DNA of 64,000 nucleotides from Daucus carota subsp. sativus. Taxonomy: Eukaryota; Streptophyta; Magnoliopsida; Apiales; Apiaceae. The translations under genes were made by a program, and so were the position numbers. This document shows, one piece after another, positions 1-64,000 of the stretch (positions are counted from its first letter, which is position 1; each line of letters opens with the position of its first letter). Under the pieces are notes generated by a model. It ran no database searches. It had not been told where the DNA came from and was given only the letters and a program-made list of their open reading frames with translations. The DNA lies in assembly GCF_001625215.2 (NCBI RefSeq), contig NC_030386.2, forward strand, positions 24,150,545 through 24,214,544, read 5' to 3'.

Positions 1-396
1 CTGCCGTTTGATGTCCTTCTCTTTTAGATGCTTTGTTGGGTCAGTAAAGTCAAACACAACACAGCATAAATTTAGTTTTTTTATAAATAAATTCTGCTTT
101 TCAGAATTTGAAACATCTCTGAAACTAGGCAAGGCTTCATATTGGAGAACCATCTGAGCCTCGCTCACCTTTGAATCTAACTTTAGAGGATGCTTGTTTC
201 CATTATTCACTCCTGAATCAGATGAAGAATTAAGACCACGGGGAGAAGTTGCATTCTTCCCGGTCCAGTTACTAGCAATGTCATTGCTTCTAGAACTTGT
301 AGAAGCAATTGCAGATGAAGCAGACGATCCTCCATCACGATTCTCACTTGACTTATGTGGCTTCTTGGGGAGCCGGTTAAGTATTTGTTTAAGCAT
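1..396 (-). CDS. PP2A B' (B56) regulatory subunit, N-terminal part
   Basis: This is the first 132 codons of a B'-type regulatory subunit of protein phosphatase 2A, which directs the PP2A core enzyme to its substrates. The frame opens with ATG at 396 on the minus strand and reads MLKQILNRLPKKPHKSSENR. A Ser/Asn-rich linker follows, then the family signature YEALPSFRDVSNSEKQNLFI (about residues 88-107) and CCVVFDFTDPTKHLKEKDIK (about 112-131), which is the start of the HEAT-like B56 fold. Plant B' proteins usually have about 500 residues, so most of the gene lies beyond the left edge. In plants the N terminus up to this region is often one exon. The symbol is left empty because several B' paralogues share this N terminus. 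The family call is secure; the paralogue is not. Confidence 0.93.
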   Translation of the reverse strand, partial: MLKQILNRLPKKPHKSSENRDGGSSASSAIASTSSRSNDIASNWTGKNATSPRGLNSSSDSGVNNGNKHPLKLDSKVSEAQMVLQYEALPSFRDVSNSEKQNLFIKKLNLCCVVFDFTDPTKHLKEKDIKRQ

Positions 397-1430
397 CACT
401 TAAATCAGAACTTCACTTCTTTCCACCGGAACCTTCAAAGACAAAAGACCTCTAAAAAAGCAGTGCAGCTAAAACCAAACAGATGGATTCAATATAATCT
501 ATAGCCAGTTGCCTTTAATAGATGTAACAAGGAAGACCAAACCACCCTTGAGCCTTTTATATTCTCCACCATCAAAAGAGCATCATCCATACTAACCCCC
601 TCTCCATCTGAAAAATAAAAAATCAAAATCAAAAAAAAAATTACAGAGCAATACATATAAATCTCCGGTCATGTTTGTCATCATACTACTCTAATCTTAA
701 AGTGCTCAAATTCTATAGACAAAGTTTCAGTCATTTAGATAATGCCAGAAATTAATCACAAACATGATCCAACATCCTTAAATTCAACAAAATCAGAACA
801 AATCATAAATCAAAAAAATTCTTAGGTTAATCCAAACAAACAGATACATAACACAGTAAATCACAAAAAGATAAATCCATCATACCCTTTCTTTCAAATT
901 AACATACAACACCCTCCAAATTAAAATCACCAACTCAAAAAATACACAAAAAACCAAGTCAAAACAGCAAAAACAACAATCTTTTACTTGTACAAGTTCA
1001 TGAGAGCAAGATATATTCAAGTGGGGTTTACAAACTCACCTTAGTTGACAATAATTCAAGATCCAAGAACATAAAGATCCAGTTATGATCTGCAATACCC
1101 AGATAGCAGCTTCACCTACAACACATATAAAAAAACAAATAATGGGTAAAAATAAATAAAACAAACTTAATTACAGCATTACAAGTATCATTAAAGTAAA
1201 CAAGATAACAGACACTTACATCAACTTTTTGCTGCTTCAGCCAATCAAGATCGAGTCTTTTTAAGTAGTTCAAGACTAAAAATAGATACACATATATGTA
1301 TGTATGTATAATCAAAAAAATAAAGACAAGGGAAAATGATAAAGAGAGAGAGAAATAGAAGAAAGATGGGTTGCTAATGCTAATAGGTTCTGGTGACTGC
1401 TTACTGATGATGATATTTTTGGGGTGAGCT
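397..1430 (-). other. 5' leader and probable leader introns of the PP2A B' gene
   Basis: No coding sequence is visible here. On the minus strand there are donor-like sites (reverse complement GTAAGT near 1214-1220 and GGTGAG near 1036-1042), suggesting that the 5' untranslated leader is split by one or more introns. The transcript would then start near 1400, where CT/GA-rich tracts occur. The short frames in this stretch are not supported as genes. The leader structure is inferred only from splice-like motifs. Confidence 0.4.
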
Positions 1431-2043
1431 ACAAATTTGTTTCATTTTATGCCTTTCTTTTCCTTTTCTCAACTTTCTCGTGCAGCTTTTTTTCAGATAA
1501 TTATGAATATATATTAGCTAATATAATATATAAATATTGTTTTTAGTTATGAATTTAATATATTGTATTTTTTGTATTTAATATATTGTATTTAAATTTA
1601 ATTTTATGCGAATTTTTGATCAAAAGTCGCATATTTGATGTAGATTTTTTACAATTTAGATATATTTCAAAATCTTGTGGATCCGATGGAATTCAAAATA
1701 TTTAAAATACACTGAACAATAATTATAAGAGTCTATCATTTTATAAAGTCCAAAAAAATTCATCAATATTCGAATATCATCAGATTCTAATGAATTTTGA
1801 ACAATCTCAATGGAATATAAACAAATTCTAAAATATAATTTAAAATCTTGATCGAATATACCAACTTTTATACTGGCATAATTTAAAATCTAAATTGAAT
1901 ATTATTGTATATTCAATTCAGATTTTAGATTACTTCCACGTTCCACCCATAGTCACACACACTCTCTCTCCATCGCAAGAAGACCCTGCCTCTTTTTCAA
2001 GCCCCACACAACCCCCTCCCCCTCCTTCATCACCTTCTCCTCT
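1431..2043. other. AT-rich intergenic spacer
   Basis: This is an AT-rich spacer with no supported gene. The CT/CA-rich stretch from about 1945 to 2043 resembles a plant 5' leader. After the insertions at 2052-2653 and 2662-4308 it would run into the coding-like fragment at 4337, so it may be the broken 5' part of an old gene. Confidence 0.4.
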
Positions 2044-2051
2044 CCCTTATA

Positions 2052-2653
2052 TAGGGTTAAAAATGGGGTGGGGAAAATGGGGAACCCGCCCCAACCCGTC
2101 CCAAATGGGGCAGATCCGCCCCGTTAATATGGGGAATGGGGTAGTGACGGGGAATGATTTTTTGCCCCGCCAAAATATGGGGCAAGTATGGTATTTGTTG
2201 AATCCCCGCGGAGATTCCCCGCCCCGCCCCGCATATATTTAATATAAATAAATAATTATATTTAATATAATATATTTATTATATATAATATAATATATTT
2301 ATTATTAATATTATTATTTTATAATACACAAAACTATAATTTTACAAGATATAACATGTCTCTTTGATTTCTATTATATTTAGTTTTTTACTTTAAATAT
2401 ACATGTCTCATATATTTTTTTTAAATTCTGAAGAAAAAATTACTAAATTTTAAAGTAATTATTTCAAGTGTAATATTATAGCAGCGGGGCGGGGCGGGGC
2501 GGGGCGAAATTATATTAAATCCCCGGTGGGGCGGGGATGGGGATCAAAAATAAATCCCCGCGGGGAATGGGGCGGGGATGGGGCATGGAAAATATATATG
2601 GGGCTGCTGGGAAATGAAGTCCCCGCCCTGAACCCGCCCCATTTTTAACCCTA
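2052..2653. mobile_element. Non-autonomous hAT-like element with GGGGC subterminal arrays
   Basis: The ends are a perfect 17-bp terminal inverted repeat, TAGGGTTAAAAATGGGG. They are flanked by a perfect 8-bp direct repeat, CCCTTATA (2044-2051 and 2654-2661), the TSD length of hAT elements. Inside each end are tracts of the GGGGC/GGGGA type (for example 2485-2506 and 2529-2585), while the centre is AT-rich and lacks coding capacity. It inserted next to, or into the end of, the larger inverted-repeat element that starts near 2662. The boundaries can be read directly; the superfamily call rests on the 8-bp TSD and the TAGGG termini. Confidence 0.85.
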
Positions 2654-2661
2654 CCCTTATA

Positions 2662-4308
2662 GGGGTTTGGGCCCTAAATAACTAAATTTAGGGTGGAAAT
2701 GCCCCAAATATCAAAATACCCAAAAGATGGCCCTCACTAACCAATGGAGACGCTGCTCGTGTAGCGTTTTTCTTAAAAAAAACAAAAACGCTACATCGTG
2801 TAGCGTCTTCCGTAATTTTATTTTTAAAAAACATTAAAACGTTAGACGCACTGGCGTCTTAACATATAAATATACACAAAACGCTAATGCCACAAGCGTC
2901 TTCATTTAATATACACCCTCAATTCAAACAAAACTGCTTTACTGTTATAAGTTCAATGCTTGATCTTTATTGATTCTTAATTAAATAAAAAAAAACGCTA
3001 TTGCCAGAAGTGTTTTGCCTTAAAACAATAATTTTGTTTTTTTTTAATTTGTTTGAATGAAAACTGAAATGGTTTAAAATGAATTAAAGCCTCGCATTAA
3101 TTTAATTTAAACTAAAGTATAAAATTAAAACACTAATTTTAAATGAATTAAAACACTAATGTATTTTGTTTTAATTTGTTTGAATGAAAAATAAAATGGT
3201 TTAAATTAAATTAAAGTCTCGCATTAATTTAATTTAAACTAAAGTACAAACTAATTATTCTGTAAGCCAAACCTAAACCCTAAATGTTAACGATTGTAAA
3301 TTAATTTATTCCGCCGACGTCTCGGCTTTAGGGCCTTCGGCCCTGCAGCCTCGCATTAATTATGGTTTAGGTTCGAGGGAGTAGGGCCTACCGGCCCTAC
3401 ACCCTCAATCCTAAACCCTAACCATCAACCAATTTAATATACAGTACGAATTAATCATTCTGCAACCCAAACCTAAACCCTAAATGTTAACGATTGTAAA
3501 TTTATTTATTCCGCCGGCGTCTCGACTTTAGGGCCTTCGGCCCTGCAGCCTCGCATTAATTAGGGTTTAGGCTCGAGGGAGTAGGGCCTACCGGCCATAC
3601 ACCCTCAATCCTAAACCCTAACCGTCGGCCATTTAATATACAGTACGAATTAATCATTCTGCAACCCAAACCTAAACCCTAAACGTTAACGATTGTAAAT
3701 TTATTTATTCCGCCGGCGTCTCGGCTTTAGGGCCTTCAGCCCTGCAGCCTCGCATTAATTAGGGTTTAGGCTCGAGGGAGTAGGGTCTACCGGCCCTACA
3801 CCCTCAATCCTAAACCCTAACCGTCGGCCAATTTAATATACAGTACGAATTAATCATTCTGCAACCCAAACCTAAACCCTAAATGTTAATGATTGTAAAT
3901 TAATTTATTCCGCCAGTTTCTCGTCTTTAGGGCCTTCGGCCGGCAGCCTCGCATTAATTAATGATACATTAAAATCTATTGTATCACTCGGATCAGTTGA
4001 ATTGCGCTTGAATCAGTTGGAACTTGGAATCCTCACTTACATTCAGTTGGAATGGGTTAATACTCAGCTGGTGTTAAGAGTTGGAGAAGGCCCAAATGTT
4101 TATACATACTAATAAGGTAAAGCGCTAGTTCACTTAGCGTTTTAATTTTTATTTGAACTATAACAACGCTTATGCGTGTAGCGTCTTGTGTAATAATAAA
4201 ACGCTACTGCGCCTGCGTCTCAAAATGGGTACTGAGGGCCATTTTTACAAAAATAGTTATTCGGGGCATTAAGTCTAATATTTGCGTTAATCAGGGCCAT
4301 TATTCCCC
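2662..4308. mobile_element. Large TIR element (Mutator-like?) with internal 200-bp tandem repeats
   Basis: The ends are imperfect inverted repeats of roughly 90 bp. The left end (GGGG, then GGCCCTAAATAACT, later ATGGCCCTCACT) matches the reverse complement of the right end (ACTGAGGGCCAT to ATTCCCC). Short inverted motifs of the type ACGCTA...TAGCGT recur inside both arms (2750-2900 and 4110-4220). The centre holds a tandem array at 3245-3958. No transposase frame is visible. A clean TSD is not apparent: TTATA-like sequence lies on both sides, but a hAT insertion has disturbed the left flank. Mutator-like is only a suggestion from the long TIRs. Confidence 0.6.
3245..3958. repeat. Tandem array, about 200-bp unit, 3.5 copies, with telobox-like motifs
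   Basis: The phrase CCTAAACCCTAAATGTTAA recurs with offsets of 200, 199 and 200 bp (starting near 3271, 3471, 3671 and 3871; one copy reads AAACG). Each unit has AAACCCTAA-type motifs on one strand and TTAGGGTTTAGG on the other, around a GC-rich core (TTTAGGGCCTTCGGCCCTGC). These resemble plant telomere/telobox sequence but are interspersed and are not a TTTAGGG array. Confidence 0.85.
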
Positions 4309-4336
4309 TTTATAATCTTCCCCATCTCTCTCCTAA

Positions 4337-4467
4337 GACGACCTCAAAAAATTCGCCGCTACCGTCGACTACGTCAAATCCGGCATGGTCCTCAGTGCCG
4401 AGCACCGACTCCACCGTCGCCTTAGTCGTCTCCAAACTCAGCCAACTCCTTGCCAACAACACTTAAT
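4337..4467 (+). pseudogene. Frameshifted coding-like fragment of unknown origin
   Basis: This is a GC-richer stretch in AT-rich surroundings. One frame reads DDLKKFAATVDYVKSG. After a shift, another frame reads STVALVVSKLSQLLANN, giving plausible protein in two frames joined by a frameshift. It lies just right of the large TIR element. I do not recognise the parent gene, and no start codon is visible. It is either a decayed exon or a captured fragment. Confidence 0.35.
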
Positions 4468-4884
4468 CCCAACTGCAACCATATCAGTCCCTTTAGTGTT
4501 GGGAGTATAAATAATTTTGAGTTACTTTTAAACTGAATTAGTTTGTTTTAGTTGGCTTTTAGGTTGCAATGTTTGGACCCACAAGCTATTTATTTTTTAT
4601 CTTGCAACCCGTTATAATTATTATGCAAATAAAAATAATTTTCAGTTTTTATTTTTAAAGTAGCATTTTTGGTTGCACATGATTGCTAGCAGTTGCATTA
4701 TTGCATATACAACCACTGTATTTTTTTTAATACTTTTAGAAAAATAGTATTTTTACAATTTATCTTAAAAAATAATTATTTTTTTGCAAAAAAACTTTGC
4801 AAAAATTCCTTTAAACTTGATTATTTATATATTTATATTTATATATTTATAAAAAAGTCCTATTCCAAAGATAGATAGAGATGC
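4468..4884. other. AT-rich spacer without genes
   Basis: Low-complexity AT-rich DNA. The 61-codon frame here is mostly Phe/Lys/Tyr/Ile from A/T runs and shows no protein character. Confidence 0.5.
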
Positions 4885-4892
4885 CCATAGAT

Positions 4893-6334
4893 TATGGGTG
4901 AGCAAAAATCCGAACAAATCCGAAACCGTAACCGAAACCGCTAAAAACCGCTAATAACCGAACCGTATAAAACCGAACCGAAACCGGAACCGAAAATCTG
5001 AAAACCGAACTCGAAACCGAATATTCGGTTCCGGTTATAGCTAGAAACCGATCCGCAAAAAACCGAACCGATCCGATTTTTAAATATATTTTATAATATT
5101 ATATGTATATATTTAATATTCTGGAACTTGATGTGTACTTGCTATTATAATAGCTTTAAAAGTATATGACTAGTTCTAATTAATCTACTTTTAGTACCAT
5201 TTTCGTTCAATAATAAACTTTTATTTAGTGCCATGCAGATTGCAAATTTCAGAATTTTTAGAAGCCTATGATGCCAAACCTATTATGACAGTTTACACAA
5301 ATCGGCAAAATGGGTTAACTTAAATTGTTGAGCTCCTAGTTCCAGTGAGAAATTATTATCTATTAAATCTAGGTTTAGTTCTGTATGGTTACCAAATAAT
5401 TTAAATCTGTTTCGTTACATGGTATAGTTGCAGACTTGCAGCTTTATAGCAGTGTTGCAACATGAACGCTGAATCCTCTTGTTTATCTGTAGATTAGACT
5501 TAATATTCACCCAGACTTATGTTTCTATTTTTTATGTTTTTGGCTTGTTTAAATTTTGGATTGATGTATATTTTTGATTAAATTTTAATTTTTCATGTAT
5601 AATAATTCATTCTTCTGTTTTCATGCGGTTTTTTAACCGAAACCGAACCGATAGAAACCGAATCCGAGGTTTTCGAACCGAAACCGAAACCGACGATGAG
5701 GTTGCGGTTGAGATTTTTGATTTTAAAAACCGAGGGTATGCGGTTCCGGGTGCGGTTTTATCCAAAAACCGCACCGAACCCGCATCCGCTCTCCCCTATA
5801 GGGGTGAGCATTCGGTCGGTCCGGTCCAAAACCGGACCGAACCGAATAGACCGAGGACCGAAGTTTTAATTTTTTTCGGACCGAACCGGACCGAAGTTTT
5901 ATAATGGACCGGACCGGACCGAACCAAAATAATTCGGTTCGGTCCGGACCGAAAGAACCGAAATTATTTTTAAAATAAAAAATTATATTATAAATAAAAC
6001 TAAAATTCATCTTTTATTTTAAAATTTTCATATTAATTAATCACCCCCAATTCATTAAACATAGATATAATTAAATTTACAAATTAGATATTATAATTAT
6101 AACATATAAGATATATAATATAAATATTAATTAAAATCATATATATTTCGGTCTATTCGGTCCGGACCGAAATATTTTTTTACGGACCGGACCGGACCGA
6201 ACTTTATTTCGGTCTATTCGGTCCGGACCGAATGGACCGAATTTTCAGAAAATTAGGACCGAACCGAACCGTGTAAATTCGGTTCGGTTCGGTTTTTCGG
6301 TTCCGGTTCGGTTTTGCTCACCCCTACTCCCCTA
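4893..6334. mobile_element. hAT-like element with AACCGA arrays, split by a second element
   Basis: The left end is TATGGGTGAGC and the right end GCTCTCCCCTA. Both are flanked by a perfect 8-bp TSD, CCATAGAT (4885-4892 and 6335-6342). The subterminal regions are built from AACCGA/CCGAAA-type motifs (4918-5065 and 5632-5790). The original element was about 906 bp; another hAT-like element (5799-6326) interrupts its last bases. There is no transposase: the open frames through the arrays are artefacts of a stop-poor short repeat. Confidence 0.85.
5799..6326. mobile_element. hAT-like element with GGTCCGGACCGAA arrays, nested
   Basis: The termini are TAGGGGTGAGC and GCTCACCCCTA (perfect 11-bp TIR), with the perfect 8-bp TSD CTCCCCTA at 5791-5798 and 6327-6334. 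The target was the terminal CTCCCCTA of the host element, so its right end now sits after the second TSD copy. The subterminal arrays use CGGTCCGGACCGAA-type motifs, different from those of the host element. No coding capacity. Confidence 0.9.
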
Positions 6335-6463
6335 CCATAGATAGGAAATGTTTTGTTGATTGAATTAAGGCCCAAGTAGCCATCTCAGCCCACGGTAATT
6401 ATAGCCGTTGACGCAATACAAAACTAGCCCAGATAAAAGTTGTTGAGCCCAGTTGGTAACTCC

Positions 6464-6471
6464 TATAAATA
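6464..6471 (+). promoter_or_regulatory. TATA box of the PUX1 gene
   Basis: TATAAATA lies 76 bp upstream of the PUX1 start codon, a normal plant TATA-to-ATG distance with a short leader. Inferred from motif and position. Confidence 0.6.
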
Positions 6472-6546
6472 GGCAAGCCGACGACAAAATAAGTGGGATC
6501 AATAAGACCGTGTTTGGGTGATTCATAACATTACTTCCTCTGCTCA

Positions 6547-9500
6547 ATGTTAATTGATTCTCCATCTGCTTTCAAACGAAGAAGGTTCACTACCATGGAT
6601 CCATTGGACGCAGAATCATCCAAGGTATCACATGTATCTCTGTGCTTCGTTATATCAGATGGGTCGGGTCGGTTTGGTTCTTGATTTTTGGGTTTAATAT
6701 AAGTAGTATAAATAGTTGTTAAGATGTTTTTATTTGAATTCTTGCCAAGTTTATTGTACCCTTTTGTGAAATTAGAAGGGTCATTTGATTTACTTGCTGG
6801 GATATTATGTATGTGTATCGTTTTAGTTGCAGCTTCTTGTGATTTCTTGTTGTTATATTGACTCTTTATATTATGATTGAGAAAAAGGTGATCACTTTTG
6901 TTTGTGAATTTAGAGGGATTCTTGCACTTGGGCATTCTGGGGCTTCTTGTTTTGGTATATTATAGTGTTAGCAATTTCTGGTATGTTACGTAGTTGATTG
7001 GGGATACCTCTTTTCTCGTGGTAACAAGGAATTGAGGGTTCGAGTTTTTAGCGGAGGCATGTGTATGAGTATCGGGGTAAAAGCTCTTGCCAAAACCCTA
7101 CTCGCTGTTTAAAAAGCAGGATGCTGTGATATTGGTCATTAGTCGGGGATGTTTAGGATCCTATGTCCATTTAAATTATTTGATTTGCTGTGATATTGGT
7201 CATTATATCTTCTATTGATTAGTAAAATAATCTTTTAGCAGTTTTTGTTTGCTGTTCTTCTTTTGGTGATCAGAAAAGCTATTTTGAAGTAATAAACTGT
7301 AGATTAACACGGAAGCTATTTTCTTTTTTTCATCATTGAAGTTGAGAGTTTGAAGTGGGAAAGCATCCTTAGTAACTAGATATGTTCAGCCTTGAGATTA
7401 GTGTAAATTATCTTCCTCGAGGTTTAAAAGTGTGCTTTATGTCAATGGGCTCATTATGTTAACTTTTCAATTATTTGATTCTTTTTCATGTGTGAATTAG
7501 GCAAAGCTTTTAGCTGCAAAAGAGAAGTTTGGACGAGATATCCGTGTTTTTGAAACGTCTATTGCTTCTCAAACACAGAATGATTTTGCCAATAGTGGTA
7601 CAATTCGCTTTTCCTTATTACTTGTACTGTTAGTTCAGAGTAGTAATTTTTTTATTATAATTGAAATTCATTCTCTCTCTTCCATCAGCAGATGAGCAAG
7701 ATGATTTTTATGAATTTACTCCAGAGGATTATTATCGCATATTGGCAACAAAAAAGCAAGGTACTGCATATTATGAGCATATCTTCTTAGGATAGGATGT
7801 GTAAATATCTTATGGTGTGATTGATATAAATCGAGTTCACCTCTCTATGGAGGGATCTAAAAAAAAGAAAGTGAATGGTCAAGCTCACAAGGTGAGAGAA
7901 TTTTTTTAGACTGACAACAGGGGCAGATAATTTTAACTAGTAACAGCTGATCATGTATATAGCATTATAGCATCATATTTTGTACTAATTGGTTAGGCAT
8001 GACTGTATTCTGTTCAAGTCATAGTATTTCTGCTGGACTTATGTTGTGTTTGGTTGGGGTGAATGGAATGGAATGGAATGAGTATAAATAAAAGAAAATA
8101 ATAGAATGTATGAGGGATGATTTTGGAAAAAATGAGTGAGTGCAAATTTTGTATGATAAGGTTTGGGTAGAAAATAGGTATGATAAGGAACGGGTCATTC
8201 CTTCACAAAATGGAGGGTTTGAGCTCTCGTTAAGGCCGATAGGAATGGAATGGTGGAAGTAATGAAATTATTATACATTCAACTAAATTATAGTTCGAAT
8301 CCCATTCCATTCCCTCCTTTTCATTCACCCCAACCAAACACATTAGTATGCACAACAAAAATCTCAGGTGGATTATCTGTATAGCCATGTTTTCATAATG
8401 ACATTAAATTGATTTGCTCAGATAAGTTTCTGAAGACTCGAAAAATCCGAGAATCAGAACAGGCTGCTCGCAGATCAAGAATAACCAAGGTGATGATTAG
8501 ACCATAGTTTTTCTGGATTATGTTTTACTTTATGGATCATTTATGGTTCATTTATGGTTCTGCAGGCTGTAATTCGGGTTCGATTTCCAGATAATAACAC
8601 ATTAGAAGCTACATTCCATCCATCAGAGACCGTTCAAAGGTTATTCGATCTTCTGATGAAAGTGCTTGCTCGACCAGAACAGCCATTTTATTTATGTAAG
8701 TCTTCTATCTGTACAATTCATACTAATGTTTATTATATGCTAATTGTTCAAAGTCTTACCTAGTTGATATTTAAACATGCACAAAGTTCGGTAAAAATTC
8801 TCATATTGTTGAATATTTCAGATACCACTCCTCCAAAGAAGCAAATAAAGGATTTGTCAGAGGACTTCTACTCTGCTGGTTTTGTTCCTGGTGCAATTGT
8901 CTATTTTTCAGAAAATATGCCAAAAGGTTGGTTTGCATTTTGTGATTACCTTGTAACCTAAAATTTGGTTAGGTGTTCATTGGGGGTGATGCAGTTTTTT
9001 TTGTTAATTTTTGCTTTTCACATGTTAACTTGCTTTAATGATATTATTCCATATTATTTTAGTCTGGATCTAGATCATATTCGTAAGAGAAAGATAGAAC
9101 ATTGTTGTTTTATATAATATGAAATCTTTGTTCGTGGAGACTTGGTGTGTCTATTGAAATTTTTTTGTCCAACATTATTTTAAGCAAAAACAATTTTTAA
9201 GGCACACTTATGAGCATGTTCTCATGTCTTTGTTCTAAGAACTTTTTGGTGTATTAACGAGACCATTTATATCTGTGCATGTTTCTGGTTACCTATATTT
9301 TTGGTAAAAAAATCACTATATTCCAAATGCACTATACGAAATATTCTTTGCTCTTCTGTAAGACTATTTGGAAAGAGAAGGTGGTTTATCATAGATATTC
9401 TTTTGTCCCTCTTGCTTTGGGGATAGTCCAAGGGAAGCTTAATACTGATGGGTGTCTAAGTGTTCCCTGAAGATTAGAAATCCATGCTACCTCGGCTTTA

Positions 9501-9941
9501 TGTTTATACCTCTGCATTTAATTAAGTTTTACCATCCGCTATGATACAGATCATTGATGTACGCGTACTGGGTAAACAAGCTCTTCGATTGTATACAAGC
9601 ATGAAACAGCTGAATAATACTGATAAAATTCTTGTTACTTCCTGAGTTTGAAACTTGTGAAGGTTCATAACTCCAAGCTGGTTTTACTGATTATATGTGA
9701 CTCAGCCTGTTTGTGCACCATTTCTTGTTGTGCAGGCCATGATGGAACAGACGCGTCAGGTCCCTTTCTTATTGATGAAATCATGTCATTGAAAGGCTTG
9801 GACCTTGTAGTTGAGCAAACAGGGAGTGTCCAACCGGCCGAGGCAATGAGAGAATCAGCTGCAGAAAACCCCTCCGCAGCTGTCCAAGATCAAAAGCCTA
9901 CAGAAAAGAAGGCAGTGAAACCAAAGTGGTTGAAAATGTGA
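6547..9941 (+). CDS. PUX1: Plant UBX domain-containing protein 1 (PUX1)
   Basis: PUX1 is a UBX-domain adaptor known in Arabidopsis to bind the hexameric AAA-ATPase CDC48 and promote its disassembly. I read seven coding exons: 6547-6624, 7501-7597, 7689-7760, 8422-8489, 8566-8695, 8822-8926 and 9736-9941. Together they are 756 nt, giving 251 residues, the length I recall for Arabidopsis PUX1. The N terminus MLIDSPSAFKRRRF matches the family start, so ATG 6547 is preferred over the later in-frame ATG at 6595. Next come FYEFTPEDYYRILATKK, then KTRKIREAEQAARRS, then the UBX fold at about residues 105-183 (AVIRVRFPDNNTLEATFHPS to FVPGAIVYFS). The C terminus ends KPKWLKM. Exon 3 has a CAGCAG acceptor, so it may begin at 7689 or 7692. 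A MITE sits in intron 3. A TATA box lies at 6464. Confidence 0.93.
8042..8342. mobile_element. Harbinger-like MITE in PUX1 intron 3
   Basis: Inverted ends TGTGTTTGGTTGGGGTGAAT on the left and ATTCACCCCAACCAAACACA on the right (the latter preceded by TTTTC), with GGAATGGAATGG motifs inside each end. TTA lies on both sides (8039-8041 and 8343-8345), consistent with a PIF/Harbinger-type 3-bp TSD. The element lies wholly inside the intron between exons 3 and 4 of PUX1. Confidence 0.75.
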
Positions 9942-10243
9942 CATTTGGGTATCTTTTTGCAAGCTATTGCTAGCTATGCAAGGAATTTGTGAACTTAAAT
10001 GTTGTTCTGCTTACAGAGTAAAGCTTCATCATCCAGTTATTTTGATTGTATAGCCCTCTTCTTTTCATTTTCTTTTGCTTGGTAGATAATTACATAATAG
10101 GAGACTTCTATGTGGGACATAGCCCAAAAATGGAGGTTCAAGTGCATCTCCAAGAGAATCCTAAACTAGCTCTTAAATCAAAATATGAGGAGGGATGAGA
10201 AAAAATATAGCTCCAAGAAATTCTTAATTCTTAGTGGCTCTCA
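9942..10243. other. PUX1 3' UTR and short spacer
   Basis: This should contain the 3' untranslated region of PUX1. From about 10140, CATCTCCAAGAG-type sequence marks fragments of the MITE cluster that follows. Confidence 0.5.
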
Positions 10244-11189
10244 GAACATCTCCAAGAGGCTCTTAACTTGAAATTTGAGGAAAAATATTGGGGCCGTTTG
10301 ACTGAGCTTAAAAGAAGTGACTTATTGCTTAAAGTAAAGAAGTGGATTAAAAATGAGAAGCTAGTTTGGACTTATAAGCTATTGTAAGTGTTTAGATACC
10401 GTGACTTATAAATTTTTAAGTGTTTGGATAACCTGACTTATAAGTTGGTATAATTTCGTAGTTTTGTAATAAAATTATTTAATATTTACGAAATAAATCA
10501 AGAAAAGTTGATGAAAATATGAGATTAGATTAATATTTATATTATATAACAATCGTTTTTTGTTTGCTTTGTCTCTCATACGTTTCATCTTTTTTTTAGG
10601 ATTATATTAAAAATATAATTAAGGAATAACATGAATAAATTTGAGAAAACACGAAGCAGCAGTAGGAATACAAAAGAAACAAAAACAATAGCAGTAAACA
10701 AAGAGAAGGAGCCGCGCTGAAATAAGCTAGTATCCAAAAAAAGCCAGGTTGTGGCGCTTTTTTCCCAGACTTATTTTCCTGTTTTTAAGCGCTTTAAACT
10801 AGTTGCCAAACGTTCAACAAAAAGGAGGCAGGGGGCTTCTGGGCTTTTAAGCCCAGAAGTCAAGTTCCCAAACACCCGCATAGTTTCAAGAAATTCTTAG
10901 TGGCTCTTTAAATCACTAAGAGTTTTTTTATTTCTCTCTTCTATCTCCTCAAAGTTAAGAGCAACCACATAGCTCTTAACTTATTTTTTTACCATAAAAA
11001 ATTTCTTCCCTCAAATTCATCTTCACTTAACTTTGTTATAGTGGAGCCCAATAGTAATAAAATATGAAATAGAGAAGAGATATAGAGAATATTGTTGGAG
11101 TTTATCCTCTTAACTTTGTACTAAATTGCTAAGAGTCACATTGTTTATATTATATTTAAAAACCAACTAGGAGGCTCTTGAAGATGCTC
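10244..11189. mobile_element. Harbinger-like MITE interrupted by another TIR element
   Basis: The left end GAACATCTCCAAGAGGCTC matches the reverse complement of the right end GAGGCTCTTGAAGATGCTC, with a TAA-type site after the right end. Between them, about 10293-10881, lies a second element whose ends read GGCCGTTTGACTGAGCTTAA and CAAGTTCCCAAACACCCGC, with GCTTAAAAGAAGTGACTT-type subterminal sequence. I could not find a clear TSD for the inner element. No coding sequence. Confidence 0.55.
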
Positions 11190-12080
11190 TAAGAACACCT
11201 ACTTTTTATACTTGCTCTTTATTCATATTTTATTATTATTGGAGAGAAAAGTTGGAGAGAATTAGAAAGACATGAATAGAAGTAGAAGGAAGTCATTATT
11301 TTATTCGATGAAAATAAGTTAAGAGCACCTAGATGGTCTTTGAAAGAGAGGAGAGATAGGAAGCTTGACTAGGAGCCCATTAGTTCTAATTTTTCATATC
11401 CTCTTAAAATGTGGAGTTAGGAGCTTGTTTCAGAAGCTCACGGGAGATGCTCTAAGAGCAAGTCCAATAGGTTACCCATATGATGTCCTAAACTCACATT
11501 TAGGTAATGTGTCAAAAAAATGCACTCCTACACTATCCTAGTGTTATCCTAAATCACTGGCACAACCTTAATTCTCCTAGCCATTACCTATTTATAAATA
11601 ACCCCTAGCCATTACCTATTTAATATTTATGAATAAAATAATCATCTCTTTCCTTCTTTCTTTGTCTATTCTCTCCTTTTCCCCTTCTCTTTTTCAAATT
11701 TATTATTAAAATAATTTTAGGAGAACAAATATAGGGATTACTATTGGAGTTGACACTAAAAATAAATTACCTAAATCACTAAGACACACTAGCACTCATT
11801 AATTTATATTATTTATAAGTAATTGGATAGATAATCTATTGGACTTGCTCTAAGAGACTCTTCTCCCTCCTCTAATTTAAGAGCTACTAGTTGATTCTTA
11901 ACTTAATAAAATAATCATTTCCTCCAATTCTTACACTAGACTGTCATTACATAACAAATATTTGAATTCAAAATATGAATAAAATATAAGTTAAGAGCAA
12001 ATATAATGATATGAATAAAATATAAGTTAAGAGCAAATATAAAGAATATTGTGGGAGTCTGGAGATGCTCTAAAACTTAT
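11190..12080. repeat. MITE cluster downstream of PUX1
   Basis: Several degenerate end fragments of the type GAGATGCTCTAAGAGC and TTAAGAGC...AAGAATATTG occur here, including the complete element at 11456-11850. Terminal fragments in both orientations indicate repeated insertion of related Harbinger-like MITEs. No gene. Confidence 0.6.
11456..11850. mobile_element. Harbinger-like MITE, GAGCAAGTCCAATAG termini
   Basis: Inverted ends GAGCAAGTCCAATAGG on the left and CTATTGGACTTGCTC on the right, flanked by TAA at 11453-11455 and 11851-11853. About 395 bp, AT-rich, non-coding. TSD and termini fit Tourist/Harbinger MITEs. Confidence 0.8.
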
Positions 12081-14054
12081 ACCTCAGCGGTTTTGTCGAG
12101 GTTTTTGAAAGTCGTCTTCAACTGAGATAGTCCATTTTTATTTGTTGGGATTTTTGAAAGCCCATCTGCCGGTCCATTTCTATTCTTGGGGTTTTTGAGA
12201 GTGCGGATATGACCCATGGATCTTCAGCTCTCGCATTAGTCGTGTTTTGTTTTCATTGTCATGTTTGTGAGATCAATTTTTATTGCTAATAACGTAGTAT
12301 TGCTAACTTACAATTAAATCAAAGAAAAAGAATTTCACAATAAGATCTAGGTGAAATTTATTTGTATACACAGTTTTCGTCCTGGGCACGTTCCTTTTGC
12401 ACAGCTACAAGAAACCTATTATAACTTCGAAAACTCAGAATTTTTAAAAAGCAACATACACATTTCTAAATCCAGCTCTCTCTGATTCTTGGTTCCGTCA
12501 GTGCTGACACTAGTTAAGGCCTTAAGGGGGACTTCCTGTTAAGACACTAATCTATGCTTAGCACCGCAACAATGATTGACAATTATGAACCTACATTATT
12601 AAAAAAACATAAACAATATGCAGAATCTGATTCGAGTTTGTAAAAACACCCCACCTTGAACTTCTCTTCTTTCTGTTAATGTACAGTTCAAATGCATGCA
12701 CGCACGGTGGATTCATGTACTAATGAGTAGTGACCAATCATTGTTAGACTCAATAATGGTTGTTTCTCAGAACACAACATTCAGAATATTTGATATTGGT
12801 TCCACAAAGTACATGACAACAACTCTTTGTGATTGTCTGGGCAACAAGACTTCTTGCTTTTTTTGCTAAGAAGCCGGCTTCTAATTTTTTTGACCCTTTT
12901 GTGTAAAAAAACCAGAAACATTTGTAAGAAGTCGAGAATGATATCTTTTATTTCAGGACTTCTACCTCTAGTCAAAAAGCACTTATAAGTGTTAATTTAC
13001 TTCTCACTTCTAGTCCGTTTCTTTACTTTAAACAAGAAGCACTTTTTTTAAGTTTATATAAACGGTCCCTTTGTCTTTACTGTTTACCTCTTAAGATTAT
13101 TCTCTTTGTGGTCAAATTTACAGTTGATTTTCTTAATCTAGTTGTTGTGCATTGTTATAATATTCTGCTTATCATCATCCTGTTGAACCTTCATTCTATT
13201 GGAGCTGGATTGCTGGAAGCTGGCCTGAGCCTGATATTTCGTCCGGCTGAAAAATATTTCTTTGCTATGTTGATCGACATCTCTTGTATTTTCTATTTAC
13301 CATCATGTCATCTTGTTCCTCGTTACTTACATTTCAGAGCTTATCAAAATGAAATTACCAAGTCAACAGATCGGCAAGTTCAACGATAATCAACTATTTC
13401 ATTATAAAATTCCTATAGTCTTATGTGGGAGAAGCTAAGTTAAAGAAAAACTGGCCAGCTCTGGAGGAGCCAAAAAGAATCTTATTAGTATGATTTTTTT
13501 TTAATCTTTAAATATAAAAAAGACTTTGAAAGGGTAGACTTTTAGCAGAAGAATACAGAATTAGTCAAACAAACGAACCAACCATGTCTGTTGCTTCTTT
13601 TCCTGTAGAATCTCTTATTATTATGATGAGAGGCGGTCCTAACAAGTGATTGTTGTCAATAATCTTTACACAACAGAATATCATGAAACGGAGAATACTG
13701 GAATGATTATGTAAATTACGGATGGACTGCTGGACCCTCTGCATGCACTAAAAAAGCACATGTTTTATGTTTTTATATTTTTTTTACGCTTAAAAAAAAC
13801 ACTAGACAGATTACTACCGTAAAACAATCACTTGTCAGGATCCAGACTCTGTTATAAGTTATTATAAAGACTGTCCATTTATCTAAGCAAGCTGTTTGCA
13901 ATTAACGATTGCAAACCCATCCCGTGTCCTTTAGACCAGTACTAAATAAAACAAATTCTTGAATTATTAAAATTGTCGTCCAGTTATGAGTTCCCCATTA
14001 AACAACATGCCTAGTTGATATTGTTAATGATCTGGTACATGTCTTTGTTTCAAC
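12081..14054. other. Intergenic spacer with a degenerate TIR repeat
   Basis: About 12830-13075 belongs to a dispersed family also seen near 26000-26172 and 56770-56960 (CAAGAAG, CTTTTGTGTAAA, TTTAAACAAGAAGCAC and AAACGGTCC motifs). The frames at 12781-12975 (minus) and 13108-13389 (plus) show no recognisable domain or splice support, and I do not call them. The right part is the promoter region of the MYB gene. Confidence 0.5.
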
Positions 14055-14061
14055 TATAAAG
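14055..14061 (+). promoter_or_regulatory. TATA box of the MYB gene
   Basis: TATAAAG lies 73 bp before the MYB start codon. Position and motif only. Confidence 0.5.
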
Positions 14062-14133
14062 ACCAATTCCGACAGTGATTGTATCCATTTCTCCTCTGCT
14101 ATCTACTGAAGAGTTTACTACTTGCGCATAGAA

Positions 14134-14998
14134 ATGGGAAGGCAGCCTTGCTGTGATAAAGTTGGCCTGAAGAGAGGTCCATGGAGTAGTGAAGAAGATC
14201 GAAAACTCATTAACTTTATTCTCAACAATGGCATCATCTGCTGGCGAACAATGCCCAAGCTTGCAGGTACTAATTGCCAAGTCGTTATTAATTATGTCTC
14301 TCTCAGCGGGCTTTCCTTACATAAATTACTTGATACTGCAGGACTGTTGAGGTGCGGGAAGAGTTGCAGATTGAGATGGATTAACTATTTGAGGCCTGAT
14401 CTCAAAAGAGGCATGTTTACCGAAACAGAGGAGAATCAAATAATACAACTCCATGCTCTCCTTGGTAACAGGTATGTCTGCACTAATTATCACTGGGATT
14501 ATATTTAGAACCTTTGTGATTCATGCATTTGACATATTTAATTTTCTCCAATGCAGATGGTCTAAGATTGCCTCTCATTTTCCTGGCCGGACTGATAATG
14601 AGATCAAGAACCATTGGAACACACGAATCAAAAAACGAGTAAAAACCATCCAAGATGAGGAGAAAACACAAGTGAACACCGAGAGCACTGTACTGAAAGA
14701 TCAAGAACAGGCTTCAGAAACAACATTAACAGACAAAAATGTCCAAAGTTTCAATGCTGCAAACGAATACTTAAATCTTTTAGACGTGGAGTTATGGTTA
14801 AACCAAGAAACAATAGACACCTCAGGTTCTTACAGCACTTCATTTTCTTTGGAAGATTCTGTGAATCCATCAATGGGAGAATCTTTACATATTCAAGAAG
14901 ATTCTGTGCAGCAATGGGTTGATAGTGCAGATTCAATGCTTTCATGGGATGCCTTTTGTTCTTCCATTTTTCCTACGCACATATTACCAATTGTTTGA
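14134..14998 (+). CDS. R2R3-MYB transcription factor
   Basis: A DNA-binding regulator of 234 residues. The three exons are 14134-14266, 14342-14471 and 14557-14998, the standard R2R3-MYB intron positions, with joins inside [13 protein letters not shown] and GNR/WSKIA. It starts [21 protein letters not shown]2 runs from about residue 13 to 63 and R3 from about 67 to 115. R3 contains [20 protein letters not shown] followed by [10 protein letters not shown]3 lacks the bHLH-binding signature of anthocyanin-type MYBs. The first repeat resembles the MYB40/MYB99/MYB20-like clades, but the LGLDP-type motif usual after R3 in such proteins is absent and the acidic C-terminal region is short, so I give no symbol. 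Start chosen at ATG 14134, the canonical MGRxPCC start. Confidence 0.9.
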
Positions 14999-16058
14999 TA
15001 CAAAAAATAGTTGGCATTTTTACACTATCAATTTCTTCAAAGTATCAGGATCAAAAGATCATGAAAAAGCAACTATGAGTTGATTTTTTCTTGTTTAATT
15101 GTAAATTTGTGTATCATCTATATTTGTCTGCCAAATTCTTGTGATTTTTTCTTGTTTAATAGGAAAAGCATCTATATTTTTTCTTGTTTTTCTTCTCAAG
15201 AAGACGCACTAAAATGAATTTGACAAAATTACTTCCCCTTCAAAAACCACTTTAGCCAAAAAAAGTACACAATTTAAGAAAAAAATTAAACCAACTTCCA
15301 ACTGCTGACCGAATCTATGACATAATATTTTCTCACAACTTTTGTAATAATTCTTTTTTTTAGGAAAGTTATTACTACTACATTATCTTAATGAATTGTA
15401 CATCAGTTCTTATAAATTATATTCATCTTAATAAAATATGATACACTAGCCTATTGAACTAAAATGATGTTACAGGTTATCTACGGCGCAATTTGCTTAG
15501 ACAAGTTAAAAGACAAATGGTATTTTTTTAATTATACAGACATCATTACTTATTATTGTGAGTCTATCAACTTACTGGGAATCTTGGACTAGGGATTACA
15601 ATAAGTCGATTGTCAACACCATAATATTTTAGATATTCTCAACTTAAATCGATTATTGGTCATAGTAATAAACATTTGACTTCTTTTACTTCATTAGTGT
15701 AAGATGTGTCATGTTGTCATCACATGAAAATTACCCTTACTAGTATAAAATTTACAGACACTTTAATATTATATAATCTTAAACGTCTCAGGTCTAGTGT
15801 AAAATAAATCTCATACCTAATATATTTTATGTAAATTGAACTCACTAAAAAATAAAAGTATACTCATGACCCTTTAACCTCCTTTCGACCTGAAATGCGG
15901 GAGAAATTTCCTATAATTCATACTTCTTTACACAAACGGTCCACAATTCTCTCTCCCTAAACAGAGCTACATAAACTGTCACAAAAAATATAAATACTGA
16001 TATACGTTTGAGTTCTGTAATATATTACAGTCATGTATACAGTATATACACTCTTGTA
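14999..16058. other. MYB 3' region and spacer
   Basis: AT-rich DNA with no gene-like frame and no clear element boundary. It should contain the MYB 3' UTR. Confidence 0.5.
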
Positions 16059-16290
16059 CTCCCTCCGTCCCACCAGGATGTTTACGTTCACTGTTTGCAC
16101 GCATTTTGAGGCTCTTATAAAGTATAGTTCAATAATGTTTTTTTAATTTTTTTTTTTTGAATAAATGTTTAAACGTCAAACTTTTTTTCAAGATTTTTTT
16201 AAAAATAAATATATAATGTAAGTATACTTTATGGGATCCTTAAAGTGCGTGCCAAAAAGTAACGTAAAGAACCTGGTGGGACGGAGGGAG
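16059..16290. mobile_element. Stowaway MITE
   Basis: Ends CTCCCTCCGTCCCACCAGG and CCTGGTGGGACGGAGGGAG are perfect inverted repeats flanked by TA (16057-16058 and 16291-16292), the classic Stowaway (Tc1/mariner MITE) pattern. Confidence 0.93.
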
Positions 16291-16748
16291 TATTCTACAT
16301 CTTTGGCCAACGAGATGTGCATCTTTAACAACGGTCTAATAGTTAGTTTTTCAAAGTTAAACCAGTCAAGATTATAATAGTGTTAAACATTGCTAAAATT
16401 ATTTCTTTCTAAAAAATTAAATAGATATGAATATTTTATCGAAAACGTTCATGCCAAACTGCACCGTTAATCTAATAGAACTGAACGTTGTACAGACTAC
16501 AGAGACACCAAGCTTTCAAAACATGGACCCAACCCAGTTTTTAAAAAGTAAACACTCAACAGCTTTCCAGTGTAGCCTAGCTCTCATGACCCCACGCACT
16601 CCCTACTTTTTATATTTGCAAATCTTCTCTTTTTATTTGAATTTCAAAACTTTCACCATATTCACACAAATACTCCTATGTAACGGCTGCTTTTCTCATT
16701 TCAAATTTCATATTCTGCTTGCTTTGCATTTCTGGCCTAAAGTTACAA
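16291..16748. other. Promoter and 5' leader region of the WVD2-like gene
   Basis: No separate gene. The long frame at 16427-16810 overlaps the true first coding exon out of frame and lacks protein features. CT-rich leader-like sequence precedes ATG 16749. Confidence 0.5.
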
Positions 16749-19700
16749 ATGGGAGATTCAGCTTGCTTTATGCCTCCTGCTTTCTCTTACACTTCTGGTC
16801 TATCCAATGAAGCTTATCAGGTTTGTTTACGTAAACTCGAGGTGTTAGGAGACGGACTTATCTGTATAATGTCGGAAATTCTTTTTAATTATATGTCTTG
16901 ACTCTTGAGTCTCTTGACATAATTGGCTAAGTATTTTTATAACAGGGGAATCCGGTGAATGCTCTTGGTGAGTCTGTTTCATTCGGGCGATTCATGACTG
17001 AATCTTTAGCATGGGAAAAATGGTCCTCCTTTTCGAATAAGCGCCATGTGGAGGAGGCGGAGAGATATGCTCAACCAGGCTCTGTTGCACAAAAGAAAGC
17101 CTTCTTTGAAGCTCATTACAAAAGAATTGCGGCTGCTAAGGCAGCAGCTTTGCTTGAGCAGGCAAATGCGGAGAGTAATGCATTGGAACCCGAAAGTGAA
17201 ACCATAGAGCAGCTTAGTGAATGCAACAGTACTAGCCAGGATTCAGAAACAATGAAACAGGACTCTGAGGAAGTGGTACTTGAGAAAAATCAAGAATTCG
17301 CGGTAATTGCTGAGTCTGATAGCTCAGAAGTTGATAGGCTGGAACGAGCTGATTCGACTACAGAAACAGAAGTACTAGTGGAAATTTGTCCTAATGTTGA
17401 TAAACAGAATATGGTCTCTGGATCAAAAACTGATGAGATACCAAAGAATGAGAAAAATTCGGTTAAGGTAATTTTATTTTTTTCTTAGTTCTGCCTTAAT
17501 ATTAATACTAGTAGTAAAACACTTATAATGTGTAATTGTTGATGGATGTAATGTGCTTGTAACAGAAACACAATTCCTACCAGAAGGATGTTTCAAAGTC
17601 CGCGAGCAAGAAGAGACCGGTATTTTCTTCTTTAAGGTCATCGGTTTTCAGTAAAATTGCATCTTCACCTGCTAAATATGTAGCTCCTCCATTTCCAAGA
17701 AAAGAAAACAATAATCTCACACCAAGGACGGTTAAGTCCAAAATGAACTCTACGGATATGAAAAGATCGACGCCAAAGCCCCACCGGAAGTCCATTAATT
17801 TCACAACTGCAGCTGAACCTGATACACTATCTACTCAAGCTATCAGGAAAAGTGAAAATTCAAGAAATGTGCAGAATTCTTACAAGGGGACAAAAGACTT
17901 CGCAACTCCTTTGAGAACTTCAACTGCGGTACTAGTGCTACTCATTCTTTTCTTCATTACACAATATGTTTCTTTCTACTATAGTTGTTAAATTTTTCTT
18001 GTACCTGATGTTAGTTTGTTTGATTTCGACAGGCATCCGTGAACAGAAAGCCGAAGCAATCTGCAGTAACTCCTTCTTCAGTAAATAAAAGGTATATATT
18101 TCAACTGCATCAAAGTGTCAATCTTATTACATGCCTTTTGTTTTTCCAATGATCATCAAGTATGTCATATAAAATTGTCAGCGCAATGTAAAATTTAATA
18201 AATCAAGCCTAAATGTTACCAATCCTTTTACAATGAAAAGGCATCGTCATTTTGAATGCTTTAGAGCAACTCCAAGGGGCTCTCTAAACAAGCTCCTAAG
18301 TCTAAAATTTAGGAGCAAATCAAAATTTAGTGCTCCAATGGGCTCCTAGATGCTCTTTAAAAATTTAGGAGCCTACTCTCTCTCCTTTCTTTTAAAGAGC
18401 ATCTAGTAGCTCCTAACTCAATATTATATTATTTTTCCTTCAATATTCTCTCTCTTTTATTTAACTTTTTCCTCTCATTTATATAAAATAAATATAAAAT
18501 GTGAATAAGGAGCCAAATATAAAGAGTAGCATTGGAGTTCTCACGTTTTCCGGTGTATTAACTTACTAGGAGCCACATTTTATATTATTGTTTAGGGAAT
18601 GATTTAGGAGTACCGTTGGAGAGCAACTCCAGCAGCTTCCCTATTTGAAGTCTTAAACCAAAATATGAGGAATATGAGAAAATAATCCACTCCAACAGTA
18701 TCTTAGTGATTCCCTAAATCACTAAGATCCACTAGCCATGCCTTATGTTTAGAGCATTTCCAGCAGCATCTTAGCCTATTCCTTAAATATAATATAAAAT
18801 ATTGGATCCTAGCGACTTAAGATAATAATAGCTATTCTCACCTCCAACAATATTCCTTATATTCATTCCTTATATACTATTTTATTATTAAAAGTTACCA
18901 TTATTGCAATAGGTGAAAAGAGAGAACATGTTTGTATTCAAAATTTATTATAAAATAAGATTTAGCAGAGGAGAGAGGTTACCTAAAGATAAGGCATGGC
19001 TAGTGGATCTTAGTGATTTAGGGAATCATTAAGATACTGTTGGAGTGGATTATTTTCCCATATTCCTCATATTTTGGTTTAAGACTCCAAATAGAGAAAC
19101 TGTTGGAGTTGCTCTTAATAAATTTTGAATACAAGCATGTTCTCTCTCTTCACCTATTGCAATAATGGTAACTTTTAATAATAAAATAGTATATAAGGAA
19201 TGAATATACGGAATATTGTTGGAGGTGAGAATAACTATTATTATCTTAACGGTTTTTCTAGTGTGTGCCCATGGGCACACACTAAGCACAAAATTTGATA
19301 GTTTTTCTATGTTTTGATTGGCTTACACTCTTTTAATAATGATGGCCCCCCTGCATTCACACCAACCACACCAATGAAAACACATCAAATTTATGAGTTT
19401 CCGTGCTTGGCATGTGCTCATGGGCACACACTAGACAAACCCTTATCTTAAATCAGTAGAATCCAATATTTTATATTATATTTAAGGAAAGGGCTAAGAT
19501 GCTGCTGTTGATGCTCTAAGAACCCTTGTACTGAATTACGGAATCTAGATATCTATAACTCCTTATGACTTTAGCTTGTGAATGTTCGGATGACCATACA
19601 TATGGATTAATACATCAATTGTCTTCTTAGTGCCAGTTGCTCCAAGTCCTTCAGCGCCTGTCAGAAAACATTACAATGTTCGACATCATCAACTCCTTTT

Positions 19701-20801
19701 CTCCTGAGAACAGAGTTAAGAGCTGAAAAAAGAAAGCAGGTATGACTATGCTTTTTAGTTCTCTCATCATCAGACTTAGTTTTAATTGGATTTTTCAATC
19801 TTCTAACGTGAAATGCAATACTTTCAGAGACTTGAAGAAAGATTTAGTGAGAAAGAAACAGAGAAAGTCCAAATGCACACAAAATCCAAGGTAACTTCTT
19901 GAAGCCCTTTCTTGTGTATATTTAAGATATAAAAACTCATAACTGAATGACATCCTAGTTTATTGAACTAGCATTTATAAAATCTGTTTCCAGTGTTTTC
20001 TCTACCATTAATAGTCTAATCCCAAAACCATATCCATGAAATGTGATTTGTCAGTTAATTTGCAACAATGATGCTATATAAACTTGTAAGCTCTAGTTCT
20101 TCATCATTGAGATCTTTTAATTTTATTTTTTTTCAGGAAAGAGCAGAAACAGAAGTTTGGAAACTGCGTCAAAGTCTTTGTTTCAAAGCTCGGCCTCTTC
20201 CTCAATTCTATAGGGACAGAAAGGTATTCTGATTCTCATGAGCCTTTCGTCTCTCTTTTTTTTTAACAGAGGATTATAATGTTATCCAAAGATTCTTGGA
20301 ATAGCCAAATTATACCTATCTGAGGTTCATTGGTAACAATAGTGCCTTGATCCCTTGATCTTATTTGCTACTTAAATTAGTAAGTCGACACTCCTAGCAT
20401 AGTACTCCCTCCATCCCTCTCATTTTTTACAAGTTTTTTGATTGCTTGGCACGCATTTTAAGGTGTATACGTTCTATAGGAGTATTAAAATACGTGTCAA
20501 GCCCCCGTCCTCCAAGATAACCAACTCTGGGGACAGAGGGAGTAGTTTATTTACCACTACTTTTGCATATTTGCAGACTCAAGAACTTCCAAGTCAGTCA
20601 CCTAAAGTTGAAGGCAAGTCAAGTGCCAGTACAACTGAAACCAAAAATCTTCTAACAAAGTCTGCAGCCAAGAACAATGCCTATAAGAATGTCTGTAAGA
20701 AAAATAGTCAGACGCCATCACGTAATCTGTCACTACCAGCCATGACTCCGCGAAAAATTCATTCCAAGAAACTCAGCACGGATCAGCACAAACAACATTG
20801 A
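16749..20801 (+). CDS. WDL7: Protein WVD2-like 7 (TPX2-domain microtubule protein)
   Basis: A microtubule-associated protein of the WAVE-DAMPENED2/TPX2 family, 499 residues. Exons: 16749-16820, 16946-17467, 17566-17928, 18033-18091, 19631-19739, 19828-19890, 20137-20223, 20577-20801. The start MGDSACFMPPAFSYTSGLSN and the block NPVNALGESVSFGRFMTESL (about residues 26-45) with LAWEKWSSF are typical of WVD2-like 7/MDP40 proteins. The N-terminal half is acidic and Glu/Ser-rich; the middle is basic and Ser-rich. The TPX2 (KLEEK) region covers about 355-430: LRTELRAEKRKQRLEERFSE, then WKLRQSLCFKARPLPQFYRD. The C terminus is basic with TPRK and SKK motifs, suited to microtubule binding. Intron 4 (1.5 kb) holds several MITEs and intron 7 a Stowaway. 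The symbol means closest family type, not proven orthology. Confidence 0.9.
18265..19519. repeat. Interleaved MITEs within WVD2-like intron 4
   Basis: At least three related TIR elements overlap here. One begins near 18265 (GAGCAACTCCAAGGGGCTC). Element B has its left arm at 18621-18751 and right arm at about 18983-19114 (GAGCAACTCCAGCAG... and ...CTGTTGGAGTTGCTC). Element A has its left arm at 18752 to about 18950 (GAGCATTTCCAGCAGCATC) and right arm at 19118-19516 (GATGCTGCTGTTGATGCTC). The order is B-left, A-left, B-right, A-right, not simple nesting. Flanking TTA/TAA fits Harbinger MITEs. Element A's right arm is further split by the MULE-like MITE at 19250. Confidence 0.7.
19250..19442. 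mobile_element. Mutator-like MITE with palindromic ends, copy 1
   Basis: A 193-bp element with a perfect 9-bp TSD, TTATCTTAA (19241-19249 and 19443-19451). The left end begins CGGTTTTTCTAGTGTGTGCC and continues into a palindrome (GTGTGTGCCCATGGGCACAC). The right end ends TGGGCACACACTAGACAAAC plus CC. A second copy lies at 48457-48647. The ends resemble those of the MULE at 28574-32744 (CGGATTGTCTATCCTGTGCC). Non-coding. Confidence 0.9.
20405..20542. mobile_element. Stowaway MITE in WVD2-like intron 7
   Basis: A short element with ends CTCCCTCCATCCC and GGGGACAGAGGGAG, flanked by TA on both sides (20403-20404 and 20543-20544). It lies wholly inside intron 7, about 34 bp before the last coding exon. 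Confidence 0.85.
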
Positions 20802-22083
20802 TTTCATTACATAAGTAAGAGCTAGTGTGGTTTATAAGTGCTAGACATATTTTAAATTCTTTGATCGGTGTCTCAGTGTAAATTTTGTTCCCTCGGAATG
20901 TTTTACTATTATAATTGATATGCATAGATTGCCATCTCAAAGTGTCACGGGCTAAAAGTGTGTTCAGGATAAAAATACGAGATTCACCATTCTAATGCAG
21001 AATACAACCGTTATCAATAATAGGATCAGTCAAACTCTAATAAATTAATAATCTAAGCCTCAAATTTAAATCTTAAGCCAAATATGCCTCATACCATTTA
21101 GAACCAATTCTGAAAATTTTCAACTTGAACCGGAATTCCCGGATTATTTTTAATCTTTTCTTATTTGTGTTGGCCCAGGATTATTTTCAATCTTTTCTTA
21201 TTTTCTAATTTATTTTTATTCTATAGTACTTGTAACATTTCCTCCTTGCTTACTCCATATTTGGAACTTGGTGAGTTTGAGCACATTCGGTTTAAAAAAA
21301 CGCGATTAAATGTATAAGGACTACATAACTAGGTTTGTAAGCAGTGAGCACGAACTATCTCAAGGACAAGTTTCTTAGTAATATGTTTGCAAAATGATTT
21401 TTTCAACTTTTTGATGCCAATATAAATGTTTCTTGTATGTCAACAAACACTTCTCTTAATGCTTAAAAAATGACTTTAGTGCATTCTTGTTAATCCCATG
21501 CTTTTTAAAACCCTTTGGTAACAAAGAATAAAGGACACCACAAGCAAATACAAGAGATCATTTTTTATGCAGCTATTCTTTGGGGCTTCTATACTTCATC
21601 AATCAAACATTCTCCATCTGCTTAGGCTCCTCCTCAGCCACCTACAGCCAAACATACCAACTTTAGTTCATCACTTGCATATATTCATCAGCCATCACTT
21701 TCCCATTCCACTGCACAGATGAACGGTACAAGAAACCGCCCTTGTCGGGCAGTTTCAGGTACACCATCGCCATGCACAACATTCTATCACCTGCAATGAT
21801 CTCTTAACCATACCTACCAAAATGCTTGAAACATTGGCTAATGTTTCAAGTTTACTGCTCTACAGATATAAAATGTAATTATTTTATATATACACAGTAT
21901 CTGCAAGTTTACTGCTATACAGATGTGTCGTGTTACATCTAATAAATGCATGTACCCAGATTCTTTTTAGTTATGTATTTGTGGCATCTCGCCATACAGA
22001 ACCAGAACAACCACAGTTTGGCTGGTTTAAATAAAAATATTTATGAACCTGCAGCATAAGATATATACAGAACTAACATAACA
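20802..22083. other. Convergent 3' spacer between WVD2-like and cystinosin genes
   Basis: Both neighbouring genes end here on opposite strands, so this holds both 3' UTRs. I see no further gene, RNA gene or bounded element. Confidence 0.55.
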
Positions 22084-25022
22084 CTACACATCTTCTGTGT
22101 GTGGGTTCTCAGAAGATTCAATAAGCGGCTCCTTGCTTACCACATCAACAGTTGGAGACTTTGCACGTCTCTTCTCTGGATACAGCACATAATGTTGCAC
22201 GATGAAGAGAATGTCAAAGAAGATAGAGACCTGGTAATAATAGATTCACCAAAATAAATGCACTATATTAGTACAATACAGAAGAATCACTTGACACAAG
22301 TCTCCACTATATAAGCGTAATATCCTATTGAGCGGGATTCTTATCTAAAATCCTACTTAGTACTGGTTCTAAGATTATTTTTTTCACATCATTCTATAAA
22401 GACACGAAATTCAAAACATTGTAGATAAATTTATTTCAGATTATACAAATTTTGGAACCTCAAAATACAATTCTTTAATACAGATTAATAGGTTATACAT
22501 CTAATAACTGGTCAAGTTGTAGTTAAGTAACTCTATGGGTGATATATACAAGTAACATATAACTTTAGCTGTAAACAATCTTGGTTTTGGACACTAAATG
22601 ATGAATAATTAATCTTTTAATACCAATTTGTTGTGATACATTCGTCGTTTCGTTGTTAAGACTTAACAAGACACCACTTGGCACAACATATAAGACAGTA
22701 CAGCAAGGCACAACATATAATACAGTAATTAGCAAGAATAGCTCAAAAGAACATATATACACAAAGATGAGGATACTATTTAATATTTACTGGTAGTACA
22801 GACAAGGCAAACCACTAAAAATCAGAGTCACAGTGAATACTTGAAAGTACAAAATCACTCACCAAAGATAGCAATGTCTTCCCTATATTTCCGTAAAAGT
22901 TCACCCATGAATCTGGAAAGATAAGAAAACCAAGTATACACTGATATAAGTTCAGATGCCAACTGTGTGTCTTTTCAGGAAACCTCATAAGCTGAGGAAA
23001 AAGGAACTTACTTTGATCTATAGATTGCACAGCCATCTGCCCATAATTGGTCAATCCTCCAAGTAAATCAAGCAATATATTGCCAATGCTAAATCCAATA
23101 GTGCTCTTGCGACGGAAGTTCATAATTGCCTGTATTCATTGTCATATAGTAAAATACACTCAAGCTCTTCTTAATATGTGAAAATTGCTTACTATACTAT
23201 GTATAAAGAAGTAAAAGGCATATAGCCTACAGATTTAACACACTATGAAATATTAACCAAACTAGGGCGGTATAAGGAACCTTGACTGTAGGAGGCTTCT
23301 GTTATTTAATGTCATACTTGTATTCTGATAGACAATTCTAACTGGTGGATGTAAACATTACCATAATATTAAAAGACCATATTTATTGATTGTATCCCTA
23401 ACAAAAAATGCATACTTTAGATACCCGATGTTGCAGATGATAAAACATCAGAAAGATGTGACAACATAATATTTAAATCACTGCAATTTGTAGTGGAAGC
23501 ATGCACCATCAGAATACTATAGTTAAAGATGCTCAGAAAGAAAATTTTGAGCAGATTCATGATAAGGAAAACAGTATATAATTGTTTAAAAGTGTCAACA
23601 ATCACCTGCGGAATATATTTGACAACAGTCATGATCACTTGTATTGTGCTGCAATTTTGATTGAGAGAACACAATATTAGAAAATAAGATATACAATTAA
23701 TATAGTATGCATCAAAATTTTAAAACTGCATACTGCATAGGTAATCGAGGTATGTAATATTTAGCATGTGACATTATATTGTAAAAATATCACACAATAT
23801 ATCACAGAGTGCAAAAACAATCCACAAAGTGCAAGCATATGTGTAGGTTTTTATTGGATTTGCAGGAATATGTATCATACCTGAAACAGGATATCAGCCA
23901 GAGCCAGGAATGATGTGGTAAAGCTATGAACACACAAATAATAGCACCCAACCAAGCAGCAGAAACTATTCCAAGACAAATCTTTGACACCTTTTGGAGT
24001 CCCCTCTGTAAATACCACCAAAACGAGTGTTTATGTAAGCTTCTACGCTCATACTCAATATATGCTCTCTTGTACATGTTAATCAAATTTACTCATATTG
24101 TACTTAATATTTTGACAATGCCATTTTTACTGTTCAAAAGTAATAATTACAGAATAAGATGCTCACATCATATATTGCAATTTGGAATAAAGTAATCACG
24201 GTGAGTAACACAGCATGGATCGAGAAAGCTACATCATTTGCAGCAACCGGTATCAGCTGCATTTAAAGAAAGAAAAACTAAAGAGTTAGTATTAATAGAT
24301 ATTATTTGTTACCAACTTCGCTCTTTCACAGTAAGTACATCATTAAAGACTTCTTATACCACGTGACTAGCTTCATTTGCACTTATCAAAGTAATCTCAC
24401 TACGATGAAGTTTCAATACAAGTAGAAACAGAATTAGTAGAAAATATAAGAGTGACCAGACAAATGACTAGATGCAATCACCATACGTTTCTCTTACCAG
24501 CCAATTATGTACAATGGTTTAATCTAAGTTATATACCGTCTGCAACCGAAAAATCAACTCTTTTAAAAAAAAAAACAGAGTTGCAGATAAAACTCATATC
24601 TGTAACATTTTCTTAGAAACCTGATACAAGGACTACAATTTTAAACACCCTCAAGCAGACATAAAAAGAGGATAGTTTCGAAAGAAATGAACCTCATCAC
24701 GGCCATACTTGCGACGATACTGCTCCTGAATAGTAGTACTAAAGAACAGAGAAGCATTGTATATAAGATAGGTAGAATGCTTAGTCAAATTAAGCACCAC
24801 AAAATCAAAATTCAAGCCCACAACACTGCAAGAAAACAAAACCCCATCAACAAAAACAAATAAACAAAGATTAAATATGAATTGATCAACAAAAAGATTC
24901 TACCTTTTTCTTCGAAAATTCAAGAAAACTTGAGGGTAGAAGCTGATGGACCAAGAAACAAAAGCAACCCAACCAAACACAGTGTACAAGATCTCCAGAT
25001 GAAATGAGTTCCAAGCTGCCAT
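22084..25022 (-). CDS. Cystinosin homologue (PQ-loop cystine transporter)
   Basis: A seven-helix membrane protein of the lysosomal cystine transporter family; in plants it would export cystine or a similar solute from the vacuole, with proton coupling (family knowledge). Eight exons on the minus strand, in transcript order: 25022-24904, 24825-24693, 24256-24167, 24005-23881, 23648-23606, 23129-23012, 22912-22863, 22230-22084. They total 825 nt, 274 residues. The start is [20 protein letters not shown]. The first PQ motif is SISFYPQ (P30-Q31), followed by [20 protein letters not shown]. The second is VVKYIPQ (P169-Q170), followed by [20 protein letters not shown]. The tail is hydrophilic ([16 protein letters not shown]). 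The gene is convergent with the WVD2-like gene. Confidence 0.93.
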
Positions 25023-25344
25023 GGTGGGTTGTTTTAAGTATCAAGAATGTATGTATGTATCAGTGTTTGTGTGCATACATATATATATAGATAGATATAG
25101 AGAGAGATGGGGGAGTGTTGGATTGGGTTTTGTTTTCGAAACGAGAATTGAATTGTGGGGGTATCAGAAAATAAATTTGCAGCGAAAATCAGAGATTTGA
25201 CTTTTGGGTTGTATCATCGTATCGTGTTCTTGTACAACACCCCATGAATTTGGCCCATAATCTCGTCTTTATTCGCCCACTTCTTTTCTCTCTCGCAAAA
25301 TGTAAGATATCCAATTTTTTTCCTAATCTGACAATATTCGGTTA
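25023..25344. other. Promoter region of the cystinosin gene
   Basis: Upstream of the minus-strand start. It includes a TA/GATA microsatellite (about 25076-25110) in the probable leader or core promoter. Confidence 0.45.
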
Positions 25345-25352
25345 CTTATGTT

Positions 25353-25615
25353 TAGTGTTGGAAATATCATACACGAATCGAATCCGACTCGAACCCGCAA
25401 CCCGATTTACTGAGATAAAATTCGAAAATGATCCGAAAATCACCCGTTTGACACGAAATGGACCCGACATGACCGGAAATTGGAATTTCATTTCTAATAA
25501 TTTCAATTTTCAGTTTTATTCAATTTTAAGTGATTTTAGCTTGATCCGAAATCGACTCGAAATCGACCCGATTTTTAACACGAACACGACCTGTTACCCG
25601 AAACTGCCACCCCTA
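25353..25615. mobile_element. Short hAT-like element with CGA/CCCGA motifs
   Basis: A 263-bp element with a perfect 8-bp TSD CTTATGTT (25345-25352 and 25616-25623). Ends are TAGTGTTGGAAAT and the reverse complement of TAGGGGTGGCAGTTTCGG, an imperfect TIR. Subterminal sequence is rich in CGACCCGA/TCCGAAAATC-type words. The 142-codon frame across it is an artefact. Confidence 0.85.
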
Positions 25616-25623
25616 CTTATGTT

Positions 25624-26615
25624 TATAATAATAACAATACTATTTATATATATATATAAATTATCTAATTAAACGAAAATTTGGGAAACTTCATATTTTT
25701 CTTCTCTTTTTTCAGAATTATGACTTATAGTATATATGTACTCTATTTATTTATTTATTTTAAAAATTAATTATACCAAAAAATTATAATATCGAATATA
25801 ACTTTTATCTTTAATCAAGCTAATTACATGTTGAATTGATTCATCAATTATGATAGTAAATTTAACTAATAAATAATTACTATATATGAAAATTTATCAT
25901 ATTTATCTTCTTCAATCAGCATAGAGGGGTTGCCCTCCGGATTTTAAACCCGGTTTCTGGATTTATAAGTTAGAAACATTTTTTCATACGGTTTGCGTAA
26001 AAAGTGAGAATTACCTATAAAAAAACTAAGAATACCAGCTTTTGTTTCATGACTTTTACTTCTTTGCAAACACTTTAATCGGTTTTAAATCTTAACTAAT
26101 TTTTAACTTCTATTCGCTTTTTTTACTTAAAGCAAGAAGTACTTATTTTAACCTCACACAAACGGTCCAATTTAAAATTACTCATAAGTCATACCTCTCA
26201 AATTAGATAAGTTAGGTGTTTTGGACAAGCAACTTAAAATTTATTTTTTAAAATTTATTTTTTAATTATTTTAAAAGTAAAAATTTCATATATTTGTTAT
26301 TTATATATATAGCATTTAAGTATAAATTATGTAATATGTTGCCGATTTTTATCAAAAAAAGAAAAGAAAACTATGTTACCGGCGGTTCTTAATTTATCTG
26401 TCCATATCACCAATTCACCATACTCATCTAATCTAAGGTGACACGAATATATTAACATAAATGTGAACAAGAAGTTATAATAAATTCATATGAAATATAT
26501 TAATTATAAAAGTTATATCAAAATAGATATAAAGTAGATATCATGTAATATATATAAATGTTAAATTGGTTAAGATATTAAGTTAAAAGCATGCCTTGCT
26601 AATTTTGTTTAATAA
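25624..26615. other. AT-rich spacer with a dispersed repeat
   Basis: About 26000-26172 is a copy of the AAGAAG/AAACGGTCC repeat family also seen near 12830-13075. The rest is AT-rich without genes. Confidence 0.45.
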
Positions 26616-27553
26616 CTAGCTTACAGCCCGTGCGAGGCACGAGAGCTTTTTAATTATTTATAAATTTTTTTAAATATATTTTAAATGGTGTAAGAAAATT
26701 AATTTATAAATAATAAATTAAAATTGTATGTATCATGCCAAAGTATTAAATTCTTTCTATCAAATTTTAAATTATTTTAATTAGAATACGTGACGCCAAC
26801 TCCTATTAGATTATATATATATAAATATATTTTATATTAGAATTATTATAATGTGATTTAAATATTTTTCTAAAACTTTTTACGGTTCTAGATTAAAATT
26901 GATAAACATAATTTGTTTTGAATGAAGAAGATGAATCGTAAACATGCAATAAGATGGTAGAATTTGTTTTGGATTAAGAAAAAGTTTTTGTATTCGTTCT
27001 AACATAAATCGGACTTATTAATTTTAAAATATATTAGATAAAATAATTTTGTGACGGTGCGATTTATATGATTTCTACAAATAAAACTGGTAGAAAAAAT
27101 TTATTTTGGATTAAAAAAAAAATCATAAACACGTGAAAGACAAAATTTGTTTTGAATTCAGAAAATGAATTATAAACATGCAAGTAGATATCTGTTGTCT
27201 TATGGAACGTAAGTTAATTTTCTTCTAATCTAATGGTGCTTATTTGTTCAATATACGATCCGATGGATAAAAATAATTTTGTGACGGTTTATACGATTCT
27301 ACAATTAAAATTGGCAAGAAATATTTATTTTGGATTAAAAAAAAACCAAAAACACATGAAAGACAGAATTTGTTTTGGACTCATAAAAAGAATTATAAAC
27401 ATGCAAGTAGATATCAATTTCCTTATAAAATATAATTTAATTCTTTTCTAATCCAACGGTGCTTATTTGTTTAATATACGATCTAACGGATGATAAGTTT
27501 TTGATCCATAAAATTATACGTCCAAATTATCTCTCTTACGTTTATTATATATA
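26616..27553 (-). mobile_element. Helitron-like element (3' end clear, 5' end uncertain)
   Basis: Read on the minus strand, the 3' end is a hairpin CGTGC-CTC-GCACG (26629-26641) followed by CTAG at 26619-26616 and a host T, the standard Helitron terminus. The 5' end is probably near 27553, where TATATATAATAAACG-like sequence occurs on the minus strand, but I do not see a clean TC start. Inside, a unit of roughly 230 bp is tandemly duplicated (about 27040-27270 and 27271-27495). No Rep/helicase frame, so non-autonomous. Confidence 0.55.
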
Positions 27554-27984
27554 AGTAAGTATATAATAAGTAAAAGGCGCCAAGGCATCGTAAGATAGTG
27601 CGGAGATATGAATTTAAAAATGATTTTAAATTATTAATTCAACTGATAATTTTATATATTTTTTAGTAATCAATTTAATTTTATATTAAATATTTAAAAT
27701 ATTAATTCAATCTTATGCTTCTTTAGAGTACGGGTACATTAATTATGTTGCCAGCGTGCACGAGAGAGGTAACTATAAAATTCTAAACATATTTTGAAAA
27801 CAAAACGTGACTGAAAGAAAAGGGGGCGAAGCATGTTATACAAAACGACAACAAATATGCGTAGAATCTTGTTGAATAGTACTAGTATCTTATTTCACAA
27901 GATTACAAGAAATATAGAAGGAATATCTTATTCCATGAAGCGAAGGTTACAAACTTTTTTTAACTTAACGTTTCGTAACACATA
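27554..27984. other. AT-rich spacer
   Basis: No gene is supported. The 60-codon frame at 27833-28015 runs into a Stowaway element and is not called. Confidence 0.45.
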
Positions 27985-28190
27985 CTCCCTCTGCGACGTT
28001 CGACACGAATTTTAAAACGCATATAAAATATAGTTTTATAACATATTTTTAAATTTTTTATAAAACATGAATATTAAATTTTTATTCAGAAAAAAATTCA
28101 AAATAATTTATCAAACTACGTTTTATGAGAACATTATATTGTGTGTCGAGCCCCTGTCCTCCGTGTAAACAAATGAGGGGGGTGAGAGAG
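27985..28190. mobile_element. Degenerate Stowaway MITE
   Basis: The left end CTCCCTCTGCGAC and the right end GAGGGGGGTGAGAGAG are imperfect inverted repeats, flanked by TA at 27983-27984 and 28191-28192. Mutated ends suggest an older copy. Confidence 0.65.
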
Positions 28191-28573
28191 TACTACTAAT
28201 TTTAGAAAAAATTTGGTTAAATGACATATACTTCTTACATATATTAAAATGGGATTAGAAAAAAAATAATAAAATTACTGAATAGTTATTGATATAGGGT
28301 CATTTTCAAAAGAAAACCACTAGACAGAGAACCCGGTAACCCTTACTTTATTTTTTATATTAGTTAGGGTTCAGCAGTTGCACATGAAAATGTCTTATGT
28401 ATATATTATGTTTTTGAAATTATTTCTGAACACACACAATGATGAAAAAAATATATATTTAGATTTAGATCATAAAATATGTAAAATATAAGATTCTGCA
28501 ATGGAACCTTAGTAATTTTATGTTGTTATTTTAAACATTGATTCTCTATTGAGTACGATCTTGATATATATAT
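28191..28573. other. AT-rich flank of the MULE
   Basis: Nothing is recognised. The last nine bases (28565-28573, TATATATAT) are the left target site of the MULE. Confidence 0.4.
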
Positions 28574-28801
28574 CGGATTGTCTATCCTGTGCCCTCAGGG
28601 CACAGGTTAAGCTAGTTAAGATGCTCTCTTTTTCTGACCCAGCACCTTGTCCTCTCTCCTGTTCACGTCAAACTAAACATCATAATTAATACTTTCTCGA
28701 CTACCGTGTTTTTTTCTTAACCTTTTCAATTCTGAGAAACTTTCATTTAAAAATAAAATTATTAATAGATTTTTTTTGTTTTACAATAAGTAAAAATATT
28801 A
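28574..28801. repeat. Left TIR of the MULE
   Basis: Inverted copy of 32519-32744. It contains the outer palindrome CTGTGCCCTCAGGGCACAG, then GGTTAAGCTAGTTAAGATG, and runs inward to TTTTACAATAAGTAAAAATA. Confidence 0.9.
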
Positions 28802-29697
28802 ACTTAATTTATTTGGTTTTACTCTTTTTACATATTATAAATATATAAATAAAAATATATAATTTTATTATGTTCACTGCATTATATTTAAAATATAAAT
28901 TATTTGGAACTTGATAAACATGAGGTCAAAAAAATCACGTGTACTTCAATTTTACATTATCATTTATTTGATTTAACAAACATTTTACATATGCTAAAAA
29001 TATAAATATGTTATATGCAAATTTGAACAAAAAATAGCATATGAGAAATATAAGAAACATAAAATTAATAATATTTGTAGAATTTCAAACATTCAAGATA
29101 TTGTCATTACAGTAGATTTAACAATAACTAATATCATATATATAAATAACATAATATATTTTTATTTTACTTTAATATTCTTTACTCTTATTTTTATATT
29201 AAACTATATATTTATTTTAAAATATTAATTTATTTTATTTTTACTATACTTATTTTATTTAATAATAAAATAGTATAAAGTTTACAAGATCAACAATTTC
29301 TAATAACTTGTATAAAAATTTAACAAAGCACACATTTTTATAAAAATAGCAAACATCAGATTGAAAAGTAAAATTATGCATATCAATATCAATTGTCCTT
29401 TGATCTTCTGCGCGCCAAAAGTTTGAGATACCATCCTTCTCCGTCTCCTTGTTCCTTAATCACATTATTCACCTTATGATTTCATTCTTTAGTGCTTATA
29501 TACAGTGCTTATATCCAGAAACTCAAATCTAAGCAGAGTCACCGGTACTACATAGCAGGTATTAACACTAACTTTACTTCTTTGTAATTTTGTTAGTATT
29601 GTTAGTATACATAATGTGTGATGTAGGTATGATATGTGTATATACTCTTAAATAATTATATTTTGATTTAGTTTAATAATGATGCAGAGGTTATAAT

Positions 29698-32056
29698 ATG
29701 ATTGATTTGAATGAACTCCCCACTGATGATGGTGATGGTATTAGTTTTAATACATGTGGTGGAGAAATAGATGAACACCCTGTTGAAAATAATTTTGAGC
29801 CTTTTCTTGGTCAATCCTTTTCAAGTGAAGAAGAAGCTTGTAAATTTTATGAGATATATGCCAAAAGAAGTGGTTTTTCTGTTAGAAAAGGAAGATTCAC
29901 AACAAGTAAAAAGGATGGAAAAGTGAATAGGAGAGATTTTTTTTGTCATCGTGAGGGATTTCCTGATAAAAAGATTGTGGATGTGAATAAGAATCAAAGA
30001 AACAGAGAGTCTACACGGTGTGGATGTAAAGCCTCAATTCGAATACTCTTGAAAAGATCTTTTGAGATTTTTCCGGAAGAATGGCATGTTACCAGATTTG
30101 TTGTGGAACATAACCACAAATTATTGCCACCTGATCAAGTACGTTTTCTTCCATCTTACCGTGCAATATCAAAAGAAGATGAAGAGCAAATTTTATTATA
30201 TAAAGAAGCAGGGCTCTCTGTTAGACAAATAATGAGGGTGATGGAGTTGGAGAAAAATATGAGACACGGAGATCTTCCCTTTTTCCGTAAGGATGTTCAT
30301 AATTTCTTAGGAAAAATTCGTCAAAAAAATGGACAAAATGATGTGATGAGTCTTCTGGAGCAGTGTAAAGTGGAGAAAATTGAAAATCCAAATTTTCAAT
30401 ATAACTACACAGTTGATGAACAAAATAGGTTGGAGCATATTTTATGGGTACCTGCATATTGCTTCAATGGCTACAAAAAGTATGGAGATGCTGTGGCATT
30501 TGACACAACATATAAGGTAAATTATTATGACATGCCTTTTGGCATATTTGTTGGAATTGACAATCATGGAAGAACAATATTATTTGGTTGTGCTCTGCTC
30601 AGGAATGAAACCCTGGACACATTTCAATGGCTGATGAAGGTACAAAATTTATTTGTAATAATTATATATATGACTATATATATATTTGTTTATAGTAATA
30701 ATATTTTATATTCATAAATTTATATAGTTGCACATATATAAATTTTAATATGTTTAAATTTATTATTGTTTTGGTTGACAGACTTTTGTTACACTCATGA
30801 GAAAGCCTCCTCAGACTATCATTACAGATCAAGATGCATGTATTAAACAAGCTATCAAAGTTGAAATGCCATTCACTAAGCATGCATTTTGTATTTGGCA
30901 TATCACCTCAAAATTTAGTAGCTGGTTTACCTCAATTCTCAGGGAGAAATATTTTACTTGGTGTGGTGAGTTTTATAAGCTTTATAAGTTGGATAATATT
31001 GAAGATTTTGAACATGATTGGCCTGAGATAATTTCAAAGTATAATCTGCAAGAAAATAAGCATATCAAAGGGTTGTATGAAGTGAAAGAATTTTGGGTAC
31101 CATCCTATCTCCGTGGATATTTTTTTGGTGGCATGACAACTACAGGGAGATCTGAAAGTATAAATAGTTTTGTAAAAGGTTTTACAAATTCTCGCTCAAG
31201 TTTGACTCAACTTATGAAACAAGTAGGTTGTTTTACTTAAAAGTCATGTATATTATTTTAATTTATTGTGTTTTAAATTTATTGATTTTAATATTTAATT
31301 CTATAGGTTGATCTTGCTATTGAAGATATTGGACAGAGTAACCTACATCACACCATGTTGGATACTTACAGAGGTTCATCTTTAAGAACGTTGTCACCTT
31401 TGGAGGAGCAAGTGTATAATCTCTTCACAAAATTTTCTTTCAAAAAATTTCAAGAACAGTTTGAACGGGCAACTCTGTACCAGGTATCTAAATTGACCCC
31501 ATCCATTTTTAAGGTGAAGTATTACAAATATTTACATTCACAGACACATGAGGTAATATGCGAGAATGATGTAGTGAGTTGCAGTTGCAAAAATTTTGAA
31601 TTTTGGGGAATTATTTGTCGTCACATATTGAGTATGTTTCTCCATGAAGATCATTTTCAAATTTCTGTTAAGTATTTGCCATTACGTTGGTGTCGTGATG
31701 AATTTCAAGATGGCATGAGTGATCATTATACTTGTGAGACTATTCCTGAGAATTTTTATCCATGTGGAGAGGAAATAGCTGTTGAGGAAGAAGGTATGAG
31801 ACGTGATCCTGCAGAAATTGTTCAGTGCCCTCCAACTTCCATCACAAAGGGACGTCCCAAGAAAGGAAGAATGAAAAGTGGAAAAGAGCTGGCCAAAAAA
31901 TCTAAAAGATGTAGCTACTGTAAGATAGTTGGTCATAATGTTACAACTTGTCCAGAAAGGGGAAATTTTAGTGTGAATCATGAGGCAAAAAGGAAGAAAA
32001 ATCAAGAAGACAAAAACTCCAGCAGCATAAATCCTATTTTGTGCTTGAAAATCTAG
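29698..32056 (+). CDS. FAR1/FHY3-type MULE transposase
   Basis: A 710-residue protein from exons 29698-30639, 30782-31222 and 31307-32056. Domain order: FAR1 DNA-binding domain (about residues 46-142; EEEACKFYEIYAKRSGF, zinc-ligand candidates C83, C108, C110, H138, H140); DDE/MULE transposase core with D269 in VAFDTTYK, D330 in IITDQD and E439 in GRSESINSF, and the CxxH-like FCIWH; SWIM zinc finger C553, C555, C565, H567; and a C-terminal CCHC knuckle C663, C666, H671, C676. It would bind the TIRs and cut and join the element ends. FAR1/FHY3 light-signalling factors share this architecture, but here the gene lies inside matched TIRs, so transposase is the better call. No internal stop was seen. 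Confidence 0.9.
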
Positions 32057-32518
32057 AGATCTTGTTAAATTTATTGTAATGACTATGTCTTGAATCTTTG
32101 AAATTCTAATATTAAATTAATGTTTCTTATATTTCTTAAAAGTGCTATTGTTTATTTATTTTTTTGTTTAAATTTGCATATGCTTACATATTATTAATGT
32201 TAGATAATTTCTCTATAATTTAAATAAAATACGTGTATTCACAATAACATATTTATATAAAGATGATATATTAACTTCAAAAATAATTATTACAATATAT
32301 TATATTAAATTATATATTAAAATGTCCAACTGCAAAATTTAAAATGTGTCGTGGTGTTTAACATGAAATATAGAATATATTACAATATACATTGATATTT
32401 GAAAATTGAAAATATTATAATATATTAAAATATAATAATTTATTATTTTATTTATATCTCTGTTATAAAATATCAGAAATATTTTTACTTATTATAAAAT
32501 ATCATTAATAAAGTAGAA

Positions 32519-32744
32519 ATATTTTTACTTATTGTAAAACAAAAAAAATCTATTAATAATTTTATTTTTAAATGAAAGTTTCTCAGAATTGAAAAGGTTA
32601 AGAAAAAAACACAGTAGTCGAGAAAGTATTAATTATGATGTTTAGTTTGACGTGAACAGGAGAGAGGACAAGGTGGTGGGCCAGAAAAAGATAACATCTT
32701 AACTAGCTTAACCTGTGCCCTGAGGGCACAGGATAGACAATCCG
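32519..32744. repeat. Right TIR of the MULE
   Basis: Inverted copy of 28574-28801, ending GGGCACAGGATAGACAATCC plus G. About 460 bp of AT-rich non-coding sequence separates it from the transposase stop. Confidence 0.9.
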
Positions 32745-32753
32745 TATATAGAT

Positions 32754-34300
32754 TTATTTAACATAACATAATATTTCTTTATGATCAATACTAAAAACAA
32801 TTAACTTTTGCAGTCCTGGACACTTGAACATGAATCATTCCAATCATCCAGCTGCACATCAATTGTCGATTAATCTCAAGAACTTCTTCGTAAATTGTGT
32901 TATTCATTTGAGCGCTCGAGACCTAAACCATTCTTAGGAGTAACCTTTTATGTGAGGAGTTTTTACTGGTTTTCTCCAGTGGAAAGTCCCAATCCGTTTA
33001 TTTTCTTTCATTTTCGTTGATTTCTTTGAATAAAATCAAATTTATTTGGATATTTGTGTCTCTCCTTTTGAAGTGTGTTTGTTTGTCTCTCCTTTTGAAG
33101 TGTTTGATCGTATTTCTGTTTAAAATGTTTGGACTTATTCGATGTGGGTTTTGTTGAAAATCAGCCTATGTTTAGAAAATTGGTTATATGTACACGTATC
33201 AAAGTCGTTGAGTACATGTGCGAGTTCCATAGTGTTCGACTTGAAGCTATAATTTGTTTGCTGGCTGATGATACATTGTTTTTAACTTTTAAATACGAAG
33301 TAATATTCTATACTTGTCATTTCCTAAATTTGGCAGTGAATTATTCGAAGAAAAAGACTGTTTATTAGGAAAAAGAAAATAATAATATAAGAAAAGGGAG
33401 GAGTTTTTAACATATTCATCCAATTTAATTCTAGTTATGTTTCAGGGAATCAAATTTTTACATGCCCAGGATCGATGGGGTCATGTAAGATCAAGATCCA
33501 AGTGGACACCTATAGTAAAACCACTCGTATCGTCGTGATCTTCTCTTGAATTCCTAAAACTTCTGCCGTTCCATTCCCGCATGGACATAGAAGTCGTCGA
33601 TGTCTTGATTGTGCTACCGAATGCTCTGTGGAAGTCGGAACAGGAGATCGCTCATCTTGAGTTGGACTTACTACTCAGATAATTTCAACACTTATACGCT
33701 CCGCACTTGGCTACCCAGTTCAATTTAAATAATAATTTTTTTAATTGACTAAAATGTGTGTTTATTCAATCGAGATTTAATATAATCTAGATTTTAGATT
33801 ATTTATAAATATATGAAATATTTAGTTATAATATAACATATTTCAAATTCTATGACAATTCATCATAGAATTATGTTATTTTGTATTCTCTAAACTGATG
33901 CAATTCAATAAATTTCATAATGTGTTTTACTTTAAAAATATTTGTAAAATGTTCTGAGACTTTTTTATGTTAAGATGCAACAATAAATCAACTCTGTGCG
34001 GCTCAATATATAATCAAAATCAATTATATATATATTTTCAATTTTTTGGAACAATTATTTTAGCCGAGACCTTTTAATTTTTTAATAACAAAAAGTAATT
34101 ACAGAGTATCTAGAAAATAACACATCTTATATGAAACATAGACTTCAATTCGATAAAAAGTTATACTCTTTATAATAAAACACATAACTTTTTTTTACCT
34201 CGTTCCCAAATTTTTTTACTTTCGAGTTGAAAAATATTCCTGAAAAAATTGTGTTTCCTCAGAAAACCTTATATCCCCAAATCGTGAATTCACGGTCAAA
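32754..34300. other. Spacer between MULE and uncharacterised gene
   Basis: Mixed AT-rich DNA with no supported gene. The 79-codon frame at 33129-33368 has no recognisable domain. No bounded repeat is seen. Confidence 0.45.
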
Positions 34301-36997
34301 CAATTACATTCACATCCCGTCGTATCGGGAACTGGGTATTCTGGTGAGGCGATAGGCATATAGTACCGGTTATATGTATTTATTCCTGTCGCTAGCTCAT
34401 TTTCAATTTTTGTTTGATTTCAGATTCGAAGACCATTATCACAATTCTACAAGGTATCAATTTCTGCTTAACATATTTTCTTGGTTGTTCTTTCATGTTT
34501 CTGGCGAGGTTTTGTATGTATGTTATGTTTTGTGTATTTAGGTATAAGAAATATTCTTGATTTATCACGTTGCGAATTTTCTAAAATCTCGAGGTGTTAG
34601 GGGGAGCCGCGAAAGATCTCCTTAACAGAATAACAGGGTAAATTATAGTGATAGACTGATAGATGGACAGCAAATAGATTTAGTTAACCCTATATCTGTA
34701 CTTGTCTAAACTCTGAACTTGTTATACACTTATACAATGAGCTGCACTTTAGTTATTCAATCTTGTGATCTGCTAAATAAATGTTTCAGTTGGATATATT
34801 AACCTAACCGTAATTCAACGTTCAGTCGAAGCATCCTACCTTAATCGTCGCAATTGGGTGCTTCTGATGCTAAAGTGGTATTGGCTCCAAAAGATCAAAT
34901 ATGGATACTTATAGGTAGTAAATTTTACAAATTTCCCTAGTAGGTTACGTTATTAACTAAAACTACAAATAACTAGTATATGTTTTGTTCAATTTAATAA
35001 AGTTGGCCAAATGTTACATGAAATAATGAAAAGGAAGAATAAAATTTATATTTTAGATTTAGGGGAGAAAGTGGAAAGAACACTAGCAGGTGGTATATTG
35101 TGAATTTGTGATAATTGTGGTTTCCTAATTCTGTATCTTTTGTCTAGAGTTCTGATCCCTGTCTTTACTTTTCAATCGCTGGATCTGCCTAGGTGCATAG
35201 CAGCTTGTGCACATGACTATATTGAGGTTTCATACAAGTATATATATATAAATGCACTTGCGTGTGACTAAATTATTTAGATGCTGTATGATGCTAAAAC
35301 CAATGCGGTCTGTTATTAGTATATGTTAGAAACACTAGTAGAGATGATTGTCAGAAAATGTGCTTGCATAATAATATCCACTACAGGGGATATCTTATGA
35401 TAATGGTGGTTTCTTTTCTCTATATTCTTTGTCCAGAATTCTTATCCTGGTCTTTAATTTTATAATCTTAGGTGTTTATACACTAGTTAACCGAGGCTAT
35501 TAGAAATCTAATTTGTGAGGGCTTTGTCTGTAGTTAAATTGTTTGTGTATGCAATTGTTTTTGAGGATCAAGTATCATCATGTATAATTTTGCTTTTAAT
35601 TTTTCCCTATTATTGTAACTAAAATATGTGATAGTATAATTATGTTGGACTTTTTGTTTACTCATACTTTAACAAGGGTTGATACTTGATAGTAATAATA
35701 GAGCATGTAAAAATACCTCCGGGATAGAAATGTTTCTAGAATATCCATGGATAAGTAATCTTCCTGAAGATAAAATTCTCTCCCCATGTCAAGATTCTTT
35801 TATCATTATTATCAAGATCTAGAAAGTTTTAGAACACATTGTATTGATGTTGGAGATTAGATATGGTAAACAAGTCGGATCTCTCATGGAGAAGAACACA
35901 TGAACATGTACATGTCATATGCTAAGAATATTTCCCAACCAGAATTCATTCACAGGGCCCAAACTAAGAAGAATGGAAGGTTTAGGCATTCCAAGTATGA
36001 ATGAAGGAACACTTCATTCTGTTTGTCAAGCTTAAAACCTGTATCATTCCTCTATAAATTCTCATTCATTACATATTTTGGTTCATAATGAAATACGGAT
36101 TTCATATAACTCAACTAAAAGTTTTTGAAGTATAAAGTATAAACTGTGCAAACTTAATAAATTTGAGCTTATTGTAATTGCATTTTTTAGCATGCAATGT
36201 TTTTTAATTATTTTTGAATTTATTCTTGCTTGTTATCAGTTAAAAATTCTTGAATTAATACTTGCTTGTTATTAGTCAACATTGTCATTTGATTTTTACG
36301 ATATCCCTCGCCTGCATAATTAGAAAGGAGCATTGTCCAAGGGGGTTGACATTATGTTTTTACAGGAAAGAAGTTTTTCTTTTTAGCATGCTATTATGTT
36401 TTTTCTTAGACAACTGATCATTGCCTGAGGCAGCAGTAACTGGGCTGACCCCTGGGAAGCAATTTTAGTTCATCATACTTCTTCTATAGTTCTATTTCTA
36501 TATAGCCTGATTTAGTTTCAAATATACTTGCATTAGTCTGGAATGGTACTTGCTTTTTAGTGACGCAATGGGTGGAGCTGTCTATTTCTTGCATAAATGA
36601 AATTACTTTTTGGTTATATATATTTTACCTGTTGTGCATGATCAAATACTTATTTCATGTTATCAAGCTGACGTATTTTAATGACAGAAGCCTTACTCTT
36701 TTAAAATATATACAACAAGATTTTGTCTGACGAAGCGCGTCGTATAACATAGGTGATGGGCACTTTATGATTTTTGTAGTGCTGGTTTTTGAATCAATAT
36801 GGAGATTGGAGGATAGAGAGCTAATAGACTGAGTAGTTATGAACTAAAATTGTCTTTTCTGATTTAAGTAATTATCACATCAGTATATTATTGATGTTAT
36901 TTGGTGGAGATTGTGATTATATTCATCTATGAGACTATGATATATTTTTGATGCATTCTCATTAACGGTCTACTTTATTTAGATTATTTTGTGAAAG
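34301..36997 (+). other. Probable split 5' leader of the 173-residue gene
   Basis: A leader-like segment ends near 34452 at CTACAAG|GTATCA, a good donor. An acceptor TTTATTTAG near 36982 lies just before ATG 36998. This suggests a 5' UTR with one or more introns spanning about 2.5 kb. The internal sequence is AT/T-rich, intron-like, with no other gene. Inferred without transcript data. Confidence 0.4.
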
Positions 36998-37519
36998 ATG
37001 GCAAACCCGAAGCAATTATTGAGCAAAGTTTTTGGAAAAATGAACTCTGCTCGAGTTATGAGGGAACTCTATGCAGACGCAACCCTGAAAAGCACCAAAA
37101 GTTTCCATGCACTCTGCACCACAGAGAAAAAGGTCGGACTTTCTGGAATACCACTGCACCACTATGGATCAAGCTTTCAACGTGGCATCCCTGGATTCAA
37201 GTGTCACCAAGTAATCCCGGGAGTCATGTCTCAGGGAGAAGTTTTTGCAAGGGGATATGCATCCGGAGGTGAAGCTATGCAGAAGGTTAAAGACGAGAGT
37301 CTAAAGCACGCCGGACGTGGTGTTCGTTCAGTGGCCAATGCTGGACGAAGTAGCAGTGCATCTGAATTTCAGGAGATTATGGCAGACTACGTGCACCAAG
37401 AAATGACCCGAACTTGGATCTTGGTCCTAATGAGATTGTTCCTGATTATTGCAGTCAAAGATGTTGTCGTGTCTCTCGTGTTTTCAGACTCAAAGGATGA
37501 GGCAGGTAACATAGATTGA
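36998..37519 (+). CDS. Uncharacterised plant protein, C-terminal membrane segment
   Basis: A single coding exon of 173 residues, starting MANPKQLLSKVFGKMNSARV. I do not recognise the family. The N-terminal part is basic and lacks a clear signal peptide, although an organellar targeting role is possible. The middle is Gly/Ser/Ala-rich (GYASGGEAMQKVKDESLKHA, GRGVRSVANAGRSS). A hydrophobic stretch near residues 140-162 (WILVLMRLFLIIAVKDVVVS) could be one membrane helix, and the tail is acidic. Codon use and the clean ATG context (GAAAGATGGC) support a real gene. Overlapping frames in this stretch are shadows. No function is proposed. Confidence 0.75.
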   Translation: MANPKQLLSKVFGKMNSARVMRELYADATLKSTKSFHALCTTEKKVGLSGIPLHHYGSSFQRGIPGFKCHQVIPGVMSQGEVFARGYASGGEAMQKVKDESLKHAGRGVRSVANAGRSSSASEFQEIMADYVHQEMTRTWILVLMRLFLIIAVKDVVVSLVFSDSKDEAGNID

Positions 37520-38223
37520 CGAGATGAAGTGAAGCAATTGCATGAAATTCGAGACAGAAACGAGAGGTTTGGTGCAAGCGATTTATCTTATAGACATTTA
37601 TATTTGCTTTAAGTTTTGTAGCAGCAGCCAGCCAACTGGTATCTCTAGTTTGAGGATTGCTTTAGAATAAAGAATCAGCTGATGTAAATTGTGGATCATC
37701 TGCTTGTTTCCTTGGTTATCCCATATTATGGTTGCATAATAAGAAACTTCATTTCTGAGTTGATGTAGTGATGTCCTCAAAATGAACCTTTTTTTAAACT
37801 TCATTTTCATGTTTGCCTATGCAAAATAATATTAAAAATTTTCATAGAAATATAAAAATGTGCTTCCAATTTTTCTTATCCCAAAATAAAATTAAATATG
37901 GTCAAGATTATGGTGAACTTAAAATTCAACTTTTTTTAGTTTTTCACCTCAAAATAATGATTTGCGTTCGTTAAATTATCCAAATTTTGACCCATAATAA
38001 TATATATTATTCAATTTTTTTTTAAAAATTATATCATTGATATATATAATTATTGTAACATATATTTTTCAGTTTTTAATAATTAGAAAAAAATACTTTT
38101 TTTATTTACCGTCAATATTCGATATATTCTCAGGCGGGGAGAGATTATCAGTGGTATAGACCCTGGCCATTTCAGTTGAAATCAATCCCAGAATCACCTC
38201 GAATTCATAATTATTCTCCTCTA
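37520..38223. other. 3' UTR, spacer and ATP12 leader
   Basis: Contains the 3' UTR of the upstream gene (to about 37800), an AT-rich spacer and the leader of the ATP12-type gene. No further gene. Confidence 0.5.
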
Positions 38224-41200
38224 ATGGCGCTAAATGTGATCAGAAAAACCCTAATTTCCCTAAACCCACTTCAAATCAAACCCCCCTTTCCCCAATCTCG
38301 CCACCTCAGCTCCGCCGCCGCCGCCGTGGCCTCCTCCGACGACCCATCATCGTCATTCAGCTTCTCTGAAGCTCCTGAAAGCAAGCCGGACAAAGACGAG
38401 AGCATATACGTGAAGGGGGTGCCCAAATCGACGCCGTCGTCGTCGGTGACGATGCCGATGTCGTTTATGACGGGGTCGATAGTGGGGAAGAAGTTTTACA
38501 AGAAAGTGAGCACGAGAGAGGCTGAAGATGGGAATGGGTGGCATGTTATGCTTGATTATAGGACTTTGAAGACTCCGTCGAAGCGGCCTCTGAAGTGTCC
38601 TAATCATTTTCTTGCTATGGCTATAGCTGCTGAGTGGGATTATCAGGTATACCCATTTCCAAGTACCCGAGAATTTTATTCGTTTATCGAGATTATTCAT
38701 TTATTGAGGTTCTACTGGATGTTTGTGCATCTGCTATATTGTACATTGCACCAAGTAAACTATTATCGAGCTTTTTAATCTACTTGATTTGAATTATATG
38801 TGTAGTTAATTGGATTAAACTGAAATGTTTTGGGGGGGGGGGGGGGGGGGGGGGGAGGGTTTGTGGGCTCAGTGTTGTTTTAGATACTGAAGTGTAACAA
38901 GTTTTACCTTGACTATAATTTTCGGGATTTGAGCCAGTCTTTTGTGGGGTTATGGTTATAAGTTTTTGATGCAACAGTGGAACTTGGTAATTATCCTAAG
39001 CAGCTGCCAAGTTATATTTTTGTATCAAGGAACCTGTTTTAAAATTTGGTGGGGCTGCGTGGAACATTATTTTTTAGGTAAAGATCGAAGACAAAATGTC
39101 CATTTTCGGCAAAAAGTGGTGGAGTATGGGAGAGACCACTGACAGTTACTATTGGGTCTATTTCAATTGAGGACCAGCTGAATAGGAAACCAAAATGAAA
39201 AATACTATGGTGTATCTCTTTTGATAATCAGGTTCAACAGCATTATTGTTAAACCGCAGTTGCATGTACCCCAGAACAATAGTTTATATTCCAATTATAA
39301 ATGTGTTGAACCCTGGCGGTTCTCATTGAATACTGTATTGACATGCTTTGTAATTGATTCAATCCTTGTTACACTTTGCTTCGTACTTGGAATGTTATAA
39401 AGTTAGCACTGTAGCCTTGCAGCTTCTAAAAAATGAGAACAAATTAGAAGGGGAACTAAAAGTTGCAATTTTGATATGTTATCACTATAAAGCTTCTTTT
39501 ACTTTATCTGAAATTTTCTTTTTTCTTTAATTTTACCTTCTATGCAGCAGCCAGTTATTTAGTGGTTGAATCTGCATTACTCCGTTCAACTAATTAGACA
39601 ATTGTATCAAAAAAATAGAAACTCAACAGGATTATGATACAGTTTTATTGTGCTAGTATGTTTAGCTGTATTATAGCTGTGGATCACCAGATCAGTGGAA
39701 GTATTATGGCAGGAAAATTGCAAACAGATTTTGTTCTCCTGTTAGATAAGTTTTTAATTTATTATTCTGATTTTAAGTATTCATGAATTTTCTGCAATTG
39801 ATATTCACATTTATTGTAAGAAGTAAGAATATCTTTGATATTTCTCTGTTTGTAGCTAATCATATCATATCAACATATTTTTTTGTTTTGCTTTGTTTTT
39901 TAACAGTTTTAATGGGCTTTCTGTTCTTTACTAAGATTGCTCAAAATGAAACTACTGTTTTGTATCTCAAATTTCATGATTTTCTAAGTTTCTTATCGTG
40001 GATTATGGGGAATTTATATTTAACGATATGGTGATTGTAGCAAGCAGATGGAATCAGGCCATTCACTATGCCTATTATGAAGCTTGCATGCACTGCTTTG
40101 GAAAGAGTTCCTCTCACAAGGTCGAAGATAATCGATCATTTGATGCAGAGGTTTCCTCAAGATTTGGTATTCTGCCGTGCTCCTGGAGATAATGACCTTA
40201 CTAGTGGTGTCCTTGGTATGTATATTTTTAATAATTCGAATTACCTTATTACTTGTTTCAAGAAAATAAGATAGTCAGATGTTGATGCTAAGTTGCTAAC
40301 TGAACTGGTTAACAAATTTAAGCTATGCGTGTAGCCCTTTAGACCTAAAGATGGATTTTGGATGTAGGAAAACATTTGTCTTGTCCTGTGATATAGATGT
40401 CATAACATGTTCTTTTATGACCCCATTTCAAATGTAGGGTGATGAAATTTCAAGACTCGGTTCCATATTTTACTCGCTATGCAGACCTGCATCTTAAACT
40501 TAATTTGCCTAATAGCCAGGGGCTTCTAATATAGTAATATAGACACTGTTATAGTATGTTGATGTGAGGTACAAACTGGTCAATGGACTCTGTTAGTTGC
40601 TGAAATAAACTTAGGGATACTACAGCATAGTACGTATCCGATAATTATGATCTAATTAGGGACAACAGACAGCCTAGCAATTAGTAAGCACTTATGATGG
40701 GTTAAAGCTTGTAATTTAACTCTGCATTTATACTCAAGTTAGTTATTTTTTTAGGCCAACTAGAAGTGCCATTTTAAGTGTTTGATTGTGTATTAAAGTT
40801 TTCACTTTCTAAGCTTCACTATGGAGATCTTTATAATTTATTAATTTTGCCTCGCGATTTTTAATCTGCAGAACGGCAAGAGGAGAAGATTGATCCTTTA
40901 CTTAAGTGGGTAGAATCTGAGTTTGGCTTTAAGCCTGTACTATACTCCAGCTTTTTTGGGGGTAAGCAGGATGACGGACTTGTGAATGCAATTAAGAGCC
41001 TCCTCAAAGCAACAAATGACTGTGAATTGGCAGCTATTGATGCTCTTGCTTCGGCAGCCCACTCTTTAATTATTGCCATTGGAATCTTTCGTGGGAAATT
41101 GCAGATTGATGAAGCCATCGAATTAATCAGACTTGAGGAAGATTTGCAGGTATCTTAAAATCCCACGCCTTTGACCCAAACTTTCCAATGATGCAAGAGA

Positions 41201-41429
41201 AGAAAAAAAAAAAATCCTGTATTTATATGGATGACAATATGACATTACATGATGAACATTTAATTACATCAAAGAATCTTTGTCAATATTAAGTTACGTA
41301 TATATTTTATGAAATTTGCAGGTTGATAGGTGGGGTCTGGTTGAAGGTGGCCATGATCTGGATGTCGCTGACCTTAAGGTTCAAATAGCATCTGCTGTTG
41401 TGTTTCTTGGACTTTCAAGAAGATTTTAA
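38224..41429 (+). CDS. ATP synthase F1 assembly factor 2 (ATP12 family), mitochondrial
   Basis: A mitochondrial chaperone that binds the F1 alpha subunit during ATP synthase assembly (ATP12/ATPAF2 family). 327 residues from exons 38224-38646, 40041-40215, 40872-41149 and 41322-41429. The start MALNVIRKTLISLNPLQIKP followed by Pro/Ser/Ala-rich sequence is a typical mitochondrial presequence. Family motifs: FYKKVSTREAEDGNGWHVML, LDYRTLKTPSKRPLKCPNHF, AMAIAAEWDYQADGIRPFTM, PLLKWVESEF and the C-terminal IFRGKLQIDEAIELIRLEED. ATG 38224 is the first in-frame ATG. The first intron is long and contains a 24-G run. Gene symbol left empty; the family call is strong. Confidence 0.92.
38832..38855. repeat. 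Homopolymer of 24 G in ATP12 intron 1
   Basis: An uninterrupted G run, followed by AGGG. It lies within the first intron, about 185 bp after the donor. Run length is likely to be polymorphic or poorly measured by sequencing. Confidence 0.9.
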
Positions 41430-43148
41430 GCACTATGCAATTTACCAGTTATAATAAATTAGGTACATGATAATCTACCTTTTTCATTTAGATCTATGTT
41501 GGTTTGGTTTCCTTATACAATTGATCATGTGTATTGCTGAAGAGCTTGAATCAGTCTTTGTTGTGTATTGCACTGATGGCTCTAGATTGCCTGATAATCA
41601 CAATAAGACCTTTTTACACAAATACTATATACTTGTTTTTCCTTAAATCCGACTGACTAATAGGTAGTACATTCCATAAGTTTTAGTTGTTGTGGCAACC
41701 TAAATGACCATCTCTGCGGGTGATGTATACTGCAGCCTGTTTAATTTGCTTCGTTGCAAGTCTGGAAAAGTTGAGATGCTGAGTACTTGTGCGTCAAGGA
41801 ATTTCGTGGCAGCACTTTAAGCACACTGGTGGCTGTTTCTTTATATTACAATAGCAGCAAGAAGTCTCGCAATTACTGCTGCACCCTATGACAAGAGAAT
41901 CTTGTCAATTTTGTTGAGAAATTATATATTTTTTGTTACCTAATCTGTTCTTTATGCTAGGTCATAAAAGATTTAGTTAAAAACACGTTAACGCAACTTT
42001 GTCACAGAAGCCTTTTTAGTTACATATCTAAGTTGCTTACCTGTGACAGTTATGTACTGCGAGGAGTCAAGCGTTTGTGGATTTATGAGCAATGGAAGCC
42101 GTGTGCTCGCTTCAACATCATTCCCGAGTTGAAGGCAAATCATAAAACACAAAGACAAAGCTGCTGGAAACAACTTCATGATTGGTTTGGTAGTAACAAT
42201 GTGCACTTGATGTTTGGTAGCTGCTGAGTTGGTTGTGTGTTCTCATAGATGATCTCTATATAGTTGGATTGACAGTTAAATTTTGTTATAAATTGATAAA
42301 CTCCTTCCATATGACAGGAATAAAATTATAAATACTGCAATCTTCTCGTTCAGTGGTACCGATTGTGAGTGAATCATTCAATGGTTGTGTGACTATAAGA
42401 ATTGCATCCAAGAAGATTTGCTAATACATTAGATTGAGATTAAGGGTATACTAGAAGGATCACACTAGTTTCATGAACGTTAAAGCTAAAAATATTCTGT
42501 TAGCGTATAGTATGACTATTAAATTATACGAGTACACAATTTAAGGGGATACTAATAGATCATATAAATGTCCAAATAGGTGAACATTCTGTTTGCATTA
42601 GTTTAGCTTCTGCATATGAATCTTATGTGAATAGTTTCGATCAGTAATAATCAAATCTTACACCAAAATAAATGAGGCTGAAGTATTTACAGACTGACAG
42701 CGAAGTTGAAAATTTCACCCTTCATATCTGTATGATTTAATTTCCACGGAAAAAGGTACACATCTCCATAGAGCAAACACAATTTATTGTACAAAAAAAA
42801 TTGATTTGCAACTATTTTTACATGCCATCTAAATAGACAACAAACAGAAACATGTTCTGAACACCATGCATAACATCATCTGGATGTTCGGTGACTTATT
42901 CAACACACTGAGAGCTAGAAGATGCCCAGTCGAATGGTATGAAGTAACCAATATTTCAGTACAGTAAAAGACAAGGTCAGCCAACCTGATTATGTAAATT
43001 GTCGACGTTTTTATCTAAAAGAACTAGGAAGATCTGATGGACAAATACAACCAGGTCAAAAATTATTACAACCAGCTATAAGATAATCTGTTCTTTCAAA
43101 TAATCCAGAATATGGTTTTGTTTAAGGTTCTCATTCTTCCAAAAGCTA
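41430..43148. other. Convergent spacer between ATP12 and SDH2 genes
   Basis: Holds the 3' UTRs of both genes. Short frames on both strands near 41988-42227 overlap one another and show no domain. No bounded element is recognised. Confidence 0.5.
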
Positions 43149-46100
43149 TTATGCGCCTTTAGCCTCAAGCTTCTTGATGTTGCTGATCTGCTTTCCAGGG
43201 TTCAGTCCCTTGGGGCAGGCACGAGCACAATTCAATATTGTGTGGCAACGATATAGCTTGAATTCATCATTGATTGCATCGAGTCTTTCACTAGTGTATT
43301 CATCTCGGCTGTCCATAATCCATCTGCACAAAACAAATTATTCAATCCAATATAAAAATCCACTGAGAACCTCCAATATATATGCAGTACCGAAGACAAG
43401 ATAATACGACGATAAATCCACCCATTCTATACTATCATTGTAGCCTGGTGGATACCCCTCCTCTTTCTGTAACAAGAGGTTGAAAGAGGCACAAGTGTGC
43501 AAGTACTAGACACATACCAATTCTTCTTCAAAAAACATTTAACGATTTTATTTGAGCAAATGAAAGGCTTAGCCATTGCTGTATAGGATTAGGGATCTTC
43601 ACTTCATACACCAGAAGAGGAAACAGTTACTTATTTAAGTACTGGAATTATACAAATACAAGATGGAAGTATAGTATTACTAAAGAAATCGCTTCAGCCC
43701 CATACATGAATACACATCTTTGACAAACTTGAAGATGCAACAACAATGTTGTCACATGGAAGATTATAACTTCAAAATTGTCCGAAGCAGTGCTAAAGCG
43801 ATTTTCAACAATAAAAAAAAAATACCAAAAACTAACCTAATTTATAAAGTATTTATATGATTTTTTTTATAACAAGCAATTTATTCAATAACACTGAACA
43901 ACAGAAAGGCCACATAAATCAACAAGTAGATCAGATCATCACAAAACGATGAGCTCCTTATTAACTAAAAAAGTTAATTTTCCACATTGAAAGACCAGAG
44001 TTTATCATCAAACTCATTTGAAGAATTAATCAAAAATATCTCAATAAATATTTGTAACATATGCCCAAATCGTACAAGCTGATAACAACCATTGTAAGCA
44101 TAACATGACAACTTCTCTCGGGATGACCTGTAGTCGGGAAAAACAAGACAATATGCAAACTGTATATGGCTCACCCCTCAACCCATTGAAATTTATCTTG
44201 CTTTGTTTTAAGTTACAAAGTCGCATGCTATAACCTTGCTTGATGAACTACTGCTCTACACAAGAGACTAAACCGGTAAGAGAAGTGCAACCAGTAAAAT
44301 TATCACCACCTTTGCTTGCAATATAACAAGTATATATTATCATATCAGGCAGCTATAGTTTTGCTTACAGGTTTCTTGTTGATGCAAAAAATGACACTTC
44401 CAGAGAATACTTAAAACATGAATCATAAATCAAATTTTTATTAGTAAGCAAATAATCACATGAGGCAACTGGTAGTTTGCTAACTTATTCATGTTGATGC
44501 AAAGAATACTTCCCAGATGGACTTGAAACATGAAACATTACGCAGTACTACATGCACCAGCTCTGACTTAATTCCAGTGCTAGTGTAAAAAACACAAGTA
44601 GAAAATCAGCGATATGCCAATATGTTAAAATGTCACAACGAATCCACACATAATCTACCACAGGACAGGGGCTATTATAGTTCACATGCCCAGCTACTAA
44701 ATAATCTCATATGAATAAGTAACCTTATATAGCAACAGCAATCAGAAATCACAACATCATAGGCAAAGAAATGAATAGTGGGTGCTGACTACGTACAAGT
44801 TCCAGCATGCAAGTCAAACCCAATTGTGTGTAATACAACACAGCATTTAGTTTATCTTTATCACAGTGAAAAACAAATATAGTGCAAGAAGCCTAGAATG
44901 CTAATTAAATCATCCATTATACAAATCCTTTCACCAAAATGTATTCAAATAAGGAATTATGTTTTCAAACAAATCGCTTCAAACTCCACCCGAAAGATCT
45001 CCTCAAAGAATTATTAAATAATAGTGATAAGAGAATTAGAGAATCCAAAAAAAAATTCTTCATAATGAATCGCATATGGGGATTTGACTGATTTGAGCAG
45101 GGGAAAACCTTTAACCAAATAACGCAATAGCAGTACACAAAAGAACAGTTCAACACACTATATAAAACAGCATTACCAAGCTAAAGACCCAGGAACTGAA
45201 TGGCTGTATCCTGTATATAAGAACTATGGCTCATGAGTGACTCCAAAATAAAAGTTCAAACCATTTACAAATGAACCAACCTCGAGCACAATTTGAGGCT
45301 CATTAGGATCGAGTCGACTGTGAGCATGTCAAACTCTGCTTAAAGATCACAAGCTAGCATTGTTATAGATCAAGAGCAGGTTCACATTTAAAAAATCAAC
45401 ATTTTATAATGAATAATACATTATATATGATAAATTTATACACTTACGTTGCGGTCACTTGGATTGAATGGAATGAGTAGGGGATAGAATGAAAGATTAT
45501 AAAGAAGCTTTATGGAGAAAGAAGAAGATATGAGAAAGTAGTGACTAAATACAAGTGAGTCTAAATTTTCTATATTGAAAGGAATGAGTAGGGGATTGAA
45601 TGAAAGATTATAAAGAAGCTTTATGGAGAAAGAAGAAGATATGAGAAAATAGTGACTAAATATAAGTGAGTCTAAATTTTCTATATTGTAGATTGTAGAG
45701 AAACATGATGAAGAAGTAGAATGAGCATTCCTTCCAAGAGATGGGTTAGATTTCTATTGCAAATAGCTTGGAATGGAATGAGTTGAGTTTCATTTCATCC
45801 AAGTGAACGCGGCCTTAGCCTCTTCTAAATACTAACCATTGATATTCATATTGTTTCATAAATGGATAAGCCTATTTTCCACTTAGCCGAGCTTGCAACG
45901 AAAGCTCACCTAAGCACAGTTCAATACATTTCTAATTACTTATTCTGCATAGGCCGGCCAATACAAAATAAACACCTTAACCAAGAAAAAACATAAAACA
46001 AAGCAAAATCCATTCTAAATCAAAAATCAAAAGATACCATATACACAAATACGACAAAATGAATGACGAAAAAAGAAAAGATACCTATTGGCATGAAGAA

Positions 46101-46746
46101 GCGCAGCAGGGCCAAGATAAGACTCAGGATTCCACCAATAGCTGGGACAAGAAGTACTACAACAAGCACACAAAATACACTCATACATCCCATCCAACTT
46201 AGCCCTATCTTTCTTACTCTGCAATATCTCTTTCCCAGTTTTATTCTCACTCTTCCTCTTCAACCAAGGCTCAATACTCTTATACTGATTATAAAAATTA
46301 GTCATATCCACCACCAAATCTTTAATCACAAACATATGGGGCAATGGGGTGATCATCGAAGCCTCTTTCGCATCCGAAATCTTTGTCAAACAAGCCAACC
46401 CATTACACCCATCAATGTTCATAGCACAAGACCCACAAATCCCCTCCCGACAAGATCGCCGAAAAGTCAGGGACGGGTCAAGCTCGTTCTTAATTTTGAT
46501 AAGGGCATCTAGAACCATGGGCCCACATTCAGAAAGATCGATTTTGTAGTCCTGCAGCTGGGGCTTCGACGGGTTTTCGGGGCTCCATCGGTAGATTTGG
46601 AAGGTCTTGAGCGTGGGGTTGGATCGGGCCGTGGGCTCTCGGGTCTGGGACTCGATTTCGGTGGCGTGGGCCCTAAAAATTTGCAGTTTTGAGAGCTGGG
46701 TCAGATGGGGTTTCGTGATTGCGCGCCGGAGAAGGCTGGTCGCCAT
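43149..46746 (-). CDS. SDH2: Succinate dehydrogenase iron-sulfur subunit, mitochondrial
   Basis: Subunit B of respiratory complex II, carrying electrons from succinate oxidation to ubiquinone in the inner mitochondrial membrane. 278 residues from two exons on the minus strand (46746-46085 and 43323-43149), with a 2.76-kb intron. Residues 1 to about 45 form a presequence ([20 protein letters not shown]). The plant-type 2Fe-2S ferredoxin domain has C99, C104, C107 and C119 ([20 protein letters not shown]). The C-terminal ferredoxin domain has C190, C193, C196, C200-P ([18 protein letters not shown]) in exon 1 and C247, C253, C257-P ([20 protein letters not shown]) in exon 2, for the 4Fe-4S and 3Fe-4S clusters. 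All expected ligands are present. The intron carries a MITE at 45447. Confidence 0.96.
45447..45814. mobile_element. Harbinger-like MITE in the SDH2 intron, with internal duplication
   Basis: Inverted ends: CACTTGGATTGAATG on the left versus the reverse complement of CATTTCATCCAAGTGAACG on the right. TTA flanks both ends (45444-45446 and 45815-45817). Inside, a unit of about 111 bp starting GGAATGAGTAGGGGAT is tandemly repeated (45470 and 45581) with few differences. Confidence 0.75.
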
Positions 46747-47547
46747 TTTCTTGATGCAGAGGTGTATGTATAGGTGAGTGTGTAATTGGGTTGCTGTGTT
46801 TTTTTGGAGAAGATGAATGTATAGGTTAGTGTGATTGGGTAGGTCTTTTTGTTTTGTGGGGTTGGTGTGAAATGACGAAAATGGGGTTTTTATGATTTGA
46901 GTGTGATGTTGGGTTTGTTGTGGGGGAGGGAGTGTGAATAGGGTTGAAAGGTAGGGGTAGATTTGGAAATGTGGGAGTTTGAACGGCGGTGTGATGACGT
47001 GGAGGGATATTCGCCGTCCGGTGGTCGTGTGGTGAACTCGTGGAGATGTGTAGGCTTGGAAATGAACTAAAATGTTGAAATAAGTGATTAATCATTTATA
47101 AAGCCCATTAATTTTTTTCTTTAGCGAATTTAGCACACCAATTAAACACGTGAACTTTTAACTCCTTTCATCTTTTGGACAACCAAAATATATAATCCTA
47201 CTCTCATTTCATTAATCATATTTGTTTAAATAATTTTTTTAATAATATTCATCGTGTTCTTTATCTCAGACAAATTTTCTGTTGGTTTTGATACTAGTGA
47301 TTGCTAATTCAAATTCAAATATTTTTAAAAATCATTGTACAAACTATAATTATATTTAGTTTGACGAATGAGAATTCGCTATATTTTTTTTATAATGATC
47401 GAAAATAAGAATAAAGTTTGATACTGTATTTAATATATGCGAAACTTGTAACATGAAAATGAAAAAGCAATAACTAAAAATATGGGCCAAGCCCATTACA
47501 TTCGCGTGCAGATCAATATTACATGTATTCGTCATATTAGCGTTTGA
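46747..47547. other. SDH2 promoter region and spacer
   Basis: G/T-rich on the plus strand next to the SDH2 start, then AT-rich. The minus-strand frame at 46826-47095 is a Pro/His-rich product of skewed composition and is not called. Confidence 0.45.
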
Positions 47548-47557
47548 TATAAATTAC

Positions 47558-48441
47558 GGGTAAAATGGCTAATTCATAACAAAGCTGCTTAAAAATTTGC
47601 AGTTTGATCATGGAGTTGAAAAAACTTTCAAACACATAACTTTGTTTTAAATAACTTTCAATCGAACGATCGTGCTGGTGGAAACTTACACAAACATTAA
47701 AGTGGCTTTGACTTTTAACGTCTCCGTTAAAAACCCGTGTACCCGACCCGACCCAAGCTTACACCGACCCGACCCAAGCCTAGTTACATCTAATCTAAAT
47801 ACAAAATAAAACTTAAAACACTTTATTACACTATAGCAGTGGCGATTGAGTTTTTGAGCGGGAAGCGAGCGAGCGAACTCAACTGAACTCACCGGCGACA
47901 ATTTCTCAGTTTCGTGCATAATGGAGTAAGTTTCCTCTCAAATTCTCTTCTTGATTCAGTAAACCCTCTTTATTCGTATGTATATTATGTGTCTATAAAC
48001 CCTAAATTCGTATGTATATTATGTGTGTATACAGGACTGTTCGAATTGTATTGTTTAACTCCCTCTTAACCTAAAATCCCGGAAATAGTTCATTTGATAG
48101 TGGGGAACATGGTGCTTTTTGGACACTGTAAACTTGGTTTCCTCTATCAACAATATGCTAGTTTTTTGTGACTGTAACTGAAGTTGGGATGATAATCCTT
48201 TTACTATTGTAACTGCAGGGGGAGGATGATTATTATGTTTGGAATGATGTATTTGCAGTATTGTTCTTCGTCCAGTGATGTTTTTGAAAGAGCGTATTTC
48301 CGTTAAGTTTTTAACAGAGTTAACGTCAATTACTGATATGCAAGTTTTTTAATACTTCATTAGTTGACTGTAAGCTTTTTCAACTCCATGACCAAACTGC
48401 AAGTTTTTAAGCAGCTTCGTTATGAATTAGCCATTTTACCC
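47558..48441. mobile_element. Mutator-like element with possible captured gene 5' end (Pack-MULE candidate)
   Basis: Inverted ends GGGTAAAATGGCTAATTCAT and its complement (to CCATTTTACCC) extend about 70 bp (GCTGCTTAAAAA, TCATGGAGTTGAAAAA). They are flanked by a perfect 10-bp direct repeat TATAAATTAC (47548-47557 and 48442-48451). The interior (about 47830-48060) looks like a gene 5' end: a GC-richer leader, an ATG at 47921 (ATGGA|GTAAGT) and a T-rich intron-like sequence. The parent gene is not recognised. TIRs and TSD are read directly; capture is inferred. Confidence 0.8.
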
Positions 48442-48456
48442 TATAAATTACTGAAA

Positions 48457-48647
48457 CGGTTTTTCTAGTGTGTGCCATGGGCACAAGCTAAGCGCGGAAT
48501 TTGATAAGTTTAAGAGATTTTGATTGGCTCTCATATTTTAATAATGGTGGACCCCCTGCAAATATATCAACCACACCAATCAAAATCTCCCAAACATATC
48601 AAATTCCGCGCTTAGCATGTGCCCATGGGCACACACTAGACAAACTC
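48457..48647. mobile_element. Mutator-like MITE with palindromic ends, copy 2
   Basis: Perfect 9-bp TSD TTACTGAAA (48448-48456 and 48648-48656). The left end CGGTTTTTCTAGTGTGTGCC and the right end TGGGCACACACTAGACAAAC plus TC match copy 1 at 19250-19442, as does most of the interior (GATTTTGATTGGCT, AATAATGGTGGACCCCCTGC). It landed across the right TSD of the element at 47558-48441, so it is younger than that element. Confidence 0.92.
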
Positions 48648-48946
48648 TTACTGAAATTATGTTTAACTCTTGTAACAAGACCCAACTACAATCCTCTATG
48701 ATCCGATCAAACAGAGAAATCATTGACCCTTTACTAACTTGTGCTACTACTAAGCAATCGGATTTAAGAATCATGTTCTGACATTGATTCCGCTTGATTC
48801 AACTTAAAAGCAGTAACTCCCCTCTCGGAAGCACAATCAGCACATAGTTTGTCCGTTAGCGCTAGATAGAAAAAGAAAAAATAGACATGTAAATAGCTTG
48901 GTGGTTATATGATTGAGTTCACTAGAGTACAAAATATAAAAAAGTA

Positions 48947-49227
48947 CTCCCTCCCATTTCTTTACAATTTATTTTTTTGGATTTCCTATCAAATTCTTTA
49001 AATTTCAAAACTTACCAAAAATAGTTAAAGGGTCCAACCACTTATCCACTTTTATTTAGTTTTCACACTACTTTTACTCCACTATCTTCTTTTTATATAT
49101 TAAAAATTAATGGGTCCCACCACTTCATCCACTTTTCTTTATCTTTTCCATTACTTTATACATATTTCTTAACCTCCGTGCGTCTGATAAGAAATTGGCT
49201 GATAAGAAATTGGAGGGACAGATAGAG
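48947..49227. mobile_element. Stowaway MITE
   Basis: Ends CTCCCTCCCATTTC and GAGGGACAGATAGAG, with TA at 48945-48946 and 49228-49229. The right end is degraded. Confidence 0.7.
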
Positions 49228-49229
49228 TA

Positions 49230-49985
49230 ATACTTAAGTAATAAGAAAGTTGGACAATACATCGTAGATAATCTGATACATTTTCCCTTGGGACAACTTT
49301 TGCTTGATTGACAACTTGATGGGGATAGAAAGAAGGAAGTTGGCCGCGCACCGATGCATCGGCTCTCAAAGCCTCTTTGATGACCATCACCTTTGCCATT
49401 TCAGAAGAAAACAGTCTTTGCCAAAGTGCCAATCCACTGTAATAACTTGAATCAAGTCCCCTCTTGCATTTCTAAATACAATCACTGTTCTAATAAACTG
49501 ATACTCATTGAACATCACAGCATCAACCAAAACCTTGATCATCGCCTCCTGTGGTATAACTTCAACTAACATTGGAAGTAAAGCTTTTGATGAACTTCTT
49601 TGGACCTCTTTTCATTGTTCAAGATAACTTCTAGATGATGCAATTACTACATTTATTTGAGTATGTTGTATGCTTGTTATTCCATACCACTTCATTTCTA
49701 GCTTTCCATATATCCCAACAAACAATAGCCACATCTGCACATTTATTCTTATTGCAAGCTGATTGAATCTTCTCCCCCCATGGAACGTATCATCCACTTC
49801 ACATCGGTGAAATTTTGAAATCACCCACTACCAGCACTGAAATACTATAAGCACGTTACTAAGGCATGAGTGATCGTTTTATTGTCTTCTCAGTAAATAG
49901 GACATGCACAAACTACTTGTACTTGTTTTTGTTGAAGCATTATTTTGGCTGGAAGACAATTTAAAAGATATCGCCAAACAAGAGC
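49230..49985 (-). pseudogene. Decayed LINE retrotransposon 3' part (zf-RVT and RNase H-like)
   Basis: Minus-strand frames with stops and shifts resemble the plant LINE C-terminal region. Near 49985-49880: NNALVWRYLLNCLPAKIMLQ, then VVCACPIY and ITHALVTCL, like the zinc-binding RVT region (WR..L..LPT, C..C, H.L..C). Near 49572-49280: VLVDAVMFNEYQFIRTVIVF, then RNARGDLIQVI and SSEMAKVMVIKEALRADA, like the RVT_3 RNase H-like domain. Heavily mutated, inactive. There are too few conserved residues to name a clade. Confidence 0.6.
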
Positions 49986-50476
49986 ATTATTTTGTTGAAG
50001 TATAATAAATTTCACTCACACTAATAATATTTATTATAGAAGAGTCCAGTATACACATAAGCCACTCATTTAAAATCAGTCCTACGTTATTTATTTTGGA
50101 TGCCGAAAGTTACATTGTTAAATACCTCAGTCTTGTACCTCCTGTAAATTATGTTTAGATAAACTATTTATACTCAGTGCCTTGCATTTTACAGTGCGTA
50201 CAAAACGGACAACATCTATATTTAGATAAAATTAATAATAAATTATCTTAATTTAGAACAACAGAGATGGTAAAGATTGAAGCCATGGAGCTTTCAATGC
50301 ATTCTGCATAGCAACAAAGGAAAGTTTCATCATCTTTTCAAGAACCTTCTTCCATTTATGGCTTCTTTCTTTTAACAACATATTTTATGCTCCCATTTTC
50401 ACATATATAGATACCCCTCTGCCTTGGCCTCTCTCATTTCCTTTTATTTTGTTGTAAGCTCTAGCAAGAATCTCTA
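49986..50476 (+). other. Spacer and promoter/leader of the NOI gene
   Basis: AT-rich; includes a TATA-like motif at 50404-50410 and CT-rich leader sequence before ATG 50477. No gene. Confidence 0.45.
50404..50410 (+). promoter_or_regulatory. TATA box candidate of the NOI gene
   Basis: TATATAG 73 bp upstream of the start codon at 50477. Motif and spacing only. Confidence 0.4.
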
Positions 50477-51474
50477 ATGTCCTCCGTAAGTTGTTTTTTT
50501 TTTTTTTGATTAAGAATGAATATTTGGATTATATTGGCTTGCGATATTATTTGTTTCATGCTGGAGACAGGATCACAGGAACGTAATGTGTGTGTTATTG
50601 CCTGCACAATTGTTCTAATGAATCACTTTATAAGTTCATTTCTTTTAATGATCATGCCCGTTGATCGTTCATAATGAAGCCTAGGCAAAATCCTAGGCAG
50701 GCTAGGGTGTCCTGTAATAACTTTCACCAAATTGCTGGTTTTGGATAATATTTGGTTAAAATTTCTTCCTGAAATTTCATGGTAAATGTTACATGGCATC
50801 TGAAGTCTGAAGATGGTTTCTTCTGTCTGCAGTGACAAATATAATTGGCTTAATTTATCATATAATAGATATTATTTTCCCTGTTGAATAATGTTTGTTA
50901 TAACATAAGATCCTGTGAGGGCCTTCCTCCAGACACCTTAAGATGTTAGATGAGTTGTTGCAAATTGCAATCGTACCATGGTTACTTACTCCCCTCAGTT
51001 TTAACTGAGAGGTGAAGGATTCAAACTTTAGTCTATATAGTTATGTAAATTTAAAAGTATGCATTTGATCATCTTAGAATAACTCAAGAAGCAATGCCAA
51101 AGTAATGAGAATATCATATATTTCAAATATTTTTCTACTCAGATGATACTCTGTAGTAATTTATATTTTTATTAGTCTGTATCTCACCTGGGAGCCACAT
51201 TGATCAGCAACAAGGCCGGCCATTGCCGAAATTCGGTGAATGGGATGTGAACAATCCAGCATCAGCAGATGGTTTTACAGTGATATTTGCAAAGGCTAAA
51301 GATGACAAAGGTGGTGCTGCAAACGGGGGAAAGCCGGGCAACGATGTTAAACCACAGAACGACAAGCCTAAGGTATAGACTCCCGTGTTCTTCTAAATCA
51401 TCCCCTAACCTGAAATTAACATACATTATTGCTCATTGTTCTTGGTGCAGAAGAAATGGTGCTGCTGTTTCTGA
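50477..51474 (+). CDS. NOI/RIN4-domain small protein
   Basis: A 65-residue protein of the nitrate-induced (NOI) family, related to the immune regulator RIN4. Exons: 50477-50485 (only ATG TCC TCC), 51208-51372 and 51451-51474. The joined start is MSSQQGRPLPKFGEWDVNNP. The NOI core PLPKFGEWD and GFTVIFAKAKDDK covers about residues 7-36. A Gly/Asn/Lys-rich linker follows. The tail KKWCCCF is a Cys cluster typical of NOI proteins and probably acylated for plasma-membrane attachment (family inference). The frame fixes the acceptor at TTGATCAG|CAACAAGG; using the upstream TTATTAG instead would put the exon out of frame. The 722-bp first intron hides the start codon. Symbol left empty because there are many paralogues. 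Confidence 0.85.
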
Positions 51475-51968
51475 GCATATTTCAGCAAGGTGTGTTGATG
51501 ACAGAGTTTGAATTAGCCTCAAGTGCTGGAAGATCAAGTGCAAGGGGGCTCTTATCTTTTCCCTTATTTTCAATATGTATCAGTAAGCACATTGATATGA
51601 ATGTATATTAAGGGGTAAAGATGTGTCACACTAAAGATATATTGTTCTCTCATACTATAAAGTATGTTTTTTTTGCCTGATTACAAAATGTCTTGGTTAT
51701 CTTTATGCCTCTTGCCTGATTAATAACAATTACGGTTTATGAACATCTTCTAAATCAAACATCACTAGTTCACGGGGCTGATCTAACTGCGCAAAAAAGA
51801 TGTAAGACGAGCGAAGTGCAGAGTGACCGTAGCATATCAGTGCCTGGAGTTTCAAAATCACAATATACGAACCCTGAACTATAAATTCTGGCGATAGATT
51901 GAGCAAAACATAGAATTTGATTAGTAAACACAAGAAACAATGAAGGAATATCTGTAACATGCCTTAAG
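51475..51968. other. 3' region of the NOI gene
   Basis: Contains the NOI 3' UTR; beyond that no feature is recognised. The minus-strand frame at 51730-51960 has no domain. Confidence 0.45.
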
Positions 51969-52290
51969 AAAATTTAGAAGGAAGCGGAAGAAAGAAATTG
52001 AATGACAGACAGAACAGCCACAGATCTAAACACTCCAACCCTGAGATGAGAGATGAAAAGGAAGAAGGTGTAGCTTTGTCGTCTTCGTGTTTATGAGACA
52101 TGACTCTGATGATCACCCTCTGCGACAGTGGCCATTAGCTCCACTGATGAAGTAGAAGAAACCTGGATGGTCCAGCTTAAAGATAGTGTCACCACTCTTG
52201 GAGTAAAAGCTAGGATGTGTAGAGTTGCAATTTTTGTAGTCTTCCTCTTTCACCTCCATCACTGAATCCTTCTTATACTCAAAACCTAGG
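51969..52290 (-). pseudogene. Phytocyanin (early nodulin-like) fragment, exon 2 only, frameshifted
   Basis: The minus strand reads, after an acceptor TTTGCCTAG near 52290, FEYKKDSVMEVKEEDYKNCN, then STHPSFYSKSGDTIFKLDHP and FFYFISGANGHC. This is the second exon of a blue-copper phytocyanin, including the conserved disulfide Cys pair and the Cu-ligand-like His of the GHC motif. A TGA then follows RRG, and the expected continuation (VIIRVMSHKHEDDKATPSSF) lies in another frame, so there is an indel near 52115. The first exon (signal peptide and the first Cu-binding His) is not found upstream as far as the Helitron at 53689. Probably a broken gene. Confidence 0.65.
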
Positions 52291-53688
52291 CAAATAATAT
52301 ATTTCATAGCAATTCAAATCAATGAACTAATTCTTTCATGCAGTATATAAGAGTGGTTACTAGGTACTACAGCAGGATCCCCAGCATTTTAGGACAGAGT
52401 GGTGAACATGGACTAATCCAAGATACTGGAAATAATGGTCTGTAAAATTTTACATTCACTTGAAATCAAAACAAAGCATCAATCAATCAACTGAAATTGG
52501 CGCAGCTAAGACCTGAACTAATTTTCAGAGGTGATTACCAAACTTAAACATAGAGTGAATGTGAAGTTTGCACTTCTATCAGGCACAAACAGTACCTAAA
52601 TAAAGATGATTGGACTTGAAGCCTTTAAAACAAACTTAAGTATTGGATACCAGACATGCATATATGTTGCTTGACTCTAATTTCCTATTCCTTATAAATG
52701 AACACCATATACTACTAGTACACCGTCTTTATCAGTCATCACCCATGTCCTCCTTAACAGGAGTGCAAATGAGCAAAGTTGTTTGTAAACAAATTTTGAT
52801 AAAATAGTACAATTTTTTTTAAAAAAGCAAGTGCATGATTTGGCTCATAAGCAAGTACGTACTTGTAAGTCCAGTGTGGATTTATAATTACTATCCTTAA
52901 ACCATTACGAAAATTAATTATAATTAGCACTATTGGATAGTCCAGTGGTGGGTTTATCCTCCGTTGATCCGGGACACCTGGGTTCGACTCTGGCTCACCT
53001 AAGGCATATAAGCCTGCATTGTCAAAAAAAAATATTACAATTTAAATTAATTTTTTTGACGAAATGCGAAAAATTTAATAACTAACCGAAACCCAGCTGA
53101 GACAAACCCTCGAACTGTCAATTATAACCTAATTAAGAAACACAAAACGAGCTAAACATATAGCCGCTTTGTTTTCAGATCGCTTAACAAATAGAATATT
53201 TAAATTCATTGAACCAAAAAAGTATTACAATCAAATCTCGAACAATCCAACCTACATCAATTGTGAACATAGTAGCATCACAATCGACCTTCACATAAGC
53301 AACAGCATCTGTAGCCCAATGTTCAGAATTCAGTTACATCTACTAATATTCGATAAAAAATGACCCCAAAACATAAACAATATTATGTCGTGAAAGCCGA
53401 AAGGTGAACTCTTGCGATATTTAACACCGTGCCATATTTGATACAAGACATACGGATCACAAAAAATATCATACAACAACTTTTTGAAAACGTTACCGAA
53501 ACTTATAACACGACACACAGAAATATCAAAACAAATACAAACATTCCAAAAAGATGGGATAAAACTGATAAATATAAGTGAAGATGAAAGAGCGAAGATG
53601 ATTAATCAAGAGAGAAGATGAAAAATGAAGAGTGGAGAAGTGGCGGCTAGGATCGGCTAAGATCTTGGAGGTCGTCATTATATTGAAA
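52291..53688. other. Spacer upstream of the phytocyanin fragment
   Basis: No phytocyanin first exon is visible. It includes a SINE at about 52933-53032. Other frames (53169-53363, 53330-53518) lack domains. Confidence 0.45.
52933..53032 (+). mobile_element. tRNA-derived SINE (short)
   Basis: An RNA polymerase III A box, TAGTCCAGTGG (52938-52948), and B box, GGTTCGACTC (52981-52990), are spaced as in a tRNA. They are followed by a short tail and a poly-A run (53024-53032). The sequence does not fold as a full tRNA and lacks a plausible anticodon arm, so a SINE is the better call. TSD not clear. Confidence 0.65.
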
Positions 53689-55364
53689 CTAGTGAAAAAA
53701 CCCGCGCTTCGCGGCGGCGTGATAAATTATGATATGAATCAGTATTATAATAGCATAAAAATTATTTTGAGCCATCTTCCCGTTAAACATATCACAAATA
53801 AAAAATATTATAATTAGTATGAAAATTTGTTGAAGTGGTCATCCTGTCAAACACAATACTAATAATAAAATTAGTTCGAACCCTACTCCCATCAAAAACA
53901 ATATTAATTCATAATTATTATTTTTAGAATGAAATTAAATATCTTAATTTAGATCAAAATTAGTTTGAGCCGCTCTCTTGTCAAACACAAAACCAATAAC
54001 AAAACATTATAATTTAGATATTAGTTTGAGCCGCCTTACTGTCAAACACAATACTAATAATAACTATTCTAATTATGATAAAATTAAAGATTATAATTGG
54101 ATAAAAAGTATTTTGAACTGTGGTCCTGTCTTAACAAAAATATATATTATAAAATAAATAAATAATTATTTTAGCCACTTTTCCGTCAAACATAATACTA
54201 ATAAAAAATTTATTATTATTTAGATAAAAATTAGTTTGTGCCGCCTCCCATGCCCGTCAAACACAATACTAATCGAGAATCATTTACGTTATCATAAAAT
54301 AAATATATGATTCCTATTTTATTTGTTAATTATTTTTATTTTATGATTCCTATTTATTAATTTAAAATTATTATTCTTTTATGGTTCTAATTTTTTGCTA
54401 TTAGTTTTTTAATGATTATTATCTTTACAATCGTTTATTTTTTATTCGAAATTTAAGAAAATTATAAAACTAAATTGGAAATAAAAATTGTACGTATTAC
54501 CTTACAAATCTTAAATATAAATTGTATTTTATCTATGATTATTATTTTAAATAAATATAATCCTATTCCTTTTGGCAATCTTAAATAAGAAAAAAATTGC
54601 ATTGCCTTTAGAATTCGGAAAAAAAAAAGGATTATATTAATTTTTGGAATCTTTCAACTTGATTTTTTAAATTATAATTATAATTGGATAAACATTATTT
54701 TGAACTGTGGTACCGTTTTAACAAAAAAATATCATAACATTGAAAAAAAATATTAGCCACTTTTAGGTCAAATATAATACTAATAGAAAATTTATTATTG
54801 TTTAGATAAAAATTGGTTTGGGCCGCCTCCCGTGCCCGTCAAACAAAATACTAATCAAGAATCATTTACATTTTTATAAAATCAATATATGATTCCTATT
54901 CTATATATCCTATTTTTGTTAATTATTTTTATTTTATGATTCCTATTTATTACTTAAAAATTATTATTCTTTTGTGGTTCTAATTTTTTTGCTATTAGTT
55001 TTTTTTAATGATTATTATCTTTACAATCTTTATTTTCTATACGAAATTTTTTTTAAAAAATTATAAGACTAAATTGAAAATAAAATTTGTACGTATTACC
55101 TTACAAATTTTAAATATAAATTGTATTTTATCTATGTTTGTTAGTTTAAATAAATATAATCCTACTATTTTTAGGATTCTTAAATAAAAAAAGAATTGTA
55201 TTATTTTTACAATCCAAAAAGAAAAGAATTGTATCACTTTTAGAATTCTTAACCTGATTTTTTGAATTATAACTATATTTTCTCTCCGAAATTCAAGAAA
55301 AATCAGAAGACTGAATCGAGCAATTCTAGAGACGCCCGCATCCTCCTTTATATATATATATTGA
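53689..55364 (-). mobile_element. Non-autonomous Helitron with internal tandem duplication
   Basis: On the minus strand the element begins A|TCAATATATATATAAAGGAGG (55364 downward) and ends with the hairpin CCGCG-AAG-CGCGG (53702-53714 on the plus strand), then a T-rich spacer and CTAG|T at 53689. These are the standard Helitron ends with insertion between A and T. A unit of about 582 bp is duplicated in tandem (about 54092-54673 and 54674-55260; shared ACTAATCAAGAATCATTTAC-type sequence). No Rep/helicase gene. Confidence 0.85.
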
Positions 55365-57264
55365 TTGATGATGTTTTACCCCGACACATCTTTTTGGAGA
55401 CATAATTTTAGAAAAATATGTTATTATATTTGATAAATTAGTGTAGGTCTGGCAGTGATGTTAAAATATGTTATGTTGAAAAAATTGTCTATAAGAAAGG
55501 AGTTCTTGTTGTAATTTTATAATGATAGTTTGGTAGTACTTTTTTTGATATTTATATATTTTAAGTTATAATATAAAATAATAACGAATTTGATGAGGTT
55601 TAATAATGAGATTTAAAAAACTTTCTCTAAAAATGAAAAGCGGCTTTTTCAAAAAAAATGAGATTATGTTTTTCTAAATACAATTTTAAGCTAAAAGTTG
55701 TTTTTAAATTTAACATACAATTTTTCACATATTTTTAAGTAAGAAAATATTTTTGTTGTTGCAACAGTAATATCAAATAGACGTAAATACACATTAAGTC
55801 TTGTTTTTTGCATGTATTTTTTTAAAGAATTTTTTAAAAGATGTGTCATTAAAACATGTTTAAATTAGAGATGATGACGATTTCGTTTGTTCTCTTAAAA
55901 TCCCAATCCGACCCGTGCATTTTGAATATTCAAATCGCAACCAATAGTCAAGAGGTTTAACACACATGGCATAGTTGTAAATAATTTACATGTAATACAT
56001 ATATAATTTTATTTAATAACTATTATTATATTTATATATGTTTTTTTTTGAAATAAATATTTATATATGTTATTATATTGTGATGTTGTGCTATTTGAAT
56101 TGCACTAGTAATATATTAAACCGTAATCCGCACTGCACGATTCGTGACAATCGGTTTGTGCGGTACCAGTTTTGTTATCATTGAATATTGGGATATTTTT
56201 AATAGTGACAAATTGAAAAATAAAAAAAAATCCATTAACTTGGTAATACTATGACAATTGAATGTAAGTGATATATATCCTATAATAAATTAAATTATTT
56301 TTCGATGAAAATGATATTATAATAAAAAAAAAATAGAATAAGACGTCCAACAAAAAAATAACAACCAATATCGTATTCGTACCTGATAATATATCACGAG
56401 TAAAATAACTCGGGAAATTGCTAACTTTAAGGATAAAGTTGAAAAATGCTCGACAAAAAATATTTGTATATGTACACATCTCGCACTCCTAACATCACTG
56501 TAAAGCTAGAGTAGAAATTAGAAATAGACCCCATCTTGTGCTTACATGTAGGTGTCAATGTGTTAGTGGTTAGATTAACGGAGGCTCGCCGATTATTAAT
56601 TGGATGGGACCATTTAGTAAGTATGGTCATTTACTCATTTCTTCAGCTTTCCTTGCTGCTTCTCAACTCTCCCAGTTTCCATGCTGCTTCTGATTCAGAT
56701 CGAAATATCGAATGCAACCACTAAATGAGTATATGCTGCACGTACAAAAGAACTGACATACATTGGTTGTGTTTGTTTGCAAGGAGCAAACGGTACTTCT
56801 TGCTTCTGCTTTTCTTGACCCTTTGTGTAAAGAAGTGGAAATATTTTTAAAAAGTTGAGAAGGCTAGTTCTTCTCTCACAGTTTTTTTTCCAAACACTTT
56901 ATTAACTTATTTAATTCTCACTTCTACTCCATTTCTGAAGTCACTTATTTTGAACTTCTTTCTTTCTAGTAGATATTACCCTGAAAGCCCACTTTGGCCG
57001 CAACATTTAGTCATTTATAATGGTCATATATGGCCTCATTCATTTTGTAATTTTTTTATACTTATATAATATTTTATATTAATTTTGGATTAAATGCTTA
57101 ATAAAAATTCAGTATTCATTATTCATGAAAATAATTCACTTATTTTTTTGAAAAATACATATATATATATAACTATTTCAGAAATATGTGATTATAAAAA
57201 AAATAATTATAGAAAAATTACTAATCCGTGACTTAAACATCACTTGATTGATGATTGATTATTA
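55365..57264. other. AT-rich spacer with degenerate repeats
   Basis: Contains a possible old hAT-like relic near 55870-56180 (CCGACCCGTGC and CCGCACTGCACGATTCG) and a copy of the AAGAAG/AAACGGT repeat near 56770-56960. The 62-codon frame at 56536-56724 ends in a hydrophobic stretch but has no supporting evidence. Confidence 0.4.
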
Positions 57265-57557
57265 CTCCCTCCTTCCCAGTTTAATTGTCCACTTTGCACA
57301 AATCACACAAATTAAGAAGTATTAAATGTGATATATTGTTATCATTGTCATGCATTGGTTATACAAATATACTACTAAGTTTTCATTCATTTTGGTTAAA
57401 AGTCAACATAGTTTGCATTGTAAATAATGAAAATTGTGTGAACTAGTAAATGTTAACATTGAAATTTGTTATAATTTGTATTGGACAAAGAAAATGGACA
57501 AATAATATGAAAAATTTTTTCTTGACAAAGTGGACTATTAATATGGGAAGGAGGGAG
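57265..57557. mobile_element. Stowaway MITE
   Basis: Ends CTCCCTCCTTCCC and GGGAAGGAGGGAG, perfect inverted repeats, flanked by TA at 57263-57264 and 57558-57559. Confidence 0.92.
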
Positions 57558-58587
57558 TAGGTTCTTGTCAGTTGTCATTTGTCACGGACAAAGTCACGGC
57601 CTTTAGTTTTTCCACTTACTTGACAAGGATTTCTGAACAGAAAGGATCTGGGCCGAAAAGAAAACTTAGCCCATCTGAGCAGGGCGAGTAGCGGGCTTTA
57701 GTGTTTGGGCTATTACCAGAGACCGCTACAAAGTCCAAGCTGTCAACGGAAGCGTTGACTAAAGAAAAGTAAAGTTTTTTTTCTTTCTTTTTTGTGACGG
57801 CCTGACGGCAAAGGAAAGTTATAACAGAAACAAACCTACAATTGGAATCAACAATTTTGTTCAAAACACCGTGCATAAAATTCCGAAAATAAAATATTCT
57901 CTCCGCCAGACTATATTAGTCTCTGAACTATATTCACATATTTTTAAAAATTTTGATCTCACTATAATCGAATACCTCAAGATTTTAATATATTTTCAAA
58001 AATTCAAGTTGAATATTCTCGGATTTCATAAATAAAAAATTATTTAAAATTTTAATTAAATACATTCTTTTGGATTGGAAAAATGAAACTATAATACGAG
58101 ATATTTGGTCTACTCTCAAATACAATAACCTCTATTTGAATTGAAGAAGAAGGGATCGGAGGCTTTGATGATTTATATCTAAAAGAACGAATTAAACAAA
58201 CTAAATGAGAAAGGTTAAGAGGGATTATTGAAGAAAACGAAACAACAAAATAAATTAAAAAAATCGAGATTTTCCACTGGAAAACAGACGAAAGCCCCGT
58301 CGATTATACAAAAGTAGGAGGTGTATGTTTAAGGAAAACCTCCTAATTTTTAGAGAGTGGCAGAACAAACACATATGATAATTTAAAAATTGATAATTTA
58401 AAAAAAGTATTGTTTTTTTGATCTACATACACAAATTATTTTAAATATTATAATTTTAATAAACCAATTATTTAATTGAATTTTTTTTTTTTGACGGATT
58501 ATTTAATTGAAATTGAACTATGTTTAGCCAAGCTATAATAAACATTTAACCAACGATTCAGCTGTGTTTTTAAAGATTAGTTTAAAA
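57558..58587. other. Spacer without recognised genes
   Basis: No supported gene. The minus-strand frame at 57616-57876 lacks a domain and splice evidence. Confidence 0.4.
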
Positions 58588-59154
58588 CTAGTTGAGAAGC
58601 CGCGCGTTGCAGCGGTCTATAAAAATTATATTAATGATTTAAAAGTAATATTTGTAGAATAAAATCAATTTGCGGCGACTTATAAAAATTATATTAATGA
58701 TTCAAAATTAATACTTGTAGAATAAAATAAATTTTATATACTTTCAAAAAAAAATTATATTATAAACATCTTGATGCAATATCAATATTAATATTTAAAA
58801 TTGCAAAATTGGACTATAATTCATGAGTGAAAAAATGATAATAAATTTCTACATGTAATTAACGATTTAAAGCATGACGAATCTTAATTTTAATTGTGTT
58901 TGTTTTTTGAAAAGTAATCATGTTCTTGACTAACATTGTCATTAACTTTTCCAAACACTACTTCTTAGACATATACACCACTCCCTGCATATAAAAAGCA
59001 TAAGGCTCTTTAACAGAACTGATTGATGACATATAGTCATATACATCGATCGCCAAATAAAAACAGACAATAACCTTGCAAACAACAACAAATACGTCCG
59101 ACGATCAAAACAAATATTATAAAAGAATAACCAACAAACATATATCACTGTGAT

Positions 59155-60423
59155 CAGGGCATGCATTCGGTTAACCGAAACCGAAAACAAAATTTATTTC
59201 GGTTAATCGAAACCGAAAACAAAATTTATTTCGGTTAACCGAAACCGAAATTCCATGAAAAACTCTACCGAATACCGAAGCGAATTAATTTTGGATTTGT
59301 CACTAAACCGAAATTTAAATTTCGGTTAATACAAACCGAAATTATTAACCGAAATTTTCAGAAAACCTCTGCAAAGTGAAAACTATGAAAATAATTTGAA
59401 ATAAACATCACTACATCAAGCATTAAGACAATTTGTTACTTAAAAATTACAACTGCGAGTTTCCAGTGAGTCACTTTAAGACAATAGTTAAAAATAGAGT
59501 ATATTGCACTTTGTAACCCCATACTTTGGCTCATTAGCAAATCAGACCCCATACTTTGAAACGTGGCAATTTGTAACCCTAAGTTTCATTTAGCTTTCGG
59601 TTTGTAACTCTCTGGTTAGTTTTTAACAGCTACTTTACCCCCGTGACCCCTCAAAATTTATGTATTATATTTTGAAATAATTTCTAAACACACACAACGA
59701 TGTAAAAATATATATAAAATAATTTTTAAGATATGTATTTATTTTAAAATTTCAAAATAAGTTACATCGTTTATGTAAAAATAAATAAATTTTCAGATCC
59801 TAAATCTAAATACATATTTTAAAAGTTATTTTAAATTGTTTTACATCGTTTTGTGTGTTTAGAATTAATTTCAAAATATAATACATAAATTTTGAAGGGT
59901 CACATGGGGTAAAGTCGCTGTTAGAAACTAATATACACACTGTTACCTCTCAAACAGTTAAAGTTAATGGCTGTTTTTAACGGAGGGTTATAAACCGAAA
60001 ATTAAATGAAACTTAGGGTTACAAACTGGCACGTTTCAAAGTGTGGGGTCTGATTTGCTAATGAGTCAAAGTCTGAGGTTACAATGTACAATATACTCTT
60101 AAAAATATTTAAGTTCACAATCCAAGTTAATAAAAAAAAAGTCGTTCATCCAGAAGCTAGTAGTCAGTCCTATGTTCATGCACCTAATATCTTCATTTGA
60201 TAATGTCACCTGCACCTGCACCTGGTATTTTTTTTATAAAGTAAATAAAACTTCGGTTAACCGTTCGGTTATCGGTTAACCGCAGTTAAAAACCCGAATA
60301 ACCGAAAAATAAAAATTTGGCTACCGAAAACCGAACCGAAATATAAATTTCGATTAACCGAACCAAAATTATTTTGTTTATTCGGTTCGGTTTTCGGTTA
60401 ACCGAACCGAATGTACACCTCTA
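59155..60423. mobile_element. hAT-like element with GGTTAACCGAAACCGAAA arrays
   Basis: The left end CAGGGCATGCATTCGGTTAA and the right end TTCGGTTAACCGAACCGAAT...GTACACCTCTA form an imperfect inverted repeat. The subterminal arrays are of the TTAACCGAAACCGAAA type (59168-59345 and 60252-60412). No clear 8-bp TSD is seen, so the edges are approximate. Split by a MULE at 59497. Confidence 0.65.
59497..60098. mobile_element. Non-autonomous Mutator-like element with long TIRs
   Basis: 602 bp with TIRs of about 120 bp (GAGTATATTGCACTTTGTAA on the left; right end complement GAGTATATTGTACATTGTAA). Perfect 9-bp TSD TTAAAAATA at 59488-59496 and 60099-60107. The TIR includes words such as CATTAGCAAATCAGACCCCA. 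Non-coding. Confidence 0.92.
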
Positions 60424-60847
60424 AGTCTCTAACTATGATATTGAGAGAGAGTGTAGGTTGTGTTTAGATGATCCAAAACCCTACCACCTATAGGGGTATT
60501 TATAGGTGCAGAGAGACTTGTGTGTTACTATTTTCCATAATTAAATAATCCTTAAATAATCTAAAATAGAATCAGATTATAAAATTTGCAAGCTACTATA
60601 TTCCATAAATAATCTGAAACGGAATCAGATTAATACTTTCAATTTATTATATTCCATAAATAATCTGAAACAGAATCAGATTAATTTATGCCAAGATATA
60701 TACCATATTAATTAATCTGAAACAATTTTTTTTTTGATTTTTGATATCTTTCATCCAAAAATTCCAGAAAATTAGAAAAATAGAACGGAGCTATCTGAGA
60801 GGCGCCACCTACACGCCCCTCGCTTCTCCTTTATATAAGTATATTGA

Positions 60848-61413
60848 TTACTTCATCCATTTTTAATATGTACGACATTGATTTTTGACGCATTTTTTTT
60901 AGTGTTTTGATTGTATAGTATATATTATTACATGTAATTACTTTTTTTCTAAATTTAAATTTTGATCACTACTTCTATTCAGAAATTTTATTTCAATAAT
61001 AATTATCTTAATTACATAGTCAAAACACTGTAATTACATATCAGAAAAATAAAAAAAAAATTATATATTGAGAAACAAATGGAATATAATTTACAAATAA
61101 ATTGAAGGAATATATTTTATGAATTAAGATGAATTGAAAAAACATTTCTAATTAATGATGGACAAGTCAAACTTTATTCAAACTCGGATTAAATCTGATT
61201 CGACGAATATGTCCCGTTTATTATCAACAGGCCCAGACATTATTTTTAATCTATTTAGAAATTGAGATCAACTTAGTTTTGAGAATATTAGAACTCAAGT
61301 TTTATAACGAAAAAAAATATTGAAACTCAATTTAATTTAGATAAAATTCGACTTAAATACTATTTCCGTCCGTAATCCTAATAAATTCCTTCAGTGGTGA
61401 CCTAATCCAGTTA
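60848..61413. other. AT-rich spacer
   Basis: No gene. A degenerate Stowaway-like start (TACTTCATCCATTTTTAATA) near 60848 has no clean partner. Confidence 0.4.
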
Positions 61414-61808
61414 GAGCATCTCCAACCATAGAGTATCCTTAGCTAAAATGTGAGTTGACATACCATAATTAAAAATTATAGCCAACATCGTCAAAAAAGT
61501 ACACTTCAACCACGCCCACCTGTTGTCTATAATTTTAGCCAACCTCCTATGGATGGCTAAATTTGTCGAACCTCTACAGGTCTGTAAGAAAATCTGTAGC
61601 AAGATTGCACATCATTTATTACCATATTGAACTGATATATTCTATTTTAACAATTTGAAATATTAATAACATACTACTTTTAAATTATAGCCAACCAAGA
61701 TAGCCAATACCATTGAAGCAAAATGTGTTACAGGTTCAGCAAATTTTACATAAAATCTTACAGGTCCAATTTAGCCAACGATTATAGCCAACGCCGTTGG
61801 AGATGCTC
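61414..61808. mobile_element. Harbinger-like MITE upstream of KCR
   Basis: Inverted ends GAGCATCTCCAAC and GTTGGAGATGCTC, flanked by TTA (61411-61413 and 61809-61811). Repeated TAGCCAAC motifs lie inside both ends. It sits about 285 bp upstream of the ketoacyl-CoA reductase start, within likely promoter range. Confidence 0.88.
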
Positions 61809-62092
61809 TTAGCCAACCAAATAAGTTGCCATAAATCTTATCGTACATCGATCATCCCAATGTTTCACAAGTCCGTCAGGCATCAATCAAGGTTAACGTG
61901 GTGAAATGCACTTATTCGTAAATCCAGCAACATTTTAGCTCATCTACTTTAAACAAACATATTTGTTACATTTCAAATCTAGCAATAGTATTCAATTTCA
62001 ACACCCAACCGTTTTCTTTATTTATGTTCACAGTTGAGCAGCTCCACCCCATTAAGCTCCCTTAAAAACCCCATCTCGCAGATTCATTTTTC

Positions 62093-63907
62093 ATGGCTTC
62101 TTGTCCTATGGATCAACTAAAGTCTCAACCTTTATGGGTTCTTGCTCTTCTAACTCTCAGTTCTTTGTACTTGCTCAAGTTCTTGTTTTCTATTCTCAGA
62201 TGGGTCTATGTTAATTTCCTCAGGCCTGCAAAGAATCTCAAGAAATATGGTTCTTGGGCTTTGGTCACCGGACCCACTGATGGCATTGGTAAAGCTTTTG
62301 CCTTTCAATTGGCTAGAAAGGGTCTCAATCTAGTTCTTGTGGGTCGAAACCCTGAGAAGCTTAAGGATGTTTCGACTGCGATTCGAGCTAAGTTTGAGAG
62401 AATTGAGATTAAGACTGTGGTGGTGGATTTTTCTGGGGATTTGTCAGATGGGGTTAAGAGAATTGGGGAAGTGATTGAGGGTTTGGATGTTGGGGTTTTG
62501 ATTAATAATGTGGGGATTTCGTATCCATATGCGAGGTTTTTTCATGAAGTGGATGAGAAGCTGTTGGCTGATTTGATTAAAATTAATGTTGAAGGGACTA
62601 CTAAGGTTACTCAGGTAGTGTTGCCTGGAATGATTAAGAGGAAGAGGGGGGCAATTGTTAATATTGGTTCCGGTGCTGCTATTGTCATTCCTTCGGATCC
62701 TCTTTACTCAGTTTACGCAGCAGCCAAAGCGTAAGCATTTATATTTTTGTGGTTTATGTTTTTCTATATATGATTTGTGTGATCTGATTGTTTATTGTGT
62801 GTGCATATTTGTATGATCTGTTTGATTGAATGTTTAGTAGCTTAATTATATCTGATGAAGCTGGTTTTGAATCTTGTTTGACGTTTGATGTCATGTAAAA
62901 AGAGTTGAGGGATCAATATCTTGTGTAAGTCCCACAGATAGATCTGCATTAACTTGATTAGTTATAGTCTTTTGTGTGTATAGACTAGAGACTATACCAT
63001 TGCATGATTACAATATTACTGTGAAGTTAGGTATAAAGAGATGAATAATATATTAAACTCAATATGTTTTGAACACCTTTATTAACAATTATTATTGGCT
63101 AATTAATGTATATAAGACATTAGATCTCATCCCAAGAACAAGTAATCAACTTAGATTGCACTGAGTGAAGCTGACTAAAATTGTACAAACCAGTTGAAGT
63201 TGCTTCTGTTGTACACTCTGAAAGTGGCCATACAGTCGTATACAGATTGAACTTCACAAGAATAAGCGAGGTCATTATTTTAGACAATCATTCCACATGG
63301 ATACATCTTGTGCAGGTCTTCATTGAATATTGAGCTGATGCCAGTTTATCCTGGAAAAATTTAAATTATTATTTTGTGTGGTACTTTTTATGACCTTTTT
63401 GTAGAAGGACAAGTAAGAATAATGTGATGAGGTATACTACTTGTAGTTTGCATTTTGTTCTCATCTCATTTGTAGGTATTTTTTTACATACCAGATGGGG
63501 ACCGCATGCTACTCAATGTCTAGCCTATACTGTAAAAAATTGGTCAAAGCTGATGTGTGCTTAATCTTTACCTAATCAATTATGAGGAAATTGTATGTGA
63601 AATTTAATTTAGAAGATAATATCACATAATATCAGGCTATTTATTGCTTGGTAGGATTTTATTATGAAGATTTCCGCATCATAACTAGCCCAACTTCGAA
63701 ATATAAAGGGGTTTACCATAGATGATTGGACGACATGAGTATATTGCAACCTTAAATATGATTACACTTTGCTTCCCATTCTCTTCCTACAAGTGGTTAG
63801 AAAGTCCCTAACTATGACCTCATTGGTTCATTATCAGATATGTTGATCAGTTCTCAAGATGCCTCTATGTGGAGTACAAGAAGAGCGGTATTGATGTGCA
63901 ATGTCAG
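62093..63907 (+). CDS. KCR1: Very-long-chain 3-oxoacyl-CoA reductase (KCR1), N-terminal part
   Basis: The NADPH-dependent reductase of the ER fatty-acid elongase complex. It reduces 3-ketoacyl-CoA in the synthesis of very-long-chain fatty acids for waxes and sphingolipids. Exons 62093-62730 and 63838-63907 give 236 residues; the rest lies beyond the right edge (family about 320). A membrane segment lies at about residues 14-40. The Rossmann motif TGPTDGIG has G60, G64 and G66; NNVG follows LDVGVLI. Then comes the catalytic segment NIGSGAA and YAAAK (Y208, K212). Exon 2 continues [20 protein letters not shown], matching plant KCR. Asparagine is kept in NN, but the usual NNAG reads NNVG. The intron (62731-63837) has no other gene. 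KCR1 means closest type. Confidence 0.93.
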
Positions 63908-64000
63908 GTATGTCCTTTGTTATCTAATTACATACTCACAAACATAACTCCGCCACTATTACTAAATATGGTGTTAATTTACTATCTAGGTTATATACAT

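Follow-up and report, generated by a model that had tools for sequence, protein, structure and literature searches.

Structure of the Element

The window, a 64,000-nucleotide stretch of Daucus carota subsp. sativus contig NC_030386.2, harbors at positions 28574-32744 a 4171-bp Mutator-like element (MULE) with a FAR1-type transposase (Table 1). The arms of its terminal inverted repeats (TIRs) align over 227 nt with 5 mismatches, and the 9-bp sequences on either side agree at 8 positions, both as stated in a preliminary description of this DNA. Taken alone, the flank match is weak evidence because the surrounding DNA is so AT-rich; 9-bp target-site duplications (TSDs) nevertheless recur throughout the family. 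The TSD of the window element is a low-complexity sequence. An older inner inverted repeat is nested between the TIRs, and the complementarity of its three left pieces to the right side amounts to 95%, 90%, and 87%.

Table 1. Features of the element and its flanks (window positions).
Feature	Positions	Strand	Remarks
Left TSD	28565..28573	.	TATATATAT; matches right flank 8/9
Left TIR, 227 bp	28574..28800	+	222/227 identical to right arm
Tip palindrome, left end, 21 nt	28586..28606	.	CCTGTGCCCTCAGGGCACAGG; exact, 10-bp arms
Older inner inverted repeat, left side	29013..29129	+	pieces 29013-29034, 29044-29073, 29078-29129
Transposase exon 1, residues 1-314	29698..30639	+	open frame, GT donor
FAR1 DNA-binding domain, residues 49-144	29842..30129	+	Pfam PF03101, E 7.3e-24
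MULE transposase domain, residues 266-357	30493..30910	+	PF10551, E 2.1e-26; spans intron 1
Transposase exon 2, residues 315-461	30782..31222	+	AG acceptor, GT donor
Transposase exon 3, residues 462-710 and stop	31307..32056	+	AG acceptor, stop TAG
SWIM zinc finger, residues 543-574	31550..31645	+	Pfam PF04434, E 1.6e-5
CCHC zinc knuckle, residues 663-676	31910..31951	+	CX2CX4HX4C spacing pattern
Older inner inverted repeat, right side	32057..32181	-	starts directly 3' of stop codon
Right TIR, 227 bp	32518..32744	-	5 mismatches vs left arm
Tip palindrome, right end, 21 nt	32712..32732	.	exact, 10-bp arms
Right TSD	32745..32753	.	TATATAGAT; matches left flank 8/9

The predicted transposase gene comprises three exons joined across GT..AG introns and encodes 710 residues in a stop-free frame, in agreement with the gene model given earlier at the level of predicted splicing. 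The candidate catalytic residues lie in conserved motifs: D269 (AFDTTY) and D330 (IITDQD), which fall inside the MULE transposase domain, and E439 (GRSESIN). Equivalents were found by eye in 16, 18, and 18, respectively, of 18 other transposase ORFs in the genome. The FAR1 and SWIM modules are recognized by Pfam, whereas the CCHC knuckle is seen by its spacing pattern and has no Pfam match at E values of up to 1. The knuckle had been taken for an added module; this view does not stand, as 7 of the 18 other ORFs carry one and CCHC fingers are listed for the Jittery group of MULEs (PMC6446971). No solved structure matched the protein at E 0.01. A transposase search of the genome returned 73 matching stretches, counted as 58 loci including that of the window.

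Copies and Relatives

The search for other copies that had been proposed yields a near-identical copy and a set of shorter relatives. The copy, on another chromosome (C3), is 97.8% identical to the window element (62 of 4165 positions differ) and its transposase gene is broken; it has TIRs of its own with 1 mismatch in 228 and a TSD matching at 7 of 9 positions. The contrast between nearly identical TIRs and this overall divergence suggests that it inserted later, homogenisation of the TIRs being a possible alternative. Close full-length copies number at least two, 40 of 65 candidates having been scored. On C4, a pair of tips 4.5 kb apart encloses no ORF longer than 127 residues and has no match in the transposase search.

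The shorter relatives (0.5-1.9 kb) show a perfect 9/9 TSD in 10 of 16 end pairs, the pairs being found by script and the match being the best of several offsets and lengths. At one fixed offset, 13 of the 16 pairs match their own partner at 7-9 of 9 positions, while only 2 of 156 cross-pairs among these 13 reach 8 of 9, three pairs being left out of this comparison. Three of the 16 pairs fit 9-bp TSDs poorly. The 13 TSDs have a G+C content of 6% and are mostly not TA repeats. The left flank of the window element is itself a repeat with 41 other matches in the genome: 18 end at or before the junction, 22 extend 1-12 bp beyond it and one 35 bp, and none of them is a clean empty site.

From TIR divergence and general plant substitution rates, the window element is roughly 0.6-1.6 My old, a figure that TIR homogenisation could bias. 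The earlier description of its TIRs as young is to be read with the same reservation, and the element appears to be a fairly young plant DNA transposon.

Classification and Known Systems

The element carries the marks of a MULE: TIRs, TSDs within the 8-11 bp range (9 bp in the family, 8/9 in the window copy), and a MULE-type DDE transposase (PF10551, with the three acidic residues in conserved motifs). By domain order it fits the published Jittery-type group, which is listed with an N-terminal FAR1 domain and C-terminal SWIM or CCHC fingers (PMC6446971); here the FAR1 domain is N-terminal and both finger types occur together, SWIM by Pfam and CCHC by spacing pattern only. The maize Jittery type, in the "sub-group Dicots and Monocots" of that survey, likewise has one transposase ORF with an N-terminal FAR1 domain, and the TIRs listed for the sub-group (39-292 bp) bracket the 227 bp found here. 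TSDs of the group are given as 8 bp or not indicated (PMC6446971), in contrast to the 9 bp of the carrot family, a length shared with MuTAnT and CitMule. The survey passages on Jittery do not mention a tip palindrome such as that of the window element.

CitMule of citrus shares FAR1, MULE, and SWIM domains, a multi-exon gene, a relationship to Jittery, and 9-bp TSDs (PMC4334395). The CitMule_3 and CitMule_4 proteins are 805 residues long and a CitMule transcript has five exons, compared with 710 residues and three exons here, and the CitMule passages of that paper make no mention of a tip palindrome. MuTAnT/AutoMuTAnT of Medicago also combines a Jittery-like transposase, 9-bp TSDs, AT-rich targets, TIR foldback modules, and many small non-autonomous copies (PMC4486113). 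MuTAnT, however, targets (TA)n microsatellites and its TIR mask, GGGGTTTGCTAGAACA, is unlike the TIR of the window element (PMC4486113); the composition of the 13 carrot TSDs does not match a (TA)n-targeting MULE of this kind. Muta1 of Aedes aegypti is a MULE with a palindromic terminal TIR motif and more than 300 putative non-autonomous derivatives, but its palindrome is an imperfect one of 10 bp, it has subterminal tandem repeats, its host is a mosquito and its transposase has 504 residues (PMC5225508). The FHY3/FAR1 transcription factors share the order of FAR1, transposase-like, and SWIM domains but are domesticated and bind CACGCGC (PMC6000157), a motif absent from the tip palindrome.

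The Tip Palindrome

The palindrome noted at both ends is exact and lies 13-33 bp from each end of the element. A 32-base tip pattern occurs at 73 genomic sites, that of the window included, and its reversed control at none. When the pattern leaves the right arm open, 53 of 62 sites retain complementarity at 8 or more of the 10 bases and 31 at all 10; with the left arm free and the right arm fixed, 113 sites were found (control, 1). Paired compensatory changes are rare in both searches, and in the 62 tips almost every departure breaks the pairing uncompensated. In a set of 42 tips, picked by patterns or TIR matches spanning both the first 10 bp and the palindrome and cleared of 56 wrong-strand palindromic matches and 4 near-identical tips, conservation is 0.89 in the first 10 bp, 0.93 in the palindrome, and 0.74 just inside it. 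With conservation in the first 10 bp almost equal to that in the palindrome, shared descent alone could preserve the latter.

The half-sites TGTGCCC and GGGCACA also occur in inverted order in three relatives, located on C1, C5, and C8, with spacers of 2, 3, or 8; first-exon identities among the three are 90, 66, and 62%. They are present at one end in the C1 and C5 relatives and at both ends in the C8 relative; at the opposite end, the C1 relative lacks such a tip and the C5 relative has an imperfect one. Searched as one pattern, the half-site pair has 1,425 exact sites (control, 0), many of which are the paired ends of a small MITE. The matches listed for the palindrome letters in paper texts all bear unrelated titles; supplements and most subscription papers were outside the scope of this search, and absence from the searched texts does not establish the motif as new to the literature.

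Different palindromes flank the ORF on both sides in 9 of 18 other FAR1-type elements and in none of 28 controls; several of the 18 loci are near relatives, and the 28 control pieces overlap and come from one window. Palindromes near FAR1-type ORFs number 95 in 84.7 kb, compared with 6.8 in shuffles. This contrast overstates the case because ordinary DNA of the window likewise has more palindromes than its shuffles (24 in 56 kb vs. 2.0); a 2.6-fold excess over ordinary window DNA stands. Spacers differ between families, as do the putative half-sites: TGTGCCC in the window family, and CTGTTCCCTGAC, TCCAGCGCT, CCCCGCAATG, and others elsewhere. It is conceivable, if rather doubtful, that the ends of FAR1-type MULEs in this genome are generally short palindromes with family-specific half-sites, each FAR1 domain having co-diverged with its own symmetric site. 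If true, this would provide a natural series for reading how FAR1 domains, those of FHY3/FAR1 included, recognise DNA.

Proposed Mechanism and Alternatives

The locus is very probably a structurally complete Jittery-type MULE whose transposase should excise and insert it, with the tip palindrome as putative symmetric core site and related short elements presumably mobilised in trans. The FAR1-MULE-SWIM(-CCHC) transposase would excise the element at the TIRs, a chemistry suggested by the conserved DDE residues, and would then insert it into AT-rich 9-bp targets. The palindrome most likely seats transposase subunits as a pair, and shorter elements with the same tips may be moved by the transposase of the window element or a related one. 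The earlier reading of an apparently intact, mobile FAR1-type MULE is borne out, as far as the DNA can tell, by TIRs, TSDs, ORF, second copy, and non-autonomous relatives. That a domesticated FAR1/FRS gene lies by chance between inverted repeats is highly improbable. A stop-free frame of 710 residues that combines FAR1, MULE, and SWIM domains in the manner of FHY3/FAR1 would suit such a gene, but domesticated transposases are described as generally single-copy and devoid of TIRs or TSDs (PMC2528002). What leads to the rejection of this reading is the presence of TIRs and of a second TIR-flanked copy, which is near-identical, broken in frame, and on another chromosome; the TSD and the non-autonomous relatives speak against it as well. 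The presence of that copy and the 9-bp TSDs of the relatives indicate a mobile element. Whether it still moves is a separate matter: there is a little less than an even chance that it is a silenced relic, no longer mobile and intact by chance, from a family whose last activity lies about a million years back. The small number of close full-length copies (at least two, within the same scored candidates), the 5 differences in 227 between the window TIRs, and the broken C3 copy are consistent with this, while the apparently later insertion of the C3 copy, subject to the possible TIR homogenisation, points the other way.

The palindrome had been proposed to form either a hairpin or a symmetric protein-binding site, an idea that its genome-wide recurrence strengthens without proving it. 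A DNA hairpin (cruciform) acting in transposition or replication, rather than a protein dimer site, is unlikely. As single-stranded DNA the tip does fold, at -10.8 kcal/mol (z -4.63), and a tip variant whose palindrome is longer folds at -13.2 (z -6.23); spacer length varies between families, and foldback ends are known among MULEs (PMC4486113, PMC5225508). Yet the half-site letters are themselves conserved and nearly all departures in the 62 tips are uncompensated, a pattern that sequence recognition explains better than base pairing by itself. The best reading of the palindrome is accordingly that of a candidate symmetric transposase-binding site.

The transposon itself is ordinary, one well-preserved copy more in a known group. 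It is the right kind of element to represent the type behind FHY3/FAR1, as had been suggested, but FAR1-type elements have already been published (PMC6446971, PMC4334395, PMC2528002) and the genome holds the 58 transposase loci counted above. Of greater importance are the palindromic tips, which supply a concrete candidate for the site bound by FAR1-type transposases and connect a full-length source element with small non-autonomous relatives. If confirmed, comparing the half-sites of each family with its FAR1 domains would open a direct test of how DNA is recognised by the FAR1 domain, the ancestral source of light-signalling factors.

The Element and Its Gene

The Mutator-like element (MULE) is bounded by terminal inverted repeats (TIRs) whose alignment reproduces the length and mismatches of the preliminary description, as do the flanking repeats, identical at 8 of 9 positions (Table). 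The gene is also as first proposed: the three predicted exons join into a frame of 710 residues with no internal stop, and the candidate catalytic residues D269, D330 and E439 sit in AFDTTY, IITDQD and GRSESIN, respectively. Pfam detects FAR1 (residues 49-144), MULE (266-357) and SWIM (543-574) domains, each over its cut-off; the CCHC knuckle (663-676) is recognized by spacing pattern only. Both tips carry the reported palindrome, CCTGTGCCCTCAGGGCACAGG, from base 13 of the element. The earlier observation is confirmed, and its interpretation in part. An older inverted repeat lies inside the TIRs (pieces 87-95% complementary), its right side beginning directly past the transposase stop codon. 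The surroundings are gene-rich, judging from the Pfam matches of neighboring ORFs.

Table. Coordinates of the element, its neighbors in the window and labeled loci elsewhere in the genome.
Feature	Position	Description
Window element	28574-32744	4171 bp
TIR arms	28574-28800 and 32518-32744	227 bp each, 5 mismatches
Flanking repeats		TATATATAT left, TATATAGAT right
Transposase exons	29698-30639, 30782-31222, 31307-32056	introns GT..AG, predicted joins
Neighboring ORF	14110-14508	Pfam MYB DNA-binding
Neighboring ORF	36995-37519	Pfam cyclophilin-type isomerase
Neighboring ORF	38083-38778	Pfam ATP12 chaperone
Neighboring ORF	46027-47091	Pfam 2Fe-2S
Neighboring ORF	62066-62734	Pfam short-chain dehydrogenase
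L052	C4:38058000-38064500	FAR1-MULE-SWIM ORF
L060	C2:39470500-39477000	FAR1-MULE-SWIM ORF
L065	C8:16190500-16197500	FAR1-type ORF within inverted repeats
L071	C4:44754700-44759500	two palindromic tips
G000	C1:2953645-2953809	example of the small MITE

Mobility

The claim that this is a mobile FAR1-type element is borne out by a second copy and by shorter relatives with target-site duplications (TSDs). A TIR search of the assembly (441,086,747 bases, 11 contigs), in which the best 40 of 65 candidates were scored and the copy number is therefore a lower bound, returned at least one other close full-length copy, on contig C3. It differs from the window element by 62 mismatches in 4165 aligned bases and its own TIRs differ at 1 of 228 positions; its flanks read TTCGAATTA and TTCAAACTA (7/9 identical). 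Its gene is broken: a 14-base deletion takes out the predicted start codon, an 8-base deletion shifts the frame, and 15 of 18 coding substitutions alter the protein. Because near-perfect TIRs enclose a dead gene, this suggests that the copy moved in trans or was broken shortly after insertion; gene conversion of the TIRs is a possible alternative explanation of their near identity.

Shorter elements of 0.5-1.9 kb share the same tips and have 9-bp TSDs. Among 16 end pairs found by script, counting the window element and the C3 copy, the TSD matches at 9/9 in ten, 8/9 in two and 7/9 in one, and is poorer or otherwise spaced in the remaining three (L011, L017, L035). Own-pair flanks of the other 13 thus agree at 7-9 of 9 positions, whereas only 2 of 156 cross-pair controls attain 8 of 9; their targets contain 6% G+C. 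If plant substitution rates lie between 7e-9 and 1.3e-8 per site per year, the divergences correspond to ~0.6-1.6 My.

When the flanks were joined in search of an empty site, the right flank matched itself alone among the matches listed. The left flank (~28440-28573) is part of another repeat with at least 41 other matches listed in the genome; of these 41, 18 end at or before the junction, 22 reach 1-12 bp beyond it and one 35 bp, which gives no more than a hint that an empty site lies close to the repeat's edge. The element seems to have inserted close to that edge.

Recurrence of the Tip Palindrome

When as many as 3 mismatches are allowed, the 32-base tip pattern occurs at 73 genomic sites (reversed control, 0). 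Fixing the left arm and leaving the right free, so that symmetry is not selected for, yields 62 sites (control 0). Complementarity is retained at 8 or more of the 10 bases in 53 of them and at all 10 in 31; departures nearly all break a pair. The reverse search, with the right arm fixed, gives 113 sites (control 1), and in one of its listed tips (C2:49499134) both arms are altered together. On the left, many other tips have TAACC in place of TATCC; together with a right-hand GGTTA, this makes a longer palindrome. Over 42 tips, identity to the window element is 93% in the palindrome, 89% in the first 10 bp and 74% in the 27 bp inward, but this supports conservation weakly, since the loci were selected by patterns or TIR matches spanning the palindrome and first 10 bp. 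At L071, two palindromic tips 4.5 kb apart have a 9-bp repeat, TTTTTAGAA, identified by eye; no ORF exceeding 127 residues lies between them, and the locus is possibly a carrier of captured DNA.

Related transposase loci carry variants of the motif. First-exon identity to the window element is 90% for the relative on C8, 66% on C1 and 62% on C5, and one end of each has TTGTGCCCGGAGGGCACAA, ATGTGCCCTAGGGGCACAGG and TGTGCCCAAGGGCACA, respectively. At the opposite end, the half-sites are separated by 8 bp on C8 and the palindrome is imperfect on C5; no half-site pair was found there on C1. The C5 form conforms to TGTGCCCNNGGGCACANNNTAAG, which has 1,425 exact genomic sites (728 + 697; control 0), 1,100 of them (563 + 537) with AT in the middle (TGTGCCCATGGGCACANNNTAAG); the C5 form itself has AA at that position. 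Among the first 100 of these 1,100, 28 adjacent plus/minus pairs span 161-167 bp, with no further neighbors within 400 bp, which argues for a compact MITE family. This small MITE is abundant genome-wide, and close to its ends lies a 16-bp motif that is palindromic throughout. Mutator-like MITEs of carrot have been published, the biggest family having 542 copies (PMC8227079); the TGTGCCCATGGGCACANNNTAAG family may be that one.

Other FAR1-Type Elements

In a MULE survey, the Jittery group has an N-terminal FAR1 and a C-terminal SWIM or CCHC domain, with TSDs given as 8 bp or left unspecified; the window element agrees with it in the order of domains, in having one ORF and in the length of its TIRs (PMC6446971). 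It also resembles citrus CitMule (PMC4334395). A transposase search, scoring the best 63 of 1003 candidates, found at least 73 matching stretches, which by our count make up 58 loci, the window locus included. In 18 other transposase loci taken for comparison, Pfam finds MULE in 18, FAR1 in 17 and SWIM in 13 ORFs; the catalytic positions are kept in 16 (first D), 18 (second D) and 18 (E), although L052 has lost the motif surrounding the E. Because FAR1 is present in 17/18 and the CCHC pattern in 7/18, neither of these two modules is unusual, and the reading of the zinc knuckle as an added module is not supported.

In 9 of the 18 loci, palindromes that share an 8-mer arm lie on both sides of the ORF; the other 9 fail this test, and among 28 pieces of window DNA, similarly laid out and mutually overlapping, 0 pass it. 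Half-sites vary among loci (CTGTTCCCTGAC, TCCAGCGCT, CCCCGCAATG, TCCGCGG, TATAGCGT). The CTGTTCCCTGAC form has 170 genomic sites at up to 2 mismatches, each counted on both strands because the pattern is self-complementary. Two of the nine loci that fail, L052 and L060, have neither a palindrome by this measure nor an inverted repeat within ~2 kb either side of the ORF, and could be domesticated genes. L065, whose ORF lies within inverted repeats of 243 bp (94% alike), bears two palindromes per end: CTGTTCCCTGAC-8-GTCAGGGAACAG is the tip one and CCCCAGCCGTTGGATC.. the inner one; TCCAGCGCTTAAAAAGCGCTGGA-like palindromes flank the FAR1-type ORFs of L049, L050, L053, L055 and L057. Palindromic and foldback ends are already reported in MULEs: Muta1 has a 10-bp imperfect palindrome (PMC5225508), and MuTAnT has foldback modules, compared by its authors with Jittery and FARE1 (PMC4486113).

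Proposed Working

On the observed anatomy, copies, TSDs and palindrome recurrence, the transposase, probably as a dimer, would bind the palindrome through its FAR1 domain and pair the two element ends; its DDE site would cut, and the element would be inserted at a 9-bp stagger in AT-rich DNA. The shorter relatives with the same tips would be passengers. The transcription factors FHY3/FAR1 recognize CACGCGC (PMC6000157), a site absent from the palindrome; if this reading of binding is right, FAR1 specificity must therefore have shifted. The window element is a further copy of an already known type, and its palindrome is the part that merits experiment.
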